In this document: positions 1 through 64,000 of the stretch, piece by piece
How positions within the stretch are numbered: the stretch's first letter is position 1
Layout: every line of letters begins with the position of its first letter
Assembly: GCA_014240375.1 (NCBI GenBank)
Contig: JAAZXB010000002.1
Coordinates: 62,001-126,000, forward strand
Source of the DNA: Planctomycetota bacterium
GTDB lineage: Bacteria > Planctomycetota > UBA8108 > UBA1146
Direction: 5' to 3'
Length of the DNA stretch: 64,000 nucleotides
The notes under the pieces: generated by a model
Databases searched by the model: none
What the model saw: only the letters and a program-made list of their open reading frames with translations
Told to the model about the DNA's origin: nothing
Translations under genes and position numbers: made by a program

Positions 1-1469
1 GCATCCATGTCGACGGTGACGCGCATCTTGCCGATCAGCAGGCGCCCATCCGCTCCGTCTCCGGAGGTGGCTACCGTCTGTGGCAAGGTCTGTCCCTCGA
101 AGGGCGGCAGAGCGTCGAGCAGGAGCGCCACGATCAGCTCGCAGCCGTCTCCGTCGTCGGGATCGTCATCGACCTGAACGGCGGTGTACTCGACACCGAC
201 CTGATCGAGGATCGAGCCGTTGAACTCCCAGGAGTCCTCGTGAATCGTCAAGTTACAGTCGTAACAGACGGTAAAGGTGAAACCCTGGATGTAATCGTCT
301 TCGTCAGAGTAGTAGAAGCACAGGTCACCGGTCTGGCCGTGGTAGGCGTAGTTCCCGGCGCCCTCGTCGAAGGCAGTTTCCATCCAGAGGGTGGTGTCTT
401 CGGCGGGATAGGCGATCGGATCGCAGGTAAATGTGCCATTTTCGTGTAACGGTGCCACGGAAAGTCCGCTAACCACGATCACATTATCGAGGGTCGGAGA
501 TCCAAGCGTTCCGTCACTGAGTGTCAATGCACTGGAATCACTGGCAGGAGTCGGCTCACCTTCGACGTATATATTCGCATTGTTGCAAGAGTACGTGTAG
601 GTGGCGATGTGAGTGTCATTTCCCTCGGGAATCGTCTGCCCTTCGAAGGGCGACTGAAAATCGAGGACTACTCCGTAAGTTCCGCCGTTGGGATATGTAT
701 TCGAGATCTCGAACTCAGCACCGGCAGCACTCGCGTCTGCACCAGTGGAAATCCCCTCGAGTGTGATCATTGTTGGATCGTGAGTGATCGCAGTCACGAA
801 CCCCTGAACACCGCCCAGGCTGTTATCGAGCAAGATTCGGGCATCACCAGTGGAACCGGTACCATCCGCGATCGCTGAACCATCCTCGATTCTCATCGTG
901 GCTGGAGGAGGAACCAGAAGGGTCAATGTTCCGCCGTTGAGTCCCAGTCCAGCGCCGGCTCCCACAGACAATCCACCCTGAACGAGAATGTTCGACAGCG
1001 GTGGGTTGTTAAGGGTGTTGTCAGAAAATGAAAAATCAACGTCGGTCTCTACCGAGACGACCGCCATCGGGGTGACGGTCACCATGGCGAGAGCTTGGCC
1101 AGTCCCCGCAGGGATTGAATGGCCGTCAAATGGGTGGTCTGCGTCCACGACGACCCCCAACGTAAATCCACCGGAAAGGATTTCCGGAACGATCAGCTCG
1201 GCATTTGAACTCTCTGTTGCTGTTCCAGCAGTAGACAGGTCTGAAACTGCTGCCATCGAGTCGTCGTATGCGACCGCGATGACAAAGCCCTCGGTCGGTT
1301 CGGTCGAATCGAGGGATATCGACAGAGTTTCCGGAGCCAGGCCTTGAGTACTGGAACTACTGATGTTGAGCGATTGCCCTCCACCAGCGAACACAGAATT
1401 TGAGAGTACCAGAGCGACAATGATCCACGTCAATGCGCGCACCTTGAAGACTGCTTTCGTGAGATACAT
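1..1469 (-). CDS. Secreted cohesin-like repeat protein, C-terminus beyond window edge
   Basis: One open frame runs from an ATG at 1469 to the window edge (489 codons) with no stop. A strong purine-rich ribosome site (AAGGGAGGAG) lies just upstream. Residues 1-28 form a signal peptide ending in SNSVFA, so the product is exported. The rest falls into about three modules of roughly 150 residues, beginning near residues 50, 205 and 340. Each has motifs such as GFVTAITHDPTM and GTYGVVLDF, the same style as the cohesin-like modules in the secreted proteins at 47857-61431. A dockerin-like end would be expected beyond the window but is not seen. The exact function is unknown. A structural, adhesive or matrix role is inference. 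Confidence 0.85.
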   Translation of the reverse strand, partial: MYLTKAVFKVRALTWIIVALVLSNSVFAGGGQSLNISSSSTQGLAPETLSISLDSTEPTEGFVIAVAYDDSMAAVSDLSTAGTATESSNAELIVPEILSGGFTLGVVVDADHPFDGHSIPAGTGQALAMVTVTPMAVVSVETDVDFSFSDNTLNNPPLSNILVQGGLSVGAGAGLGLNGGTLTLLVPPPATMRIEDGSAIADGTGSTGDARILLDNSLGGVQGFVTAITHDPTMITLEGISTGADASAAGAEFEISNTYPNGGTYGVVLDFQSPFEGQTIPEGNDTHIATYTYSCNNANIYVEGEPTPASDSSALTLSDGTLGSPTLDNVIVVSGLSVAPLHENGTFTCDPIAYPAEDTTLWMETAFDEGAGNYAYHGQTGDLCFYYSDEDDYIQGFTFTVCYDCNLTIHEDSWEFNGSILDQVGVEYTAVQVDDDPDDGDGCELIVALLLDALPPFEGQTLPQTVATSGDGADGRLLIGKMRVTVDMD

Positions 1470-2226
1470 GATCTCCTCCCTTGGTCATAATGTAAGAGCC
1501 ACTAAATACAAACACTTTGAATAATCTACTCAGAGTAACAAAGGCGAGCCTTTCATACACTAAACCGCCATCTGTCATTGCCGTTTCCTGAAACACAACC
1601 CCATTCCACAAGGCCAGGATCGAACAGACATACTGCCAAATGACAGCGGTTAGATCTTGGACACACGGCTATCAGACAATACGAAGCACCCCGTGTCAAC
1701 TGTGTAATGTCGTGATTGTCTGCTAGCCGTATCGTCTTTATAGGCATATTAGTTATGCCTGGGCACCTGTACTTGTTAGTCATGAATGGGAGGTCCAGCC
1801 GTGCCTCCAACTCAAACCGTGCCAGGTCGCTCAATTCCCCTACCTTCCGAAGAGGTCCCGACGATGGAGTGAGGTTTTTCAATTTTGAATTACAGGATAG
1901 TTCAGGTTTTTGTCGGGAATAATTTCCGAGAAAAACTCTACTGCTCCATCGAATCCCCCTGGACCATTTCCTTCAATCGAATCAAGAGTGCCCGTAGGGA
2001 ACTCGCTCCGTGATCGTGGGCCAGGAGACCAGCGTGGGCCCCTGCGGCTCCTCTCTGCGGCTCCTCTCTGCGGGACTCCTCAAGGGGCTGGAAGAGGCCC
2101 CTACCCAGGGCAAAAATGTGGTTCGGAAGGGCATTTCATGGGCGCGCAGGCGCCCAGTGGTCGACCAGGGCACTACCGGAGTGTTCGGGGAGGAGTTCTT
2201 GAAGTGACCCACGGTGAAGGATGCGT
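1470..2226. other. Spacer without a recognisable gene
   Basis: No frame here resembles a known protein. The candidate frames overlap on both strands, and their translations look compositionally random. The part near 1490-1560 is AT-rich and should hold the promoter of the minus-strand secreted gene, but I cannot fix a -35/-10 pair with confidence. A 13-bp unit (TGCGGCTCCTCTC) occurs twice in tandem at 2043-2068, followed by a partial third copy. A short hairpin, AGGGGC/GCCCCT, spans 2083-2102. Confidence 0.6.
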
Positions 2227-2408
2227 GCTGGACTCGGAGAGCTGGACTCGGAGAGCTGGACTCGGAGAGCTGGACTCGGAGAGCTGGACTCGGAGAACTG
2301 GACTCGGAGAACTGGGCAACGAGTGCTGGGCAACGAGTGCTGGGCAACGAGTGCTGGGCAACGAGTGCTGGTGAACGAGTGCTGGTGAACGAGTGCTGGT
2401 GAACGAGT
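2227..2408. repeat. 14-bp tandem array, 13 units in three sequence blocks
   Basis: Thirteen contiguous 14-bp units fill exactly 182 bp. Units 1-6 read GCTGGACTCGGAGA (the sixth starts with A). Units 7-10 read GCTGGGCAACGAGT (the first starts with A). Units 11-13 read GCTGGTGAACGAGT. All begin with the same CTGG core, and the variants occur as homogeneous blocks, which suggests expansion by slippage or unequal exchange. Fourteen is not a multiple of three, so the open frames across it are by-products and not a gene. The array lies about 20 bp past the rplQ stop, in the presumed 3' region of the alpha-operon transcript. Confidence 0.95.
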
Positions 2409-2429
2409 GCTGGCCACCAGTGGAAGCGA

Positions 2430-3041
2430 CTACTTGGGCGTTTCTTCCGCTTCGTCACCCTCGGAAGCCTCTTCTGAAGAGGTCTCGCCGTCACCCGCTG
2501 CTTCCTCGGCGATTTCGGCCGCCGGCTCGTCGGAGGATTCTGCGGAATCCTCAACAGCCTCGGTCTCCTCTGCGGAAGCTTCCGCTACCACTGCTGATTC
2601 ACCGGCTGATTCACCGGTCGATTCACCGATGGAACCGCGAGAGCGGCGGTCCCCTTCGGGGTAATCGTCATCCTCACGTACATACCCGAGATAGGCCTGA
2701 ACAGTGGCGTCTCCGAGACGAGGCTTCACCAGGCGCAACACTCGGGTATACCCTCCCGGACGATTACTGTAGTAGGGACCGATCTCATCGAAGAGCACCT
2801 GGACCACATCACGGTCACCGATCAGCGACATCGCTCTTCGGATGTTGTGAACCGTCTTGTTGCGCGAAAGTGAGATCAACTTCTCGATCTTGGGCTGGAT
2901 AAATTTCGCCTTGGTGCGAGTGGTCACAATGTGACCTTTGCCCTGCCATTCGATGACAAAAGCACGCATCAAGTTCTTTGCGAGCGCCTTTCGGTGGCTA
3001 CTCGTCCGATTCAGTTTTTTTCCTGCTACGCGATGACGCAT
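2430..3041 (-). CDS. rplQ: 50S ribosomal protein L17 with acidic tail
   Basis: Residues 1-122 match L17 throughout, from the start MRHRVAGKKLNRTSSHRKAL to a conserved end around GYTRVLRLVKPRLGD. L17 sits near the peptide exit tunnel of the large subunit. It is the last gene of the alpha cluster, 30 bp after rpoA. At 203 residues it is much longer than the usual 115-130. The extra 80 residues (123-203) are rich in Glu, Ser and Ala, contain short GESxGES-type repeats and are strongly acidic. The tail is in frame and the reading frame is intact. Its role is unknown. Confidence 0.97.
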   Translation of the reverse strand: MRHRVAGKKLNRTSSHRKALAKNLMRAFVIEWQGKGHIVTTRTKAKFIQPKIEKLISLSRNKTVHNIRRAMSLIGDRDVVQVLFDEIGPYYSNRPGGYTRVLRLVKPRLGDATVQAYLGYVREDDDYPEGDRRSRGSIGESTGESAGESAVVAEASAEETEAVEDSAESSDEPAAEIAEEAAGDGETSSEEASEGDEAEETPK

Positions 3042-3071
3042 CGAAATACTCCTGCAGCGGGACCCTGGATA

Positions 3072-4061
3072 CTATCCGGGGATCTGACCCAGTTCGAGAT
3101 TGAGATCGACCAATTTCACCTTCAGCTCCTCGAGTGAAGTCTGGCCAAAGTTGCGGATTCTCAGGAGATCATCCTCCCGCAGTCGAATCAGTTCTCTCAG
3201 CGTAGAGATGTTCATCGATTCGAGACAGTTCGACGCCCTCACCGAAAGTTCCAGCTGGGAGAGCGGCATATCGAGTAGTTGCCTGGTCTCATCGTCTTCA
3301 GTCTGAGGCAGTTCGATGTCTGGAATTCTCGGCTGGAGGACTTCCGATCCGAGTTCAAAGTACTTGACCACTGGAGTGAGATGCTTGCGCAAGATCTTTC
3401 CAGATTCAACCAGCACACTGTCAGGATCGACGGTCCCGTTGGTCCAGATTTCCAGGAGCAACTTGTCGTAGTTGGTCAGTTGTCCGACACGAGTCGACTC
3501 GACCCGGTAACGAACCCGGTGAACCGGCGAAAAGGTCGAATCCAACCAGATCAGACCGATGTCCTTCTGGTCTCCCGAATTTTCTGACGCTGTCGTGTAT
3601 CCCCGCCCGATTCGAGCCTTCAGTACCGCCGAAAATTCGACGTCCTGGGTCAGGGTAGCGATGACCTGGTCGGGGTTGTGAACCACAACACCTTCGCCAT
3701 GTTCGATATCTCCTGCCGTGATCACTCCGGCTCCGGACTTTCGAATCGTCATCTCCGCTTCCTCGACCCCACGCAGTTCCACTAGAACCTGCTTGAGATT
3801 GAGAACCACATGAGAGATGTCTTCGAGGACTCCCTCCTTGGTTGCGAACTCATGGTCCACACCATCGATCTTTGCTTGCACAAGAGCAGCACCTTCGATC
3901 GATGAAAGGAGAACTCTCCGCAGGCTATTTCCTACGGTATGTCCAAAACCTCTCTCGAAGGGCTCGATGATGAACTTCCCGTAACTGGAAGAACTCGACT
4001 CCTGCTCGCACTCGACCCGGTTCGGCAGTTCGAATTCTCGCCAACGAACTCGCATCGACAT
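3072..4061 (-). CDS. rpoA: DNA-directed RNA polymerase alpha subunit
   Basis: Alpha dimerises to scaffold beta and beta-prime, and its C-terminal domain contacts promoter DNA and regulators. The N-terminal domain is recognised from GFGHTVGNSLRRVLLSS near residue 36. The C-terminal domain near residues 265-325 carries the helix-hairpin-helix LSVRASNCLESMNI and RNFGQTSLEELKVKL. Length is normal at 329 residues. It lies between rpsD and rplQ, as in most bacteria, and is cotranscribed with them. Confidence 0.98.
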   Translation of the reverse strand: MSMRVRWREFELPNRVECEQESSSSSYGKFIIEPFERGFGHTVGNSLRRVLLSSIEGAALVQAKIDGVDHEFATKEGVLEDISHVVLNLKQVLVELRGVEEAEMTIRKSGAGVITAGDIEHGEGVVVHNPDQVIATLTQDVEFSAVLKARIGRGYTTASENSGDQKDIGLIWLDSTFSPVHRVRYRVESTRVGQLTNYDKLLLEIWTNGTVDPDSVLVESGKILRKHLTPVVKYFELGSEVLQPRIPDIELPQTEDDETRQLLDMPLSQLELSVRASNCLESMNISTLRELIRLREDDLLRIRNFGQTSLEELKVKLVDLNLELGQIPG

Positions 4062-4141
4062 GGGTTGGGCTCCCTTCTCGCGGCAGCGGGGAAATCACCC
4101 CCGCACCACAAGGACTCTTGAATCTAAAAAAAGTCACTCCC

Positions 4142-4768
4142 CTATCGGGAACTGAACTCGACGATGTAGGCCTCCTGGATCGGAATCGCTACATCCTCGC
4201 GGGCGGGAGACCTGGTCACTGTCCCCTTCAACTCCTTGGCATCGAGAGTCAGCCATTCCGGTACGGACCGGCCCTGCTGCCCCTCAATCCTCTCTCTTGC
4301 CAGAGACTCGCTCTTTTTGTGTGCCTTGGGCGAGATCACATCCCCCACCTTGACCAGGTGTGAGGACACATCCAGTTTTCTCCCATTCACGGTAATGTGA
4401 CCGTGGGCAACAAACTGACGAGCCTGACTCCGACTCTCCGCAAAACCGAGCTGGAACACGGCATTGTCCAGTCTTCGCTCCAACAAGATCAGAAGATTTG
4501 CACCCGTGTCCCCGCGCAAGCGGTTCGCCTCGGCAAAGTACTTCCTGAACTGTCTTTCCAGCACACCATAGATCCGCTTCGCTTTCTGTTTCTCGCGCAA
4601 ACGAATGCCATATTCAGATGGACGTCCTCGGCGGAAGCCATGCATGCCAGGTGGATATCCACGCTTGGCAATGGCGCATTTGGCAGTGTGACAGCGTGCC
4701 CCCTTGAGGTACAGGCGATCACCGTCTCGCCGACAGAGTCTACATTTAGGTCCGAGGATACGTGCCAT
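4142..4768 (-). CDS. rpsD: 30S ribosomal protein S4, zinc-binding form
   Basis: S4 is a primary 16S rRNA binder that nucleates assembly of the small-subunit body. The sequence starts MARILGPKCRLCRRDG. Cysteines C9, C12, C26 and C31 form a plausible zinc site, the cysteine-containing variant of S4. The S4 RNA-binding fold is seen around RRLDNAVFQLGFAESRSQAR. Length is 208 residues, as expected. In other bacteria S4 represses the alpha operon by binding its leader; no such site can be shown here. Confidence 0.98.
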   Translation of the reverse strand: MARILGPKCRLCRRDGDRLYLKGARCHTAKCAIAKRGYPPGMHGFRRGRPSEYGIRLREKQKAKRIYGVLERQFRKYFAEANRLRGDTGANLLILLERRLDNAVFQLGFAESRSQARQFVAHGHITVNGRKLDVSSHLVKVGDVISPKAHKKSESLARERIEGQQGRSVPEWLTLDAKELKGTVTRSPAREDVAIPIQEAYIVEFSSR

Positions 4769-4782
4769 GCTATCTCTTCTCC

Positions 4783-5163
4783 TCAGACTCTGCGCTTCTT
4801 GCGCGGTCTACAACCATTATGCGGAAGTGGGGTGACATCCTCGATGGCGAGGATCTCTAACCCGCTCGACTGGATCGCTCGGATCGCCGATTCGCGTCCG
4901 GTTCCAGGTCCCTTGACCCTGAGGTCCACCTGGGTGATTCCCATCTTCTTGGCGGCTGCTGCGCAGTTTTCGGCAGCCCTCTGGGCAGCAAAGGGGGTCG
5001 ATTTACGACTCCCCTTGTACCCCACCGTTCCACCGCTTTGACTCATCAAAGCGTTACCCTCTGCATCCGAGAGGGAGATCACGGTGTTATTGAAGGTCGA
5101 TTTAATGTGGACAATCCCGCGGGAAATGTTCCGCCGGATTTTCTTCTTCGCTGCCTTCGCCAA
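4783..5163 (-). CDS. rpsK: 30S ribosomal protein S11
   Basis: S11 lies on the small-subunit platform near the E site. The 126-residue product matches the family over its length, including the [19 protein letters not shown] block and the C-terminal [18 protein letters not shown]. It sits 14 bp upstream of rpsD and 24 bp after rpsM, consistent with one transcript. Confidence 0.98.
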
Positions 5164-5187
5164 TTCACTGTCTCCGATTCGAGGTGG

Positions 5188-5556
5188 TTACTTTTTCTTC
5201 TTCGCCACGGTTCGAGCGGGGCCCTTACGGGTCCTCGCATTGTTTCGAGTATTCTGACCACGAACCGGCAGACCCCGGCGATGGCGAATTCCTCGGTAAC
5301 ACGCAATTTCTTTCAGTCGAGCGATGTTCTGCTGAACCTGTCGACGCAACTGCCCCTCGACGACGTAGGAGTCCTGGATCACCGTGGTGATACGACTCAC
5401 TTCATCTTCACTGAGATCTCTCGACTTGATCTCCGGCGCAATGCCGGCAGCCGCGCAGATCTCCATGGCAATCTTGTTCCCGATCCCGTAGAGATAAGTT
5501 AACGCCACATGGACGCGCTTATTCGGCGGAATGTCGACACCTTGAATTCTTGGCAT
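5188..5556 (-). CDS. rpsM: 30S ribosomal protein S13
   Basis: S13 is in the small-subunit head and contacts the P-site tRNA and the large subunit. The product is 122 residues. It shows the start [20 protein letters not shown], the helix-hairpin-helix region [12 protein letters not shown], and the basic C-terminal tail [19 protein letters not shown] that reaches tRNA. It follows rpmJ as in most alpha clusters. Confidence 0.98.
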
Positions 5557-5624
5557 ACTACGACCCGATCTTACTACTTCATGTCCACTTGGCGGCTGAT
5601 CTTAGCCGCGCCCAGCTGGACGAT

Positions 5625-5741
5625 TTATTTTCCTTGTCTCTGCTTGTGACGAGGGTTCAAACAGATGATTCGTAGGACTCCCTTTCTGCGGATCAACTTG
5701 CAGTTTTCGCAGATCCGTTTGACGGAAGATCTTACCTTCAT
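5625..5741 (-). CDS. rpmJ: 50S ribosomal protein L36
   Basis: A 38-codon gene starts [14 protein letters not shown] and ends HKQRQGK. The zinc ligands C11, C14, C27 and H32 are all present, so this is the zinc-binding L36 form, which helps order 23S rRNA in the large subunit. It is the first gene of the alpha cluster and follows a 400-bp spacer after map that contains a promoter. The usual neighbour infA is not present. Confidence 0.97.
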
Positions 5742-5892
5742 CGTGTCCCCTCTCTCGCTACACGGAAGAACATCTTCATGACTCCTCTTGAGGAGGCTTC
5801 GATGTTCTCCACACCCTGCACGAACCGGATGCAGACACCTGGTTCCTTCTCGACTCGTTTGTCTGCCACTGAACTCTCTGCCACCCCGCCAC

Positions 5893-5956
5893 CGTCGCTC
5901 CGAAAAACCGTCGCTCCGAAAAACCGTCGCTCCGAAAAACCGTCGCTCCGGAAAGA
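5893..5956. repeat. 16-bp tandem repeat, three perfect units plus a decayed fourth
   Basis: CGTCGCTCCGAAAAAC occurs three times back to back (5893-5940), followed by a fourth copy with a changed end (CGTCGCTCCGGAAAGA). It lies in the rpmJ leader, downstream of the candidate promoter. Confidence 0.95.
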
Positions 5957-6053
5957 AGAGCAGGCTGACCGTTCACAGACGGATCCCAGTACCGACTTCC
6001 ACCCGGAAATCGGAATGAAACAACCCGTCCTCCCTGGTCAAGGGGAAGCGAGG

Positions 6054-6083
6054 AATATACTGATAGGAGCCGTCAACCGTCAA
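6054..6083 (-). promoter_or_regulatory. Candidate sigma-70-type promoter for the rpmJ-rplQ cluster
   Basis: On the minus strand TTGACG (6083-6078) is followed after 18 bp by TATATT (6059-6054). A second TTGACG lies 7 bp further downstream. The start of transcription would be near 6047, about 300 nt before rpmJ. This is a motif match by eye, with no direct evidence of use. Confidence 0.5.
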
Positions 6084-6149
6084 GTCGCATCCCATTAATT
6101 CCACTATATTTCCGACAATTTCGTGGGAGATCCGGGCAGACCGAGACAA

Positions 6150-6947
6150 TTACTGACCAGGGGTCCCTGGAATCGGCGGCCAGGCCTCCCCAGGCGCCAG
6201 TGTGAGGACCCTGGGGCCCTCTTCCGTCACTGCCACCGTATGTTCGCAGTGTGCGGAGACCTCCGAATCTACCGTCACTACGGTCCAGCCGTCATCGAGG
6301 GTGTAGACATCCCCGGTTCCGCCATTGACCATCGGCTCGATGGCCAGAACCAATCCGGGGCGAAGTTCTAAGTCGTTCTGTTTGAGGCTCTTGGTGACGA
6401 AATTCGGCACCTGCGGCTCCTCGTGCATTTCTCGACCGATGCCGTGTCCCACGTACTTCTCCACCAGGCCCAGTTTTGCACCTCGAATGCTGGTTTCAAT
6501 CGCCTGAACCAGTTCGACCAGGGTGTTCCCCGGGGTGGCTGCGGCGATCCCCGCCGCCAGTGCTTCCCGACACACCTCCAGCGTCCGGATCGCCGAACGA
6601 GACCCCTCTCCGATCAGAAAAGAGCGTGCCGAATCTCCGCAGAAGCCATCGGCCCCGATTCCGATATCGATGGAGACCAGATCTCCATCCTGCAACTTTC
6701 TCGGACCCGGAATCCCATGGACCACCTGCTCATTGACCGAGATGCAGGAATGGGCGGGAAATCCGTGATAACCAAGGAATAGCGGCTTACCACCCAGATC
6801 GTGAACGCTATCGCGAACCGCTTCATCGATCTCGATGGTCGGGGTGCCCGGAACAATCAGCGGCTGGATCGCCTGGAATGTGAGGGCAACCATCTCACCG
6901 GCGACCGCCATACGTTCGATTTCTCGTGGTGATTTGAACTGGATCAC
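6150..6947 (-). CDS. map: Methionine aminopeptidase, type I
   Basis: The enzyme removes the N-terminal methionine from new proteins. The five metal ligands are all visible: D94, D105, H168, E204 and E235. Other conserved blocks are NEQVVHGIP with H78 and GHGIGREMHEEPQVPNF. At 265 residues it is a normal type I enzyme without an N-terminal zinc extension. The start is GTG, which overlaps the adk stop by four bases (GTGA), so translation is probably coupled. The adk-map pair within the spc cluster is typical. Confidence 0.97.
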   Translation of the reverse strand: MIQFKSPREIERMAVAGEMVALTFQAIQPLIVPGTPTIEIDEAVRDSVHDLGGKPLFLGYHGFPAHSCISVNEQVVHGIPGPRKLQDGDLVSIDIGIGADGFCGDSARSFLIGEGSRSAIRTLEVCREALAAGIAAATPGNTLVELVQAIETSIRGAKLGLVEKYVGHGIGREMHEEPQVPNFVTKSLKQNDLELRPGLVLAIEPMVNGGTGDVYTLDDGWTVVTVDSEVSAHCEHTVAVTEEGPRVLTLAPGEAWPPIPGTPGQ

Positions 6948-7597
6948 TTGTGAAGCCCCAGAGCCCCTTGCAAATCGACTCCGACCTGATCGATCGACTG
7001 GCCACCGTCGACCACGACCAAACGGCCCTGAGAGCGGAAGCGCTCCACCAGAGGCCCAGTCTCTCGCTGATAAACATCGAGCCTCTTGAGGATGGCATCC
7101 TCGGAATCATCGCTGCGCTGGTAGATCTCACATTCCGCACCTTGACTGCAGGTACCGTGCAGTGGAGGAGGTGCAAACTCGATATGAAAGGTATTTCCGC
7201 ACTTCCGACAAACACGGCGACCGCCGAGACGACGAACCAGTTCTGCCGAGTCACACTCGAAGAAGACGACATGATCGAGCGTCAATTCCAGTGTCGAGAG
7301 CAGCCCCCCGAGGGCCGCACCCTGCTCCAGATTTCGTGGATATCCGTCGAGCAACCAGCCGCTAGCGGCGTCCTGTTCGGCGAAGCGATCTTCCACCAGT
7401 TTCAGGACCACGGCATCCGGGACCAGGTCTCCGGCGTCCATGAACTTCTTCGCTTCGAGTCCGGTCGTGGTTCCACGTCCCAGTGCATCTCGAAGGATGG
7501 CACCCGTCGAGATGTGAGGGATCTCCAGTTGCAGGGCTAGACCCTCTGCCTGGGTCCCTTTTCCCACTCCCGGTGGCCCGAGGAAGACAAGCCGCAT
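6944..7597 (-). CDS. adk: Adenylate kinase
   Basis: Adenylate kinase interconverts ATP + AMP and 2 ADP. The P-loop GPPGVGKGT lies at residues 7-15 when the ATG at 7597 is taken as start; a longer TTG-started frame would overlap secY and adds nothing conserved. The lid region contains cysteines in CRKC and CSQGAEC, suggesting a metal-stabilised long-form lid. Length is 217 residues. The gene begins 4 bp after secY and overlaps map. Confidence 0.96.
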   Translation of the reverse strand: MRLVFLGPPGVGKGTQAEGLALQLEIPHISTGAILRDALGRGTTTGLEAKKFMDAGDLVPDAVVLKLVEDRFAEQDAASGWLLDGYPRNLEQGAALGGLLSTLELTLDHVVFFECDSAELVRRLGGRRVCRKCGNTFHIEFAPPPLHGTCSQGAECEIYQRSDDSEDAILKRLDVYQRETGPLVERFRSQGRLVVVDGGQSIDQVGVDLQGALGLHK

Positions 7598-7601
7598 CGG
7601 A

Positions 7602-8954
7602 CTATCGATCCCTCGAGGCGGCTCCCGACCGTCCCTTACGAGGAGCGACAAATCCCTCGTACTGGCGGGCGAGTAGTTGAGCTTCGATCTTGTCTACCAG
7701 ATCCAGTGCAACACCCACCACGATGAGGATGGCAGTTCCGCCCATCATCTCTGTGACCGAACTTGCTCCCGTGCCTCCGAGACTGAGCAACTGCGGAATC
7801 AATGCGATCACCGCCAGGAAAACAGCCCCGGCCAGCGTGATGCGAGCGAAGACTTGTTGCAGGTACTCGGCAGTTTTTCGGCCTGGTCGGATCCCTGGGA
7901 CAAAGGAACCATGTTCCTTCATATTGTCGGCGATCTCGACCGGGTTGTAGTAGAGAGAGGTCCAGAAATAGGTGAAGAAACCGATCATCCCGACATACAA
8001 CATCAGGTACCAGAAGGTTCCCGCCTGTAGCAATGCAGCGAACCCCTCGGCACCAGGAATCATCGCCAGGCCAAGACTCGGCACCATCAGCAATGACTGG
8101 GCGAAGATGATGGGCAGCACTCCTGCACTGTTGACCCGGATCGGCATGTAATGCCGCTGGCTCCCGGCCCCTTTGACAGTTCTTGCGTTCTGAATCGGGA
8201 TCCGTCGTTGTCCCTTGGTGATGTAAACCACTGCAGCGACGATGGCGAAGAAGAGTCCGAGTAGTGACGCGATTTTCAGGACGAAGAAGGGTCTCTCATC
8301 CACACCCAGTAGCTTCCACTGGGCACTGAACTGCGGGATCGCACTGGGAAGGTAGGAGACGATACCCGCCATGATCATCAGCGAGATTCCATTCCCGATA
8401 CCATTCTCGGTGATCTTTTCGCCGAGCCACATCAGGAACAAGGTGCCAGAGGTCAAAACCATCACTTGCAGCACACCGAGTACAAATCCACCCTCGGAGA
8501 CCGCCACTCCATTACCCAGGAAATCGGGGCTGTTGATCGCAGTATGGACCAGGATTCCCTGCAACAGGCAGAACAGTACCGTCGAGTAACGGGTCCAGCG
8601 GGCGATGACCTTGCGACCCGATTCGCCCTCCTTCTGCAACTCTTCGAGACGAGGGAACACCTTGGTCATCAAGGAGAAGATGATGGAAGCACTGATGTAC
8701 GGCATGATCCCAAGGGAGAACACGGTCGCATTGCGGAGATTGCCCCCGGTCAGCATGCTGGTCATTCCGATGAACTGGAGGATTCCACCACCAGAATCTG
8801 GGCCATCCGCCAATGCGTCCTGGATGACGTCTACCCGGATACCGGGCAGGTAAATCCAGAAGCCGATCCGGTAGATCGCCAGCGCCATCAGAGTAAAACC
8901 TACCCTGCGTCTGAGATCCGGAATCGCAATGATGTTCGCTATCGCCTTGAACAT
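7602..8954 (-). CDS. secY: Protein translocase subunit SecY
   Basis: SecY is the channel of the Sec translocon in the inner membrane. The 450-residue product has about ten hydrophobic segments. Conserved blocks include GIMPYISASIIFSL (second helix) and the cytoplasmic loop TKGQRRIPIQ near residue 245. The C-terminal tail is basic. It lies between rplO and adk, its normal place, and its partner SecE is encoded at 33864. Confidence 0.98.
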   Translation of the reverse strand: MFKAIANIIAIPDLRRRVGFTLMALAIYRIGFWIYLPGIRVDVIQDALADGPDSGGGILQFIGMTSMLTGGNLRNATVFSLGIMPYISASIIFSLMTKVFPRLEELQKEGESGRKVIARWTRYSTVLFCLLQGILVHTAINSPDFLGNGVAVSEGGFVLGVLQVMVLTSGTLFLMWLGEKITENGIGNGISLMIMAGIVSYLPSAIPQFSAQWKLLGVDERPFFVLKIASLLGLFFAIVAAVVYITKGQRRIPIQNARTVKGAGSQRHYMPIRVNSAGVLPIIFAQSLLMVPSLGLAMIPGAEGFAALLQAGTFWYLMLYVGMIGFFTYFWTSLYYNPVEIADNMKEHGSFVPGIRPGRKTAEYLQQVFARITLAGAVFLAVIALIPQLLSLGGTGASSVTEMMGGTAILIVVGVALDLVDKIEAQLLARQYEGFVAPRKGRSGAASRDR

Positions 8955-8963
8955 GAAGCTCCC

Positions 8964-9410
8964 CTAGACAGTTTTGGCTTCCCCGCCGTTGCTCTCGATC
9001 TGCTCACGAGCACTGTTGCTGAATTTAGCGGCCTCTACGACCAGTTTGAGATCCAGTTTTCCCGATCCCAATACTTTGAGACGGGAGTGACGCTTCTTCA
9101 CCAGGCCATGAGAGACCAGGTAGGCCAGATTCACCACCGCAACGTCTCCAGTGACCTGGTTCAGATCTCCCACATTGATGATGTCATAGGAGACACGAAA
9201 ACGGACATTACTGAAACCCCGCTTTGGCAGACGCTGGAAAAGGGGGGTCTGGCCCCCCTCGAATCCGCGCTTACGTTTCCAACCAGAGCGGGACTTGGCA
9301 CCGTTCATGCCTCGACCTGCGGTTTTTCCACCACCGGCAGCATGACCACGTCCCACACGTTTACGGCTCTTGTACTTACCGGCCCTTTTGTTCAAATCAT
9401 TGAGGTTCAT
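8964..9410 (-). CDS. rplO: 50S ribosomal protein L15
   Basis: L15 binds 23S rRNA in the large subunit. The 148-residue product has the family's glycine- and arginine-rich N-terminus (GRGHAAGGGKTAGRGMNG) and the globular C-terminal part. Its start overlaps the rpsE stop by four bases. The rpmD gene (L30), often between rpsE and rplO, is absent, and the overlap leaves no room for it. Confidence 0.97.
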   Translation of the reverse strand: MNLNDLNKRAGKYKSRKRVGRGHAAGGGKTAGRGMNGAKSRSGWKRKRGFEGGQTPLFQRLPKRGFSNVRFRVSYDIINVGDLNQVTGDVAVVNLAYLVSHGLVKKRHSRLKVLGSGKLDLKLVVEAAKFSNSAREQIESNGGEAKTV

Positions 9411-10240
9411 GCGAGTGTCACTCCCCTCAGTTTTTCCACCTGCTCGTTGGTACGCATGCGCAGGAGCCCCTCGAGGGTCGCCTTGACCACATTCAGGGGA
9501 TTGTTGCTACCGTACTGCTTGGTCAGGACATCCTGAACCCCGACACTCTCGAGCACTGCACGAGCCGATGCTCCGGCGATCACGCCAGTTCCAGGCGAAG
9601 CGGGTACCATCTTCATGCGAGCGGTACCTGCGGCACCCAGCACCTCGTGACAGATGGTCGTTCCCTTGAGGGGAATCTTGTGCATCTTGGCGCGCGCATC
9701 CTTGAACGCTTTCTCGAGAGCTCCCTGAACTTCCTTGGCTTTGCCGAATCCAACGCCAACGGTGCCCTTCTTGTCCCCGAGTACCACGAGAGCACTGAAG
9801 GACATACGACGACCACCTTTGACCGTTGCAGCGACTCGATTGATCTTGACGACCTTCTCCTCGTAGCGTGGGCCATCATCTTCACGGCCACCACGACCGC
9901 CGCCGCGACCACCGCCGCGACCGCCGCGGCCACCACGGCCACCGCCGCCGGCACCACGGCCACCGCCGCCACCACGACCGCCACCGCCACCGGCACCACG
10001 ACCGCCACCGCCGCCAGCACCACGACCACCACCGCCGCCGCCACCTCGTCCAGCACCACCGGCAAATCCGCCGCCGCCACTACTGGCTTTCGCGGGTTCC
10101 GGGGCTGCTGACGCAGCGGCGTCCGCCGGCGCAGATTCTGCAGGAGCGGAACTGGCCGCTGCTGGAGTCGCTGCTGGAGTCGCTGCTGGGGTCGCTGCTG
10201 GGGTCGCCGAATCCTCAGTTTTCTTTTCTTCTTCGGACAT
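9407..10240 (-). CDS. rpsE: 30S ribosomal protein S5 with long Ala/Pro and Gly/Arg N-terminal extension
   Basis: S5 helps maintain translational accuracy and mRNA unwinding at the entry site. The conserved S5 body runs from about residue 126 (EEKVVKINRVAATVKGGRRM) to the end (KLRGVTLA). At 277 residues it is about 110 longer than usual. Residues 1-10 are acidic, 12-50 are Ala/Pro-rich with ATPA repeats encoded by a 15-bp DNA repeat, and 54-119 are almost only Gly and Arg in RGG-like units. The frame is intact and the ATG at 10240 lies 3 bp after rplR. RGG tracts in other proteins bind RNA or phase-separate; that role here is inference. Confidence 0.96.
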   Translation of the reverse strand: MSEEEKKTEDSATPAATPAATPAATPAAASSAPAESAPADAAASAAPEPAKASSGGGGFAGGAGRGGGGGGGRGAGGGGGRGAGGGGGRGGGGGRGAGGGGRGGRGGRGGGRGGGRGGREDDGPRYEEKVVKINRVAATVKGGRRMSFSALVVLGDKKGTVGVGFGKAKEVQGALEKAFKDARAKMHKIPLKGTTICHEVLGAAGTARMKMVPASPGTGVIAGASARAVLESVGVQDVLTKQYGSNNPLNVVKATLEGLLRMRTNEQVEKLRGVTLA

Positions 10241-10243
10241 ACC

Positions 10244-10615
10244 TTAGACCTCGATGCCTTCCTTGCGGAGAGCCTCGGCAACTGCCTGGACCCGCCCGTG
10301 ATATTTGTATCCATTACGATCGAAACTGAGCCGAGAAATTCCCTTCTCCTTCAATCGCGTCGCCAGAAGGGTCCCCACTGAGGTGGCACCCTCGACGTTT
10401 CCGGAGCTGGCAGACATTCCTTCGCGGACATCCTTGGCCATCGAAGACGCACTGACGAGAGTGACTCCATTGAAGTCGTCGATCGCCTGACAGTAGATGT
10501 GCTTGGCACTCCTGTAGACGGTCAATCTCGGTCGATCCGATGATCCCTTGAGGTTCTTGCGGATGTGCTGACGTCTGCGCTTGCGCCGCACCAATTTCTT
10601 TTTCGTTGCTTGCAT
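10244..10615 (-). CDS. rplR: 50S ribosomal protein L18
   Basis: L18 carries 5S rRNA into the large subunit together with L5. The 123-residue product matches the family, with a basic N-terminus (KKKLVRRKRRRQHIRK), the SSDRPRLTVYRSAKHIYCQ block and the C-terminal DRNGYKYHGRVQAVAEALR. It lies 18 bp after rplF. Confidence 0.98.
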   Translation of the reverse strand: MQATKKKLVRRKRRRQHIRKNLKGSSDRPRLTVYRSAKHIYCQAIDDFNGVTLVSASSMAKDVREGMSASSGNVEGATSVGTLLATRLKEKGISRLSFDRNGYKYHGRVQAVAEALRKEGIEV

Positions 10616-10633
10616 CTTGATTACTCCCGTGGC

Positions 10634-11173
10634 CTACGAGCCGAAGCTCTTGGCCTGTTTGCGACGGACCACTTCGTCGCTATACCTGATCCCCTTGCCC
10701 TTGTAGGGCTCAGGAGGACGGACCGCGCGTACTACAGCAGCGAATTGTCCGACCTTCTGCTTGTCCAGTCCGCGTGCCACTACCCTGGTGGGCTCGGGGC
10801 ATTCGCACTCGACTCCATCGGGCAACGGAATCTCTACTGGATGACAGAATCCGATGCTGAGAACCAGTTTCTTACCCTGGACCTTTGCATTGTAACCGAC
10901 CCCAACGATGTCGAGAGTCTTCGAGAATCCATCGGTCACACCGACGACCATGTTCTGGACCAGTTGCCTGGCGGTTCCATGCATCGTGCGGGCAATCCGC
11001 TCATCGGATCGCTGGGTGAAGGTGACCTGGTTTTCCGCGACAGCCACTCCAACGGAAGGATGGCAGTCCCAGGAGACCTCGCCCTTTGGACCCTTCACGC
11101 TGACCTGGTCCCCGGCCACGGCAACAGTGACTCCGGAAGGAATCAGAACCGGTTTTTTTCCTAGCCTGGACAT
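10634..11173 (-). CDS. rplF: 50S ribosomal protein L6
   Basis: L6 lies near the GTPase-associated centre. The start MSRLGKKPVLIPSGVTV at 11173 fits the family; a longer frame beginning at 11326 would overlap rpsH and is not conserved. The protein is 179 residues. The C-terminal repeat with GVGYNAKVQGKKLVLSIGF and the end PEPYKGKGIRYSDEVVRRK are diagnostic. Confidence 0.97.
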   Translation of the reverse strand: MSRLGKKPVLIPSGVTVAVAGDQVSVKGPKGEVSWDCHPSVGVAVAENQVTFTQRSDERIARTMHGTARQLVQNMVVGVTDGFSKTLDIVGVGYNAKVQGKKLVLSIGFCHPVEIPLPDGVECECPEPTRVVARGLDKQKVGQFAAVVRAVRPPEPYKGKGIRYSDEVVRRKQAKSFGS

Positions 11174-11183
11174 CTTTACCCTC

Positions 11184-11582
11184 CTAGTACACGCAGCAGA
11201 TGACTTCGCCACCCACGTTGTGCTGACGAGCCTCGTTATCACTGAGAATTCCCCGTGAGGTCGAGACCACCATGATCCCTTGCCCTTCCCGGACGACCGG
11301 CAGATCCGCAACGGAACTGTATACACGGCAGCCGGGACTGGAGACGCGGTCGATCTTGCGGATCACCGTTTCCCCTTCAGGACCATACTTCAGCTGGATG
11401 GTGATCTCCTTGCGTGGAGTCTCACCCTGCACCTCGAACTCGCCGATGAAGCCCTCCCGCTGGAGAGCCAGCAAGATCTGCTCCTTGATTCGGGAGTAGG
11501 GTGCACGCACGGAAGGGCGCCCGAGGGCATTGATATTGCGGATTCTCGTCAAGAGATCTGCAATCGGATCAGTCATACTCAT
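11184..11582 (-). CDS. rpsH: 30S ribosomal protein S8
   Basis: S8 binds the central domain of 16S rRNA, and in some bacteria also the spc mRNA to repress it. The start MSMTDPIADLLTRIRN at 11582 is chosen because AAGGAG lies 9 bp upstream; the ATG at 11576 is a possible alternative. The product is 132 residues and ends with STSRGILSDNEARQHNVGGEVICCVY, a typical S8 C-terminus. Confidence 0.97.
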   Translation of the reverse strand: MSMTDPIADLLTRIRNINALGRPSVRAPYSRIKEQILLALQREGFIGEFEVQGETPRKEITIQLKYGPEGETVIRKIDRVSSPGCRVYSSVADLPVVREGQGIMVVSTSRGILSDNEARQHNVGGEVICCVY

Positions 11583-11649
11583 TCTTGTCGTCTCCTTCGC
11601 TCCTGGTGCGACATGCACACTGGTGAGCCATGGGATCTAATGGAAATTA

Positions 11650-11835
11650 TTACCAGCTAGCCTTACGAACGCCTGGGATCTCTCCCTTGGAAGCCATGGT
11701 ACGGAAGCAAATCCGGCAGATTCCGAACTTCCTGTAATAGGCTCGTGGACGACCGCAAAGGTGACAACGATGGTATGCCCTCGTCGAAAACTTGGGAACC
11801 AACTTCTGTTTATTGATCAGGGCTTTTCTCGCCAA
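11650..11835 (-). CDS. rpsN: 30S ribosomal protein S14, short zinc-binding type
   Basis: The 61-residue product has the zinc site C24-x2-C27 and C40-x2-C43 of the short (type Z) S14. It belongs to the small-subunit head. The place between rplE and rpsH is standard. Confidence 0.97.
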
Positions 11836-11846
11836 AGCCGTGCCTC

Positions 11847-12389
11847 TTATTTCTTCTTGAACGGAAAGCCGAACTGCGACAGCAGAAACAGCGACTTCTC
11901 GTCATTTGAATTGGTGATGGTGATGCAGATATTCATACCCTGCAGGAACTCGACATCGTCAACTCTCAGTTCGGGAAAGACCAGTTGATCGGTCAGGCCC
12001 ATCGAGTAGTTCCCTCTTCCATCAAAGGCGGTTGACGACACCCCGCGGAAATCTCGAACCCTTGGAAATACTACCGCGATCAATCTATCCAAGAACTCAT
12101 ACATCCGGACACCACGAAGGGTGACCTTGCAACCGATGGCGTTCCCCTCCCTGAGGTGGAAGTTCGCGATCGATTTCTTGGCTCGAGTTTGTACTGGATA
12201 TTGGCCAGTGATGAGAGCCAGTTCGGCAGTCGCAGACTGGATGCGCTTCTTGTTCTCGAGTGCTTTTCCGATTCCACGGTTGACGACGATCTTCTGCAAC
12301 TTGGGGAGGCACATGGCATTCTCGATGCCGTACTCCTCTCGCAACTTGGCAAGGATCTCATCTTCGTATTTCTTCTTCAATCTTGACAT
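11847..12389 (-). CDS. rplE: 50S ribosomal protein L5
   Basis: L5 binds 5S rRNA and forms an intersubunit bridge. The product is 180 residues with the family blocks [34 protein letters not shown] and [19 protein letters not shown]. It follows rplX by 17 bp. Confidence 0.98.
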
Positions 12390-12406
12390 CTTTTTTCCCG
12401 CCCCAG

Positions 12407-12718
12407 CTATGCCGGGCCTCCACTACGGGCAGCTACCCGAGTTTTCTTGCCGCTGTCGTCTACCTTCATGCTCACTCTTGTCGGTTTACCGGACTTCGGA
12501 TCGACCAGCATCACATTCGAGATGTGAACGGCTGCCTCGAGTTGAATCCGACCACCTTGTGGGTGCTTCTGGCTCTTCCGCAGGTGCTTGTAGACCATGT
12601 TGACGCCCTGAACGACGATCCGTCCAGCACTTCGATCTACTCGCAGCACCTTGCCGCGCTTGCCTTTGTGTGCACCGCTGACGACCTCTACCAGGTCATC
12701 GCTTTTCAGCCGGGACAT
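12407..12718 (-). CDS. rplX: 50S ribosomal protein L24
   Basis: L24 is an early assembly protein near the exit tunnel. The ATG at 12718 (MSRLKSDDLVEVVSG) is chosen over an upstream ATG because it matches the family start and has a GAGG-type ribosome site about 8 bp upstream. The KOW motif GAHKGKRGKVLRVDRSAGR is clear. Length is 103 residues. Confidence 0.97.
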   Translation of the reverse strand: MSRLKSDDLVEVVSGAHKGKRGKVLRVDRSAGRIVVQGVNMVYKHLRKSQKHPQGGRIQLEAAVHISNVMLVDPKSGKPTRVSMKVDDSGKKTRVAARSGGPA

Positions 12719-12739
12719 CGTACTCGCCTCTCTCACGCC

Positions 12740-13108
12740 TCAAACCACTTCGGGTGCGAGGCTGATGATCTTCATGTAGTTCTTTTGACGGAGCTCCCGT
12801 GCCACAGCACCGAAGATCCTCGTACCCTTGGGGTTTCCTGCTTCATCGACCACGACCACGGCATTTCGGTCAAATCGCACATAGGAGCCATCTTTTCGAC
12901 GAATCCTCTTCTTGGTCCGAACGATGACACTCCGGATCACAGCACCCGGTTTGATTTCACTGGTAGGAAGAGCCTTCTTCACCGAACAGATGATGACATC
13001 TCCCACATCCGCGAACTGACGCTTGCTGCCACCGAGCACCTTGATACACATCACTTTTTTGACGCCACTGTTGTCGGCGACATCGAGCCTGGTTTGCATC
13101 TGAATCAT
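12740..13108 (-). CDS. rplN: 50S ribosomal protein L14
   Basis: L14 forms intersubunit bridges. The 122-residue product shows the conserved N-terminus [18 protein letters not shown] and the block [13 protein letters not shown]. The start MIQM overlaps the rpsQ stop by four bases (ATGA), indicating translational coupling. Confidence 0.98.
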
Positions 13109-13464
13109 GCGTCACCGTCTTCAACGACTTCTGGCGTCATCTCCTGAGGAGTCGGCATGTCGTCTCTCGGTGCCATGCGGACGATCCTCTTCAGGTTCCA
13201 ACGCTTCAGTTTCGACAACGGACGGCACATCTCCAACTCAACCAGGTCGCCGACTGTGGCTTCACTGGCTTCGTCATGTGCGTAGTACTTGGTGTGCTTG
13301 CGAATGTACTTGCGGTACTTCACATGTTGTACCAAGCGCTCGGTCTTCACGACCAAAGTCTTCGCCATCGAATCGCTCACGACGATACCCTGAACACACC
13401 TGGGCGACTTTCGCGCAGGGGCGTCTGAGTTTACATCCTGAGCGACGATTTCCTCGCTCATCAT
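13105..13464 (-). CDS. rpsQ: 30S ribosomal protein S17
   Basis: S17 binds the 5' domain of 16S rRNA. The OB-fold core spans about residues 20-95 ([50 protein letters not shown]). At 119 residues it is longer than the usual 80-90, owing to about 17 extra residues at the N-terminus and an acidic tail ([13 protein letters not shown]). The start overlaps the rpmC stop by one base. Confidence 0.96.
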
Positions 13465-13682
13465 CAGGCCTCCAGCTTCGAGGAGCCATCACGCTCCAAC
13501 GTACGCTCTCGCAGAACCGTGTTCATGCGGGCGATGTCCTTGCGCATTTCTCGGATCTCTCCGGCGCGCTGAGTCTCTTCATTGGCTGCCTTGAAACGGA
13601 TCTTGAAGAGACCTTCACGTCTCTTACGAATCTCGATGGTGAGATCCTCATCCGGAAGCTGCCTGAATTCACTAATCTTCAT
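13464..13682 (-). CDS. rpmC: 50S ribosomal protein L29
   Basis: L29 sits at the tunnel exit, near where targeting factors dock. The start MKISEFRQLPDEDL at 13682 overlaps the rplP stop by four bases and matches the family; an upstream frame to 13745 does not. The product is 72 residues, mainly helical, with RFKAANEETQRAGEIREMRKDIAR. Confidence 0.97.
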   Translation of the reverse strand: MKISEFRQLPDEDLTIEIRKRREGLFKIRFKAANEETQRAGEIREMRKDIARMNTVLRERTLERDGSSKLEA

Positions 13683-14098
13683 ACCGTCGGCCTCCTGCCG
13701 ACCATTCTCGTTGCCAGACCCAACTTGTGGGCCATCCGGTTGCAAGCGAGACGAGCGGTTTCCTTCGGTGCGCCCTGTATTTCGTAGAGAACCTGACCGG
13801 GGCGAACCACTGCAGCCCAGAACTCTGGCTCTCCCTTTCCCTTTCCCATCCGCGTTTCAGCGGGGGTCGAGGTGATCGGCTTGTCGGGAAAGATCCGGAT
13901 GTGGACCCTGCCCGCACCTGCCAGGGCACGGTTTCCAGCGATACGAGCCGCCTCGATCTGGCGAGCCTTGATCCAACCCGGCTCGATGGCCATCAGGCCA
14001 TACTCACCGATGTGAACAAAGTTCCCACGGGTAGCGTGTCCGCGAACTCGTCCGCGGTGGACTTTTCTACGCTTTACGCGCTTGGGCATCATCGCCAT
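13679..14098 (-). CDS. rplP: 50S ribosomal protein L16
   Basis: L16 supports the A site and peptidyl transferase centre. The core is clear from MPKRVKRRKVHRGR onward. Three ATG codons lie close together (14098, 14092, 14089). The first has a GGAAG sequence 8 bp upstream and is used here, giving 139 residues. Any choice overlaps the 3' end of rpsC by 23-32 bases, a longer overlap than elsewhere in the cluster. Confidence 0.96.
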   Translation of the reverse strand: MAMMPKRVKRRKVHRGRVRGHATRGNFVHIGEYGLMAIEPGWIKARQIEAARIAGNRALAGAGRVHIRIFPDKPITSTPAETRMGKGKGEPEFWAAVVRPGQVLYEIQGAPKETARLACNRMAHKLGLATRMVGRRPTV

Positions 14099-14756
14099 GA
14101 CGTCCGCTTCCCTTCTTCTTCTGGTTCATCACTTCACCTCGGTACACCCAGGCCTTGACCCCGATGATTCCATAGGTGGTCTTCGCCTCGGCGAAACCAT
14201 AGTCCACATCTGCTCGGATGGTCGACAGTGGAATGCTGCCCTCAGAGGTCTGCTCGGTCCGAGCGATCTCGGCACCACCCAAACGACCCGAAAGCATCAA
14301 CTTCACGCCTTTGGCTCCCGACTCCATCGTGACCCTCACCATCTGCTTGAGCACCCGACGGAAGGGCATCCTGCGACGAATTTGGTCCGACACGTTTTCA
14401 GCCAGTAACTGGGCATTCAGATCGGGGTTCGGCACCTCAACGATGTTGAGACGCACATCCGCTTCTTTACCAATGATGTGCTGCAAGTCTTCACGGAGCT
14501 GCTCGACCTTGGCTCCGCGCTTTCCGATGACCACTCCCGGGCGTGCAGCATGCAGATGAATCGTCACCTGATTACCACTTCGCTCGATCTCGATCTCGGG
14601 GATCCCCGCAGAAAAGTGCTCGTGTTTGATGAAGTTACGGATCCGCTGGTCCTGAACCAATAGCGCACCGAAATCCCTCTTGTTGGCGTACCAGCGCGAG
14701 GACCAGTTTCTGGTGATCCCGAGGCGCAGGCTAGTTGGTCTGACCTTATGACCCAT
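14067..14756 (-). CDS. rpsC: 30S ribosomal protein S3
   Basis: S3 lines the mRNA entry channel. The product is 229 residues. It has the N-terminal MGHKVRPTSLRLGITRNWSS, the KH domain with PGVVIGKRGAKVEQLREDL, and the C-terminal domain ending with IGVKAWVYRGEVM and a basic tail. It follows rplV by 5 bp. Confidence 0.98.
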   Translation of the reverse strand: MGHKVRPTSLRLGITRNWSSRWYANKRDFGALLVQDQRIRNFIKHEHFSAGIPEIEIERSGNQVTIHLHAARPGVVIGKRGAKVEQLREDLQHIIGKEADVRLNIVEVPNPDLNAQLLAENVSDQIRRRMPFRRVLKQMVRVTMESGAKGVKLMLSGRLGGAEIARTEQTSEGSIPLSTIRADVDYGFAEAKTTYGIIGVKAWVYRGEVMNQKKKGSGRHGDDAQARKA

Positions 14757-14761
14757 TGGAG

Positions 14762-15133
14762 CTAGCTCCCCTTCTTCGCGGCAACGCCGGCTTCCCCGCG
14801 GTCTGCGAGGATGATGTTGATATGTGAAGATCGCTTGAGGATTGGAAATGCCATTCCTCGGGCGCGTGGGCGCCAGCGCTTCATCGTCGGACCTTCATTG
14901 ATCGTGGCACGCCAGATCACCAGGTTTTCCGGGTTGGCGCCGCCTTCCTGGATCGCATTGTGTAATGCCGACTTGATCACCTTGGCGATCATCGGTGCCG
15001 CACGTCGATCGCTGAATTTCAGCATATCCAGGGCACCCTCAACCGGCATGTTGCGTACCTGATCGACCACATAACGAGCTTTTCGCGCGGTGATCCGCGC
15101 GTATCTGTGACTCGCCTTGTATTCAATGACCAT
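14762..15133 (-). CDS. rplV: 50S ribosomal protein L22
   Basis: L22 lines the nascent peptide tunnel. The 123-residue product shows ARITARKARYVVDQVRNM at the N-terminus and the tunnel loop region RWRPRARGMAFPILKRSSHI, where macrolide-resistance changes occur in other bacteria. No insertion is evident in the loop. Confidence 0.98.
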   Translation of the reverse strand: MVIEYKASHRYARITARKARYVVDQVRNMPVEGALDMLKFSDRRAAPMIAKVIKSALHNAIQEGGANPENLVIWRATINEGPTMKRWRPRARGMAFPILKRSSHINIILADRGEAGVAAKKGS

Positions 15134-15186
15134 CGGTCCCTCACCTCCGGGTTTTCCAGTGCGTTGGCACCGGATCCCGATCGAAA

Positions 15187-15447
15187 CTACTTCTTGCCGT
15201 GACTCCCCAATTTGCGAGTCTGGCTGAATTCTCCCAATTTATGTCCCACCATGTTTTCAGTGACCTTGACCGGATTGAAGATCTTGCCGTTGTGGACAAG
15301 AAAGGTCTGGCCAACGAACTCGGGGCAAATGGTACATGCCCGAGACCATGTCTTGATCGGTTCAGTCGATCCAGCATCGATATTCTTCTGCACTTTTTTC
15401 AGCAGTTTCAGGTCGATGTAGGGTCCCTTTTTTAGAGATCTACTCAT
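15187..15447 (-). CDS. rpsS: 30S ribosomal protein S19
   Basis: S19 is in the small-subunit head beside S13. The product is 86 residues, starts [19 protein letters not shown] and ends [18 protein letters not shown], as in other S19 proteins. It starts 2 bp after rplB. Confidence 0.98.
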
Positions 15448-15449
15448 GA

Positions 15450-16280
15450 TTATTTCTTCTTCCGATGACGGACGATGCTCTTGTTACTGGCTTTTCCACG
15501 ACTGCGGGTCTTGCCACCCTTGGAAAGACGTCCGGTAGCGGAACAGGGGTGACGTCCCCCTGCAGTCCGGCCTTCTCCGCCACCCATCGGGTGGGCAACG
15601 GGGTTCTTTGCAGTACCCCGCACCTTGGGCCGACGACCGAGCCAACGAGAACGACCCGCCTTACCCAGCTTTACGAGACTGTGATCCCCATTGCCAACGG
15701 TACCCACCGTGGCACGACAGGCAGAGTTGACCTGGCGGATCTCTCCGGAAGGCAAGGAGAGCACTGCGATCTTTCCCTCACGGGCGAGCAGCTGTGCACC
15801 TCCACCGGCGGAACGGACCAACTTGGCGCCCTGACCCGGAACCATCTCGATGTTATGAATCGTAAGACCGACCGGGATATCCGAGAGACTCAAGCTGTTT
15901 CCTGGCTTCGGCTCTGAGCCGGGTCCAGAATTCAACATCATTCCCACCTCGAGCCCTTTCGGGGCCAAGATGTAACGCTTCTCGCCGTCGACGTAATGAA
16001 GCAATGCGATGCGAGCGCTGCGATTGGGATCGTACTCGATGGTCGCAACCCTGGCTGGAATCCCATCCTTGGTGCGGCGGAAGTCGATCCTTCGATAGAG
16101 GCGTTTGTGACCACCTCCTCGATGCTTCGATGTGATGTGCCCCTGATTGTTGCGCCCGCCAGTCTTGTGGAGAGGCTCACAGAGGGACTTCTCGGGTTTC
16201 TTTGCGGTGATCTCCTTGAAGTCGGAGACCGAGGCATTTCTGCGACCCGGAGTTGTTGGTTTGTACTTGCGGACACCCAT
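15450..16280 (-). CDS. rplB: 50S ribosomal protein L2
   Basis: L2 is a large, highly conserved protein needed for subunit joining and peptidyl transfer. The start [17 protein letters not shown] at 16280 matches the family; the upstream ATG at 16307 does not. The product is 276 residues. Near the C-terminus [18 protein letters not shown] contains the conserved histidine associated with the catalytic centre. Confidence 0.98.
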
Positions 16281-16405
16281 GCGGTCCACATCTCCTTCGC
16301 CAATCAATGGATCGGCTCTCGAGTTTCTCGGCCAGGACCCTCTTCAAGCCGGGGGTCCACACCATGTTCATCTGACTCAGGCCAACGTGGCCAGGTCAGG
16401 AGCGA

Positions 16406-16687
16406 TCAGAGCAGGTCGATCTCGTACCCCGGCTCCAGGGTCACGAACGCCTTCTTGAATGCACTGGTGAATCCGATCGACCGTCCGACTCTGCGGCGCT
16501 TGCCGTTTTGTACGACGGTGTTCACCTTGCGCACCTTGACATCAAATATCTTTTCAACCGCTTCCTTGATCTCGATCCGATTGGCGGTCTTCGCCACCTT
16601 GAACGAGTAAGCGTTGTTCTTCTCGACCTGGAAGGTGCTCTTTTCGGTGATGACGGGCTTGACGATGATCGTATGCGGGTCCTTCAT
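16406..16687 (-). CDS. rplW: 50S ribosomal protein L23
   Basis: L23 sits at the tunnel exit and docks trigger factor and SRP. The 93-residue product includes VKPVITEKSTFQVEKNNAY and the hairpin tip VQNGKRRRVGRSIGF. The start overlaps the rplD stop by four bases. A 125-bp spacer separates it from rplB, longer than its neighbours' spacers; nothing is recognised there. Confidence 0.97.
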   Translation of the reverse strand: MKDPHTIIVKPVITEKSTFQVEKNNAYSFKVAKTANRIEIKEAVEKIFDVKVRKVNTVVQNGKRRRVGRSIGFTSAFKKAFVTLEPGYEIDLL

Positions 16688-17394
16688 TTCGAGTTCTCCT
16701 CACCGAAGTTGGTTTTTTCCCGGTTCTGGATCTCCTCGAACGCATCCTTGGTCAGCAACAGGTTTTGACACCGAAGCAACGAATGCGCGTTGAAATCACA
16801 GACCGGTAACACCTCAACACCTTCAAGATTTCTCACCGATTTCCAGATACTGCGACGCTCTTCCACCGGCATCTCGCTGGAGAGGCCGATCAGGAACGAT
16901 TTCTGGAAATTCACCGCAGTGGCGAACTTGCGGAAAGGGGCGGTCGAGGGGGCTCCGACGGGGAGTGCCTCGACGATGACGGTCTCGCCGTCGATCAGTT
17001 TTGACAGGAGTGCGTGGCGCGTGGCGATTCTCCGCTGCTTGCGAGGGAGACCGTAATCGTAGGAGCGATGACGGGGTCCAAAGGCCACTCCACCACCGCG
17101 CCAGATGGGAGACTTCTTGCTTCCCGCACGAGCCCGGCCGGTACCCTTCTGGCGCCACGGTTTCCGTGGAGAGCCATGAATCTCGGCGCGAGTCTTGGTA
17201 CTGGCTGTACCCCGACGCAATCGCCCTTGGTAACGGCGGACCGCTTCCTTGAGAAGCTTGTAGTTGGGGTAATTGGAAACCGTACCGGGATTGAAGGTCT
17301 TCTCTCCCTCTGCCTGGCCATCGGTCCCGAAGTAGGGCACCTTGACCGAATCCAGCGTCTGGATCTCTTTCGGTTTATCGAGTCCGGTGTTCAC
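16684..17394 (-). CDS. rplD: 50S ribosomal protein L4
   Basis: L4 lines the exit tunnel and in E. coli represses its own S10 operon. Diagnostic blocks are [20 protein letters not shown] and [22 protein letters not shown]. The start is uncertain. The only ATG, at 17511, would overlap rplC by 58 bases. GTG codons at 17412 and 17394 fit better, and 17394 follows a weak purine-rich stretch (GGAACGAG). The conserved part begins near KVPYFGTDG. With the 17394 start the protein is 236 residues. Confidence 0.93.
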
Positions 17395-17453
17395 GGCTCT
17401 CGTTCCAATCACTCTGGCTTTTTCGGATCGCCCGAAAAAATCGTTGTTGTGAG

Positions 17454-18086
17454 TTACAGACTTTCTTCGACCATCAAGTAACTTCCGGGTGATCCCGGAA
17501 CCGCACCGCAAACGATGAGCAGATTTTGCTCGACGTCGCAGTTGACTACCTTCAGGTTTCGCACCTTCACCTTGGCACTGCCCATCTGGCCTGCCATCTT
17601 CTTGCCTTTGATCACTCGTCCGGGATCCTGTGACTGTCCGGTCGAGCCGATCGTTCTCTTACTCTTCGAACCGTGACCTTGCGGACCGATGTGATGGTTC
17701 CAGCGCTTGACGGTTCCGGCGAATCCTTTTCCCCTGCTGATCCCCTGAACATCCACCTTCTCTACTCCATCAAAGAGCGAGAGGTTGAAGTCCTGACCCT
17801 CTTCCAGTTCTTGACCTTCCTGAGGCGGGATCTCCCGGATCATCCGCTTGGTCTCGCAACCGACCTTTTCGAACAGGCCCGCTTTCGGCTTGTTTGGATC
17901 CTTGTGGGATCCATCGAATCCCACCTGAAGTGCCTCGTAGCCATCCTTGGCGATACCTTTGACCTGCAACACTGTGCATGGCCCGGCCTCGATGAGGGTC
18001 ACGGGGATCAAATTGCCCGATTCATCGAACATCTGGGACATCCCCAGCTTCTTCCCAAGAATCGTCTTTCGTATTCTCTGAGCCAC
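17454..18086 (-). CDS. rplC: 50S ribosomal protein L3
   Basis: L3 is an early assembly protein with a loop reaching the peptidyl transferase centre. The product is 210 residues. It shows LGKKLGMSQMFDESGNLIPV at the start and the loop region KRWNHHIGPQGHGSKSKRTI, followed by GQSQDPGRVIKGKKMAGQMG. It starts 8 bp after rpsJ. Confidence 0.98.
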   Translation of the reverse strand: MAQRIRKTILGKKLGMSQMFDESGNLIPVTLIEAGPCTVLQVKGIAKDGYEALQVGFDGSHKDPNKPKAGLFEKVGCETKRMIREIPPQEGQELEEGQDFNLSLFDGVEKVDVQGISRGKGFAGTVKRWNHHIGPQGHGSKSKRTIGSTGQSQDPGRVIKGKKMAGQMGSAKVKVRNLKVVNCDVEQNLLIVCGAVPGSPGSYLMVEESL

Positions 18087-18094
18087 TGGTTCTC

Positions 18095-18403
18095 CTAGAT
18101 CTTGATCCGGATGTTCACGCCCGCTGGCATGTTGATCTTGGTGAGGGCATCCATTGTCTTTGAACTCGCCTCGCTGATCTCGATGACACGCTTGTGTGTG
18201 CGCATCTCGAACTGCTCACGAGACTTCTTGTTGACATGGGGTGAACGCAGGACGGTGTATCTTTCGATGCGCGTCGGTAAGGGAATCGGTCCGTGTACGA
18301 GGGCACCCGTGCGTTTGGCAGTTTCCACGATGGAAGCAGAAGCTCCATCGAGAACCTTGTGGTCATAGGCTTCCATGCGAATCCGGATCTTGTTCTTTTG
18401 CAT
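18095..18403 (-). CDS. rpsJ: 30S ribosomal protein S10
   Basis: S10 is in the small-subunit head and, with NusB, in antitermination complexes. The 102-residue product matches the family: [40 protein letters not shown] and [11 protein letters not shown]. It is the first gene of the S10-spc cluster and is preceded by a 700-bp spacer with a strong promoter match. Confidence 0.98.
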
Positions 18404-18420
18404 GAGCGCTCAGTCTCCCG

Positions 18421-18452
18421 TTCTCCGCACGACTGTTTCTCCGCACGACTGT
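18421..18452. repeat. Perfect 16-bp tandem duplication in the rpsJ leader
   Basis: TTCTCCGCACGACTGT is repeated twice without mismatch, 18 bp upstream of the rpsJ start. On the mRNA it reads as two purine-rich GCGGAGAA blocks near the ribosome-binding region, so it could affect rpsJ initiation; that is inference. Confidence 0.9.
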
Positions 18453-19010
18453 GACCGACCGTTTGTCGATCATTGATTTCCTGGTCTTTACTCCCAGCAC
18501 ACCGGTGCTGAAAGACGCCACGGCATCGTCGATGATTGGACTGCACTGCCGATTCCATCGATCCAGTCCATCGATCCGACCCATGAAACTCATTTGACAC
18601 GCGAGCCTGGCACCGTTCGCCATTCCGAACCATTCACCGGTTCGGGGTGACCACGGCACCCATTCGATTCCCTACCTGCCAAAGAGCGTTGCCGACCTTC
18701 TTCGTCCTGTATCCTGCCTTCGACGCACTCTTCGATGTTGAACCATCGACCGTCGGCACCACAGCATTGAACGAGTCGAACCGGACTGAATCTCTCACAG
18801 CACTGGATCGCGAAGTTGACGATTGAATCGATGATGAACTGAAGCGAACTCGAAAAACGAGTCCCTCTGTCATCCGAATCCCATCGACCCCGACGCTCGT
18901 GTCTCTTTCCTCGGCCGCCAAGACTCCCACCACCACTACATTCGCTGCCCCATGAAAGGGCGAGGACCTAGAGGGACTGAAAGTTCGGGCACCATCTCTC
19001 AAAGCGTGTG

Positions 19011-19038
19011 ATTGTATGAAGTTGAGGGGGACTGTCAA
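19011..19038 (-). promoter_or_regulatory. Strong sigma-70-type promoter for the S10 cluster
   Basis: On the minus strand a perfect TTGACA (19038-19033) is followed after 16 bp by TACAAT (19016-19011), one base off consensus. It lies after the fusA stop and about 600 bp before rpsJ, with no other gene between, so the S10-spc transcript is its likely product. Confidence 0.7.
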
Positions 19039-19103
19039 CGCCGACAGCACAATTTGGGAAGGATTCTGAGGAAATAAAGTGAACGGGTCCGGCGGCCGCT
19101 GGA

Positions 19104-21155
19104 TCAGAAGCGGAAGCGCTCCGCGACATTATCTGGAGCGGTCGAGAACCCGATCGGCTCGAGCGAGATCGAGGCCCTCCCCTGCGACAGCGATCGTAAT
19201 GAGGTGGTGTAGCCGAAGACCTCCGCCAACGGCACTTTCCCGGCGATCTTGCGCAATTCCTGGACCAGATCGACCTTCTCGATCTGGGCCCTACGACGCA
19301 CCAGATCCTGATGAATCGAGCCGAAGTACTCCTCCGGAGTGGTGACCTGGAACGCCATCAGGGGCTCCAGCAGCAGATCCCCCGCCTTCTTGTGGGCGCC
19401 CTGAAACGCTTCACGGGCGGCAACGGTCAGGCCCGCCTCCGTCGTCTCCAACATTATCGGAGGTAACTGGACCCTCGCCTGGACCCGGATGAAGGGGAAA
19501 CCCAGGTCTCCCCCGCCACTGAGGCACGATCGAATCATATCCTCCACTGCCTGGACCCACTCCGCTGCGATGGCCGGAGGCCCCCCGATCCATTCCAGCT
19601 CGGCGAACTCCTCGGCATCTTCTGCCAAGGGAGCGAGCGTGACGGTCGCCTCGCCGAAGTGATCCTTGCCACCCATCTGCCGCTCGATGCTGACCGTGGC
19701 CGAACCCTCACACGCCACCGTCTGGCGATACGCAACCCTGGGCTTGCCGATGTTTGCATCGACATTGAAGTCTCTTTCGAGGCGGTTCCGTATCACTTCG
19801 AGGTGCAACTCTCCCATCCCGGACATCACGAATTGCCCGGTGTCCTTGTTGATCTCCATGCGGAAGGTCGGATCCTCTCGTTCGATCCTGCTCAGAACTT
19901 CCTGTAACTTGTCGCGATCGTTGCTGGAGCGCGGCTCCACCGCCATCGAAATGACCGTCTCGGGAAAAATCGGCTCCTCCAGCAGCACCTGCCGCTTGGC
20001 ATCACAAAGGGTATCCCCCGTGCCGCTGAATCTGGGCCCTGTCACGGCGACGATGTCGCCGGCCACAGTTCGATCGAGATTTTCTCGTGAGTTGGCATGC
20101 ATCCGGTGCATCGAATTGATTCTCTCGCGCTTGCCGGTGCGAGGGTTCATCGCAGTCTTGCCCTTCTCGAGAGATCCCGAGTAGACCCTCATGTAAATCA
20201 ACTCACCGTGAGGATCGATCTGCACCTTGAACAGCAAGGCACTGAAAGGCTCATCCTCTGAACAGGTCACCGAGATCGGATCGCCATTGGATGGCTTCCG
20301 CGCCGGGACCGTGCCCATGTCCTCGGGCGCAGGAAGGTAATGCACCACCGCATCGAGCAGTGGCTGAATACCCTTGTTCCCGAGAGCACTCCCGGCCAGC
20401 ACTGGAACCCATCGTCGAGCGATGGTGCCGCAACGAATCGCGGCACGAAGTAACTCATCGGGCACCGGTTGACCCTCGATGACCTTTTCCATCACACCTT
20501 CATCATGATCAGAGACCATCTCCAGCAGTTCAGAGCGGTACAGTTCTGCAGTCTCCTCCATCTCGGGCTCGATGTCCGATTCGATCACGTCAGCGCCGAG
20601 GCTCTCCTCATCAAAGGAGAACTGCCGCATCGTGACCAGATCGATCACAGCCCGGAAATCCGATTCAATTCCCACCGGAATATTGAGAGCCAGCAACTGA
20701 CAGGAGAGTCCTTCGGAAACATGTTCCAGGACGCGGTAGAAATCCGCGCCCACACGATCCAGTTTGTTGATGAATGCGATTCGGGGAACCTTGTAGTGAT
20801 TGGCCTGACGCCAGACCGTTTCGGACTGAGCCTGCACACCCGCGACTCCGCAAAACACCCCGATCGCACCATCCAGAACCCGAAGGGATCGCTCCACCTC
20901 CGCGGTGAAGTCCACATGTCCCGGGGTATCGATGAGGTTCATCACGCATGGACCCCATTCAAAGGAAGTCGCAGCACTGGTGATGGTGATCCCTCGCTCC
21001 TGCTCTTCGACCAGCCAGTCCATGTGAGCACTGCCGTCGTGAACCTCTCCCATCCTGTACTCCTTGCCGGAGTAATAGAGGAAGCGCTCCGATACGGTGG
21101 TCTTCCCCGCATCGATATGGGCAATGATCCCGATGTTTCGGATGGGTTTCTTCAT
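19104..21155 (-). CDS. fusA: Translation elongation factor G
   Basis: EF-G is the GTPase that drives translocation and helps recycle ribosomes. The ATG at 21155 (MKKPIRNIGI) is chosen; an upstream frame to 21233 is not conserved. G1 is AHIDAGKTT (12-20), the switch region QERGITITSAATSFEW follows, G3 is DTPGHVD and G4 is NKLD. The C-terminal domain IV-V block FGYTTSLRSLSQGRASISLE is present. Length is 683 residues, normal. Sequence details (for example HMDWLVEEQERG) differ from the commonest EF-G, so it could be one of the EF-G subfamilies. A terminator lies between it and rpsG. Confidence 0.94.
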   Translation of the reverse strand: MKKPIRNIGIIAHIDAGKTTVSERFLYYSGKEYRMGEVHDGSAHMDWLVEEQERGITITSAATSFEWGPCVMNLIDTPGHVDFTAEVERSLRVLDGAIGVFCGVAGVQAQSETVWRQANHYKVPRIAFINKLDRVGADFYRVLEHVSEGLSCQLLALNIPVGIESDFRAVIDLVTMRQFSFDEESLGADVIESDIEPEMEETAELYRSELLEMVSDHDEGVMEKVIEGQPVPDELLRAAIRCGTIARRWVPVLAGSALGNKGIQPLLDAVVHYLPAPEDMGTVPARKPSNGDPISVTCSEDEPFSALLFKVQIDPHGELIYMRVYSGSLEKGKTAMNPRTGKRERINSMHRMHANSRENLDRTVAGDIVAVTGPRFSGTGDTLCDAKRQVLLEEPIFPETVISMAVEPRSSNDRDKLQEVLSRIEREDPTFRMEINKDTGQFVMSGMGELHLEVIRNRLERDFNVDANIGKPRVAYRQTVACEGSATVSIERQMGGKDHFGEATVTLAPLAEDAEEFAELEWIGGPPAIAAEWVQAVEDMIRSCLSGGGDLGFPFIRVQARVQLPPIMLETTEAGLTVAAREAFQGAHKKAGDLLLEPLMAFQVTTPEEYFGSIHQDLVRRRAQIEKVDLVQELRKIAGKVPLAEVFGYTTSLRSLSQGRASISLEPIGFSTAPDNVAERFRF

Positions 21156-21256
21156 CGTCTCAATTCTGCTGGTCTGCCAGGCTGTAAGGCCAGTCTCGGG
21201 TGGGATTCTGCGGTAATCAGACACTTCTCTCAAGCGAAGCGCCCTGCCGCGACCCG

Positions 21257-21297
21257 GATGAAAAACACCCTCTCGCCCATGAGAAGGCGAGAGGGTG
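21257..21297 (-). terminator. Intrinsic terminator between rpsG and fusA
   Basis: A perfect 12-bp stem (CACCCTCTCGCC / GGCGAGAGGGTG, 21266-21277 with 21286-21297) encloses an 8-nt loop. On the minus strand it is followed at once by five T residues (21265-21261). It lies about 70 bp past the rpsG stop, so it would end or attenuate transcripts before fusA. Confidence 0.85.
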
Positions 21298-21364
21298 ATC
21301 TGACCCGGTTCTTGGTGATCGAGTCGAGGGCCACAAAAGTGAGCGAAAACGCTTCAGGGGCACC

Positions 21365-21862
21365 TTACCAGGCGTAATGTGCGAACAGCTTGTTGGCCTC
21401 AGCCATCTTGTGGGTATTTTCGCGCCAGGTGACCGAGGCCCCCTCACGACGGTACGCCTGGGCCAGTTCATCGGCGATGCGCTCGGCCATCGGCTTGCCC
21501 CCACGACCCCGACAGGTATCGATGATGGTGCGGATCGCCAGTGCCTGGGCACGACGACGGCTCACCTCGATGGGCACCTGATAGGTAGCACCACCGACTC
21601 GACGCGATCGCACTTCAACTTGCGGCATCACGTTTTGCAACGCTGCAAGGAATGTATCCAGCGGATCGCTGTCAGTGACCTTCTTGGCGAGGAGATCCAT
21701 CGCTCTATAAAAGATGGTGCAGGCCACAGCTTTCTTGCCATCCCACATCAGCCGATTGATGAACTTCGTCACCACCATGCTATTGAAACGAGGATCCGGC
21801 TTCTGGAACCGCTGAGTTGAGCGGAACTTCTGCTTCGCTACCTTGTTTTTTTTCTTTGCCAA
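21365..21862 (-). CDS. rpsG: 30S ribosomal protein S7
   Basis: S7 nucleates the small-subunit head and contacts E-site tRNA. The product is 165 residues. Family blocks are FINRLMWDGKKAVACTIFY, VRSRRVGGATYQVPIEVSRR and SVTWRENTHKMAEANKLFAH. It follows rpsL by 14 bp and is followed by an intrinsic terminator. Confidence 0.98.
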   Translation of the reverse strand: MAKKKNKVAKQKFRSTQRFQKPDPRFNSMVVTKFINRLMWDGKKAVACTIFYRAMDLLAKKVTDSDPLDTFLAALQNVMPQVEVRSRRVGGATYQVPIEVSRRRAQALAIRTIIDTCRGRGGKPMAERIADELAQAYRREGASVTWRENTHKMAEANKLFAHYAW

Positions 21863-21876
21863 AGGAGGCTCCTGCT

Positions 21877-22245
21877 TTACTTCTTTTTCTTGCCGTACTT
21901 GGAACGGCCTTGCTTACGATCATCGACACCTGAACAATCGAGTGTTCCTCGAACGATATGATACCGAACTCCCGGTAGATCCCGGACTCGTCCACCTCTC
22001 ACCAGAACAATCGAGTGCTCCTGCAAGTTATGGCCTTCGCCCCCGATGTAGGCCGTAATCTCCTTGCCGTTAGAAAGGCGCACGCGGGCAACCTTTCTCA
22101 ACGCCGAGTTCGGCTTCTTCGGGGTCTGGGTTTTCACCTGCAAGCAAACACCTCGACGCTGCGGACATGAGTCCAGCACCGGGGAATTACTCTTGTTCTT
22201 CTGCTTCTTGCGGCCCTTGCGGACCAACTGATTGATCGTCGGCAT
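21877..22245 (-). CDS. rpsL: 30S ribosomal protein S12
   Basis: S12 controls decoding accuracy and is the streptomycin-resistance locus in other bacteria. The product is 122 residues. The conserved [20 protein letters not shown] keeps both lysines (K43, K44) of the streptomycin-sensitive form. [18 protein letters not shown] is also intact. It lies 69 bp after rpoC, joining the rpoBC and str groups. Confidence 0.98.
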
Positions 22246-22314
22246 GCCTACTCGATTTCACATGGATGCGGACCCGCTCGAAAACAATCTCGAGCGCGGC
22301 CTCGCATGGTACCC

Positions 22315-25300
22315 TTACTGGACTTCTTCATCTCCCGATTTTGACTCTTCTTCGCCAGGGATCTCCGAAATTCCCTCGCTTCCTGTCGATTCCTCGACGC
22401 CTTCAGGCGCTGCCTGGGGCTCGGTCGTGGTCTCCTCGGCCTGTTCCAGATCGGCACCAGAAGCCTCAACAGGCTCTTCTACGACTGGTTCTGCCAATTC
22501 TGTCACTGCCAGATCAACTGCGGAATCACCCTCCTCGGCGGCGGGGGCTTCCTTCGTCTCTACGACCTCTTCGCCTCCCAACAGAGCGGCGAGCGGGTCG
22601 GTCGAAGCGACCGGTCCGGCATCTTCTCCCATCAAGAAATCTCTCAATGGATCGCTCGAAACCACCGGTTTCGGTGTGGTATTACCGATCAGCACTGGCT
22701 CTCTCTTGTCCTTCACCACCGTAGGAGGCTCCGCCAACTTGCGAACTCCCTTGTTAAAGTACAGACGGTATCCCGTTCCTGCGGGGATCATTTTTCCCAT
22801 GATCACATTTTCCTTGAGCCCGACCAGGGTGTCCTTCTTGCCGCTGAGTGCGGCTTCGGTCAACACCTTGGTGGTCTCCTGGAAACTCGCAGCGGAGATG
22901 AAACTGTCAGAGTTCACTGCAGCTTTGGTAATTCCCTGAAGCATCGGTTCTGCGGTCGGAGGCATCTTGCCCTCCTCCACCAGGTCAGAGCAGATCTTTT
23001 TGAATTTATGGCGGTCGATAAGCGTATCGGGCAGCAAGTCACTGTCTCCCGGTTCAACAACATTCACATTCCTCATCATCTGAGCGACGATGGTTTCGAT
23101 GTGCTTGTCATTAATGGTTACGTTCTGCGACAGGTATACCCCCTGCACCTCTTCGATCAGGTAGCGCTGCACCTCTGCAGCACCCTCGATTCGAAGGATG
23201 TCCTTGGGAACCTTGTCTCCATCTGTAAGCGGTTGACCATGCACCACCTCGTCACCCTTGGTGACGCGGAAGTGTTTTCCAGGTGGAATCACATGCTCGT
23301 AAATTTCGCCTTCGGGGGTGACCACGTTGATGATCGCCTTACCGCGCTTCTTCTCACCCATCTCGATGGTGCCGTCCACTTCGGCAATCACCGCCGGATT
23401 CTTCGGCTTTCGAACCTCGAAGATTTCCGTCACTCGGGGTAGACCTCCAGTGATGTCCTGGGTTCCGGTGATCTCTCGGGGAGATTTCGCCAGCAAGTCT
23501 CCAGGCTGGACGATATCTCCATCTGCGACCTGGATGAAGGCGCGTTCCGGCACCGGGTACGCCGCCAGGATCTGCCCCTTGGACTCGTTCCGGATGACAA
23601 TCTGCGGATGCAACTCTCCCTTGTGCTCGAGAATCACCCGACGATCCTGGTTGGACACCGGGTCCTTCTCAACCTTGAGGGTTGCCCCTTCCACGATGTC
23701 TTCGTAATCCACAACTCCGGTCACGTCTGCGAGGATCGACTGGGAGTGAGGATCCCAGTCGTAAAGGACTGAGCCCTTCTTTACCGCATCCCCGTCCCTC
23801 ACGTGGAGGACGGCACCGAGTTGCATTTCATGAGAGTCCAGCAACTTGCCATCTTTGTTGACGATGGCCATCGCTGCTCGCCGACTGAGCACCACCTCAT
23901 CACCACTCTTGCTGGTGACATGAGTGGTCTCCCGCAACTCGACGAATCCCGCACGAGAAGCCTTGATGGTCGCTTCTTGCACCGACTTGGATGCCACTCC
24001 ACCGATGTGGAAGGTCCGCATCGTTAACTGCGTCCCAGGCTCCCCGATGGATTGTGCTGAGATGATACCAACCGCAATACCCTGCTCGACCTGTTTTCCT
24101 GTCGATAGGTCCATGCCGTAACAGTGAGCACAGGATCCGAGTGTAGCGTCACAGGTCAACGGACTTCGTACCAAAATCTTCTCATGACCCAACTCTTGAA
24201 TCCGATTTGCGATTTCGAAGTCAATCAGACCATTGACTCCGATCACCACATCACCAGTAATCGGATCCTTGATTTCCGCAACGGAAGTTCGTCCACGAAT
24301 TCTTGCAGCCAGTGGAATCGCTTCCTTGTCTCCACGCTTCATCGCCTTCTTGGAGAGTCCATTACTGGTACCGCAATCAGAAGAGGTGATCACCACGTTT
24401 TGGGCCACATCCGCAAGTTTCCTGGTCAGGTAACCCGAGTCAGCAGTCTTCAGCGCAGTATCTGCCAGTCCCTTTCGAGCACCGTGAGTCGAGGAGAAGT
24501 ACTCGAGAACACGAAGACCTTCGCGGAACGATGCCTTGATGGGAGTCTCGATGATATCACCAGAAGGCTTGGCCATCAGGCCTCGCATTCCTGCGAGTTG
24601 TCGAATCTGAGTCACAGAGCCTCGAGCACCGGAATCGACCATCACATGGATCGGATTGACGTATGAATCTCCCGGAGTGCTGTCCTCCTCGAGTTTCTTC
24701 ATCAACATATCACCCACCGCATTGGTGGTGTTTGTCCAGCGGTCAATGATCTGACTACGACGTTCGTCGTTGGTGATCACTCCATCTTGGTGACGTTTCT
24801 GGATCGCCTCGACCTGGGCCTGGGTAGCTTCGATATGGGCGAATTTTCCTTCGGGCATCCGGAGGTCGTCAGAACTGAAGGACAGTCCAGAACGAGTCGC
24901 GGCCTTGAATCCGAGGTCCTTCATCTCATCGAGGAATCGCAAGGTGGCTCTTCTCCCAAGAATCCGGAAGCAATCTGCGATGACCGCCTTAAGATCCTTC
25001 TTCGCCAGAGCGAAGTTGTAGAAGGGCATGTCAGGGTGCCCGAGAAGATCATTGAAGATGATCCGGCCAGGTGAAGTGGTATGGAATCCGTGCTCATCCG
25101 GCTGTTGTTCCTTGCCATGCGGGCTAAAGACCACTTTCCCCTCTGGCAGCCTCACCTTGATGGTGGCGTGACCATGAACCTTGTTGGCGCCCATAGCGGT
25201 ATGAACTTCTGCAGTGCTGGAAAAGCGGATCTCGTGACCCTTCATCTCTTCCTTGGCTATCGTCAGGTAGTAACACCCCATCACGATATCCTGTGAAGGT

Positions 25301-26787
25301 GCGATGATCGGGTTGCCGTGCGCAGGAGAGAAGATGTTGTTGGTCGACAACATCAGGTTCTGCGCTTCCAGTTGAGCTTCGACGGATAGTGGCAAGTGAA
25401 CCGCCATCTGGTCTCCATCAAAGTCCGCATTGAATCCTTCACAAACGAGAGGATGAACCAGGATCGCGTTTCCTTCGATGAGAACAGGCTCGAACGCCTG
25501 GATCCCCATCCTGTGCAGGGTCGGCGCACGGTTCAGCAGCACCGGGTGCCCCTGAGTCACCTCCTCAAGGATGTCCCAGACCTCATCGTCCTTGCGCTCA
25601 AGCATCTTCTTTGCGCTCTTGATGGTGTCTGCGTATCCCAACTCCTTCAAACGACGGATGATGAAGGGCTGGAACAACTCGAGAGCAATCTTCTTCGGTA
25701 ATCCACACTGATGAAGTTTCAACTCTGGACCGACAGCGATCACCGATCGCGCCGAGTAATCGACTCGTTTCCCGAGCAGGTTCTCGCGGAATCGACCCTG
25801 CTTTCCCTTGATCATGTCTGTCAGGGATTTGAGTGGTCGATTGTTCGATCCCAGCACTGGTCGGCGGCACCTGTTGTTGTCGAACAGAGCATCCACCGAG
25901 TGCTGAAGCATTCTTTTCTCGTTACGAATGATCACCTCGGGGGCGTTCAGGTCGAGCAGTTTCTTCAAGCGGTTGTTGCGGTTGATCAGACGACGGTAGA
26001 GGTCATTCAGATCGCTGGTCGCAAAATTCCCACTCTCCAGTAGAACCAGTGGGCGAAGGTCGGGCGGAATCACCGGAACCGCTTCCAGGATCATCCACTC
26101 CGGCTTGTTGCCGGAGTTGATAACGGTCCTGACGATCTTCAGGCGACGAATCAGTGCCACTCGCTTCTGCTTGGAACGAGTATTCTCGTACTCCTCCTTC
26201 AACTCCTCGAAGAGTGAGTTCAACTCGAGGCGGTTGATCATGGTGCGAATCGCTTCAGCGCCCATGTCTGCCTCGAATGAATCCCCGTACTTCTCTCGGG
26301 CGAATCGGTACTCCTCTTCGCTGAGGAGACCCTTCTCCTTGAGCGGAGTATCACCCGGGTCGATCACCACATAGTCCTGATAATAGATCACTCGTTCGAG
26401 ATGAGTGGTCTTCATGTCAAGAAGGTTACCCAGTCTCGAAGGCATCGCCTTGAAGAACCAGATATGAACCACCGGTGCGGCGAGGTTGATGTGTCCCATC
26501 CGCTCGCGACGCACACGCGAGTGAGCCACCTTGACGCCACAGCGGTCACAGATGATTCCCTTGTGTTTGATGCCCTTGTATTTTCCACACGCACATTCCC
26601 AGTCTCTCTCGGGACCGAAGATGCGCTCGCAGAAGAGTCCATCTTTCTCAGGACGGTAGGTCCTGTAGTTGATGGTTTCAGGCTTCCGGACCTCACCCTG
26701 TGACCAGGAGAGGATATCGGTGGGTGAAGCAAGGTGAATGTTGACCGCGCCAAAGTCGTTCACCTTGTCGTAAACAGGTTCGACCAT
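22315..26787 (-). CDS. rpoC: DNA-directed RNA polymerase beta-prime subunit with acidic tail
   Basis: The subunit holds the catalytic magnesium in NADFDGDQ. The N-terminal zinc site is C65, C67, C80 and C83, and a second site includes [11 protein letters not shown]. The bridge-helix and trigger-loop regions are present ([27 protein letters not shown]). Length is 1490 residues. About 115 residues at the C-terminus (roughly 1375-1490) are Glu/Ala/Pro/Ser-rich, strongly acidic and look disordered. It starts one base after rpoB. Confidence 0.98.
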
Positions 26788-26788
26788 G

Positions 26789-29700
26789 TTATTGCTTCTT
26801 TTCCAGTTCGAGGTTCAATCCCAGGCCCTTGATCTCGTTGGTCAAAACGTCGAATGAGACCGGAGTTCCGGCCTGCAAACTGTTCTCACCCTTGACCATC
26901 GACTCATAGATCTTGGCTCGCCCATCCACATCGTCAGATTTTGCAGTGAGCAACTCCTGTAGGATGTGTGCGGCCCCATAGGCTTCAAGAGCCCAAACTT
27001 CCATCTCTCCAAAGCGCTGTCCTCCAAACCTCGCCTTACCCCCGAGCGGCTGCTGGGTGATGAGGGAGTATGGCCCGGTGGCACGCGCGTGAATCTTGTC
27101 ATCGACAAGGTGATGTAGCTTCAACAGATACATTCTTCCGACGGTGACTTTCTGCTCGAATCTCTCGCCTGTACGTCCGTCATAGAGAACGGATTTACCA
27201 TCGACGGGGATTCCAGCCTTTTTCATCTCTTCACGAATCTCTTCTTCCTTGGCTCCATCGAAAACGGGTGTCACTGCACGATAGCCAAGCTTTTCAGCGG
27301 CCCAGCCAAGCTGGGTTTCCAGAATCTGACCGAGGTTCATCCGCGACGGCACTCCGAGCGGATTGAGAATCACCTCTACAGAGGTTCCGTCCTCGAGGAA
27401 CGGTAGATCCTGTCTCGACAAGATGCGAGAAATCACACCCTTGTTTCCGTGACGTCCCGCCATCTTGTCTCCGACCGACAGATTCCTCTTGGTCGCGACG
27501 TATACCTTGACCATCTCGATCACTCCGGGTGCGAGTTCGTCACCCCGGGTGAGTCGATTGACATCACGGTTGCGGATGTCTTCGACCTCTTCCATACGGC
27601 TGAGGTGCTTGAGCAACGCAGACTTGATCTGACGGTTCTTCTTCTCCGACGACCCTAGAAACAGATCGGGATTCAATGCGATCTTGATGGAGTGGACACT
27701 GCGAGCGGCATAGAGTTCATCCACCTTGAACACTCGCCCAGTGTTGGGATTCCGGGGTGACGATCCGAGGATCGTCTTCAGTTCATTGAGCAAGGTGTCG
27801 ATCTCGAGAACGATTTCATCGTTCGCCCAGGCTTCCTTCTCTTCCACCTCGGCCTTGATCTTGCGACGTTCATCCGTATCCAGGTCACTTCTCCTGGAGA
27901 ACTTCTTCGAATCGATGACCACACCTTCGACTCCGGAAGTCACGGTCAAGGACTCGTTCTTCACGTCCTCTCCCGCTCGACCGAAGATCGCATGAAGAAG
28001 TTTCTCCTCGGGTGACAGTTCACTCTTCGATTTCGGGACGACCTTACCGACCAGGATATCTCCATGAGAGACTCTGGTACCGGTCTTGACTATTCCTTCC
28101 TCATCGAGCTTCGCCAGCACTCGTTCCGAGACGTTGGGAATATCACGGGTGAATTCCTCACGACCCAATTTGGTCTCACGGACTTCGATTTCGAACTCAT
28201 CGATGTGAATCGACGTGTAGATGTCTTCACGCACCAGTTGCTCACTGACGATGATGGCATCCTCGAAGTTGTAGCCATCCCATGACATGAAGGCCACCAG
28301 GATATTCCTGCCCAGAGACAGGATGCCATTCTGGGTTGCCGCTCCATCGGCGATCACTTCGCCTTCTTCGACCACGTCGCCCAGATTCTTGCATGGACGC
28401 TGATTCTGACAGGTTCGCTCATTGAGGCCGCGATATTTTCTCAGCTGGTAGCGCTCGCCATCGACTTCGATGTGAGTCGCATCCACCGAGGTCACTGTGC
28501 CGGAGTTGGGAGCACGCAGGACCATTCCTGAGTACCGCGAAACATGCTCTTCCATGCCGGTTCCGACCAGTGGAGGGTCGGTTCGAAGCAGCGGAACCGC
28601 CTGACGCATCATGTTCGATCCCATCAGGGCACGGTTCGCATCGTCGTGCTCGAGGAAGGGGATCAACGCCGCCGAGACTCCAATCAGTTGCTTGGACGAG
28701 ACGTCCATCAACTGGATCTTGGACGGTTCGACCATGATGAATTCACCGTTAAGGCGAGCCAGCACCAGGTCTCCGAGCAAGGTTCCATCCTCATCTACCG
28801 GAGTATCTGCAGGGGTCAGGTACTGATTCTCTTCTTCATCCGCCCGTAAGAACTTGACCGAGGATGCATCGATCTTTGCCTTGCCATCCTTGACCTGGAA
28901 GTATGGCGTGATGAGGAATCCATACTCGTCGATGGTCGCGAACACAGCGAGACTGGAAATCAGGCCAATGTTGGTTCCCTCGGGAGTTTCGATGGGACAG
29001 ATCCGGCCGTAGTGAGAGATGTGTACATCTCGCACCTCGAAACCGGCTCGCTTCCTGTTCAATCCACCAGGCCCGAGCGCACTCAGGCGTCTCTCGTGAG
29101 TCAACTGCGATAGCGGATTGGTTTGGTCCACCACCTGCGAGAGTTCACCTCGACCGAAGAAGAAATCTACCGACGACGAGATCGTCTTGGAGTTGATCAC
29201 CGACCTCGGAGTCAGGTTCTCCGGCTCCATCATGCTCATCCGCTCCTGAACGGTGCGCTTGAGCTTGAGGAACCCTTTTCGCATCTCTTCGCCGGCGAGT
29301 TCCTCGATGGTACGAACCCGACGGTTTCCGAGGTGATCGATATCGTCCAGTTTCCCCATTCGATCGCGCAGTTTGAAGATGTATGCGATCGATTCGAGAA
29401 TGTCTTCCTTCTGAATCGTTTGCTCCGACTCCGGAATCGCCAGACCAAACTTCCGATTGATGCGGAAGCGGCCGACACGACCCAGACGATACTTGTTCTG
29501 ATTGTAGAACTTGTCGAAGAACAATTCCCTGGCCTTGGCCGCCTGCGGCGGATTTCCAGGACGCAAGCGCTGGTAGATCTTGATCAACGCATCTTCGTAG
29601 TCGACCGAGTTGTCTTCCTTGAGTGTCTTCAACACCAGGTCATCGTATTTTTCAGGAAGCACCTTGAAGGAGTTCTTACCCCCACGCTTGGCTGTCATGT

Positions 29701-30517
29701 CCTCGGAGAAGAATGCCTTCAGGAAGGTCTCGGTGAATACGTCTCCTGTCGGAAGAAGGATCTCTCCGGTCTCCGCGTCGACGATATCCTCGGCGCTGAC
29801 TCGACCGTTCTTGATCCCGTCTACTTCCTCACCGAGCAGGTTATCGATGCTCTTGAGGCTTCCTACCTTGACGGTTTTGACCGGGTAGAAGAGTTCAAGG
29901 ATGGCAGTCGAAGAACCGTATTCCTCGTTCATCGCACGCAGCAGCATGGTGGCCGGGAATTTCCCGCTCTGGTCGATTCGAACCGTCAATGCACCTTTCT
30001 TGGTCACATTGAATTCGACCCAGGATCCTCGCTCCGGAATGATCCTGGCCGAGTGCAGCCTGACATCACCGGTATGAATTTCTTCACTGAAATCGACTCC
30101 TGGAGAACGGTGCAACTGGCTCACGATGACACGCTCGGAGCCGTTGATGATGAATTCCCCGCCGCCGATCATGCTTGGCAGTTCTCCGAGGAAGACCTCT
30201 TCCTCGACCGATTCACCCTCTTTCTCCATCCGAAGGCGGATCTTGAAGGGTGTGCCGTAGCTCAACTTGAGTTGACGACATTCATCGATCGTGTAGCGCG
30301 GCCGCCCGAGGTCATATCCCAGGTAAGTCAGGGAGATGGTGCCGTCGTAACTTTCGATCGGAAATATCTCACGAAGAATCGATTCCAGACCGATATTATC
30401 CCTGTCAGCCCAATGCACATCGGCCTGCAAGAACTGTGAATAGGCATTCATCTGCAATTCCATTAGATTTGGAATCGGCACAGTACGAATACCGCCTCCG
30501 AAGACCTTGGTCTCCAT
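26789..30517 (-). CDS. rpoB: DNA-directed RNA polymerase beta subunit
   Basis: Beta forms one jaw of the polymerase and the rifampicin pocket. The pocket region, [20 protein letters not shown] and [10 protein letters not shown], keeps the Asp, His and Ser whose change gives resistance elsewhere, so the enzyme looks of sensitive type. Other blocks are [19 protein letters not shown] and [12 protein letters not shown]. Length is 1242 residues. The C-terminal interaction with RpoC ([19 protein letters not shown]) is intact. A 393-bp spacer separates it from rplL. Confidence 0.98.
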
Positions 30518-30910
30518 GCTGCCTCACTTTCGATTTCTGAACACGACTCCCACCTGATCGGTAAGAATCCGTCCGTCCCATCCGGCGCCAGCGAAATGAC
30601 CCGTCGACGATCTCATCGACAATCTCGCTGATACTCGTGTGTACCCTCGTGTCGGGAATCAAATCCCGAGCGATGGCGATACTGCGACAGCCCGTTGACA
30701 GCTGTCCGGGACAGAACTGGGAATCTACCAGCCGAAGGCTCCCCCCTCGGCATACCACTGATTCCCGGAGTCCCGGAGGCGCGCTCCTCGCTCGGGCGAC
30801 ACCCCCGCACTCATTCGTTTGCAAAATAACCCGTCAATTCAATCGATCCATCTCGCCCAGACGCCAAAGAGCGCCTGGACGAGAATCGATCAAATTCACC
30901 CGTCGAAAGT
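30518..30910 (-). other. rplL-rpoB spacer, candidate attenuator region
   Basis: No gene is recognised. The spacer contains several small inverted repeats: TCGGGA-N6-TCCCGA at 30652-30669 and the perfect palindrome GACAGCTGTC at 30697-30706. In many bacteria an attenuator or RNase site here sets the ratio of L7/L12 to RNA polymerase. A T-rich tract after a stem is not seen, so an intrinsic terminator is not proven. Confidence 0.45.
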
Positions 30911-31336
30911 CTACTTGATTTCGACGGTGGCTCCGGCGTCTTCCAGCTCTTTCTTGAGCTTCTCGGCGTCCTCCTTGGAGGCACCTTCCTTGACAGCCTT
31001 CGGCGCGCTTTCCACCAGGTCCTTGGCCTCTTTGAGGCCCAGACCTGTGATGCTTCGAACAGCCTTGATGACGGGGATCTTCTTGTCGCCGATGGCGGCA
31101 AGAATCACGTCAAACTCGGTCTGTTCAGCAACCTCATCACCACCGTCGCCTGCGGCTGCCATCATGGGCATTCCCATCGGCATTGCAGCGGCGGCGGTGA
31201 CACCAAATTCGTCTTCGAGGACATCCTTGAGCTCAACCAGCTCCATCACATTGAGCACTTTGATGCTCTCCACGATGGATCCGACATTTTTGCTCGGCGG
31301 GGCCTTCTCCGTCTCGGTGGCAGCTTCATCCGACAT
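30911..31336 (-). CDS. rplL: 50S ribosomal protein L7/L12
   Basis: L7/L12 forms the flexible stalk that recruits translation GTPases. The N-terminal dimerisation part ([20 protein letters not shown]), an Ala/Met/Gly hinge ([20 protein letters not shown]) and the C-terminal domain ([20 protein letters not shown]) are all visible. At 141 residues it is slightly longer than the usual 120-130, with an extra acidic N-terminus ([14 protein letters not shown]). It lies 5 bp after rplJ. Confidence 0.97.
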
Positions 31337-31341
31337 GGCAG

Positions 31342-31872
31342 CTACTCTCCTTCTTTACTTTGCTTATCTGCGATCGCCTGCAGCACACCGGGAACTCCGG
31401 TGAGTAGGTTCTGGGAAATAGCGACCAGGCTCGTCAGCGGTCCGGCAATCGCAGAAACGACAGCTGCACGTGTTTCCTGGACACTTGGCATTTTCACTAA
31501 TTGTTCGGCTTCGGCGGGGCCCAAGGCCTCGCCTTCCAGCATGCCGCCCTTGAGCGCCATGACCTTGCCGTTCTTCTTTCTCCATCCCGCAATCGACTTG
31601 CTAGCGGTGATGGCATCGGTTTCCCCGAGCACTAGAGCCAGGGGACCCGCAAAAGTCTCTTCCGGAAATTCATTCCCGCGGTCGGCGAAGACTCGACGTA
31701 GAATTGAATTCTTTACCACCCCGACCGTCAGGCCCTCCGTACGAAGTTCCTTGCGAGCGGTGAAATCCTCATCTGAGTTCAGACCGGAGAAATCGACAAG
31801 GAGCAGATCTCCGGCATTGTCGAGACGCTGACGCAGTTGGTCAGCCATCATGACTTTCAGCCTACGGGCCAT
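31342..31872 (-). CDS. rplJ: 50S ribosomal protein L10
   Basis: L10 anchors the L7/L12 dimers on 23S rRNA. The product is 176 residues, with the RNA-binding N-terminal domain ([19 protein letters not shown]) and a C-terminal helix for stalk binding. The gap to rplA is 27 bp, too short for a classical separate L10 leader. Confidence 0.96.
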
Positions 31873-31899
31873 GTGGCCCTCCTCTCTCGCTCTCTTGTC

Positions 31900-32586
31900 T
31901 TACTGTCCGCAAATCACGGAAACAGAAGGAGACATGGTTGATTTGATGTGAACTTTTTTCATGTATGTACCCTTGGTCGAACTGGGCTTCAATTTCTCAA
32001 CGTGCTGGATGAATGCATCGATATTCTCGGTGAGCTGCGCCGCTTCAAAGCTGCGACGTCCCACAGGAGCGTGGATGATTCCACCAGCATCATTACGAAA
32101 CTCGATTTTCCCTGCGACGAACTCCGCGACAGCCTTGGCGACATCTGTGGTCACCGTGCCACTCTTGGGGGTCGGCATCTTTCCCTGGGGGCCAAGCACT
32201 TTCCCCAGTTTTCCAACGAATCTCATCATCGAGGGGTGAGCGATGGCAACATCGAAATCGAACCAACCGCCCTCCACCTTTTCAGCCAGATCCTTTGCTC
32301 CGACCTCGATGGCTCCTGCCGCCTTGGCCTCTTCTGCAGCGGGTCCCTCTACGAATGCGATCACCCGGACTTGCTTGCCGATGCCATGCGGAAGAGAAAA
32401 CGCTCCCCTGACATTTTGAGTGCCCTGCCGTGGATCGATACCGAGGCGGATTGCGATCTCTACTGTTTCGTCGAACTTGGCCAGTTGAAATCCGCCGAGG
32501 ATCTTGACCGCTTCGTTCACCGACACTGCAACTATGGAATCCACTTTCGAGCGATTACCACCGTGGCGCTTGCTGGATCTTGACAT
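31900..32586 (-). CDS. rplA: 50S ribosomal protein L1
   Basis: L1 forms the mobile stalk near the E site and can repress its own mRNA. The product is 228 residues, with DETVEIAIRLGIDPRQGTQN, GKLGKVLGPQGKMPTPKSGT and VHIKSTMSPSVSV. It starts within the last base of the rplK stop. Confidence 0.97.
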   Translation of the reverse strand: MSRSSKRHGGNRSKVDSIVAVSVNEAVKILGGFQLAKFDETVEIAIRLGIDPRQGTQNVRGAFSLPHGIGKQVRVIAFVEGPAAEEAKAAGAIEVGAKDLAEKVEGGWFDFDVAIAHPSMMRFVGKLGKVLGPQGKMPTPKSGTVTTDVAKAVAEFVAGKIEFRNDAGGIIHAPVGRRSFEAAQLTENIDAFIQHVEKLKPSSTKGTYMKKVHIKSTMSPSVSVICGQ

Positions 32587-33023
32587 CAGTCCTCCACCTT
32601 CACGCCCATGCTACGAGCAGTTCCTTCAATGATCCGCATCGCAGCCTCGATGGTTGAAGCGTTCAGATCATTGATTTTGGTCTCGGCAATCTCTTTCACC
32701 TGCGCTGAGGTGATGGTGCCGGCCGTCTCGTGGCCTGGGTTATTGGCAGCTTTTTCTGCGCCCATCGCCTTCAGGATGAGTACTGCTGCTGGAGGAGACT
32801 TCAGGATGAAATCAAAGGAGCGATCGGAGTAAACGCTGATCTCAACCGGAATGACCACGCCTTGCTGGCTGGACGTCTCCGAGTTGAAGCGCTGCACGAA
32901 CTCGCCGATATTGACACCGTGCTGACCCAGCGCAGGTCCCACTGGTGGAGCAGGGGTCGCCTGTCCTCCCGGTACCTGCAATTTGATCAAGCCGGTTACT
33001 TGCTTGCTTGCTTTTTTTGCCAT
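32586..33023 (-). CDS. rplK: 50S ribosomal protein L11
   Basis: L11 forms the GTPase-associated centre with 23S rRNA and is needed for the stringent response through RelA. The product is 145 residues, with [20 protein letters not shown] (the conserved proline-rich turn), the block [20 protein letters not shown] and the RNA-binding C-terminal helix. Confidence 0.98.
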
Positions 33024-33108
33024 GAACTACCATTTCCTGCGGTCTGCGGATCACTCTCCGGAACTTCCGGAGTGAACCTCCCGCATGGATCCCTGTTTCA
33101 ATTCGGGA

Positions 33109-33864
33109 TCAAGTCTGTTCTACCTGCCAGTATTCCAGTTCGACCGGGGTATCCCTGCCAAAGATGGTGACCATCACTCGCAGTTTCCCTGTCTTCGGGT
33201 GGACCTCTTCCACGATGCCTTCGAAGTTTTCGAAGGGGCCATCTTTGACCTTCACCGTATCGTTCTTCTTCACATCGATCTTCAACTCTGGAGGTTCTTC
33301 ACTCTCGCGTTGCTCCATCATGTCGCGCAACTTGCGCACCTCATCCGGTGTCATCGGCATCGGCTTGTTACCGACTCCGCCGACGAAGGAACCCACTCCC
33401 TGGATATCCCTCAGCAAGTACCAGATCTCCTCGACCAGTTGGCACTCCATGAAGAAGTAACCCTGGTAGAGTTTGATCTCTCGAATCTTCTTCTTGCCCT
33501 CTTTGATCTCGGTGACCTTTTGTTTCGGAACCACGATGTTCCGGACAAAGGCTTCGAGCCCCCTGAGAGCCAGTGTTTTCTCAACCTTGCGAGAAAGCGT
33601 GTCCTCGCGACCATTGGCGACCTTGATGACGTACCATTCGAATGGCAACTCATCCGCCGGGTCCTTGCGTATCTTGGAAGGACTCGAGGTCACCGGGTCT
33701 TCATCCAACTCTTCCACCGCTTCGTCAGCCGCATCGCCATTGATCTCGTCACCTTCGACAATATCAGCGGATACGGTGTCATCGATCTCTTCTCCCGTTC
33801 CTCCGCCAGGAACAGAACAGTACAGATCGTCAGCAACAGTGAGTTCAGAAGCGATCGGATTCAT
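33109..33864 (-). CDS. nusG: Transcription factor NusG with acidic N-terminal extension
   Basis: NusG binds the polymerase clamp and links it to Rho or ribosomes. The NGN domain begins near residue 75 (FEWYVIKVANGREDTLSRKV). The C-terminal KOW domain is clear (VKDGPFENFEGIVEEVHPKT, IFGRDTPVELEYWQVE). At 251 residues it is about 70 longer than usual. Residues 1-74 are acidic and contain 'DAADEAVEELDEDPV'. The ATG overlaps the secE stop by one base. The role of the extension is unknown. Confidence 0.97.
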   Translation of the reverse strand: MNPIASELTVADDLYCSVPGGGTGEEIDDTVSADIVEGDEINGDAADEAVEELDEDPVTSSPSKIRKDPADELPFEWYVIKVANGREDTLSRKVEKTLALRGLEAFVRNIVVPKQKVTEIKEGKKKIREIKLYQGYFFMECQLVEEIWYLLRDIQGVGSFVGGVGNKPMPMTPDEVRKLRDMMEQRESEEPPELKIDVKKNDTVKVKDGPFENFEGIVEEVHPKTGKLRVMVTIFGRDTPVELEYWQVEQT

Positions 33865-34289
33865 TAGTGGTATACCACCGTTTGAAGCGCTTTAAACGCC
33901 TGATCGGCCAGTACGATCCAACCCATGATGACGATACAGGTGATCACCACCACGATGGAGTTCTTGACGGTTTCTTGTCGTGTTGGCCAGGTAACCTTGT
34001 GCTGTAACTCATGCTCCGTGTCGATCAGGAAATCGCTGACTCGTGACTGATTGTAATACCAGTATCCACCGAGCAAAAACGGCACCAGGATCAGCGGCGG
34101 GAGCAAAGACTGGGTCTGAATCGCAATGTTCAGAAATGGAATCGTGAACAGCACGTCTGTGCCCCAGCCATTCCCGTCGAACCACTGGGAGAGGGAGATG
34201 CTCGCAAACAGACCCACAAGAAACACGATGGAAGCCAGGGCACCTCGAGCCCAGCGCCCCTGTCCCTCTTTGTAGAGACGGAAACTCAT
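33864..34289 (-). CDS. secE: Preprotein translocase subunit SecE, three-helix form
   Basis: SecE clamps SecY in the membrane. The conserved core is at the C-terminus (ELQHKVTWPTRQETVKNSIV, residues about 93-112, then a membrane helix at 110-128). Upstream there are two more hydrophobic segments near residues 16-35 and 60-79. The product is therefore 141 residues with three membrane helices rather than the single helix of many bacteria. It is coupled to nusG by a one-base overlap. Confidence 0.95.
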   Translation of the reverse strand: MSFRLYKEGQGRWARGALASIVFLVGLFASISLSQWFDGNGWGTDVLFTIPFLNIAIQTQSLLPPLILVPFLLGGYWYYNQSRVSDFLIDTEHELQHKVTWPTRQETVKNSIVVVITCIVIMGWIVLADQAFKALQTVVYH

Positions 34290-34350
34290 CTTCGTCCCTT
34301 TCCGTTCTGTAGATCTCTGCTGCCAAGCATCGCCACCTGGATGCTTTCCG

Positions 34351-34371
34351 GGAAAACCCTGACCGTCAGGG
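34351..34371 (-). terminator. Small intrinsic terminator after tRNA-Trp
   Basis: The inverted repeat CCCTGACCGTCAGGG (34357-34371) is followed on the minus strand by TTTT (34356-34353). It lies about 120 bp past tRNA-Trp and before secE. The stem is short, so it may only partly terminate. Confidence 0.5.
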
Positions 34372-34489
34372 AATCCATCTCACTCAAACTCGTCACTCAA
34401 CATCCACGAGCGGGACCCTTTCGAACTCGATTCTCGATCGCACCAGCAAATTCTCGCTGGTCAGTCGTTCTCGCTGGTTCAGTCAAGGT

Positions 34490-34566
34490 TGGCAGGGCAG
34501 GAGGGACTCGAACCCACAACCCGCGGATTTGGAATCCGCTGCTCTACCAATTGGAGCTACTGCCCT
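34490..34566 (-). tRNA. tRNA-Trp (anticodon CCA)
   Basis: A 7-bp acceptor stem AGGGCAG/CTGCCCT closes the cloverleaf. The anticodon loop reads CCA, flanked by a GCGGATT stem, and the T loop is GTTCGAGTC. The discriminator is G, as in other tRNA-Trp, and the 3' CCA is encoded (34492-34490). It lies between tuf and secE, a common position. Confidence 0.97.
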
Positions 34567-34654
34567 CCTGACGAAACCACTCGAAAAGTCACATCGAAAG
34601 TCAAATCGAAAGAAACTATCGCACTCAAAAGTGCTCTCTATCGAATTCTAATCA

Positions 34655-34700
34655 GGGACGCCGCACCACCTCTGGTCACCCGGAGGTGGTTCGGCGTCCC
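34655..34700 (-). terminator. Large hairpin between tuf and tRNA-Trp
   Basis: An 18-bp stem (34655-34672 with 34683-34700) has only one mismatch and a 10-nt loop. It begins 27 bp past the tuf stop. No T tract follows on the minus strand, so it may act in mRNA 3'-end protection or in processing of the tuf-tRNA transcript rather than as a simple intrinsic terminator. Confidence 0.55.
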
Positions 34701-34726
34701 TCGAAAACTACAGTCAACCCGAAGGC

Positions 34727-35911
34727 CTACTTTACGATCTTGCTCACCACTCCCGCTCCGACGGTTTTACCGCCTTCACGGATTGCGAAGCGCAGCTGCT
34801 CGTGCATTGCGATCGGAGTGATCAACTCAACCTTGATCTTTGCGTTGTCCCCAGGCATGCACATGTCTGCCCCGACGACCTCGGTGTTACCGGTCACATC
34901 CGTGGTCCTGAAGTAAAACTGAGGACGGTATCCGTTGAAGAATGGAGAGTGCCGTCCACCTTCGTCCTTGGAGAGGATGTAGACCTCTGCCTCGAACTCG
35001 GTGTGCGGAGTGATGCTGCCTTTCTTGGCCAGCACCTGTCCACGGTGCACTTCTTCCTTCTTGGTACCACGAAGCAGCGCACCGACGTTGTCGCCGGCTT
35101 GCCCCTCATCGAGAGTCTTCTGGAACATTTCGACCCCCGTGCAGGTGGTCAAAAGGGTGTCCTTGATCCCGACGATTTCAACTTCGTCACCGGTCTTGAG
35201 GATTCCGGTTTCGATACGACCCGTCACCACGGTTCCACGACCCGCGATGGAGAACACATCCTCCACCGGCATCAGGAAGTCCTTGGCGTTGTCGCGCTCG
35301 GGAACATCGATGTACTCATCGACGGCGGCCATCAATTCGGTGATCGCACCTGCGGCATCGGAGGTCGGATCCTCCAGTGCCTTGAGTGCGCTCCCCTTGA
35401 TGACGGGAATGTCGTCTCCGGGGAACTCGTAGGCGCTGAGGAGTTCGCGGATCTCCATCTCGACCAACTCGATGAGTTCCTCATCGTCGACCATGTCTGC
35501 CTTGTTCATGAAAACCACGATCTTCGGCACGCCGACCTGACGAGCGAGCAGAATGTGCTCACGAGTCTGGGGCATCGGACCATCTGCGGCGGAAACGACC
35601 AGGATCGCTCCGTCCATCTGGGCCGCACCGGTAATCATGTTCTTGACATAATCCGCGTGTCCCGGGCAATCCACGTGTGCGTAGTGACGGTTTTCCGTCT
35701 GGTACTCGACGTGGGCGGTTGCGATGGTAATCCCACGCTCCCGCTCTTCAGGCGCATTATCGATCTGATCAAACGCCTTCACTACTGCACCGCCAGATTG
35801 TGCGAGCACGGCAGTGATCGCAGCGGTCAGAGTTGTCTTGCCGTGGTCCACGTGACCGATTGTCCCCACATTCGCGTGAGGTTTATCGCGTACGAAGGTT
35901 TCCTTCGCCAT
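34727..35911 (-). CDS. tuf: Translation elongation factor Tu
   Basis: EF-Tu delivers aminoacyl-tRNA to the ribosome. The ATG at 35911 gives [19 protein letters not shown]; an upstream frame to 35947 is not conserved. G1 is GHVDHGKT (19-26), and [12 protein letters not shown] and NKADMVDD follow. The C-terminal domain ([16 protein letters not shown]) is intact. Length is 394 residues. It is the only tuf in the window and lies beside four tRNA genes on one side and tRNA-Trp on the other, not in the str group. Confidence 0.98.
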
Positions 35912-36055
35912 CTTGGAAATCTCCCCGCCCGTGGTCTGAGCCGTCATTCAACGGCCACTGCCCGGGTCTCATCCTTGGCCTCCCCCGTCGCAGACACGAC
36001 CAAGGTTCGGCGAACTATTAATTTCATCCCACACCAGTGTGCGGGCCCATTTGTC

Positions 36056-36130
36056 TGGAGCTGCTGACGGGACTTGAACCCGTGACCTCGTCCTTACCAA
36101 GGACGTGCTCTACCACTGAGCTACAGCAGC
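36056..36130 (-). tRNA. tRNA-Thr (anticodon GGT)
   Basis: The acceptor stem is GCTGCTG/CAGCAGC and the anticodon stem CGTCC/GGACG holds loop TTGGTAA, giving anticodon GGT. The T loop is GTTCAAGTC. The discriminator is U and the 3' CCA is encoded. It lies immediately upstream of tuf, as in the E. coli thrT-tufB arrangement. Confidence 0.97.
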
Positions 36131-36174
36131 TCGTCTATTTTTTTTCATCGACACCTCGGTGCCGTTCTGATTCC

Positions 36175-36248
36175 TGGAGCGGGTGATGGGAATCGAACCC
36201 ACATGACCAGCTTGGAAGGCTGGAGCTTTACCACTAAGCTACACCCGC
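36175..36248 (-). tRNA. tRNA-Gly (anticodon TCC)
   Basis: The acceptor stem is GCGGGTG/CACCCGC. The anticodon stem CCAGC/GCTGG holds loop CTTCCAA, giving TCC. The discriminator is U and the 3' CCA is encoded. It lies 44 bp upstream of tRNA-Thr(GGT) and probably shares its transcript. Confidence 0.97.
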
Positions 36249-36625
36249 AAATCGTTCGCACTCGTTCCACCGGTTTCTCGTTCCACCGGTTTCTCGATCC
36301 ACCGGTTTCTCGATCCACCTCACGCGATCTCAACTTCTTGGATTCCAATGTTGACGACTTCGCACAAAGCTTCACGGAAATCCTGGTCGATCCAGTTTCC
36401 AGTGGGCCGCTCGACATTCCTGTGAAACGAATCATCAGGAACACCATCTATCGTGATCCCCCTCGTAGCAGGATCTCTCACACTCGCACTCTCGCCATCC
36501 ATCACTTCGAGCGAATCCCCGCATCTGGGGAATCCTACTCCAACGATGGAAGGTTCAATAGGAAACAAGGTTACAGGTCGTCTTTCAAGCAAATCCGTCG
36601 ATCTTCTCTCGATCTGGAAGAACAG
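36249..36625 (-). other. Spacer between tRNA-Gly and tRNA-Tyr
   Basis: This 377-bp spacer splits the tRNA cluster. Frames on both strands run through it but none resembles a protein. A 16-bp tandem repeat occupies 36262-36319, next to the 5' end of tRNA-Gly. No promoter is clear. Confidence 0.6.
36262..36319. repeat. 16-bp tandem repeat between tRNA genes
   Basis: The unit TCGTTCCACCGGTTTC occurs twice (36262-36293), then once as TCGATCCACCGGTTTC (36294-36309), then as a partial copy (36310-36319). It sits 14 bp upstream of the tRNA-Gly 5' end, so it would be in the 5' flank of that precursor. Confidence 0.95.
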
Positions 36626-36706
36626 TGGGGGCGGTAGGATTCGAACCTACGTAGCTTACGCACTTGGTTTACAGCCAAGTCCCTTTAACCACTCGGGCAC
36701 ACCCCC
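36626..36706 (-). tRNA. tRNA-Tyr (anticodon GTA)
   Basis: The acceptor is GGGGGTG/CGCCCCC, with one G-U pair. The anticodon loop reads CTGTAAA within stem CTTGG/CCAAG, giving GTA. The long variable arm (TGCGTAAGCTACG region) fits a class II tRNA. The discriminator is A. The 3' CCA is not encoded, unlike in its downstream neighbours. Confidence 0.97.
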
Positions 36707-36782
36707 ACACAGAATCCACAGATGCACTTTCCAGGCCCGACCCTGAATTCCCGCAATCCCTTACGGTGCAAGAACTTGCAGA

Positions 36783-36854
36783 AGCTAGCGGTGGGAGTCG
36801 AACCCACGACCACCCGCTTACAAGGCGGGAGCTCTACCGCTGAGCTACGCTAGC
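36783..36854 (-). tRNA. tRNA-Thr (anticodon TGT)
   Basis: The acceptor is GCTAGCG/CGCTAGC. The anticodon stem CCCGC/GCGGG holds loop CTTGTAA, giving TGT. The discriminator is U. The 3' CCA is not encoded. It is the first gene of the tRNA-tuf group. Confidence 0.97.
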
Positions 36855-37108
36855 ACAGATGGGCACAAGGCCGGGAGGATAGCGATCCTGCTGCCACTCT
36901 GCAAGCGTCCCTCGGAATCGCGGTCCGCTGGCCCCTGATGCCAGGTTTTCGGTCGATCGACTCGCGATCGCGCCCCCACCCAATGACCCTTACCGGTCCT
37001 CGTAGCGGGCTCAGGATCCTGTGAGGTCCCTGTAACGATCCTGTGGGGATTTCCTGGCCACTCCCGAACGCCACGAAAGCCGCTCGCAGGTGGGTCTCCC
37101 GATCGCAT

Positions 37109-38542
37109 TCAGCGCTGGCGACTCCAGGTGGTGCCGGTCGGTCCATCCTCGATGAGGATCCCCTCGGCCAGCAGTTGATCTCGAATTTCGTCTGCCAACG
37201 ACCATTCCCGCTCGGCTCGAGCAGTTTCTCGCCGCTCAATCAGCTGCTGCTGACTGTCGGTCAGAGGCACTGCGGGCGCCTCGTCCTCGACGAAGATGAC
37301 CCCCAGGATCTGATCACAGTGACGCAGGAACTCGAGGGCTCGCAGCGCCCCTGACCCTTGGGGCAAATCCCTACCGAGGGCTCTCACCCGATCATGAAGC
37401 ACTCCCAGCGCTCCCGAGAGATTGAGGTCGTCATCGATACATGAGTCGAATTGTCGCTTCGACTCCTCCAGCGGCGAGTCGACCTCGGTATCCGCAATAC
37501 TCCCAACCGACGCTTCCTCCAGTTTTTTTCTCAAGGTTCGAAGACGCTGGACCGCCTTGGTGTCCCCGTCCATCCCATCGATGGTGAAGTTCATCGGCTG
37601 ACGATAGTGATTGCAGATCAACGAGTAGCGAATTTCGTGGCCACGGAAGCCACGCTCGACCAGATCGTTGATGGTGTAGAAGTTACCCTTACTCTTCGAC
37701 ATCTTTTGACCGTCGACCAGTAGGTGCCTGGCGTGAACCCAGATCCGTGCAAACTCTCCAACACCTGCGCCCACCGATTGAGCAATCTCACATTCGTGAT
37801 GAGGAAAGATGTTATCTTCACCACCGGTGTGAATGTCGAAGGTACCTCCCAGATACTTCAAACTCATCGCCGAGCACTCGATGTGCCAACCTGGAAACCC
37901 ACGCCCCCATGGACTGTCCCATTGCATCAGATGCTTGTCATCGATTTTCCACAATGCAAAGTCGTGAGCGGATTCCTTGCGTTCGTCGACCTCGATTCTC
38001 GAACCGGAGTCGAGGTTTTCGAGAGTGTTGCCCGAGAGGCCGCCGTACTTCTCGAAGGAATGAACTCGGAAGTAGACCCCTACATCTTTGACGGCATAGG
38101 CGTGTCCTCGTTCCAGCAATTGCTCGATCATCTGGATCATCTCCGGGATGTGATCGGTCGCTCGAGGATACTCATGAGCCTTCAACAGGTGGAGTTGTGA
38201 AGCATTTTCGTGAAACATCTTTTCGTATCGGAGGGCGATCTCGAAGGGGTCCAGCCCTTCCTCTTTGGCCTTCTTTTCCAGCTTGTCCTCGCCACTGGCA
38301 TCCGCCACATCATCGGTGGTGAGATGCCCTACATCGGTGATGTTCATCACCTGCGTGGTCTTGAATCCACGCTGATCGAATGCCCGACGCAGAAGATCTC
38401 CCAGCAGGAACGAGCGGAAGTTACCGATGTGGGGATCGCTATAGACGGTCGGTCCGCAGTTGTACATGCGGATCTCACCGGCATTGACCGGCTCCACCTC
38501 CACCAGGCGGTTCTCGAGCGTATTCCACAATCGAAGTGCCAT
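37109..38542 (-). CDS. cysS: Cysteinyl-tRNA synthetase
   Basis: The enzyme charges tRNA-Cys. The class I signatures are HIGN (residues 38-41) and KMSKS (near 280). Zinc-site candidates are C29, the Cys of GWHIECSAM and the His/Cys of FPHHEC. The C-terminal helical domain for tRNA binding ends with [20 protein letters not shown]. Length is 477 residues, normal. The start overlaps the ispF stop by one base, so the two are cotranscribed. Confidence 0.98.
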
Positions 38543-39060
38543 TATTCCTCCGTACTCTTCAGTTGAACCACAGCCAGAGCTTCGATGACCAGCGACTCTC
38601 CGACCGGCCCTACCCCTTCACCGGTCTTCGCCTTCATTCCGATGGCTCCTGGCTCGATGGACAACATCTCGGACAGCTGTTGCCGGATCGATTCGCGATG
38701 CTCGGCCAGCTTCGGCTTCTCCAGGTGTACGACCAGATCGATGTTGTGTGGTTTCCAACCCAGTTCGCCGATGGTTCTCAACACTTCCTCGACGATTCGT
38801 CGGGAAGGCAAATCCTTCCAGCGTGGATCAGTGTCTTCAAAGATGGTTCCGATATCCTCCGAACCCGCAGCACCCAGCAGCGCATCGGAAAGAGCGTGTA
38901 AGATCACATCACCATCGGAATGCGCGACCGGACCATGTGGAGAGGGGATCTCCACTCCTGCGAGGATCAATGGACGCCCCGACTCGAGGCGGTGTCGATC
39001 GGTGCCGATCCCGACCCGGATCTGCCCCACTGCTGCGGACTCATCTGAAGAATTCGTCAT
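38542..39060 (-). CDS. ispF: 2-C-methyl-D-erythritol 2,4-cyclodiphosphate synthase
   Basis: IspF makes the cyclic diphosphate in the MEP route to isoprenoids. The metal ligands D21, H23 and H55 are present (GTDRHRL, SDGDVILHALSDALLGA). The block EDTDPRWK and the hydrophobic-cavity C-terminal TGEGVGPVGESLVIEALAVV are also typical. Length is 172 residues, about 12 longer at the N-terminus. IspD is encoded 2 kb away at 40863. Confidence 0.97.
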   Translation of the reverse strand: MTNSSDESAAVGQIRVGIGTDRHRLESGRPLILAGVEIPSPHGPVAHSDGDVILHALSDALLGAAGSEDIGTIFEDTDPRWKDLPSRRIVEEVLRTIGELGWKPHNIDLVVHLEKPKLAEHRESIRQQLSEMLSIEPGAIGMKAKTGEGVGPVGESLVIEALAVVQLKSTEE

Positions 39061-39189
39061 CGAGATTCCCTCTACTTTCGCAGCCGGATCGTATCGCGTC
39101 CCCTACGCCGGATCGAGATCCACCACCGAATCCCCACGGCAACAGTTCAGTCGACGCTTCTCACTTCTCCGGTTCCCGGATGAGAACGA

Positions 39190-39217
39190 GCCCCCAGCGC
39201 TGGCCAGCGCCGGGGGC
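39190..39217 (-). terminator. GC-rich hairpin after the porin-like gene
   Basis: The inverted repeat GCCCCC-A-GCGCT / AGCGC-C-GGGGGC encloses the loop GGCC. It begins 23 bp past the stop of the 40619-39240 gene, and on the minus strand TCGTTCTCA follows. It probably terminates that gene before ispF. Confidence 0.6.
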
Positions 39218-39239
39218 CCGTACTCCGTGAAAGAGTCTA

Positions 39240-40619
39240 CTAGAAGCGAACCTCGGAGGAGATCGAGATCACCTCGACCCCCGATCCGACTCCCAGTGCC
39301 TTGGCATTCTGCAGGGTGCCGGCATTGAGGTAGAAGGTCAGGTAGTCGGTCGCACGGTAGGTCGCCCGGACATCAAACTCGTCGCCCAACTTGCTGCTGG
39401 AGCTCCCGTTCGAGGCCGCACCATTGCTGTTGGCATTGAGGGTCGCATAGGCAAACAGCCCCTGCACCGACCATTCCGGAGTCAGGTTCATGCCGCCCTT
39501 GATCTTGAATGCACGGTAGTTGGTATCGACATCGAGACCGTAGTAGGCGTCCTCGAGTACCAGCATATCGTTGTTGAACTCGTACGAGACGAAGTTCGAG
39601 TTACTCGAGTTGGCACCGTTGTCATCTCCCGACAGATCCCACAGGGAAAAATCGACCCAGGGAGCGTCATTCTCATCCGCATCAGGAATGTCGTAATGAA
39701 CTCCAGCGACCAGTCCGTAGGCACTGTTCTGGTTGACCGAACTGCTGTAGTCGCCGAACTGCCAGTAGAGCTCACCGTAGAATTTGAGACCGTCAGCTCC
39801 CGACAGGTGTCCACCACCTCCGAAGGTCAGAAGATCACTACCTCCGTCATTCTTCGAGTTGAGCAGGACGATTCCCATGTCACCGGTATAGTCACCGGTA
39901 TCGAGGGGCAACCCGTAGACCAGGCCGAACAGGGATTCGTTATCGACCGGAGACAGATCAAACATCAGGACATCGAGAGTGTTCTCGCCGAGATCATAAT
40001 GGCCCACTGCTCCGACCGGCTGAAGAGAACGGACCCGACCGGCGGAAGCAGACTGTGGCGTACCGCTGTCTCCTCCACCATTGTCGTAGGCAGACTCCGC
40101 ATTCCCCAGATCGAGCAGGAACGGCTGGTGGTTCCCCGAAAAGTCGATGGCGTAGTCGACCACCCCGAAATCGAGATCGAGGGCGGCATCCATCGCACCT
40201 TGCCAGCTCACCTTGGCCTCGCCGAGGGACAATGGGAGATTCCCATCGCGACCGTTGGTGTCGATATCAAAGGGTGTTTCAAGGCTGATATTCGCCGACA
40301 CCCCCTCGGAGATCGTCGCCACGATCCCGATGTTGACGAGCGGATCGAAGAAGGAGCCTCCCGCCAGATCTCCCGGCCAACTGCCTCCCAGGAGCAGTGG
40401 ATCAGCGCCAGATCCTCCCGCTGCTGCGAGTCCAGCGCGACCGAATGAATCGCTGCGATCGACCAGACTGAGTGTCATGTCGCCGGTGATGGTCAACCGA
40501 AGCGCACGACCCGGTTTGACATCGCCACCTAGACTGGTTTGAGAAAATGCCGTACTGCTGACCGAGATCGCCAGTACCACTGCAACAACGAGGCTGGGAA
40601 GCCTGTGAATTCTGTTCAT
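39240..40619 (-). CDS. Porin-like outer-membrane beta-barrel protein
   Basis: I do not recognise the exact family. From the ATG at 40619 (MNRIHRLPSLVVAVVLAISV) the product is 459 residues, with a signal peptide ending near STAFSQ. The mature part has many short amphipathic strands with aromatic ends (WVDFSLWDL, KFYGELYWQFGDY, TYRATDYLTFYLNAGT). It ends in a terminal Phe (SISSEVRF), as outer-membrane barrels do. A run of Asn/Ser/Gly near residue 400 may be a loop. An outer-membrane channel is inferred. The ATG has a long GGGGG run upstream. It is monocistronic, ending in a hairpin. Confidence 0.8.
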   Translation of the reverse strand: MNRIHRLPSLVVAVVLAISVSSTAFSQTSLGGDVKPGRALRLTITGDMTLSLVDRSDSFGRAGLAAAGGSGADPLLLGGSWPGDLAGGSFFDPLVNIGIVATISEGVSANISLETPFDIDTNGRDGNLPLSLGEAKVSWQGAMDAALDLDFGVVDYAIDFSGNHQPFLLDLGNAESAYDNGGGDSGTPQSASAGRVRSLQPVGAVGHYDLGENTLDVLMFDLSPVDNESLFGLVYGLPLDTGDYTGDMGIVLLNSKNDGGSDLLTFGGGGHLSGADGLKFYGELYWQFGDYSSSVNQNSAYGLVAGVHYDIPDADENDAPWVDFSLWDLSGDDNGANSSNSNFVSYEFNNDMLVLEDAYYGLDVDTNYRAFKIKGGMNLTPEWSVQGLFAYATLNANSNGAASNGSSSSKLGDEFDVRATYRATDYLTFYLNAGTLQNAKALGVGSGVEVISISSEVRF

Positions 40620-40862
40620 GGGGTGTTCCCCCCCTTCCCCGGATGAAGACAACCTGAATTACAACAACCTGAATACTGTCAGGCTGCGTTGAAATCCGAC
40701 CTCGCATCCGGCGTCCAACTGGACACCCGACCATTCCACAGGTCAGATCAATCGGTGGAGTCTGCGCAATCAGATCCGTCTGGTCAAGGGTGCCATCCAA
40801 AGGCTCGTGAGAGATATTCGGATGTTGATCTCCCGGCCGGGAGGTCCGGGGAAGGAGAGATC

Positions 40863-41552
40863 TCACTCACTGCGTCGAAAAAGCGCTTCTGCCACCTCGA
40901 GATCGTTGCCGGTGGTAATCTTCGGATTGGGGTGCTGGGGTTCGACGAATTCAACATCGAGACCACGACAAGCCACCGCCTCCACCTCATCTGTGCCCTC
41001 ATCCGCGCATTCAGAGAGCGCCTGTCGGATCGAGTCCACTTCGAATACCTGGGGAGTTTGCGCCTGCCACAACTGATCTCGATCGACCCTTTGTTGCCAT
41101 CGTTGCTGCCGGTCCAGCCGGTGCAGGGTTTCGGTCACAGGACTGGCCAGAAGCGCCGCTCTGGAGTGGCTCGCACGAACCAGTACTCGGGCCAGATCAT
41201 CGGGGTGAAGAAGTGGTCGGGCGCCGTCATGAATCGCCACCAGATCTCCCCCAGCAGCGGATATTGCTGCCAGTCCCGCCAGCACACTTGCCCTGCGAGT
41301 GTCGCCTCCGACGACGATTTCGACCGGGACCGCTGCTGAATCCAGCTGCTGGAGCCAGTCTTTAGCCGCCTGCAAATCCCCCGGATGGACCACCAACACG
41401 GCACTGCGACAGGATGGATGAGCGATCGCCGACTGCAGCGAGTGGATCACCATCGGACGCCCCGACAGCGGCACCGCTGCCTTTCGGATCCGCTGGCCGA
41501 GACGGGTGCCCTCACCGGCGGCCACCAGCACGACGTGATAATCAGCAACCAT
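40863..41552 (-). CDS. ispD: 2-C-methyl-D-erythritol 4-phosphate cytidylyltransferase
   Basis: IspD couples CTP to MEP in isoprenoid synthesis. The nucleotide-binding N-terminus reads VLVAAGEGTRLGQ with K24 following, and later blocks are VGGDTRRASVLAGL, AIHDGARPL and WQAQTPQVF. The C-terminal DDxxxVE-like region is TDEVEAVACRG. Length is 229 residues. It follows dgt by 12 bp. In many bacteria ispD and ispF adjoin; here a porin-like gene and a spacer separate them. Confidence 0.95.
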   Translation of the reverse strand: MVADYHVVLVAAGEGTRLGQRIRKAAVPLSGRPMVIHSLQSAIAHPSCRSAVLVVHPGDLQAAKDWLQQLDSAAVPVEIVVGGDTRRASVLAGLAAISAAGGDLVAIHDGARPLLHPDDLARVLVRASHSRAALLASPVTETLHRLDRQQRWQQRVDRDQLWQAQTPQVFEVDSIRQALSECADEGTDEVEAVACRGLDVEFVEPQHPNPKITTGNDLEVAEALFRRSE

Positions 41553-41564
41553 TTCGCGCTCTCC

Positions 41565-42782
41565 TCATGACAATCGTCCGGGATCATTTTGATGGGGGCT
41601 GAACAATCGCTCGTACTCCTGCACACAGTAGCGATCGGTCATCCCTGCGATGTAATCACACACCGCCCGCTCCCTGCCGATCTCTGCGCATCGCTCGAGG
41701 AATTCTCTGGGCAATTGTGCGGGTTCACGGACAAATTCCTGGAACAGTGCCGCCACCATCCTCCTGCCCTTTTGAGAAACCCTGACACAGTGCGGATCCC
41801 GATAGAGACGATCATGAAGGAAGGTCTGAAGTTGTGCCTTCTCGGCACTCATCGCATCGGAGAATCCGAGTAAGTCATCGGGAGCCGCCCGTACATCCTC
41901 GACACTCTGGATGTTTCGCTCGGCAATGCGCGCACTGCTGGTCGCCACCAGATCGTTGATCTGATCCGAGATCACACCCGAGATGGTCCTTGCGATCAGC
42001 ACCCTGCGAGACAATGCCTCTCCGTACTGCTGTCGAACGGCGGCTTCCGATCGAGCGAAGATCTCGATCCCACGCAATGCTTCCAGTTCCAGCACACCCG
42101 AACGTATACCATCATCGAGATCGTGACTGTCGTAGGCGAGGGAGTCGCCGATGTCTGCCAGTTGCGCTTCCAGCGTCGGCGGAACTCCAGGCTCAAACTC
42201 TGCCAGCCCTGGCTCGTCGAAGCGTCCGTAGTGCTTGACGATCGACTCCCGAACCTCCCACGACAGATTGAGACCGAGAAACCCGGGATAACGATGTTCC
42301 AGTAGATCGACGACCCTCAATGCGTGGCGGTTGTGGTTGAAGCCACCATGAGAAGCCATCAGCTGGTCCAACTCCCTCTCACCGGCATGACCGAAGGGTG
42401 GATGACCCAGATCGTGTCCGAGCGCGATCGTCTCGACCAGATCCTCGTTGAGACCGAGACGACGGGCGACCGCACGAGAGACCTGTGCCACTTCCAGGGT
42501 GTGGGTCAGTCGGGTGCGGTAGTGATCTCCCTGGTGACTGGCAAATACCTGAGTCTTGTACTCGAGACGACGAAAAGCAGTGCAGTGGATCACTCTCTCC
42601 CGATCGATCTGATAGGCAGTTCGATGTGGCGCAGTCGGCTCGGGGTGAACTCGACCACGGCTCCGAACACTCTGCATCGCATAGGGTGCCAGCAGTTGCT
42701 GCTCCCGGGTGTGGGGGTCGAGCCAGACCTTTGCGGCGGGATCGGAATCCGACCCGGTCGTCTCGATCGATCCATCACTCAT
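41565..42782 (-). CDS. dgt: dGTPase-like HD-domain triphosphohydrolase
   Basis: The family hydrolyses dNTPs, classically dGTP, to the nucleoside and triphosphate. The HD metal site is visible in TRLTHTLEVAQVSRAVARRL and LGHDLGHPPFGHAGE. N-terminal HCTAFRRLEYKTQVF is also conserved. Length is 405 residues, in the range of the 'dGTPase-like' branch. Substrate preference cannot be read from sequence. It abuts the LysM gene upstream and ispD downstream. Confidence 0.93.
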   Translation of the reverse strand: MSDGSIETTGSDSDPAAKVWLDPHTREQQLLAPYAMQSVRSRGRVHPEPTAPHRTAYQIDRERVIHCTAFRRLEYKTQVFASHQGDHYRTRLTHTLEVAQVSRAVARRLGLNEDLVETIALGHDLGHPPFGHAGERELDQLMASHGGFNHNRHALRVVDLLEHRYPGFLGLNLSWEVRESIVKHYGRFDEPGLAEFEPGVPPTLEAQLADIGDSLAYDSHDLDDGIRSGVLELEALRGIEIFARSEAAVRQQYGEALSRRVLIARTISGVISDQINDLVATSSARIAERNIQSVEDVRAAPDDLLGFSDAMSAEKAQLQTFLHDRLYRDPHCVRVSQKGRRMVAALFQEFVREPAQLPREFLERCAEIGRERAVCDYIAGMTDRYCVQEYERLFSPHQNDPGRLS

Positions 42783-43172
42783 TCAACGGCCTCCCGATTT
42801 CTTTTGGACTCTTCTGATCATCGGTTTTCCCACCGGCAACAGGATCTCGGTTCCTGGAGCGATCGTCACGCCCTTCCAGCGAGGGTTGAGCGATTCCAGT
42901 TCGATCACCGAATAGCCGCGGTCGCGGGAGATCCACAGCAATGTTTCACCGCTGCCGGTTCGATGGATGGCTCCCTGATCTTTCAATACCGGGATGGGCA
43001 CTCTCTCTGGCGAAGTGGTATGACTACAGCCGACCACGCCAACCCACACCACACCAGCCCAGATCCCCAGCACCCACCACAGTAGTCTTCCCTTGCCCTT
43101 GCCGAGGAAGGAAGAGGTTCCCCCTTGCCCGACCCAGCGTTGCAGGAATTCAGATCGGTTCACCATGGTCAT
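42783..43172 (-). CDS. Membrane-anchored LysM-domain protein
   Basis: From the ATG at 43172, with GAGGGG upstream, the product is 129 residues. A single hydrophobic segment at 31-49 precedes a LysM-like domain at about 69-116 (GETLLWISRDRGYSVIELES, IAPGTEILLPVG). LysM binds peptidoglycan or related glycans, so the domain probably faces the periplasm. The segment ends in VVGCS, which could be a lipobox, but the long N-terminal part makes this doubtful. It is the first gene of a LysM-dgt-ispD unit, with no spacing before dgt. Confidence 0.8.
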   Translation of the reverse strand: MTMVNRSEFLQRWVGQGGTSSFLGKGKGRLLWWVLGIWAGVVWVGVVGCSHTTSPERVPIPVLKDQGAIHRTGSGETLLWISRDRGYSVIELESLNPRWKGVTIAPGTEILLPVGKPMIRRVQKKSGGR

Positions 43173-43323
43173 CGGTGGCCCCTCAACATCCCCAGGAATT
43201 AACGAGAAAAGATCCAACCTGAATATCCGCCCGGCCCTCGCTACGAGTGCCTCTCCACTGCAGCATAGCAGAGACCGGTGGTCAGCGGGATAGCAGCGGA
43301 GACAGTTGAGTCAGGAGGAGCGG

Positions 43324-44544
43324 ATGCGGATCTCGGCGCAGGCGATCTGGAATGGACACGGAACAGCTCGTCCCGGTCGCATCTCCATCCGCGATGGTAG
43401 AATCGAGCAGATCTTGCCTCCCGGGCCCGCCGACATCGACCTCGGAGAAGCGATCCTCTGCGCCGGATTCGTCAATGCACATCTGCATCTCGACCTGTCA
43501 CTGCCTCGCCCGACCGAGACGATGGTCGGATCCTTCGACGACTGGCTGCTCTCGGTGGTCGAGGCTCGCCAGCAACTGGGTGAAGACGGACGGACGATCC
43601 AGGCCGCAGCAGGTGCCGAAGAGACCCTTGCCGGAGGCACCACCGCCGTCTTCGACATCGATCCTGCCGGAGCTTCGATCACTGCGCTGACCGACAGCCC
43701 GCTGCGACGCTTGCTTCTGCGCGAGGTGATCGCCTTGAACTCTCGACCGGGAATCGATTTCGAAGCACTCGGCCACTTTCTTCGAGGCGCCAACGATGGT
43801 GACCGTGAGTTACGAGGCATCTCCCCCCACTCCTCCTACACCGTGCATCCAGAGGTGCTGGCGACCCTGCTGCCCTGGTGCCGTGAACAGGATGTACCGT
43901 GGGCGATGCACATCGCCGAACCGACGTGGGAACGGGAACTGCTCGTCGATGGCAGCGGCGCGGGTGCGAGATTTCTCGAAGGATTGGGTGCCGATCCTGC
44001 ATCGTTTCGCCGTGGCCAGACGATGATCGAAGCACTGCACGGCTCCGGCGACCTGACCCGACACGGTCTCATCATCCACGGCAACGAGTGTTCCGAAGAT
44101 GAGATCGCCACCATCGGTGACTCCGGAGCGGCACTGGTGTGGTGCCCGCGCTCCCACGCCTTCTTCGGCAGAGCTCCGCACCCGGCACCACAGGCGGCCA
44201 AGAAGGGGCTGGACGTGCTGCTGGGGACCGATGGAAAGGTCTCCTCGGGCACCCTCTCGATGCTCGATGAGATGGGTGCCGCTCGCGCGGCGGCCGCCGA
44301 TCTGGACATCGAAACCATCTGGAAGATGGCGATCGTCAACCCGCGCCAGTGGTTGGCGCGAAGCGGCCATCCGGAACTGCTCGGTAGCGGCACGCTGAAG
44401 GAGGGCGATCCCGCTGACCTGGTGGCGGTGTCGATTCCCGACGGAGATGGTCCGTTGCTGGAGCGGGCGCTCTCGGGCGAAGTACTCGGCACCTGGATCG
44501 ACGGGCGAGCGTTACAGCCGGAGATGCTCGAAGATGCTCAGTAG
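43324..44544 (+). CDS. Amidohydrolase-family metal-dependent deaminase/hydrolase
   Basis: This is a cyclic amidohydrolase of the cytosine deaminase/TRZ-ATZ type. Metal ligands are seen as H53 and H55 (FVNAHLHLD), the His of AMHIAEP, the His of IIHGNEC and the Asp of LGTDGKVSS. The N-terminal small beta domain (WNGHGTARPGRISIRDGRIE) and the C-terminal EGDPADLVAVS close the fold. The ATG at 43324 has AGGAGG 5 bp upstream; a TTG at 43306 is an alternative. Length is 406 residues. Substrate is unknown. It is transcribed divergently from the LysM gene. Confidence 0.93.
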   Translation: MRISAQAIWNGHGTARPGRISIRDGRIEQILPPGPADIDLGEAILCAGFVNAHLHLDLSLPRPTETMVGSFDDWLLSVVEARQQLGEDGRTIQAAAGAEETLAGGTTAVFDIDPAGASITALTDSPLRRLLLREVIALNSRPGIDFEALGHFLRGANDGDRELRGISPHSSYTVHPEVLATLLPWCREQDVPWAMHIAEPTWERELLVDGSGAGARFLEGLGADPASFRRGQTMIEALHGSGDLTRHGLIIHGNECSEDEIATIGDSGAALVWCPRSHAFFGRAPHPAPQAAKKGLDVLLGTDGKVSSGTLSMLDEMGAARAAAADLDIETIWKMAIVNPRQWLARSGHPELLGSGTLKEGDPADLVAVSIPDGDGPLLERALSGEVLGTWIDGRALQPEMLEDAQ

Positions 44545-44567
44545 CCCGCTAAGGAGCCGGACCCGTA

Positions 44568-44756
44568 TCACTCCTTCGGAGTGGATGATCTGGTGCCGTA
44601 ATAGGTATACCCCGCGGTGATCGCAGCGACGGTCAAGTATCTCAACCACTCCAGATCGATGTCGTACTCGTGCTCCGCCATCCCGATCGCGAAGACGGAG
44701 CCAAAGGAGAGACAAAACGTGAGGGCGACGAGGATCAAGAGCCGTTTCGTGACCAA
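44568..44756 (-). CDS. Small two-helix membrane protein (hypothetical)
   Basis: A 62-codon frame starts with TTG, preceded by a good ribosome site (GGAGG). The first 24 residues are hydrophobic (RLLILVALTFCLSFGSVFAI). A second hydrophobic stretch lies near 40-52 (LRYLTVAAITAGYTYY). It could be a signal-anchored inner-membrane protein. I recognise no family. It ends 24 bp from the end of the convergent amidohydrolase gene. Confidence 0.5.
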   Translation of the reverse strand: MVTKRLLILVALTFCLSFGSVFAIGMAEHEYDIDLEWLRYLTVAAITAGYTYYGTRSSTPKE

Positions 44757-44825
44757 ATTTCCTCCAGAGGTTCCTTCAGGGACGTAGATCGAGGAAGTAC
44801 ACCTCGGTGCCGGTGACTTCGATCG

Positions 44826-45914
44826 CTACTTCGAACCGACGACTCGCAACTCCATCAGCACCGCCCCGTGATCGGAGGGGAACTGCCGATCGGGCACCGG
44901 GATCGTGTCGTCCTCCCAGGCGATGGGATAGACCTGCCCCGCCACCGGCTCGAGTTTCCAACGAGTCTTGTCCCCCGCTTCACCTTCGCCTTCCCCATCG
45001 TTCGCCGCATCGGAATCGTGGATGTAGAGGCGGTCGATCCGCTCGAATCCCTGATCCTTGCCGCCGCTGGTGCGGTACATCGGCGACCAGGTGATGCCGG
45101 GCCGCTGGACCGGATTCGGATGGACCGTCCGGTAGCTGTCGACGAAGCCCGCATCGGCCATCGCGAGACTGACCGGCAGATCGAGGGCACGGCGTCGCTT
45201 GTAGGTACGGGCGGTGTCGGTAGTCCAGTCGAGATGCGACGGGGTGTTCCAGTCGCCACCGACCAGCAGCGGAATCGACAGGTCGAGATGGCCGACTGCA
45301 TCCAACTTGGCGATGATGCGTTGGGCCTGGGGAAGTCGCTGCGATCGCACGAACTCCGACTCGAGCAGATCGCCATCGGTGATATCGGGGGTGTCGCGCA
45401 GTTTTGTCGTGATGTAGTCGCGGTAGTCGAGCCAGATGCTCCAGGCGATGAAGTCGCGCCCTTGATCGTCGACCAGTCTGGCCCCGACCGCGTGCCACGG
45501 TTCGTGGGTGAACCGTTCGGCGATGTCAAAACGGGTCAGGATGCAAAGATGCGGACTGTCCGCCTGCCACTGGTTCCAGCCGAGTTGCTCGGCGAGCCAC
45601 GCGCCGAGCAGCGGCCGCTCCCCATCGATGTCGTAACTCTCCTGCATCAGCACCAGATCCGCACCGGAGTCGCGGATCACTGCCAGTGCCTTCTCGGCAC
45701 CGTCGCCCACGCTGTTGCCTCCGTTCAAGACGTTCCACACCAGCACCCGCATCGTATCGGCGGCGGCTGGCGCGACCGGCGCATCGCTCGATCGAGCCAT
45801 CGGATGGGCGCAGCCAGCGGCGACCAGTGCGACCAGCGCAAAACAATGCCAGCCGAGCCGCCCCGGCCGGGTGAAGGAGAGGATTCTTCGATGCCAGGCG
45901 CAGGCGATGATCAT
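44826..45914 (-). CDS. Lipoprotein of the endonuclease/exonuclease/phosphatase fold
   Basis: From the ATG at 45914, with TAGGAG upstream, the product is 362 residues. Residues 1-35 are a lipoprotein signal with lipobox VAAGC (C35), so it is probably membrane-anchored outside the cytoplasm. The fold is shown by RVLVWNVLNGGNS, LVLMQESYDIDG, LLVGGDWNTPSHLDW, RIDRLYIHDSD and the end SDHGAVLMEL. Together these give the Asn, Glu, Asp and His of the active site. The substrate (nucleic acid, inositol phosphate or sphingolipid-like) cannot be told. Confidence 0.88.
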   Translation of the reverse strand: MIIACAWHRRILSFTRPGRLGWHCFALVALVAAGCAHPMARSSDAPVAPAAADTMRVLVWNVLNGGNSVGDGAEKALAVIRDSGADLVLMQESYDIDGERPLLGAWLAEQLGWNQWQADSPHLCILTRFDIAERFTHEPWHAVGARLVDDQGRDFIAWSIWLDYRDYITTKLRDTPDITDGDLLESEFVRSQRLPQAQRIIAKLDAVGHLDLSIPLLVGGDWNTPSHLDWTTDTARTYKRRRALDLPVSLAMADAGFVDSYRTVHPNPVQRPGITWSPMYRTSGGKDQGFERIDRLYIHDSDAANDGEGEGEAGDKTRWKLEPVAGQVYPIAWEDDTIPVPDRQFPSDHGAVLMELRVVGSK

Positions 45915-46064
45915 GTCACTAACTCCTACAAGCGCTCTCGTTACGCGCGATCGGCCAATGGAAACGACCTGTCCACAGCAGTTCCTCGAGTGCCTGTCAC
46001 CGACGAGGGGGGGACCCACTCCGAGAATCCACTCCGGGGACCATACATCCATCAGTGGAGCAAA

Positions 46065-46802
46065 TCACTGGCGAACCGCCCGGATGATCATCGTCTCACC
46101 GAGCAGGAGCGGAAGAGAGAACATGCTCTTCTTGACATCGTTACAGATGAGTTTGGTCTGCTCCATCTTGCCCCTGCGGTGGTAGGCCAGCGAGGTCGCC
46201 AGGTAAAGGAAGGGAGCCAGCGGCAGGTAGAGCCAGGAAACTGCCTTGCTCCGATTGGTGGCGACCTGCTCGATCTGGAAACCAGCGGAGTGCAACAGAT
46301 AGCGGATCTCGGGAAATGAGAGCAAACCGATGTGATGCAGAGGGCCAGGATTATTTTCATCCAGTGGAGAGTTGCACTTGTTGTGGTGTCCGGTCAGCAG
46401 CCACTTCCAGCGCGAACGGATGGAACTGATGTTTGGCGTCGAGACGATGAACTCACCTCCCGGTCGCAAGACACGGAGGACCTCGGCGATGAAATCTTGC
46501 TGCCGATCGATGTGCTCGATGCCATCGATGCAAACCAGGGTATCGACACTCTCGTCGTCGAGCGGAAGTCGATCGGTCATATCCCCCTGGCGAAAGGAGC
46601 CGTGGTCGATTTCAAGATCATCCTCAATATCGATGGCGAGCACATCCTGATAACCGTGATCCTTGAGACGCTGAACAAACGCGCCACTTCCGCACGGAAC
46701 ATCTACAATCCGCGCTTCAGGTCCATTTCCGACCAGTTCAAACACCGTCTCGTGAGTGTTCTTCGAGGTATTGATGGAAATACCCTTGTAGTCTCTTCGC
46801 AT
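46065..46802 (-). CDS. Class I SAM-dependent methyltransferase
   Basis: The 245-residue product has motif I IVDVPCGSGAF (32-42), a following acidic DIEDD, and motif IV/post I LVCIDGIEHIDRQQDF, then LRVLRPGGEFIVSTPN. The C-terminal half contains a hydrophobic stretch (WLYLPLAPFLYLATSLAY) that could associate with the membrane. This layout resembles methyltransferases near glycan or quinone genes, but no such neighbour is seen. The substrate is unknown. Confidence 0.9.
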   Translation of the reverse strand: MRRDYKGISINTSKNTHETVFELVGNGPEARIVDVPCGSGAFVQRLKDHGYQDVLAIDIEDDLEIDHGSFRQGDMTDRLPLDDESVDTLVCIDGIEHIDRQQDFIAEVLRVLRPGGEFIVSTPNISSIRSRWKWLLTGHHNKCNSPLDENNPGPLHHIGLLSFPEIRYLLHSAGFQIEQVATNRSKAVSWLYLPLAPFLYLATSLAYHRRGKMEQTKLICNDVKKSMFSLPLLLGETMIIRAVRQ

Positions 46803-46856
46803 CGCGCAGACCCCGCCTCGATACTCTTTTATGATGATTCGCTTTCAACAACTCGC

Positions 46857-46884
46857 ATTGTCACGAGACTTCTCCTAGGGTCAA
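46857..46884 (-). promoter_or_regulatory. Possible promoter of the methyltransferase gene
   Basis: On the minus strand TTGACC (46884-46879), 16 bp, then GACAAT (46862-46857) lies about 55 bp before the start codon, in the divergent spacer with tatD. The -10 match is weak. Confidence 0.35.
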
Positions 46885-46921
46885 TATCAGTTGCCCAGTC
46901 ATCCCTCGAACGGGAGTTCAC

Positions 46922-47728
46922 GTGCCCTCAGAAGCCATCGACAGCCATGCCCACCTCTACTTCGATCGTTTCAACGACGATCGTGACGAAGTGATCCAGC
47001 GCGCCAAGGATGCGGGTTTTGTTGCCATCATCAACATCGCCGTCGATGAACAGACCAGCGTGCAGGTGATCGACCTGGCGAGACAGAACCCCGGTTTCTG
47101 TCATGCCGTGGTCGGTGTTCACCCGACTCACTCCGGCATGCCCGCCAGTGAACTGGCCGCCACCCTGGCTGCCATCGAAGCGCTGTGCGACGAACATCCG
47201 CAACAGGTGGTCGGCATCGGAGAGATCGGATTGGACTATTACTGGAAGGATGTCAGCCCCGAGGATCAGGAGCGCGCCTTCATCGCACAACTCGACATCG
47301 CTCGCCGGCGCAACTTGCCGGTGGTGATTCACTGTCGCGAGGCGTGGCCCGATACTCTTGCGGTCATCGAGAAACACGGCGCGGGAGTGATCGGTGTCTT
47401 CCACTGCTTCGGCGGCACCGTCGAGGAAGCACGGCGAGCTCTGGACCTCGGCTGGTATGTATCCTTTGCTGGCAATGTCACCTACCCAAAGGCGCAAGAT
47501 CTGCGCGATGCGGCGGCGATCGTTCCCCTCGATCGATTGCTACTGGAAACAGACAGTCCGTTTCTGGCGCCGCAACCGAAGCGAGGGAAACGTAACGAAC
47601 CGGTGCACTCACTACACACCGCTGACCAGCTGGCCAAGATCCACGGCACCGATCGGCGCACCGTTCTCAATGCGACCACCTTCAATTCGAGAACGTTGTT
47701 TCGCCTCAGTAGTGGAAAGATTCGATGA
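46922..47728 (+). CDS. tatD: TatD-family metal-dependent deoxyribonuclease
   Basis: TatD proteins are TIM-barrel metal-dependent nucleases of the amidohydrolase superfamily. Ligands are H9 and H11 (DSHAHLYF), the Glu of GEIGLDYYW, the His of VVIHCREAW, the His of FHCFGG and the Asp of ETDSPFLAP. The C-terminal RNEPVHSLHTADQLAKIHG is typical. The start is GTG, with GGGAG upstream. Length is 268 residues. Confidence 0.95.
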   Translation: MPSEAIDSHAHLYFDRFNDDRDEVIQRAKDAGFVAIINIAVDEQTSVQVIDLARQNPGFCHAVVGVHPTHSGMPASELAATLAAIEALCDEHPQQVVGIGEIGLDYYWKDVSPEDQERAFIAQLDIARRRNLPVVIHCREAWPDTLAVIEKHGAGVIGVFHCFGGTVEEARRALDLGWYVSFAGNVTYPKAQDLRDAAAIVPLDRLLLETDSPFLAPQPKRGKRNEPVHSLHTADQLAKIHGTDRRTVLNATTFNSRTLFRLSSGKIR

Positions 47729-47789
47729 CGTAGGTCTTCGAAACCTGCGTATTCAACGAGAGTTCGATTTGCGAGAGACTAGATGCCGA

Positions 47790-47824
47790 AAGAGGTGAAC
47801 GAGCTCATCGCTCCTTCACCTCTT
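47790..47824. terminator. Bidirectional hairpin between convergent genes
   Basis: AAGAGGTGAA (47790-47799) pairs with TTCACCTCTT (47815-47824), with an inner GAGC/GCTC stem and a 5-nt loop, interrupted by one mismatch. It lies between the tatD stop on the plus strand and the secreted-protein stop on the minus strand, so it can serve both. Confidence 0.65.
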
Positions 47825-47856
47825 GGACTCCTGGATGATTTTGTTGAGTGTCTCTG

Positions 47857-49821
47857 CTATGGGCAGTCGCTAGTTCCTTCGCAATCGAAGTCCTCGCAAT
47901 CGGTCAGACCATCCAGGTCGTCATCGATCCCGTTGCTGCAATCCTCGAAGGGACATGGGTCTTCGCAGTTGTTGCTGACACTGGCTGCGCAGTCGATCGA
48001 GTCCTGAGAAGGATCGGCTCCACAGACTCCTGCTGGTGCCGGAGGCATCGGTCCCAATCCCATGATGAACATCAGATCAAAGAGGGGATCCACCAGGTTG
48101 AGCAATCCGTCGTCGTCCGCATCACAGGCGTCCGCACAGGTGATCTCGGTACTGGAAAAAAGGTAGTTCAACATCAAGACTGCATCCTGAATATTGATCG
48201 ATCCTTGATTGGAGCAATCTCCACGGATGAAAAGCGGTTGTGCTGGGCCCTTGATGATCTCTACCTGGGCAGATGGTGTCGCCAGTACCGGCGCATACAC
48301 CACTCCGCAAACTCCCACGACATTATCGATGGGAGGTGAACTATCGTTGAGCGCAAGCCCCTCGAATTGCAGATCGGTCACGCCGCTGTTTTGCCAATCC
48401 CCACAGGCCGCTTCATAAGTCGCACGAGCGACCAGTTTCCTGGTCTCATATGTGACGGTTTCGAGGGCAGGCCCACCGGGCACTCCGCCACCGACGGGAT
48501 CAAGGCTGTAAAGCACTCCCATGCACCAACCCACATCTCCACTACTATTTGCGGTGATGTCGTTTCCAATCGCAAAGGAAACATAGTCTGGAGAAACGCT
48601 CAGCATCTCTCCCGCTAACGCCACATCCATCACGGATAACAAAGCTGGATCATGAGACATTGACATCGAAAATCCGTGTGTGGCAGCTGGCCCACAAGGT
48701 GAGCCTTGCGCAACAGACCCCTCGATGAACAGGTCTACTGCTGCCACGGTCGGAGCACCGCCCTGAACCAGGGTGTAGTTTTGATCGATCGACTCAGCAC
48801 TGTAATTGAAACTGAAATCAGGATGCTGTTCGAGCCAATCAAAGGTGCACGTTTCGGTGGCAATCTGCGCATTATCGCACTCTTTTTCGATCAAGTAGTC
48901 CACGCTGCAACTGCAGGGAAGTCCGTCATCAATGTAACTGGTTTGCCCATCGATCAGGCTGGCGATCAAGATGCCATCGCGGAACAATTGAACCGGACTG
49001 GAAGAGTCACCCCAGGTCAGTTCAATCAACAGTTCTCCGGGAATCCTGATGCATGTGAGCTGGTTGGGAAAGTTGCATTCACAGGAGTCGGGAACCCCAT
49101 CGTTATTCATGTCAGTATCGTACCCCTGGACCAGATCGCAATCGTCGAGAAAGCCGTTCAAGTTGCAGTCGAGTGACGGATCCGCAGCAATTTCATCCGC
49201 ATCCAGTACGAGATTTCCATCGCAATCTCCGACCGAAATGATCGGAGTCCATGTGATCACTCCAGGTATGCACTCCGGTACAGATGATTGACCAGCCACA
49301 GTGACGATGTTCTCCACCACTGGGGCTCCGGGTGATCCTACAGTATCGGAGAATGACAGGGTGACCGTGGCGCCATCGAGAATCCCCACGAGGGCACTGG
49401 GGATCAAGGAATACGAAGCCACTGCAACTGCTTGCTCAGTTGTGAAGTCGATGGTGACAGAAGAATCAAAGGAGAATACTGCGACCATTGTAAAACCATC
49501 GCCGTAAATATTACTTGCGAAGAAATCGGGGCCCGCTCCTCCATTGAGAAGGGCCATCGATCCCGAACTCGAAACACTTGTGACCTGAAGGAGGGAGGAA
49601 TCATGGGTGGAACCTATCGAGATTCCTTGGGTGGGTGCGGGAGTCCCAGGGAGTTGTCTGACCAGAAGTGAAGAGTCGAATACTCCCGTTCCGTCGAGCA
49701 ACTCGTAGGTTCCCGTGCCAGTCTCAGCACGAAACTGGAACTGTGGAATTTGGCCATGAAGCGATGCGTACTGTAAAATACAGCACAAGATCACTCCCAG
49801 CTTAAATATCTTGTTCCCCAT
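47857..49821 (-). CDS. Secreted cohesin-like/dockerin-like protein, 654 residues
   Basis: Signal peptide 1-23 is followed by a cohesin-like module (about 25-190), an Asp-rich calcium-binding linker with CDGNLVLDADEIAADPSLDC (about 195-250), a fibronectin-like segment (255-335) and a second cohesin-like module (340-510; SPCGPAATHGFSMSMSHDPA, SPDYVSFAIGND). A dockerin-like pair follows at 529-590 (FIRGDCSNQGSINIQDAVLM and ACDADDDGLLNLVDPLFDLM). The end CSNGIDDDLDGLTDCEDFDC is Asp- and Cys-rich. It is the short version of the 2009-residue neighbour and has its own promoter match. Confidence 0.93.
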   Translation of the reverse strand: MGNKIFKLGVILCCILQYASLHGQIPQFQFRAETGTGTYELLDGTGVFDSSLLVRQLPGTPAPTQGISIGSTHDSSLLQVTSVSSSGSMALLNGGAGPDFFASNIYGDGFTMVAVFSFDSSVTIDFTTEQAVAVASYSLIPSALVGILDGATVTLSFSDTVGSPGAPVVENIVTVAGQSSVPECIPGVITWTPIISVGDCDGNLVLDADEIAADPSLDCNLNGFLDDCDLVQGYDTDMNNDGVPDSCECNFPNQLTCIRIPGELLIELTWGDSSSPVQLFRDGILIASLIDGQTSYIDDGLPCSCSVDYLIEKECDNAQIATETCTFDWLEQHPDFSFNYSAESIDQNYTLVQGGAPTVAAVDLFIEGSVAQGSPCGPAATHGFSMSMSHDPALLSVMDVALAGEMLSVSPDYVSFAIGNDITANSSGDVGWCMGVLYSLDPVGGGVPGGPALETVTYETRKLVARATYEAACGDWQNSGVTDLQFEGLALNDSSPPIDNVVGVCGVVYAPVLATPSAQVEIIKGPAQPLFIRGDCSNQGSINIQDAVLMLNYLFSSTEITCADACDADDDGLLNLVDPLFDLMFIMGLGPMPPAPAGVCGADPSQDSIDCAASVSNNCEDPCPFEDCSNGIDDDLDGLTDCEDFDCEGTSDCP

Positions 49822-49889
49822 TTATCCCCATTAAAACTCAAACCCTTTTGTTGCCGTGAATATCTCAGTCAAAAAACCCATACAATACT

Positions 49890-49917
49890 ATTATAGTTTT
49901 TCTTAGTCTTTCCGCAA
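49890..49917 (-). promoter_or_regulatory. Promoter of the 654-residue secreted protein
   Basis: On the minus strand TTGCGG (49917-49912), 16 bp, then a perfect TATAAT (49895-49890) is found about 70 bp before the start codon, in an AT-rich spacer. The -35 element overlaps a small hairpin, GTCTTT-CCGC-AAAGAC (49906-49921). Confidence 0.6.
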
Positions 49918-49970
49918 AGACACTCCGAGTTTGTCCCAAATGGGACTTCTTCCACATGAGGCTGAACTCA

Positions 49971-52900
49971 TCACGGTGACACCGGACATCCCTGAGTACA
50001 TGTGGTGGGAGGCGTGTCGCATCCGAGGTCTCCTCCTCCAACATCTGGAGTCGCGTCTCCTCCGCAAGAGGGCCAGCTAGGCGCAGGAGGCACCGGGCCA
50101 AGACCCATGATGAATAACAGCTCATAGACAGGGTCGACCAGATTGATGACGCCGTCATCATTGACGTCACTGGCGTCCAGACAATCCACTGCGACCCCCG
50201 AGAACATCAGATTCAACAACAGCACTGCGTCTTGAATATCGATGTCTCCATCATTGGAACAATCACCACGAATGAAAATCGGTAGCGGCTCGCCGACAAC
50301 CAGCGAGACACTGGCCGAAGGAATGGTGGCACCCAGATCTGCGGGGTATCCCACTCCACATACAACCACAACATTATCAATCAACTCGGCATCCGCTTCC
50401 AACCAGCGTCCTTCGAACTGGAAGTCGAGTTGGAACTCACCTGGATCGGGCCAATCCTGGCAATTCGCCTGGTAGATTGCCCTGGCTACCGGTTCATTGG
50501 TTTCAAAACTCACGGTTTCGAGCAATCCGTTGGCACTACCAAACGGATCAAAACTGTAGAGGATTCCGAGACTCCAGCCGACATGGCCACTGGCGTTGAC
50601 GCTGGCATCGTTTTCCATTGCGAAGGAAACATAATCGGGCGACGCCACCAACATGGCACCGGCAAGTTCCAGCCCGAGGATCGAAACCTGACTGGCATCA
50701 TGCGACATCGCCATGGTGAACCCATGGGTTGCCGCAGGACCACAGTGAGACTGGGGATCGACAAAGCCCTCGATGCTCACCTCGAGTTCAATGGTCGTGG
50801 GTGAACCCCCTTGTAGCAGGGTGACATTGTCCGCCGCAGGTTCGGCATTGAAACTGAAGTTCCAATCGGGGTGCGGTTCATTCCAGATGTAAGAGGCGCT
50901 ACGAGTGGCCGTTTGACCATTGGAGCACACCTTCGATATCTGATAATCGATGCCGCAGCTACAAGGCGCTACCAGATCGCTATAACTGGTTTCTCCACCG
51001 GTCAGGAATGCAATCTCGACGCCATCTCTGCTGACGATAACACCTGTGGCAAACTCGCCCCAGAAGAGATCGATGGTCGAACTACCAGGCAACCGGGTAC
51101 AGACCAAGTCCAGCGCGAACTCACACTCACACTCATCAGGAATCCCGTTATTATTCATGTCTGTAGCCACGCCCTGAGCAAGATCGCATTGGTCGACGAT
51201 TCCGTTCAGATTGCAATCAGAGGCGGGGTCCAGCAATTCCACATCGTCAGGAATGCCGTTGTTGTTGCAATCGTTATCTCCAGTACACCCGTCATTGTTG
51301 GGATTGTACGCCCCACTCGAGCAATCGTCGCAGCCGTCGAAGTCCGTATCCGAGCAAACGAACGGGTTGTTGATATTGCTATCGGAAAGATCGCAGACGC
51401 CATCGCCGTCGGTATCTATTCCATCTGCTCCAACATCATCGATTCCGCTGCTGCAATCGTCACAGCCGTCAAGGTCGACATCGCGACACACCAGGTTGTT
51501 GAGCGGAGCAGCATCGAGGAAGTCCGGGACACCATCATCGTCGTCGTCCGTGTCCCCTGAATCACAGAGTCCATCCCCGTCGGTGTCGAGCCCATCTGCG
51601 GCCAGATCGAAGGTTCCACCGGAACAGTCGTCACAACCGTCTGCATCGATATCCGAGCAGGCAGTCGGGTTTTGATCGTCGCTGTCGACCGCATCGGGGG
51701 CGCCATCTCCGTCGTCATCCGGGTCTCCCCCATCGCATAGGCCATCACCGTCGAAATCCACGCCATCTTCAGCCGGATTGTAGGACCCACCGCTGCAGTC
51801 GTCACAACCATCACCATCGGTGTCGGAGCAGACATTGGGGTTGAAGTCGTCGGAGTCGGAGGTGTTGAGTGCACCATCTCCGTCGATATCGGGATCGGTC
51901 AGGTCACAGACGCCATCCCCATCGATATCAGTGCCGTCATTGGCGACATCGTAACTACCGTTGCTGCAGTCGTCACAGCCGTCACCGTCGGTGTCGGAAC
52001 AGACATTGGCATTGAACTCGTCAGAGTCGGCAGCGTTGAGCACTCCGTCTCCATCGATATCGGGATCGGTCAGGTCACAAACGCCATCCCCATCGGTATC
52101 GGTGCCGTCGTTGGCCACGTCGTAACTACCGTTGCTGCAGTCGTCACAGCCGTCACCGTCGGTGTCGGAGCAGACATTGGCGTTGAAGTCGTCGGAGTCG
52201 GCCGCATTGAGCGCGCCATCTCCGTCGATATCGTCGTCGGTCACGTCACAAGTGCCGTCGCCATCGGTATCGGTGCCGTCGGCAGCCGGGTTGTAGGAAC
52301 CTCCGCTGCAATCGTCACAACCATCACCGTCGGTGTCGGAGCAGATATTGGGGTTGTTGTCGTCGCTGTCGGTCGCGTCGAGAGATCCGTCATTATCATC
52401 GTCAGGATCACATTCATCGATGATCCCGTCGAGATCGGTATCGAGCTGGCAATCATCTTCCTGCCCGTTCCCGTCGCAGTCGATCCCCTCGACGGTGCCA
52501 TCGTTGTGATCGTCAGCATCACAGCCGTTGAGGAATCCATCTCCGTCGATATCCGGATCACAGTTGTCGATGAGGCCATCATTGTCCGTGTCGAGCTGAC
52601 AGATATCGAGTTGGCCGTCCAGGTCACAATCGGCTCCGACCGTCTGATCCACATCGCAGACATCTGGAATTCCGTCCCCATCGAGATCGCTATCACAGGC
52701 GTCGATCACCCCATCGCCATCCGTGTCGCTCTGACACGAGTCGAGCTGGCCATTTCCATCACAATCTTCACCTGTAGTTTGATCGGTATCACAGATATTG
52801 GGGATTCCATCTCCATCGATATCGGAATCGGTCAGGTCACAGATGCCATCGCTGTCGGTATCGGTGCCGTCGTTGGCCGGGTTATCGGTACCGCTGGAGC

Positions 52901-55900
52901 AGTCGTCACAGCCGTCGGCGTCAGCATCACGACAGAGGGTGTTATCGAGCGGTGCACTGTCGGCGCCGTCCGCTACACCGTCGCCATCATCATCTGAATC
53001 GCAATCGTCGATGGTCCCGTCAGAATCGGTATCGATCTCGCAGTGATCGAGTTCGCCGTCCTGATCACAATCGTCTCCGACCGTCTGATCCGCATCGCAG
53101 ATATCTGGAATTCCGTCCCCATCGAGATCGCTATCACAGGGATCGATCACCCCATCGCCATCCGTGTCATCCTGGCACGAGTCGAGTTCGCCATTTCCGT
53201 CACAATCTTCACCTGCAGTGTGATCGGAATCACAGATATTGGGGATTCCATCTCCATCGATATCGGAATCGGTCAGGTCGCAGATGCCATCGCTGTCGGT
53301 ATCGGTGCCGTCGCTGGCCGGGTTATCGGTACCGCTGGAGCAGTCGTCGCAGCCGTCACCGTCGGCGTCGCGGCACTGGGTATTGTCGAGCGGCGCACTG
53401 TCGTCGCCGTCGGCCACACCGTCGTTGTCGTCATCTGTGTCACCGGAGTCGCACAGACCGTCACCGTCGGTATCGATACCGTCAGCAGCCGGGTTGTCGG
53501 TTCCGCTGGAGCAGTCGTCACAGCCGTCACCGTCGGAGTCGCGGCACTGAGTGTTGTCGAGTGGCGCACTGTCGTCAGCGTCGGCCACACCGTCGTTATC
53601 GTCATCTGTGTCACCGGCGTCGCACTGTCCGTCACCGTCGGTATCGGTACCGTCGGCAGCAGGGTTGTCGGTTCCGCTGGAGCAGTCGTCACAGCCGTCA
53701 CCGTCGGCGTCGCGGCACTGGGTGTTATCGAGCGGAGCACTGTCGAGGCCGTCCGCCACTCCGTCGTTGTCGTCGTCGGCGTCACCGGCGTCGCACTGTC
53801 CGTCGCCGTCAGTATCAGTACCGTCGGCAGCCGGGTTGTAACTTCCGCCGGAGCAGTCGTCGCAGCCGTCACCATCGGTGTCGGAGCAGACATTGGCATT
53901 GTTGTCATCACTGTCATTAGCATCGAGTGCACCATCATTGTCGTCGTCGGGATCGCCGCTGTCGCAGAGACCGTCACCGTCGAAGTCGGCGCCGTCGTTT
54001 CCGGGAGCGTCGGTTCCGCTGGAGCAGTCGTCGCAGCCGTCACCGTCGGCGTCGCGGCACTGGGTGTTGTCGAGCGGCGCACTGTCGTCGCCGTCGGCCA
54101 CACCGTCGTTGTCGTCATCTGTGTCACCGGAGTCGCACAGACCGTCACCGTCGGTATCGATACCGTCAGCAGCCGGGTTGTCGGTTCCGCTGGAGCAGTC
54201 GTCGCAGCCGTCACCGTCGGAGTCGCGGCACTGAGTGTTGTCGAGTGGCGCACTGTCGTCAGCGTCGGCCACACCGTCGTTATCGTCATCAGGATCTGAA
54301 GCGTCACAGATGCCATCTCCGTCGGTGTCCAGTTCCGCGGAGCAGTCCGGATCGTTGCAATCGATCAGTGTATCGAGATCATCATCGAGACCATTATTGC
54401 AATTCTCAGGATCTGTAAAGGTGATCACGATGGGCAGTTCTGTGGTATCTGCGCTCAGTCCACCTGTAAGAGTTACCACCGGGCTCACGGGAGGATCTCC
54501 CAGCGTGGCGGGTAAAATCGTGGTCGAAAACGGCAAGTTCAAGAAGGCACCGACCGTTGAATACTCCACCTCGAGCATCGGCTGATTCACCTCGCAAAGG
54601 ATCACATCCAGCAAAGTGGTGTCGTAAATCACTCCTAGTGTGAAGCCATCCGGTAACAACACCGTGGTGAAAAAATCTGGCCCTGCACCGTTGTTACAAG
54701 CAGCCAGTTCCCCCAGCGATGGAGCTAAATTTGAAGAACCGACGAAGTAGGGTGCCGTCACGGAGATCACCGACGGATCATGCTGGTAAGAGAACTGGAA
54801 TCCAGCGGTAGGGTGCACCGTACCGGTGAGTTGCTGGATACTGAAGACTACATTGAAGGAGGTCAGCGGAGTTCCGAGCGGGATGAACAGATCTGTGGAA
54901 GAGATCTGGAATGTCTTCTGTGCCACCGCCGGATCACAGTGACCATCATTATCTGTATCGGTGCCATCATTCAGGGGATCATTGTCCGGCAAGGGACCAA
55001 ATCCGTCCAATCCGATGGAACAATCGTCGCAACCATCTGCATCTATATCTTCACAGATGGTTGGATCACTCGGATTCAGGTCATCGACATCCAGAACACC
55101 GTCGTTGTCATCATCTGGATCTCCGCCATCGCACAGACCATCTGAATCCAGATCAGTACCATCCTCTAACGGATTGTCGACTCCACTCGAACAGTCGTCG
55201 CAGCCATCCTGGTCATCGTCCCGGCACAAGAATTCATCGAGAGGATGGCTGTCGAGACCGTCAGGTACCAGGTCATTATCAGCGTCAGGGTCTCCGCCAT
55301 CGCACAATCCGTCACCATCTGTGTCTGTTTCCGCCGCGCAGTCGGGATCCGCGCAATCGATGAGCGAATCCTGATCATCGTCGATCAAATTGAAACAGTC
55401 CTCTATCGGGGTGAAGGTGATCTCGAAGGGCAATGCGTCCGTTGCTGCGGACACTCCTGGAGGAATCGCCACCACTGTTGCCAGTGGCGGTGTCCCCAGT
55501 TCCGCCGGTATCACAGTTGTCGTGAAAGGCAAATTGCTGAGCACACCGTTGGTTGAGTAGCCGACTTCGATCACAGGCTTGGTCACTTCAAAGGTGATCG
55601 ATTGCTGCAAGGTGAAGTCATAGATCACGCCAAATGTGAAGCCGTTCGCCAGTATCTGAGCCGAAACAAAGTCTGGCCCCGTACCACCATTGAGAGTGAC
55701 GAGATCACCCAGAAATGGTGAGGCTGCAGTGCGGTCGAGAAAGTAAGGATCGATCACCTGGAGCACCAACGGGTCATGTTCGAATGAAAAAGTGAATCCC
55801 GAAGTTGGAGAGATTGGAGAGGTTAGAGTGTTGGTCTGCTCGACGCTGAAAGTCACCGAGAAGGTCACCGGATCCAGCCCTGCGGCAAGTGTCTGATCCG

Positions 55901-56000
55901 GAGATGTGATCTGAAAGGTGGGATCTTGTCCACATGTGATCGAGCCTGTGAATAACAGACCCGCGAGTAACACAAGTAGTGAGAACACCAGACGCTTCAA
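49971..56000 (-). CDS. Giant secreted calcium-binding Asp-repeat protein with cohesin-like and dockerin-like modules
   Basis: The product is 2009 residues from a TTG codon (after GAGAGAGATC) with a clear signal peptide (LVFSLLVLLAGLLFTGSITC). Order: cohesin-like 1 (about 28-200), Asp repeats (203-360), cohesin-like 2 (363-527), a long thrombospondin-type-3-like block (530-1570), a fibronectin-like part (about 1620-1700), cohesin-like 3 (1717-1867) and dockerin-like pair (1903-1960). The block has 16 copies of a GCDDCS signature among DTDGDG-type loops, so it should bind many calcium ions and be rigid when loaded. A recent 275-bp internal duplication is present. Family architecture suggests surface matrix or adhesion; this is inference. 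Confidence 0.93.
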   Translation of the reverse strand: MKRLVFSLLVLLAGLLFTGSITCGQDPTFQITSPDQTLAAGLDPVTFSVTFSVEQTNTLTSPISPTSGFTFSFEHDPLVLQVIDPYFLDRTAASPFLGDLVTLNGGTGPDFVSAQILANGFTFGVIYDFTLQQSITFEVTKPVIEVGYSTNGVLSNLPFTTTVIPAELGTPPLATVVAIPPGVSAATDALPFEITFTPIEDCFNLIDDDQDSLIDCADPDCAAETDTDGDGLCDGGDPDADNDLVPDGLDSHPLDEFLCRDDDQDGCDDCSSGVDNPLEDGTDLDSDGLCDGGDPDDDNDGVLDVDDLNPSDPTICEDIDADGCDDCSIGLDGFGPLPDNDPLNDGTDTDNDGHCDPAVAQKTFQISSTDLFIPLGTPLTSFNVVFSIQQLTGTVHPTAGFQFSYQHDPSVISVTAPYFVGSSNLAPSLGELAACNNGAGPDFFTTVLLPDGFTLGVIYDTTLLDVILCEVNQPMLEVEYSTVGAFLNLPFSTTILPATLGDPPVSPVVTLTGGLSADTTELPIVITFTDPENCNNGLDDDLDTLIDCNDPDCSAELDTDGDGICDASDPDDDNDGVADADDSAPLDNTQCRDSDGDGCDDCSSGTDNPAADGIDTDGDGLCDSGDTDDDNDGVADGDDSAPLDNTQCRDADGDGCDDCSSGTDAPGNDGADFDGDGLCDSGDPDDDNDGALDANDSDDNNANVCSDTDGDGCDDCSGGSYNPAADGTDTDGDGQCDAGDADDDNDGVADGLDSAPLDNTQCRDADGDGCDDCSSGTDNPAADGTDTDGDGQCDAGDTDDDNDGVADADDSAPLDNTQCRDSDGDGCDDCSSGTDNPAADGIDTDGDGLCDSGDTDDDNDGVADGDDSAPLDNTQCRDADGDGCDDCSSGTDNPASDGTDTDSDGICDLTDSDIDGDGIPNICDSDHTAGEDCDGNGELDSCQDDTDGDGVIDPCDSDLDGDGIPDICDADQTVGDDCDQDGELDHCEIDTDSDGTIDDCDSDDDGDGVADGADSAPLDNTLCRDADADGCDDCSSGTDNPANDGTDTDSDGICDLTDSDIDGDGIPNICDTDQTTGEDCDGNGQLDSCQSDTDGDGVIDACDSDLDGDGIPDVCDVDQTVGADCDLDGQLDICQLDTDNDGLIDNCDPDIDGDGFLNGCDADDHNDGTVEGIDCDGNGQEDDCQLDTDLDGIIDECDPDDDNDGSLDATDSDDNNPNICSDTDGDGCDDCSGGSYNPAADGTDTDGDGTCDVTDDDIDGDGALNAADSDDFNANVCSDTDGDGCDDCSNGSYDVANDGTDTDGDGVCDLTDPDIDGDGVLNAADSDEFNANVCSDTDGDGCDDCSNGSYDVANDGTDIDGDGVCDLTDPDIDGDGALNTSDSDDFNPNVCSDTDGDGCDDCSGGSYNPAEDGVDFDGDGLCDGGDPDDDGDGAPDAVDSDDQNPTACSDIDADGCDDCSGGTFDLAADGLDTDGDGLCDSGDTDDDDDGVPDFLDAAPLNNLVCRDVDLDGCDDCSSGIDDVGADGIDTDGDGVCDLSDSNINNPFVCSDTDFDGCDDCSSGAYNPNNDGCTGDNDCNNNGIPDDVELLDPASDCNLNGIVDQCDLAQGVATDMNNNGIPDECECEFALDLVCTRLPGSSTIDLFWGEFATGVIVSRDGVEIAFLTGGETSYSDLVAPCSCGIDYQISKVCSNGQTATRSASYIWNEPHPDWNFSFNAEPAADNVTLLQGGSPTTIELEVSIEGFVDPQSHCGPAATHGFTMAMSHDASQVSILGLELAGAMLVASPDYVSFAMENDASVNASGHVGWSLGILYSFDPFGSANGLLETVSFETNEPVARAIYQANCQDWPDPGEFQLDFQFEGRWLEADAELIDNVVVVCGVGYPADLGATIPSASVSLVVGEPLPIFIRGDCSNDGDIDIQDAVLLLNLMFSGVAVDCLDASDVNDDGVINLVDPVYELLFIMGLGPVPPAPSWPSCGGDATPDVGGGDLGCDTPPTTCTQGCPVSP
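53332..53606. repeat. Intragenic duplicated segment, copy A
   Basis: These 275 bp recur at 54016-54290 (offset 684 bp) with two differences that I can see, 53381 A versus G and 53520 A versus G. Both are synonymous on the coding (minus) strand (Asn and Cys codons). Confidence 0.9.
54016..54290. repeat. Intragenic duplicated segment, copy B
   Basis: This is the partner of 53332-53606. The duplicated unit encodes about two Asp-repeat periods of the giant secreted protein, in frame (684 bp is 228 codons). Confidence 0.9.
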
Positions 56001-56136
56001 GATCTCTCTCTTCTCAGTCCTTCCGAGTCACCCATGAGTCGCTCGGAGGTCCATTATTTGTTGATTCAAATTCACTTTCGAATTGAAACTGACAGCAGGT
56101 CGGCACTGTGACCGCCCTGCTGATCTGGCCTCGAAT

Positions 56137-59100
56137 CTATGGAGTTGCCGGACATTCCTGGGAACAGGCATTAAAACTGGAACACTCCAGAGCATCCGGA
56201 GTTGGATCCGCTCCGCAGACCAATCCCGGGGACGGAGGCACAGGACCCAGTCCCATGATGTACATCAATTCATAAATCGGGTCGACGAGGTTGATCAAAC
56301 CATCATCGTTGACGTCACTGGCATCTCGACAAGCCACCGGTGTCCCCGAGAACAGATGGTTCAAGAGCAGTACCGAATCCTGAAGGTTGATGCTTCCGTC
56401 GTTGGAGCAATCACCTCGAATGAACACCTCATTGGTCGAGTTATTCTCGATCTGCAACGTCAGGATTCCCCCTGAGTTTGCTGTGTAACCAAGACTACCC
56501 ACGGCTACCTGATTGGAGATGATTCCATTACTGCCGCCAAGGTCTAGATCCTGAAAACTCAGTGTGGTGGATCCTGCTTCCGGCCAATCTCCGCACACCA
56601 CCTCGTAACTGGCCCTGACCACGTCAGTCGGAGTATCAAAAGTACGATCAAGGACTGGCCCACCAGGACCTGGAGGAGTCAGTGAGTAGATGACGCCGAG
56701 CGTCCATCCGGTATCGGTTCCACCACCAATATTGTCGATCCTTGGCGAAACGAAATCAGGTGTTGAACCGAGGAATGGCAACGCTTCTAGATCCACCACC
56801 GACAGTCCCTGGTCGCCAACGACATGCGACATCGACATGGTGAATCCATGAGTCTCCGCATATCCACAAGGTCCTCCTGGAGTGAGGGTCTCTTCGATGG
56901 AGGCAGTCACCTCAAGAGTGGTCGCCACTGTCCCGTTGTAAACGGTAATGGGACCCGCAACAGACGAAGCAGAGAAGGTGAAACTACCTGCCTCCGGATG
57001 AGCGAGCATCTGTCTGTGAACCTCGATCTCGGTGAGAGTGGTCCTGATCAGAGCAGGGTCGGGTTCGAAGGAGAGCCCCTGAGATGTTCCACTCTGTAGG
57101 CCCGCTTGCGAACCTGCAGACGAGGTCCATGCAGTGGTACCAGAAAGGGCCACATACTGTCCGAAGTGAATCCAGTCGGTATCCAGAGGGTCATTCACCA
57201 TCTGTTCTGTCATCGCCCATGAACCACAACGATTGTCAAAGATGAAGGCGGTTTCTCGGTTCGATCCGATGAACGCCTGGTCACCAGAGATGGCCAGATC
57301 TTGACCAAAACCGAGGGGGCCGCCTGACGGATCGACACACGACGCATCGATTCCTATGCTCGAGTGGAAGGACCAACTGTCGTCCAGATTCCTCTGGAAG
57401 ACGTATATGGCTCCCTCATTTTCGGCTGCCACGCTATCTTCGTCGGCGGCCACCATGATGGTGTTGTTCGACATGGCCACAGCTGAACCAAAAGCTTGCC
57501 CTTCCGACACACCCGGAACCTCCAGTCGCTCGTAGGAAGAGTTATCCCAGTTGCCGCTGTTGTCGGGGTAGAAGAGGAACGCTTGTCCATTGATCGGACT
57601 CTGAAGATCTGCGGTAGATTCAGGATTGGGCTTTGTGTCGGTACCGAGCACCAGGTAGTCACCTGCGATGGCGAGCGAACCCCTGTGTCCCAACGAAAGA
57701 CGATCATCGACTTGCGCATCCGAAGCGCTAAGCGTCAGTTTCGCCAGCTGGTCAAGCGCCCAGAATGATCCCTGTGAAGTCAACTGGAACAGGTAAGCCG
57801 CTCCCGCATCGACCTGACTGCTGTCGTCTCCGTTGGCTCCCACGAGCAAACGATCTGTGGCGATATCGAGAGCCAGTCCCTCACCGAAGCGGTCACCCGA
57901 TGCTGGGTCGATGGAACTTCCACTGGCCAGTTGAGGTTTGATCTCACCCTGCATGGTGTAATTCAGATTGTTCAGGTCCCAGCGGTAGAGGAACACCGAC
58001 CCACCTGGAGCGGAATCTGGAGTACTGATGATCAGATACTGCTGCTCCTTCAGCGCCAGGTGCTGGCCAAATCCGTCACCGGACTGAGTACCCGCAAGAT
58101 CCTGGATCTTGCTCCATTCTCCCAACACGTCTCTCTCATAGACCGAGACATTTCCATTGCTGGTGGCTGTCGCTGGACTCGCCATCAGTGCGTGGTTGCC
58201 ATCGATCACGACCGGATTCAAGTCAGCCAAACTCGGTTCAAACAACGGGTCTCCGTTGTTGTCGATCGGAGTTTTCATGTTGGCGACCGATGGAGTGCGC
58301 GAATTCTCACAAACTCTGGTCACGGTGTAACGAACTCCATCGTAGCAAGGCGTACTCAGGTCCGTGAATGACGACCCCTCGTAGTCAGATTCCAGCACCT
58401 CAATGATTTCCATCCCATCGAGGATCTCTCGCTCGATCAACAGGCCAGAAATGGATTCGAATCCATTCCATGAAATCATGAAATTGCCATCGGGTTGGAC
58501 CATTGAAGTCAGGTCCAACTGGCACTCACAACTATCCAGCATGGCATTCTGGTTCAGATCCCAGTCGCACCCGGTCTCGATATCACAGGGGAAATCGATC
58601 AGTCCGTTGCCATTGCAATCGCTCGCACCTCCGATGCCCTCGGTGATCTCGAATGGATCAGGAAGGCCATTCGAATTACAGTCATACCCATCGGGAACCG
58701 TGATGATGATGGTCTGAAGAATGGGCTCGCTCGACACTCCATTTGAATCGGTCACCATCCAGGTCAGTTCGGTACCTGCAGGACCGTAAGAGTAATCTCC
58801 TTGGGTATCTCCAGGAATGACGGACCCCACGGCAGTCGGCACACCAGTGACTTCAATCGTGAAGGATCCCTGCAAACCACTGACAGTACAGTTGTCGGAG
58901 ATGTCTCCCGCGGCAAAAGGCATCGGCGGGGCAAATGAGAACTTGCCTGCGGTGAGGCTTGCCATCCCGACACCCACCTTGGTGTAGGTCGCAGTGTTAT
59001 TTCCCGGGTCAAATCCACTAATCACAGGTGCTTCGGAGTCGGTCACGGTGATGGAAAACTGGTGAGTCGTCGAGTTCCCGTGGCTATCAGTCAGGGTCAT

Positions 59101-61431
59101 CGTGACTGTAGAAGTACCCAGATCGAAGAGATCTCCTGAACTGGAGGTCGACACGTCCGATGCGATGCCACAATTATCTGAAGCGCTGTGGGCAGCCCAG
59201 GTGGCCACAGCCCCACAAAGACCGGGATCGCTGTCAAGATTCTGCGACAGTGGCAATCCACTGTAAGCAGGAGACTCATCATCAGTGACTGTGATGTCGA
59301 AGGAAGCACTGGTCGAAAGACCATTAGCATCGAGGGAAGTGTAGGTCACCGTCGTCGTACCTACCGTGAAGTTGTCCCCCGGCTGGTGAGTGCTGGAGAG
59401 CACGGCTCCAGAGCAGTTATCTGTCGTGGTCGGAAGCGTCCAGTTGATCACGGCTCCACAATCCCCAGCATCTGCGCTGTGGGTGATGCCGGAAGGCATG
59501 CCGAGCAGTTGCGGAGTTTCAGTATCTGTCACGGTGATGGTGAGTTGGTGAGTTGTGACGTTGCCGTGAATGTCGGTCAGGGTCATCGTCACGGTCGTCG
59601 CGCCAATCTCGAAGACTTCACCTGAGGCAGCAGTCGACGTATCCGAGGCAATTCCACAGTTATCTGAACTGCTGTGGGCAGCCCAGGTGGCCACCGCTCC
59701 ACAGGAATCAGGATCACTCGAAAGATCCTGCGAAGCCGGTGCTCCGGTGTAAGCCGGTGCTTCATCGTCAGAGATGCTGATATCAAAGGAAGCACTGGTC
59801 GAGAGACCATTGGCATCGTCTGAGGTGTAGGTCACCGTCGTCGTACCGACCGGGAAGTTGTCGCCCGGCTGGTGGCTGCTGGTGAGCAGCGGATCCGGAC
59901 AGTTATCGGTGGTGGTCGGAGCAGTCCAGCTGGCCGTTGCACCACAGCTGCCGGCATCCACAGCTTGCGTCATGTTGGTGGGCATGCCGATCAGTTGCGG
60001 AGATTCAGTATCTGTCACGGTGATGGTGTACTCGTGGACCGTCGAATTACCGTGGATATCGGTGAGAGTCATCGTCACTGCCGTCGTACCGAGCTCGAAG
60101 AAATCACCCGAGGCAGAGGTCGACGTGTCCGAATCAACACCACAGTTATCAGAGCTACTGTGGGCAGCCCAGGTGGCCACCGCTCCACAGGAACCAGCAT
60201 CACTCGAAAGATCCTGCGAAGCCGGTGCTCCGGTGTAAGCCGGTGCTTCATCGTCAGAGATGCTGATATCAAAGGAAGCACTGGTCGAGAGACCATTGGC
60301 ATCGAGGGAGGTGTAGGTCACCGTCGTCGTACCGACCGGGAAGTTGTCGCCCGGCTGGTGGCTGCTGGTGAGCAGCGGATCCGGACAGTTATCGGTGGTG
60401 GTCGGAGCAGCCCAGCTGATCGTCGCGCCACAGTTACCCGCTTCAGCGGTCTGCGTCATGCTACTGGGCATGCCGAGGATCTCAGGTGCCTGGTCATCCA
60501 ACACTGTCACGGTGAACATGGAGGTCGATACTTTTCCAAAGCTATCGGTCGCAGTGTAAGTCACCTCAGTAGTTCCGAGATCGAAGGCAGAACCGCTCGC
60601 GATATCGGACACTGCGCTGATCTGACCGTCGCAGAAATCTTCCGCTACTGGCAACTCTGCCCAGTTCACCAGAGCAGTGCAACTACCGATCTCCGCGGGG
60701 ATCTGCAGGTTATTCGGCAATCCTGTAATCGCTCCTGGAGGATCATTGTGGAACTCGTCACAGGGATCGATGAGCACGATCTCCACCACCACGCTGGCGA
60801 TGAAGAACTGGAGATCCTCTGGATCCGCTGAAAGATCGAAACTGGTCGGAGTGATTCTCAGACCCAGCGACTCGAGAGATGCTGCCGTCCAGGCGTTGGT
60901 CACGAAACTGGAACCGGAGAGGCTCGAGCATTGCTGACCATCCTTCGTCGGGATCTGGCTGGAAAACAGCGGACTCCAACCAGTTCCAGCAGAACCATGC
61001 TCTACCAGAACATCGACGGGGATCAACTCGAGAGTGGATTGCGCGCGACAATAGACCTTGACGGAGATTTCTTTGATTTCTCGATCTCCAGGGAGAGTCC
61101 AGACATCTCCCACCGCGGTATGAAACATCCCCACATCAATTCCCGCGGGGGGAAGGCTGACGGAGGTAGTGTATACGGAGTGAGTCTCGCCAGAGGCACC
61201 CCCCGCAACATCACAATCACAGGGAGCCGTCTGATTGATCGTTTGACCAAAGGAACCCGGGTCGCCCACATTCGATTGATTGTTCCACTCAGCCGAGGAT
61301 GCGGCTTCGGTGCCGAACAACCGGACAGGATAAGTGACTTCTGTTTGTGCCAACAGCAGAGGACTGCTACTGGTGATCACCAGCAGTAGAACAACAACAG
61401 TTGTGAGAAGTCGCGAATTGAAAGCTAGCAT
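56137..61431 (-). CDS. Large secreted protein with HYR repeats, beta-propeller-like repeats and dockerin-like end
   Basis: The ATG at 61431 has TAGGAG 6 bp upstream and starts the signal peptide MLAFNSRLLTTVVVLLLVIT; an ATG at 61473 lacks a ribosome site. The product is 1764 residues. After a unique N-terminal part (30-225) come seven HYR-like units (about 225-800), alternating two subtypes, each with a conserved Cys pair. Next are a Cys/Asp-rich linker, FG-GAP-like repeats (about 1070-1440; FGQDLAISGDQAFIGSNRET), a cohesin-like module (about 1477-1620) and a dockerin-like pair (about 1667-1733). HYR and FG-GAP modules occur in adhesion proteins. Its role here is unknown. Confidence 0.93.
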   Translation of the reverse strand: MLAFNSRLLTTVVVLLLVITSSSPLLLAQTEVTYPVRLFGTEAASSAEWNNQSNVGDPGSFGQTINQTAPCDCDVAGGASGETHSVYTTSVSLPPAGIDVGMFHTAVGDVWTLPGDREIKEISVKVYCRAQSTLELIPVDVLVEHGSAGTGWSPLFSSQIPTKDGQQCSSLSGSSFVTNAWTAASLESLGLRITPTSFDLSADPEDLQFFIASVVVEIVLIDPCDEFHNDPPGAITGLPNNLQIPAEIGSCTALVNWAELPVAEDFCDGQISAVSDIASGSAFDLGTTEVTYTATDSFGKVSTSMFTVTVLDDQAPEILGMPSSMTQTAEAGNCGATISWAAPTTTDNCPDPLLTSSHQPGDNFPVGTTTVTYTSLDANGLSTSASFDISISDDEAPAYTGAPASQDLSSDAGSCGAVATWAAHSSSDNCGVDSDTSTSASGDFFELGTTAVTMTLTDIHGNSTVHEYTITVTDTESPQLIGMPTNMTQAVDAGSCGATASWTAPTTTDNCPDPLLTSSHQPGDNFPVGTTTVTYTSDDANGLSTSASFDISISDDEAPAYTGAPASQDLSSDPDSCGAVATWAAHSSSDNCGIASDTSTAASGEVFEIGATTVTMTLTDIHGNVTTHQLTITVTDTETPQLLGMPSGITHSADAGDCGAVINWTLPTTTDNCSGAVLSSTHQPGDNFTVGTTTVTYTSLDANGLSTSASFDITVTDDESPAYSGLPLSQNLDSDPGLCGAVATWAAHSASDNCGIASDVSTSSSGDLFDLGTSTVTMTLTDSHGNSTTHQFSITVTDSEAPVISGFDPGNNTATYTKVGVGMASLTAGKFSFAPPMPFAAGDISDNCTVSGLQGSFTIEVTGVPTAVGSVIPGDTQGDYSYGPAGTELTWMVTDSNGVSSEPILQTIIITVPDGYDCNSNGLPDPFEITEGIGGASDCNGNGLIDFPCDIETGCDWDLNQNAMLDSCECQLDLTSMVQPDGNFMISWNGFESISGLLIEREILDGMEIIEVLESDYEGSSFTDLSTPCYDGVRYTVTRVCENSRTPSVANMKTPIDNNGDPLFEPSLADLNPVVIDGNHALMASPATATSNGNVSVYERDVLGEWSKIQDLAGTQSGDGFGQHLALKEQQYLIISTPDSAPGGSVFLYRWDLNNLNYTMQGEIKPQLASGSSIDPASGDRFGEGLALDIATDRLLVGANGDDSSQVDAGAAYLFQLTSQGSFWALDQLAKLTLSASDAQVDDRLSLGHRGSLAIAGDYLVLGTDTKPNPESTADLQSPINGQAFLFYPDNSGNWDNSSYERLEVPGVSEGQAFGSAVAMSNNTIMVAADEDSVAAENEGAIYVFQRNLDDSWSFHSSIGIDASCVDPSGGPLGFGQDLAISGDQAFIGSNRETAFIFDNRCGSWAMTEQMVNDPLDTDWIHFGQYVALSGTTAWTSSAGSQAGLQSGTSQGLSFEPDPALIRTTLTEIEVHRQMLAHPEAGSFTFSASSVAGPITVYNGTVATTLEVTASIEETLTPGGPCGYAETHGFTMSMSHVVGDQGLSVVDLEALPFLGSTPDFVSPRIDNIGGGTDTGWTLGVIYSLTPPGPGGPVLDRTFDTPTDVVRASYEVVCGDWPEAGSTTLSFQDLDLGGSNGIISNQVAVGSLGYTANSGGILTLQIENNSTNEVFIRGDCSNDGSINLQDSVLLLNHLFSGTPVACRDASDVNDDGLINLVDPIYELMYIMGLGPVPPSPGLVCGADPTPDALECSSFNACSQECPATP
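59713..59924. repeat. HYR-encoding near-identical repeat, copy A
   Basis: These 212 bp match 60199-60410 (offset 486 bp, 162 codons) except for three adjacent bases at 59819-59821, that is, one codon. Confidence 0.9.
60199..60410. repeat. HYR-encoding near-identical repeat, copy B
   Basis: Partner of 59713-59924. One repeat period covers a pair of HYR units. Confidence 0.9.
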
Positions 61432-62228
61432 TTCAGCTCCTACTTGGTTCCTCGGAATAAAATCCAATTTCATGTTTCAATGGTTCGACAACTTTGGTCG
61501 ATACCGCATGGCAAAGGTCGCCCAGCCACAATGTCAATTTCACCACAATGTCAATTTCAGCACATTGTCAATTCCAGCAGGAGTTCTGCCTGCTTGATTT
61601 CATCTTGATTTCCACACGAGGGATTCACCGCTCAGTGATCATGAGTAGTGTCAGAACTACTCCGTGCATCACTTCGTCGAGATGAATTCCCCGAGCATCT
61701 AACAATCATGCATTCCGAATCACAAAGTCCACCAGGCTTTTGAGTTACTTCGACCCAGTGATGATCAAAGACGGACCAGTTTGTCGTGAAACCCAGAAGA
61801 ACTCCGGGGGATAACCCCCCTGCTAAGTTGGAATGTTACACCCTTCAACAGAACCACTTCGATATGAATTATGCAAGAGTGCTGGCTACCACGAGAAACT
61901 GTGCAACGTCATCGTCATAAGTCAGGTTCGACCATCGGAAGTAATTCCCCGATCACATTACTTAGATGACCACAATGATTCAGTCCAGACCTTGTCTGTG
62001 CGAAGACCAGAACTGAACTTTCCTGACTATGAAAACCCTCCAATCCCTCGAGAAGGGGAAGGGCATCATGGTCAAGAGATGATCCATCGACACCCTCGTG
62101 GGTGCTTGCGGATCCGCAGGATGGAGGCAACGTCAGACGGGATCCGGCGCGCACGGTGAGCCCCTTGAAATCTGGCAGCGACCGCCCCATATTGAATCGA
62201 CCCCATCTTCCGCCTGAGGAGTTCAACA
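61432..62228. other. Spacer without a recognisable gene
   Basis: About 800 bp separate the divergent genes. It is AT-richer than its flanks and should hold promoters for both. Frames on either strand look random. It includes a 17-bp triplicated repeat at 61526-61576. Confidence 0.55.
61526..61576. repeat. 17-bp tandem repeat, three units
   Basis: CCACAATGTCAATTTCA occurs twice (61526-61559) and once as GCACATTGTCAATTCCA (61560-61576), about 95 bp upstream of the HYR gene start, in its presumed promoter region. Confidence 0.95.
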
Positions 62229-62693
62229 GTGGCATCCAACTCGACACGGCCGAGACCGGCTCTCCGCAAGATCCTCGTGTTGGTCGCCATCATCTCGATC
62301 CTGGCACTGGTCCGCATCCCGCTGGGGATTGGCATCGCGATGCTTCACTACAGCAATACCCCTGACTTCGGCAGCTACCTGAGCCCGTATCCCGTTTCAG
62401 AGCCACTGCCTGCGGAGTGGTGGCCCGTCGCTCGACTGCTGGCCGGGGAAGAGGGATGGACCATCGGTGAAGTCGACCCTTTCAGCCTCACCGAGGATGA
62501 TCCCAACTTCCTGATAGATATCTGTGCCCAGCAGATCCAGCTATTCCATGGGGATCAATTACTGCTCGATCTCGAACAGGAAATTGCCTTCGCCTTCGAC
62601 CGAGAGAGCGGGGAGCGCCTCGGCTTCGGCGCACGAACGGTGCGCTGCCAGAGTGCCCCGGAGATGCGCGCAGCCGTGCGGATCTGGGTGTAG
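62229..62693 (+). CDS. Membrane-anchored hypothetical protein, frame cut by UAG
   Basis: The frame starts with GTG, 7 bp after GAGGAG. The 154-residue product has one hydrophobic segment at about 14-38 (ILVLVAIISILALVRIPLGI) after a basic start, so it is probably anchored in the inner membrane with its body outside the cytoplasm. No known family is recognised. The frame ends in UAG (62691-62693), but protein-like sequence continues in the same frame for 96 more codons (see the next entry). The gene may therefore be longer and broken. Confidence 0.7.
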   Translation: MASNSTRPRPALRKILVLVAIISILALVRIPLGIGIAMLHYSNTPDFGSYLSPYPVSEPLPAEWWPVARLLAGEEGWTIGEVDPFSLTEDDPNFLIDICAQQIQLFHGDQLLLDLEQEIAFAFDRESGERLGFGARTVRCQSAPEMRAAVRIWV

Positions 62694-62984
62694 ACCCCGC
62701 AAGAACTGCTGCTACCTGTTTCTGGATCGATCTTCTTCGATGCCATGGTGGTGGCCGGGAGCGGTGACGACCGCCTCGAGATCGTCGAGTATGCCGGGAG
62801 AGAGGGGCCGCCAGCGATTCCTCGACAGGATCTGTTACCTGCACCGTGGCGGCTCGTCGCCGGCTTGCTTCACCCCGCCGACCCCATCTCCAGCGACGGA
62901 CTCGCCCATCGCTTCCACAGAAGAATTAGCACCAACTCGTGGGGGAAGAGCGGGGGGAGGGGCAGATCGACGGAAGAGTCGTGA
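62694..62984 (+). other. In-frame continuation after the UAG of the preceding gene
   Basis: Directly after the UAG, the same frame stays open to a UGA at 62982-62984. The translation, including ELLLPVSGSIFFDAMVVAGS and DRLEIVEYAGREGPPAIPRQ, looks like a normal globular domain up to about 62910. An ATG at 62745 could start a separate 79-codon frame, but it has no ribosome site. A one-base change (GAG to UAG) or stop-codon readthrough would explain the arrangement. Confidence 0.5.
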
Positions 62985-62990
62985 GTTCCA

Positions 62991-63383
62991 TCATCTGTGA
63001 CTCGCCGATTCCATCTCATCGAGCCGTTTACGGATCTCGGCAATCTGCTGGGGGGTCGACTGCTGCAGCGAAAGCGCCTGCAGAACCAGTTCTCCTGGTG
63101 AGTTACGGAACACCTGACGAATGAGAGACTTCAGCATCCCCTGCTGGGTCTCTTCACGAGGCTTCGCCACTCGATAGACCTGCGGTCGCACCGAGGTATC
63201 ACGCACCAACAGTTCCTTGGAAATCATGATCTGCATAAACTTGAGAACGGTGGTATAGCCGATCTTCCGCTGGCTGCTCAGGTGGTCAAAGACCTGCCGC
63301 ACTGTCGCCGATTCCAGCTGCCAGATGGCGTCGAGGATGCTGCACTCCGCGGCGGTCGGTGATTTGGCGACTTTGGTGTGCAT
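62991..63383 (-). CDS. BlaI/MecI/CopY-family transcriptional repressor
   Basis: The 130-residue product has the winged-helix N-terminal domain (AECSILDAIWQLESATVRQV, RKIGYTTVLKFMQIMISKEL) and a C-terminal dimerisation helix bundle. Such repressors are usually inactivated by a BlaR1-type membrane protease encoded beside them. No protease gene is seen on either side within the window, so it looks like an orphan. The operator is not identified. It converges with the UAG-broken gene. Confidence 0.92.
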   Translation of the reverse strand: MHTKVAKSPTAAECSILDAIWQLESATVRQVFDHLSSQRKIGYTTVLKFMQIMISKELLVRDTSVRPQVYRVAKPREETQQGMLKSLIRQVFRNSPGELVLQALSLQQSTPQQIAEIRKRLDEMESASHR

Positions 63384-63593
63384 CGACGCGCTCCCCTGGT
63401 ACTGCTGGAACTACTCGAAGCCGGACACTGCCGTCCATTCGCGGAGACCGCCGTCGGCTGGCGGGGCGCGCTGCTTCGATGGCACGAGACGGCATGGTAC
63501 GAAGGACTTCGAGTCATGCAAGAGGACATTACGAAAAGATTCGTACAGTGGCGAAGAGCCCTCCCCGTCAGCGCAGTGGTCGCCACAGTCGCT

Positions 63594-64000
63594 TCAGGAG
63601 CAGGGCAGCGAATCGGGAGTCGGATCGGGACCAGCGCTGCCGACCGGTGGCGGCACTGGCGGCGATCCGGTCACGAACAGCGAGTTGAGGAAGTAGATTT
63701 CGTCGGTCAGATTGACGTTCCCCGTGTCATCGGTATCGCACGCCTTCATGCACTGCGGCGGGATGCCGCCTGCAAACAGGTAGGTGAGTCCGAAGATGAC
63801 ATCTGCCAGGTTGACCGAATCATCGCCGTTGCAGTCGCCTCGCAGGAAGATCGGTTGCTCGAGGAAGGTCAAGGTCGCCCCATCTCGAGCAGGTCCCATG
63901 ATCGCCCCATCGATGATGATCTGATTGACCACCTGGGATGGACCCAATCCGTCGATGAAAGAGAGCTGCCGCTCCTCGCCATCGACGAATCCCGAGGCAG
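63594..64000 (-). CDS. Dockerin-type secreted protein, 5' part beyond window edge
   Basis: The frame is open to the window edge; 134 codons plus the stop are visible. It ends with a dockerin-like pair: FLRGDCNGDDSVNLADVIFG, then CDTDDTGNVNLTDEIYFLNS, then the tail GSPPVPPPVGSAGPDPTPDS. This is the same C-terminal design as the proteins at 47857, 49971 and 56137, with a variant loop (GLTYLFAGGIPPQC). The upstream part should hold cohesin-like modules but is not in view. Confidence 0.88.
   Translation of the reverse strand, partial: ASGFVDGEERQLSFIDGLGPSQVVNQIIIDGAIMGPARDGATLTFLEQPIFLRGDCNGDDSVNLADVIFGLTYLFAGGIPPQCMKACDTDDTGNVNLTDEIYFLNSLFVTGSPPVPPPVGSAGPDPTPDSLPCS

Follow-up and report, generated by a model that had tools for sequence, protein, structure and literature searches.

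The 14-bp tandem array located beside the ribosomal protein gene rplQ in a marine planctomycete is quite likely a minisatellite (bacterial VNTR) that evolves neutrally and turns over fast in the untranslated 3′ tract of a ribosomal-protein operon; a special function of the array itself is improbable. The whole stretch of DNA analyzed (hereinafter, the window; 64,000 nucleotides, G000:C43:62001-126000) belongs to a 3.39-Mb MAG (G000) of marine Planctomycetota, and the relatives compared with it were MAGs of marine Planctomycetota as well. According to direct reading of the sequence, the array occupied positions 2228-2409 of the window and consisted of 13 perfect 14-bp units in the register CTGG-N10, which were arranged in four homogeneous blocks (4 + 2 + 4 + 3) with no variation within any of them and had no 7-bp sub-period. 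TRF reported the region as two repeats of period 14, at 2227-2315 (6.4 copies, 98% matches) and at 2312-2413 (7.3 copies, 97% matches). The preliminary description of a 13-unit, 14-bp array in homogeneous blocks was thus confirmed by both approaches, whereas its count of three variants (6 + 4 + 3) had to be corrected to four, since the register used there merged the first two blocks and hid the G/A difference between them. The blocks were as follows:

2228-2283, no strand assigned: block A, four perfect copies of CTGGACTCGGAGAG, as read on the + strand (sequence, TRF)
2284-2311, no strand assigned: block B, two perfect copies of CTGGACTCGGAGAA, the G to A variant (sequence)
2312-2367, no strand assigned: block C, four perfect copies of CTGGGCAACGAGTG (sequence, TRF)
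2368-2409, no strand assigned: block D, three perfect copies of CTGGTGAACGAGTG (sequence, TRF)

In shuffled intergenic DNA (657-kb sample, blocks of two bases), tandem self-matches at the array spacings were essentially zero; a chance origin of the array is excluded. A coding array was provisionally rejected: although open frames cross it, its unit length of 14 cannot be divided by three, and genome G004 lacks most of the array. A dispersed repeat or mobile element was likewise rejected, as the whole-genome search gave one match only at E = 0.001 or better.

The array was separated by 20 bp from the stop codon of rplQ, which lies on the minus strand, so that in the transcript the array comes after the stop, with CCAGCACTCGTTCA-type units nearest to it and CCAGCTCTCCGAGT-type units at the far end. 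The rpoA-rplQ ribosomal cluster is upstream of the array, while past it there are approximately 750 bp of non-coding DNA followed by a predicted secreted-protein gene, for which no Pfam match was found and which is read in the same direction as rplQ. The neighboring features were as follows:

2430-3041, minus strand: rplQ, ribosomal protein L17 with an acidic C-terminal tail (PF01196, E = 2.1e-23)
2042-2073, no strand assigned: another tandem repeat of this gap, not related to the array, 13 bp × 2.5, CTGCGGCTCCTCT (TRF)
1671-1699, minus strand: conserved promoter-like site TTGACA-N17-TCTGAT of the secreted-protein gene, approximately 530 bp beyond the array
1-1471, minus strand: predicted secreted-protein gene, running off the window (order conserved in the family)

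The same site was compared between sister species, each represented by one genome. Genomes G003 and G004 were 95% and 96% identical to the window, respectively, over approximately 40 kb of adjoining sequence. At this site, G003 carried approximately 19 units of 14 bp, which belonged to other variants and were also sorted into homogeneous blocks (seven units of ACCTGTTCTCTGGC, eight of AGCTGATCTCTGGC and approximately four TTCAACTCGTTCAG-like units, with the contig ending inside the last block), and G004 retained two to three degenerate 14-bp units, past which the identity of its flank to the window fell to approximately 75%. In the more distant genomes of the same genus, G001 and G002, no 14-bp array was found downstream of rplQ; in G001, the gap downstream of this gene contained a degenerate 20-bp repeat. 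Since G000, G003 and G004 have the 14-bp register in common, as well as parts of the unit, the arrays look related, and we infer one ancestral 14-bp array followed by lineage-specific expansion of different variants. The variability in number and the expansion from different units, both proposed earlier from the window sequence, were therefore supported at the level of species: 13 units in G000, approximately 19 in G003 and two to three in G004, with the G003 blocks built of other 14-bp variants at the same site. Three close genomes with one site, a shared 14-bp register and different amplified variants make the block-wise turnover traceable.

It should be noted that all of the genomes are MAGs and that short-read assemblies often mis-size repeats, which could mean that the block pattern was made by the assembler. 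This is very improbable, because a separate assembly, that of G003, contains a 14-bp array of different units at the same site, and blocks of 28-56 bp are short enough for ordinary k-mers to resolve; the exact copy number given by the assembly may still be off. The contigs of both G003 and G004 stop within the array region or shortly past it. This might be expected if, as the preliminary description suggested, a recombination-prone boundary separated the ribosomal cluster from the secreted-protein gene here, or if the array were a point of insertion. However, the gene order from rplQ to the secreted-protein gene is kept in G001, G002 and genus g5, where contigs span the site, no second strong copy of the array exists elsewhere in the genome, and the position of the G003 break, inside the array, is what a repeat unresolvable by short reads would be expected to produce. 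In MAGs of this kind, the end of a contig can be the sign of an array. Judging by this conserved synteny, the boundary reading appears largely refuted and is scarcely credible. Moreover, the downstream gene has its own conserved promoter: the TTGACA-N17-TCTGAT site occurred as a single match approximately 170-220 nt ahead of a ribosome-binding site and ATG in 10 genomes of the family (G000, G001, G002 and seven of g5; other family members were cut short or had no match). The secreted-protein gene can thus do without the ribosomal transcript, and its promoter does not include the array.

In its simplest account, the minisatellite would have arisen by tandem duplication, with slippage or unequal recombination then acting on a stretch that is under no coding constraint. 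The first tandem copy of a short sequence would have appeared in the ancestor shared by G000, G003 and G004; the 14-bp units may then misalign during replication or recombination, so that neighboring units are copied in runs and homogeneous blocks arise, while point mutations would seed new variants, different ones being amplified or lost in each lineage. The mutS gene was found in the genome. Mismatch repair handles small loops, not normally ones as large as 14 nt, and such arrays would therefore escape repair. Neutrality is favored by the site-specific, differing arrays in genomes that are approximately 95-96% identical, by similar arrays throughout the genome and by the lack of RNA structure (array RNA folded no better than shuffles, z = −0.26, and was rejected as a structured RNA; no Rfam family matched the array). 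Pairing between blocks, ACTCG/CGAGT, was detected in DNA on the + strand (z = −2.66), with nothing in RNA. Against neutrality stands the composition of the tract, whose excess of C over G in the first 120 nt after rplQ ranked second among approximately 122 sampled 3′ regions, which is not predicted by pure neutrality.

This composition bears on another explanation, in which the array serves as a Rho-loading (rut) tract or lengthens one: the ribosome-free, C-rich and G-poor RNA past the rplQ stop would be bound by Rho, and Rho would terminate the ribosomal transcript where g5 has an intrinsic terminator. Within 200 nt of the rplQ stop, the best stretch of 78 nt contained 34 C and 13 G (ratio 2.62) with cytosines spaced at 11-13 nt, the RhoTermPredict rule being a C/G ratio over 1 (PMC6407284). 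Rho is encoded in the genome (G000:C54:155624-156862, E = 6.1e-206), and the array RNA was not unusually structured. No intrinsic terminator (a G+C-rich hairpin with a U-run) was found on the rplQ strand near the rplQ stop in genus g1, whereas in g5 strong hairpins with a U-run and without C excess follow rplQ; the scan detected them in G010-G014, and in G008 and G015 a longer-loop hairpin with a U-run, missed by the scan, was readable by eye. Terminator type thus appears, from these sequences, to have changed within one family between g5 and g1. However, this contrast is essentially one phylogenetic event, the C excess is also present in G004 and G001, which have few or no units, and it is lower in G003, the genome with the longest array. 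In addition, the rut rule is not strict, 89 of 122 3′ regions satisfying it, and codirectional arrays genome-wide show no C-over-G bias in the transcript (8 positive, 15 negative). A Rho-loading role of the array is therefore rather unlikely. A Rho-dependent end in the region after rplQ is plausible from its composition, and the array itself is likely a passenger, because the composition occurs without it, the rut rule is permissive and other arrays are unbiased. With the transcript end suggested in the preliminary description, the C-rich tract, the encoded Rho and the absence of an intrinsic terminator would be compatible, but the composition does not require the array, and other arrays in the genome have no such strand bias. 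The array tract resembles rut sites in its C over G, spaced cytosines, little structure and position directly after a stop codon; a rut site, however, is not defined as a tandem array, and the composition of the rplQ tract is present with or without the array.

The g5 terminators downstream of rplQ (L007-L012, L014) come in two different sequences. A second rho-like gene (G000:C65:103201-104292, a 466-aa frame) scored lower than the cut-off of the rho family, and counterparts of it were found in many relatives.

Tandem repeats proved to be numerous elsewhere in the genome. The genome statistics were obtained from a 657-kb sample of G000 (contigs C43, C32, C54 and C65), in which genes were called by a home-made gene finder. 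TRF detected approximately 45 intergenic arrays, mostly of mutually unrelated sequence and with periods mostly of 11-18 and none between 19 and 176, as well as approximately 60 arrays within genes, with a period of mostly 12, 15 or 18. Exact intergenic tandem self-matches of at least 11 bases, counted independently of TRF, formed a sharp peak at 12-17 bp, and shuffles gave essentially none. Arrays with a unit of at least 10 bp and four or more copies occurred at approximately 27 per Mb; in smaller samples of the sister genomes densities were high but variable, and relatives at the class and phylum level had different repeat spectra.

In a 40-kb syntenic stretch, six of the seven array sites examined differed in copy number between sisters. 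At 18421-18452 of the window, G000 contained an exact 16-bp duplication (TTCTCCGCACGACTGT × 2) that was present as a single copy in G001, G003 and G004; no microhomology was found at its ends, and the duplication looks recent from this comparison. An array of 16 bp × 4 ahead of map (5891-5954) was private to G000, and the same gap had its own unrelated repeats in G004, G001 and G008 (periods of approximately 15, 14 and 17). The 16-bp array at 36261-36319 had approximately 3.7 copies in G000, 2.4 in G004 and 2 in G003, and beside this site G003 carried a further private 16-bp array of approximately seven copies. At 10157 and 2593, genes differed between sisters by 12-bp steps. In the gap-based comparison of indels, those of the tandem type, which were few and partly degenerate, clustered at approximately 10-18 bp.

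Generic slippage leaves the narrow 12-17 bp spacing unexplained, as it does the 16-bp duplication without flanking microhomology, and both count against the neutral account. There is some, though lesser, chance that this lineage has a mutational process by which tandem duplications with a preferred size of 12-17 bp are newly generated, both within and outside genes, with no involvement of Ku and little homology at the flanks; the rplQ array would then be one product of it, and the lineage would be a bacterial chromosomal counterpart of repeat-making in Borgs. Duplications of 12-17 bp are unlikely to come from end joining with fill-in, since Ku was not found in G000-G008. In a repeat-rich lineage with such a narrow unit size, the question of how short tandem duplications arise in bacteria would become amenable to testing.

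Comparison with known systems indicates that the array is a known kind of element and, on its own, an ordinary minisatellite: its units of at least 10 bp follow each other head to tail in at least four copies, and their number and content differ between close relatives. Like the bacterial minisatellites or VNTRs surveyed by Subirana and Messeguer (2019, PMC6749651), it has head-to-tail units over 10 bp in at least 4 copies, a locus-unique sequence, an intergenic place and a copy number shifting between relatives. The surveyed bacteria mostly had under 4 arrays per Mb (PMC6749651), so the density in G000 is higher, although the detection rules differ and the comparison is rough; moreover, G000 units peak at 12-17 bp, whereas the surveyed minisatellites peak at multiples of a 6-8-nt microsatellite. 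Some heptamer-derived satellites (Chloroflexus GATAGRA; 12/14/16-nt repeats of Burkholderia; PMC6749651) share the 14-nt period, but the rplQ array has neither a 7-bp sub-period nor another strong copy in the genome. Borg tandem repeats (Schoelmerich et al. 2023, PMC9879509) are similar to the G000 arrays in their independent origin, fast evolution and nearly always unique sequences, in their occurrence both in genes (with units divisible by three) and between them, and in being often collapsed by assemblies. Borgs, however, are archaeal extrachromosomal elements with A-rich, perfect repeats (PMC9879509), whereas the G000 arrays belong to a bacterial genome, are not A-rich and often consist of variant blocks.

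The window also contained, at 51790-54290 and 59042-60477, long tandem repeats (171, 441 and 486 bp, each divisible by three), which suggests putative large repeat-built proteins.

Follow-up and report, generated by a model that had tools for sequence, protein, structure and literature searches.

Putative adaptor subunits of a genome-wide cohesin-dockerin system encoded by three neighbouring genes of a Planctomycetota bacterium

RESULTS

Three neighbouring genes combine cohesin and dockerin modules on one chain

Three neighbouring genes on the minus strand of a 64,000-nucleotide stretch of Planctomycetota DNA (hereafter the window) code for proteins with a signal peptide, one or more cohesin modules and a dockerin tail. 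We think it probable, on balance, that these proteins (the trio) are adaptor-type subunits of a surface cohesin-dockerin system that extends over the whole genome. Features of the rest of the genome favour an anchored assembly with branches, made up of lipoprotein anchors that have a cohesin only, adaptors that carry both modules, and clients with a dockerin only.

The three open reading frames were found where a preliminary description of the window had placed them. Gene A (47857..49821, 654 aa) codes for a signal peptide, a cohesin (49276..49692, residues 44-182), a short Asp/Cys linker, a second cohesin (48289..48789) and a dockerin with two calcium loops and a PPxP/CGADPS tail (47989..48231). 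Past the dockerin, gene A ends in an acidic double-disulfide repeat (47857-47990), which matches NF033662 below the cut-off. Gene B (49971..56000, 2009 aa, TTG start) codes for a signal peptide, two cohesins (55461..55862 and 54456..54857), a long series of Asp-rich, TSP_3-like calcium repeats (approximately 51051..54413), a third cohesin (50337..50786) and a dockerin tail (50040..50276). Gene C (56137..61473) codes for 1778 residues, or 1764 from the second Met, which accounts for the 1764 residues reported initially; its signal peptide is followed by seven stretches of HYR repeats (approximately 58924..60735; Pfam, E 6.6e-78), FG-GAP_2 repeats (approximately 57214..58236; Pfam, E 1.1e-18), a cohesin (56479..56916) and a dockerin tail (56182..56424). 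HYR and FG-GAP_2 in gene C, together with a weak TSP_3 match in gene B, were the repeat families that Pfam detected in the trio.

The C-terminal units of genes A, B and C, of about 280 residues, are 48-55% identical in alignment, and the last 81 residues are 60-67% identical. The shared arrangement of cohesin, two-loop dockerin and proline-rich tail noted before is borne out. The middle parts differ as had been described for the Asp-rich repeats of gene B and the HYR and FG-GAP repeats of gene C; gene A, however, is not devoid of a middle module, as it carries the cohesin at residues 44-182, and the two N-terminal cohesins of gene B had been overlooked. The further members at both edges of the window are real. 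The left one (3..1469, minus strand) has three cohesins (927-1391, 420-908 and 3-389), and its dockerin lies just beyond the window, at G000:C43:61613-61849 (G000 being the window's genome). The right one (63600..64000, minus strand) shows the last part of a cohesin and, at 63600-63848, a dockerin tail; the gene starts outside the window (G000:C43:125600-126289). Between both cohesin-dockerin clusters, at 3072-38542, lies a housekeeping block with rpoA, secY, EF-G, rpoC, rpoB, EF-Tu and cysS. About 10 cohesin-dockerin genes, mostly with two or three cohesins each, stand in tandem at G000:C43:40425-63821 (L078, L079), next to the window on its left side.

The tail is a dockerin

Across 146 tails of the genome, the ligand positions of both calcium loops (D-x-N/D-x-D-G-x-x-D/N-x-x-D) are kept at 86-100%. 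The loops are followed by PPxP and then by CGxDPTxDxLxC, often with a final CP, which makes up the last two residues in 76 tails. A profile search of the PDB with the tail matched 25 chains, nearly all of them dockerins, with a best E-value of 1.1e-6; Pfam Dockerin_1 (PF00404, type I-like) was matched by genes A and C at sub-threshold scores, under the curated cut-off. Judged by the intact calcium-loop ligands and the PDB matches, the identification of the trio tail as a dockerin is firm, and the dockerin-like module was called correctly at the outset. A search of viral_contigs with the tail found no relative.

Using a profile built from four tails, we found at least 149 dockerin tails in the 3.4 Mb genome, a lower bound since 150 of 190 candidates were scored; this census covers the stretches around search matches. 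The tail ends the protein, within 20 residues of the stop codon, in 139 of the 149 cases. With tails in such number and at the end of the protein, the one shared by the trio is far beyond chance. A signal-peptide-like stretch was recognised by a crude hydrophobicity rule in 116 of the 131 tail-bearing reading frames with a complete start. One 444-residue dockerin reading frame occurs twice in opposite orientation (L072, G000:C39:7551 and 9492), identical where compared, possibly owing to a recent inverted duplication or to an assembly artefact.

The position of the tail, its strongly conserved PPxP/CGxDPTxDxLxC ending and its presence throughout the class on very different secreted proteins would also suit a C-terminal sorting signal, like the CTD of type IX secretion, that is read by an outer-membrane machine, with the cohesin-like modules as ordinary adhesive domains. 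We hold this to be highly doubtful. A type IX-type sorting domain is obligatorily C-terminal, and in five proteins of G000 (C25:1590, C26:81006, C30:45259, C32:138837 and C54:215657) the module stands directly behind the signal peptide; for this reason we rank the sorting signal below a dockerin. Moreover, both calcium loops are intact and match those of true dockerins; the cohesin fold, too, is found in the tail-bearing genomes, and a genome from outside the class has neither tail nor cohesin.

The partner module has features of a cohesin

The N-terminal module of gene A was modelled with AlphaFold2 (pLDDT 69.5, pTM 0.67). When the model was compared with the PDB using Foldseek, the top 38 matches were all cohesins; the best E-value was 2.1e-3, the E-values being modest and the TM-scores between 0.3 and 0.5. 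A profile of the cohesin modules also matched cohesins only in the PDB (E 0.013 to 0.19), and hhalign against the cohesins of CipA gave P 0.0014. Direct matches to Pfam Cohesin (PF00963) are few: at E 1 it matched two of 39 cohesin modules and none of the window proteins, and its curated cut-off was passed by one member of the genome outside the window (26.2 versus 24.1 bits). Prediction of the C-terminal units had been put forward as a check on the preliminary description; the cohesin fold came out for the N-terminal module of gene A, but the cohesin-dockerin unit at its C-terminus, modelled from a seven-row alignment, reached a pLDDT of only 30.5 and the model was set aside. The fold of the C-terminal cohesins of the trio thus rests on the N-terminal module of gene A and on homology, and a cohesin beta-sandwich is supported by modelling for that N-terminal module. 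The cohesin-like modules, too, had been called correctly in the preliminary description.

Both modules occur together throughout the genome and the class

A search of the genome gave 83 cohesins. Iteration from the three C-terminal modules of the trio gave about 80 cohesin modules in 55 tail-bearing reading frames, so that 55 proteins of the genome have both modules on one chain, with one to three cohesins each. The pairing is therefore not special to the trio locus, as 52 other proteins carry both. Tails and cohesins were found together in 29 of 30 relatives; the thirtieth, from another class, has neither. Among 149 genomes of the phylum, every sampled member of the class has the tail in high number and five others have one to four copies, while cohesins, as detected by Pfam, are scattered elsewhere in the phylum. 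Two genomes of the same class, of about 9 Mb (G018 and G026), gave 446 and 737 first-look tail candidates, of which 150 were scored; some relatives may thus hold several hundred dockerins.

In 41 of 54 adaptors, 11-25 residues separate the cohesin from the downstream dockerin. This nearly constant spacing counts against the adaptor reading, as the cohesin could be there for structure and not for binding. The adjoining cohesin would then support the dockerin in the manner of the X module of cellulosomal X-dockerins and bind its own dockerin or nothing, leaving the lipoprotein cohesins described below as the only receptors, with no chains formed. The cohesins of those lipoproteins fall into one group of the tree, with weak support (0.42), as this arrangement would suggest. 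About 30 other cohesins of the genome, however, do not adjoin a dockerin, and in the lipoproteins this module occurs with no dockerin on the chain. We regard a purely structural role as unlikely.

Cohesin-only lipoproteins are candidate anchors

Only three intact cohesin reading frames of the genome are without a dockerin, and all three code for lipoproteins (G000:C31:2711-4231, C31:4179-8870 and, on C98, L129:2626-4050); two truncated candidates, at C48, cut at the contig start, and at C120, cut at the 3' end, were left out of the intact set. Each lipoprotein has a lipobox-like stretch (IGGC, LAGC and LSGC, respectively), He_PIG Ig-like domains as a stalk (E 2e-22, 3e-91 and 9e-17) and a single C-terminal cohesin. 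Lipoproteins thus make up 3/3 of the tail-less cohesin proteins versus 2/131 of the tail proteins, with one false regex match set aside (Fisher p 2.6e-5, for a contrast chosen post hoc). Two of the three adjoin a cohesin-dockerin gene. At G000:C31:2711-8870 and C31:10178 (L128, L051), two He_PIG-cohesin lipoproteins are followed by a cohesin-dockerin gene, a unit conserved across the family; the same lipoproteins are found family-wide, often with a short and a long one in succession, followed by the gene with both modules. In two families that are less closely related within the class, dockerins and cohesins are present, complete cohesin reading frames are nearly all tail-bearing, and no tail-less cohesin lipoprotein was seen; the last of these points counts against the adaptor model. 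The cohesin-only lipoproteins probably fix the assembly to the cell surface and, to judge from their lipobox, may be located in the outer membrane.

About 90 tail proteins (88) lack a cohesin, and 83 of these were scanned for domains. The domains found include FG-GAP, P_proprotein, MauG di-haem peroxidase, collagenase M9, endonuclease I, metallophosphatase, arylsulfotransferase, esterase, HYR, PKD and LTD. By domain match, some of the dockerin-only clients are enzymes, namely peroxidases, a collagenase, a nuclease and phosphatases. The 83 proteins were scanned as two client sets, and the 25 families with the most matches in each set include no glycoside hydrolase.

The adaptor model includes inferences on binding, on its dependence on calcium, on the outer membrane as location and on the formation of polymers. 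In this model the lipoproteins would sit in the outer membrane and their terminal cohesins would capture dockerins with calcium. Adaptors would extend and branch the assembly, and dockerin-only clients would dock at free cohesins. If the trio pairs mainly within itself, it could form chains or branches. That cohesins are fewer than dockerins in the genome counts against this model.

The trio may have a specificity of its own

The specificity of type I dockerins is set in part by loop residues 10-11. At the corresponding positions of the tails, which we presume to be those of recognition, the trio has IQ/LQ and LV, and the rest of the genome has mostly IA, IS or LA. Gln at that position of loop 1 occurs in three of 146 tails, and all three belong to the trio. 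The C-terminal cohesins of the trio also form a single clade (support 0.998). We dropped the idea of one specificity shared by all tails including those of the trio, whose residues are unusual at the presumed recognition positions. Together, the private residues and the monophyletic cohesins suggest that the trio may be an orthogonal subset, and private pairing within the trio seems a reasonable prediction from these sequences.

A chain made within the trio would be compatible with these observations. According to the preliminary description, the trio alone would polymerise head to tail, the dockerin of one chain entering the cohesin of the next, to give a calcium-dependent surface matrix. Each chain does have a dockerin and one or more cohesins, and in two other species the trio genes likewise lie together, as judged by strong tail matches and the loci from JABHOG01 and DUAN01. 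Docking within a chain is also possible, however, and an anchored assembly with branches is a better match for the many other proteins with both modules, the candidate anchors and the dockerin-only clients. We therefore find polymerisation of the trio alone rather unlikely. A combined view, in which a single cohesin-dockerin code couples a large part of the extracellular proteome throughout the class while the trio is an orthogonal pair building its own chain, strikes us as possible but somewhat doubtful; here, about 100 or more secreted proteins per genome, with Cys-containing dockerins, would be held by the cohesins of He_PIG-stalk lipoproteins.

DISCUSSION

A dockerin tag used throughout the class, together with conserved lipoproteins that carry cohesins, is a direct and testable answer to the question of how planctomycetes keep many large secreted proteins on their surface. 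If it is true, cohesin-dockerin coupling can serve general surface display and not only a cellulose machine. The putative receptor genes to be examined first are now named, and the trio offers a possible natural orthogonal cohesin-dockerin pair.

According to the preliminary description, the cohesin and the dockerin of cellulosomes reside on separate proteins. This is wrong, as primary and adaptor scaffoldins carry both on one chain (PMC11557425). Like the scaffoldin and adaptor systems of Acetivibrio and Ruminococcus, the genome described here encodes putative cohesin-only anchors, cohesin-dockerin adaptors and dockerin-only clients, and its three family-conserved He_PIG-stalk lipoproteins, if indeed at the surface, would be the counterpart of the cellulosomal cell-surface cohesin anchor. 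Unlike in cellulosomes, the clients are not mainly polysaccharidases, a chain mostly has one to three cohesins, with five in one relative, He_PIG-stalked lipoproteins are the likely anchors and the dockerins have a Cys/Pro C-terminal extension. No large multi-cohesin scaffoldin was seen in the window's genome, where a recognised tail-bearing reading frame has at most three cohesins. A canonical cellulosome was rejected because of this and because glycoside hydrolases are missing among the client domains listed.

Ruminococcus flavefaciens FD-1, a rumen fibre degrader with the cohesin-bearing scaffoldins ScaA, B, C and E, has 222 dockerins and a block of adjacent genes with a common C-terminal dockerin unit (PMC2930009). 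The very large dockerin repertoire and the adjacent genes that share a dockerin unit are points of likeness; the present system, in contrast, belongs to a 3.4 Mb planctomycete in which no large scaffoldin was seen. The complex of Ca. Stygibacter (Cloacimonadota) likewise unites non-cellulosic dockerin enzymes with cohesins in an uncultured bacterium, but through a single large scaffoldin that has tandem cohesins and, at its C-terminus, a conserved domain for attachment to the surface (PMC8542988); no large scaffoldin was seen here.

A precedent in kind is the 'planctosome' hypothesis for freshwater Nemodlikiaceae (Andrei et al., 2019; PMC6461901), which likewise concerns a planctomycete, a non-cellulosic function, put as peptide degradation, and an adaptor in which one chain unites dockerin, HYR and cohesin. 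Gene C has these modules (seven HYR stretches, a cohesin and a dockerin), along with FG-GAP, in a different order. The partner proteins proposed for the planctosome carry P-domains, TSP3 and LTD, and LTD and P-domain are also present among the 83 dockerin clients scanned. The planctosome anchor is one LTD/P-domain/TSP3 cohesin protein (PMC6461901); neither an anchor of this type nor an M14/M12B client appeared among the families listed. At least 149 dockerins, 83 cohesins, three putative He_PIG lipoprotein anchors and a wide range of clients set the present system apart. Both modules on one chain are already known from scaffoldins (PMC11557425) and were proposed in 2019 for a planctomycete, with an HYR adaptor among the proteins (PMC6461901). 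To these precedents the present analysis adds an extent that covers the genome and the class, conserved lipoproteins with He_PIG domains and a cohesin that are likely to be the anchors, five N-terminal dockerins, which argue against a sorting signal, and the private signature of the trio.
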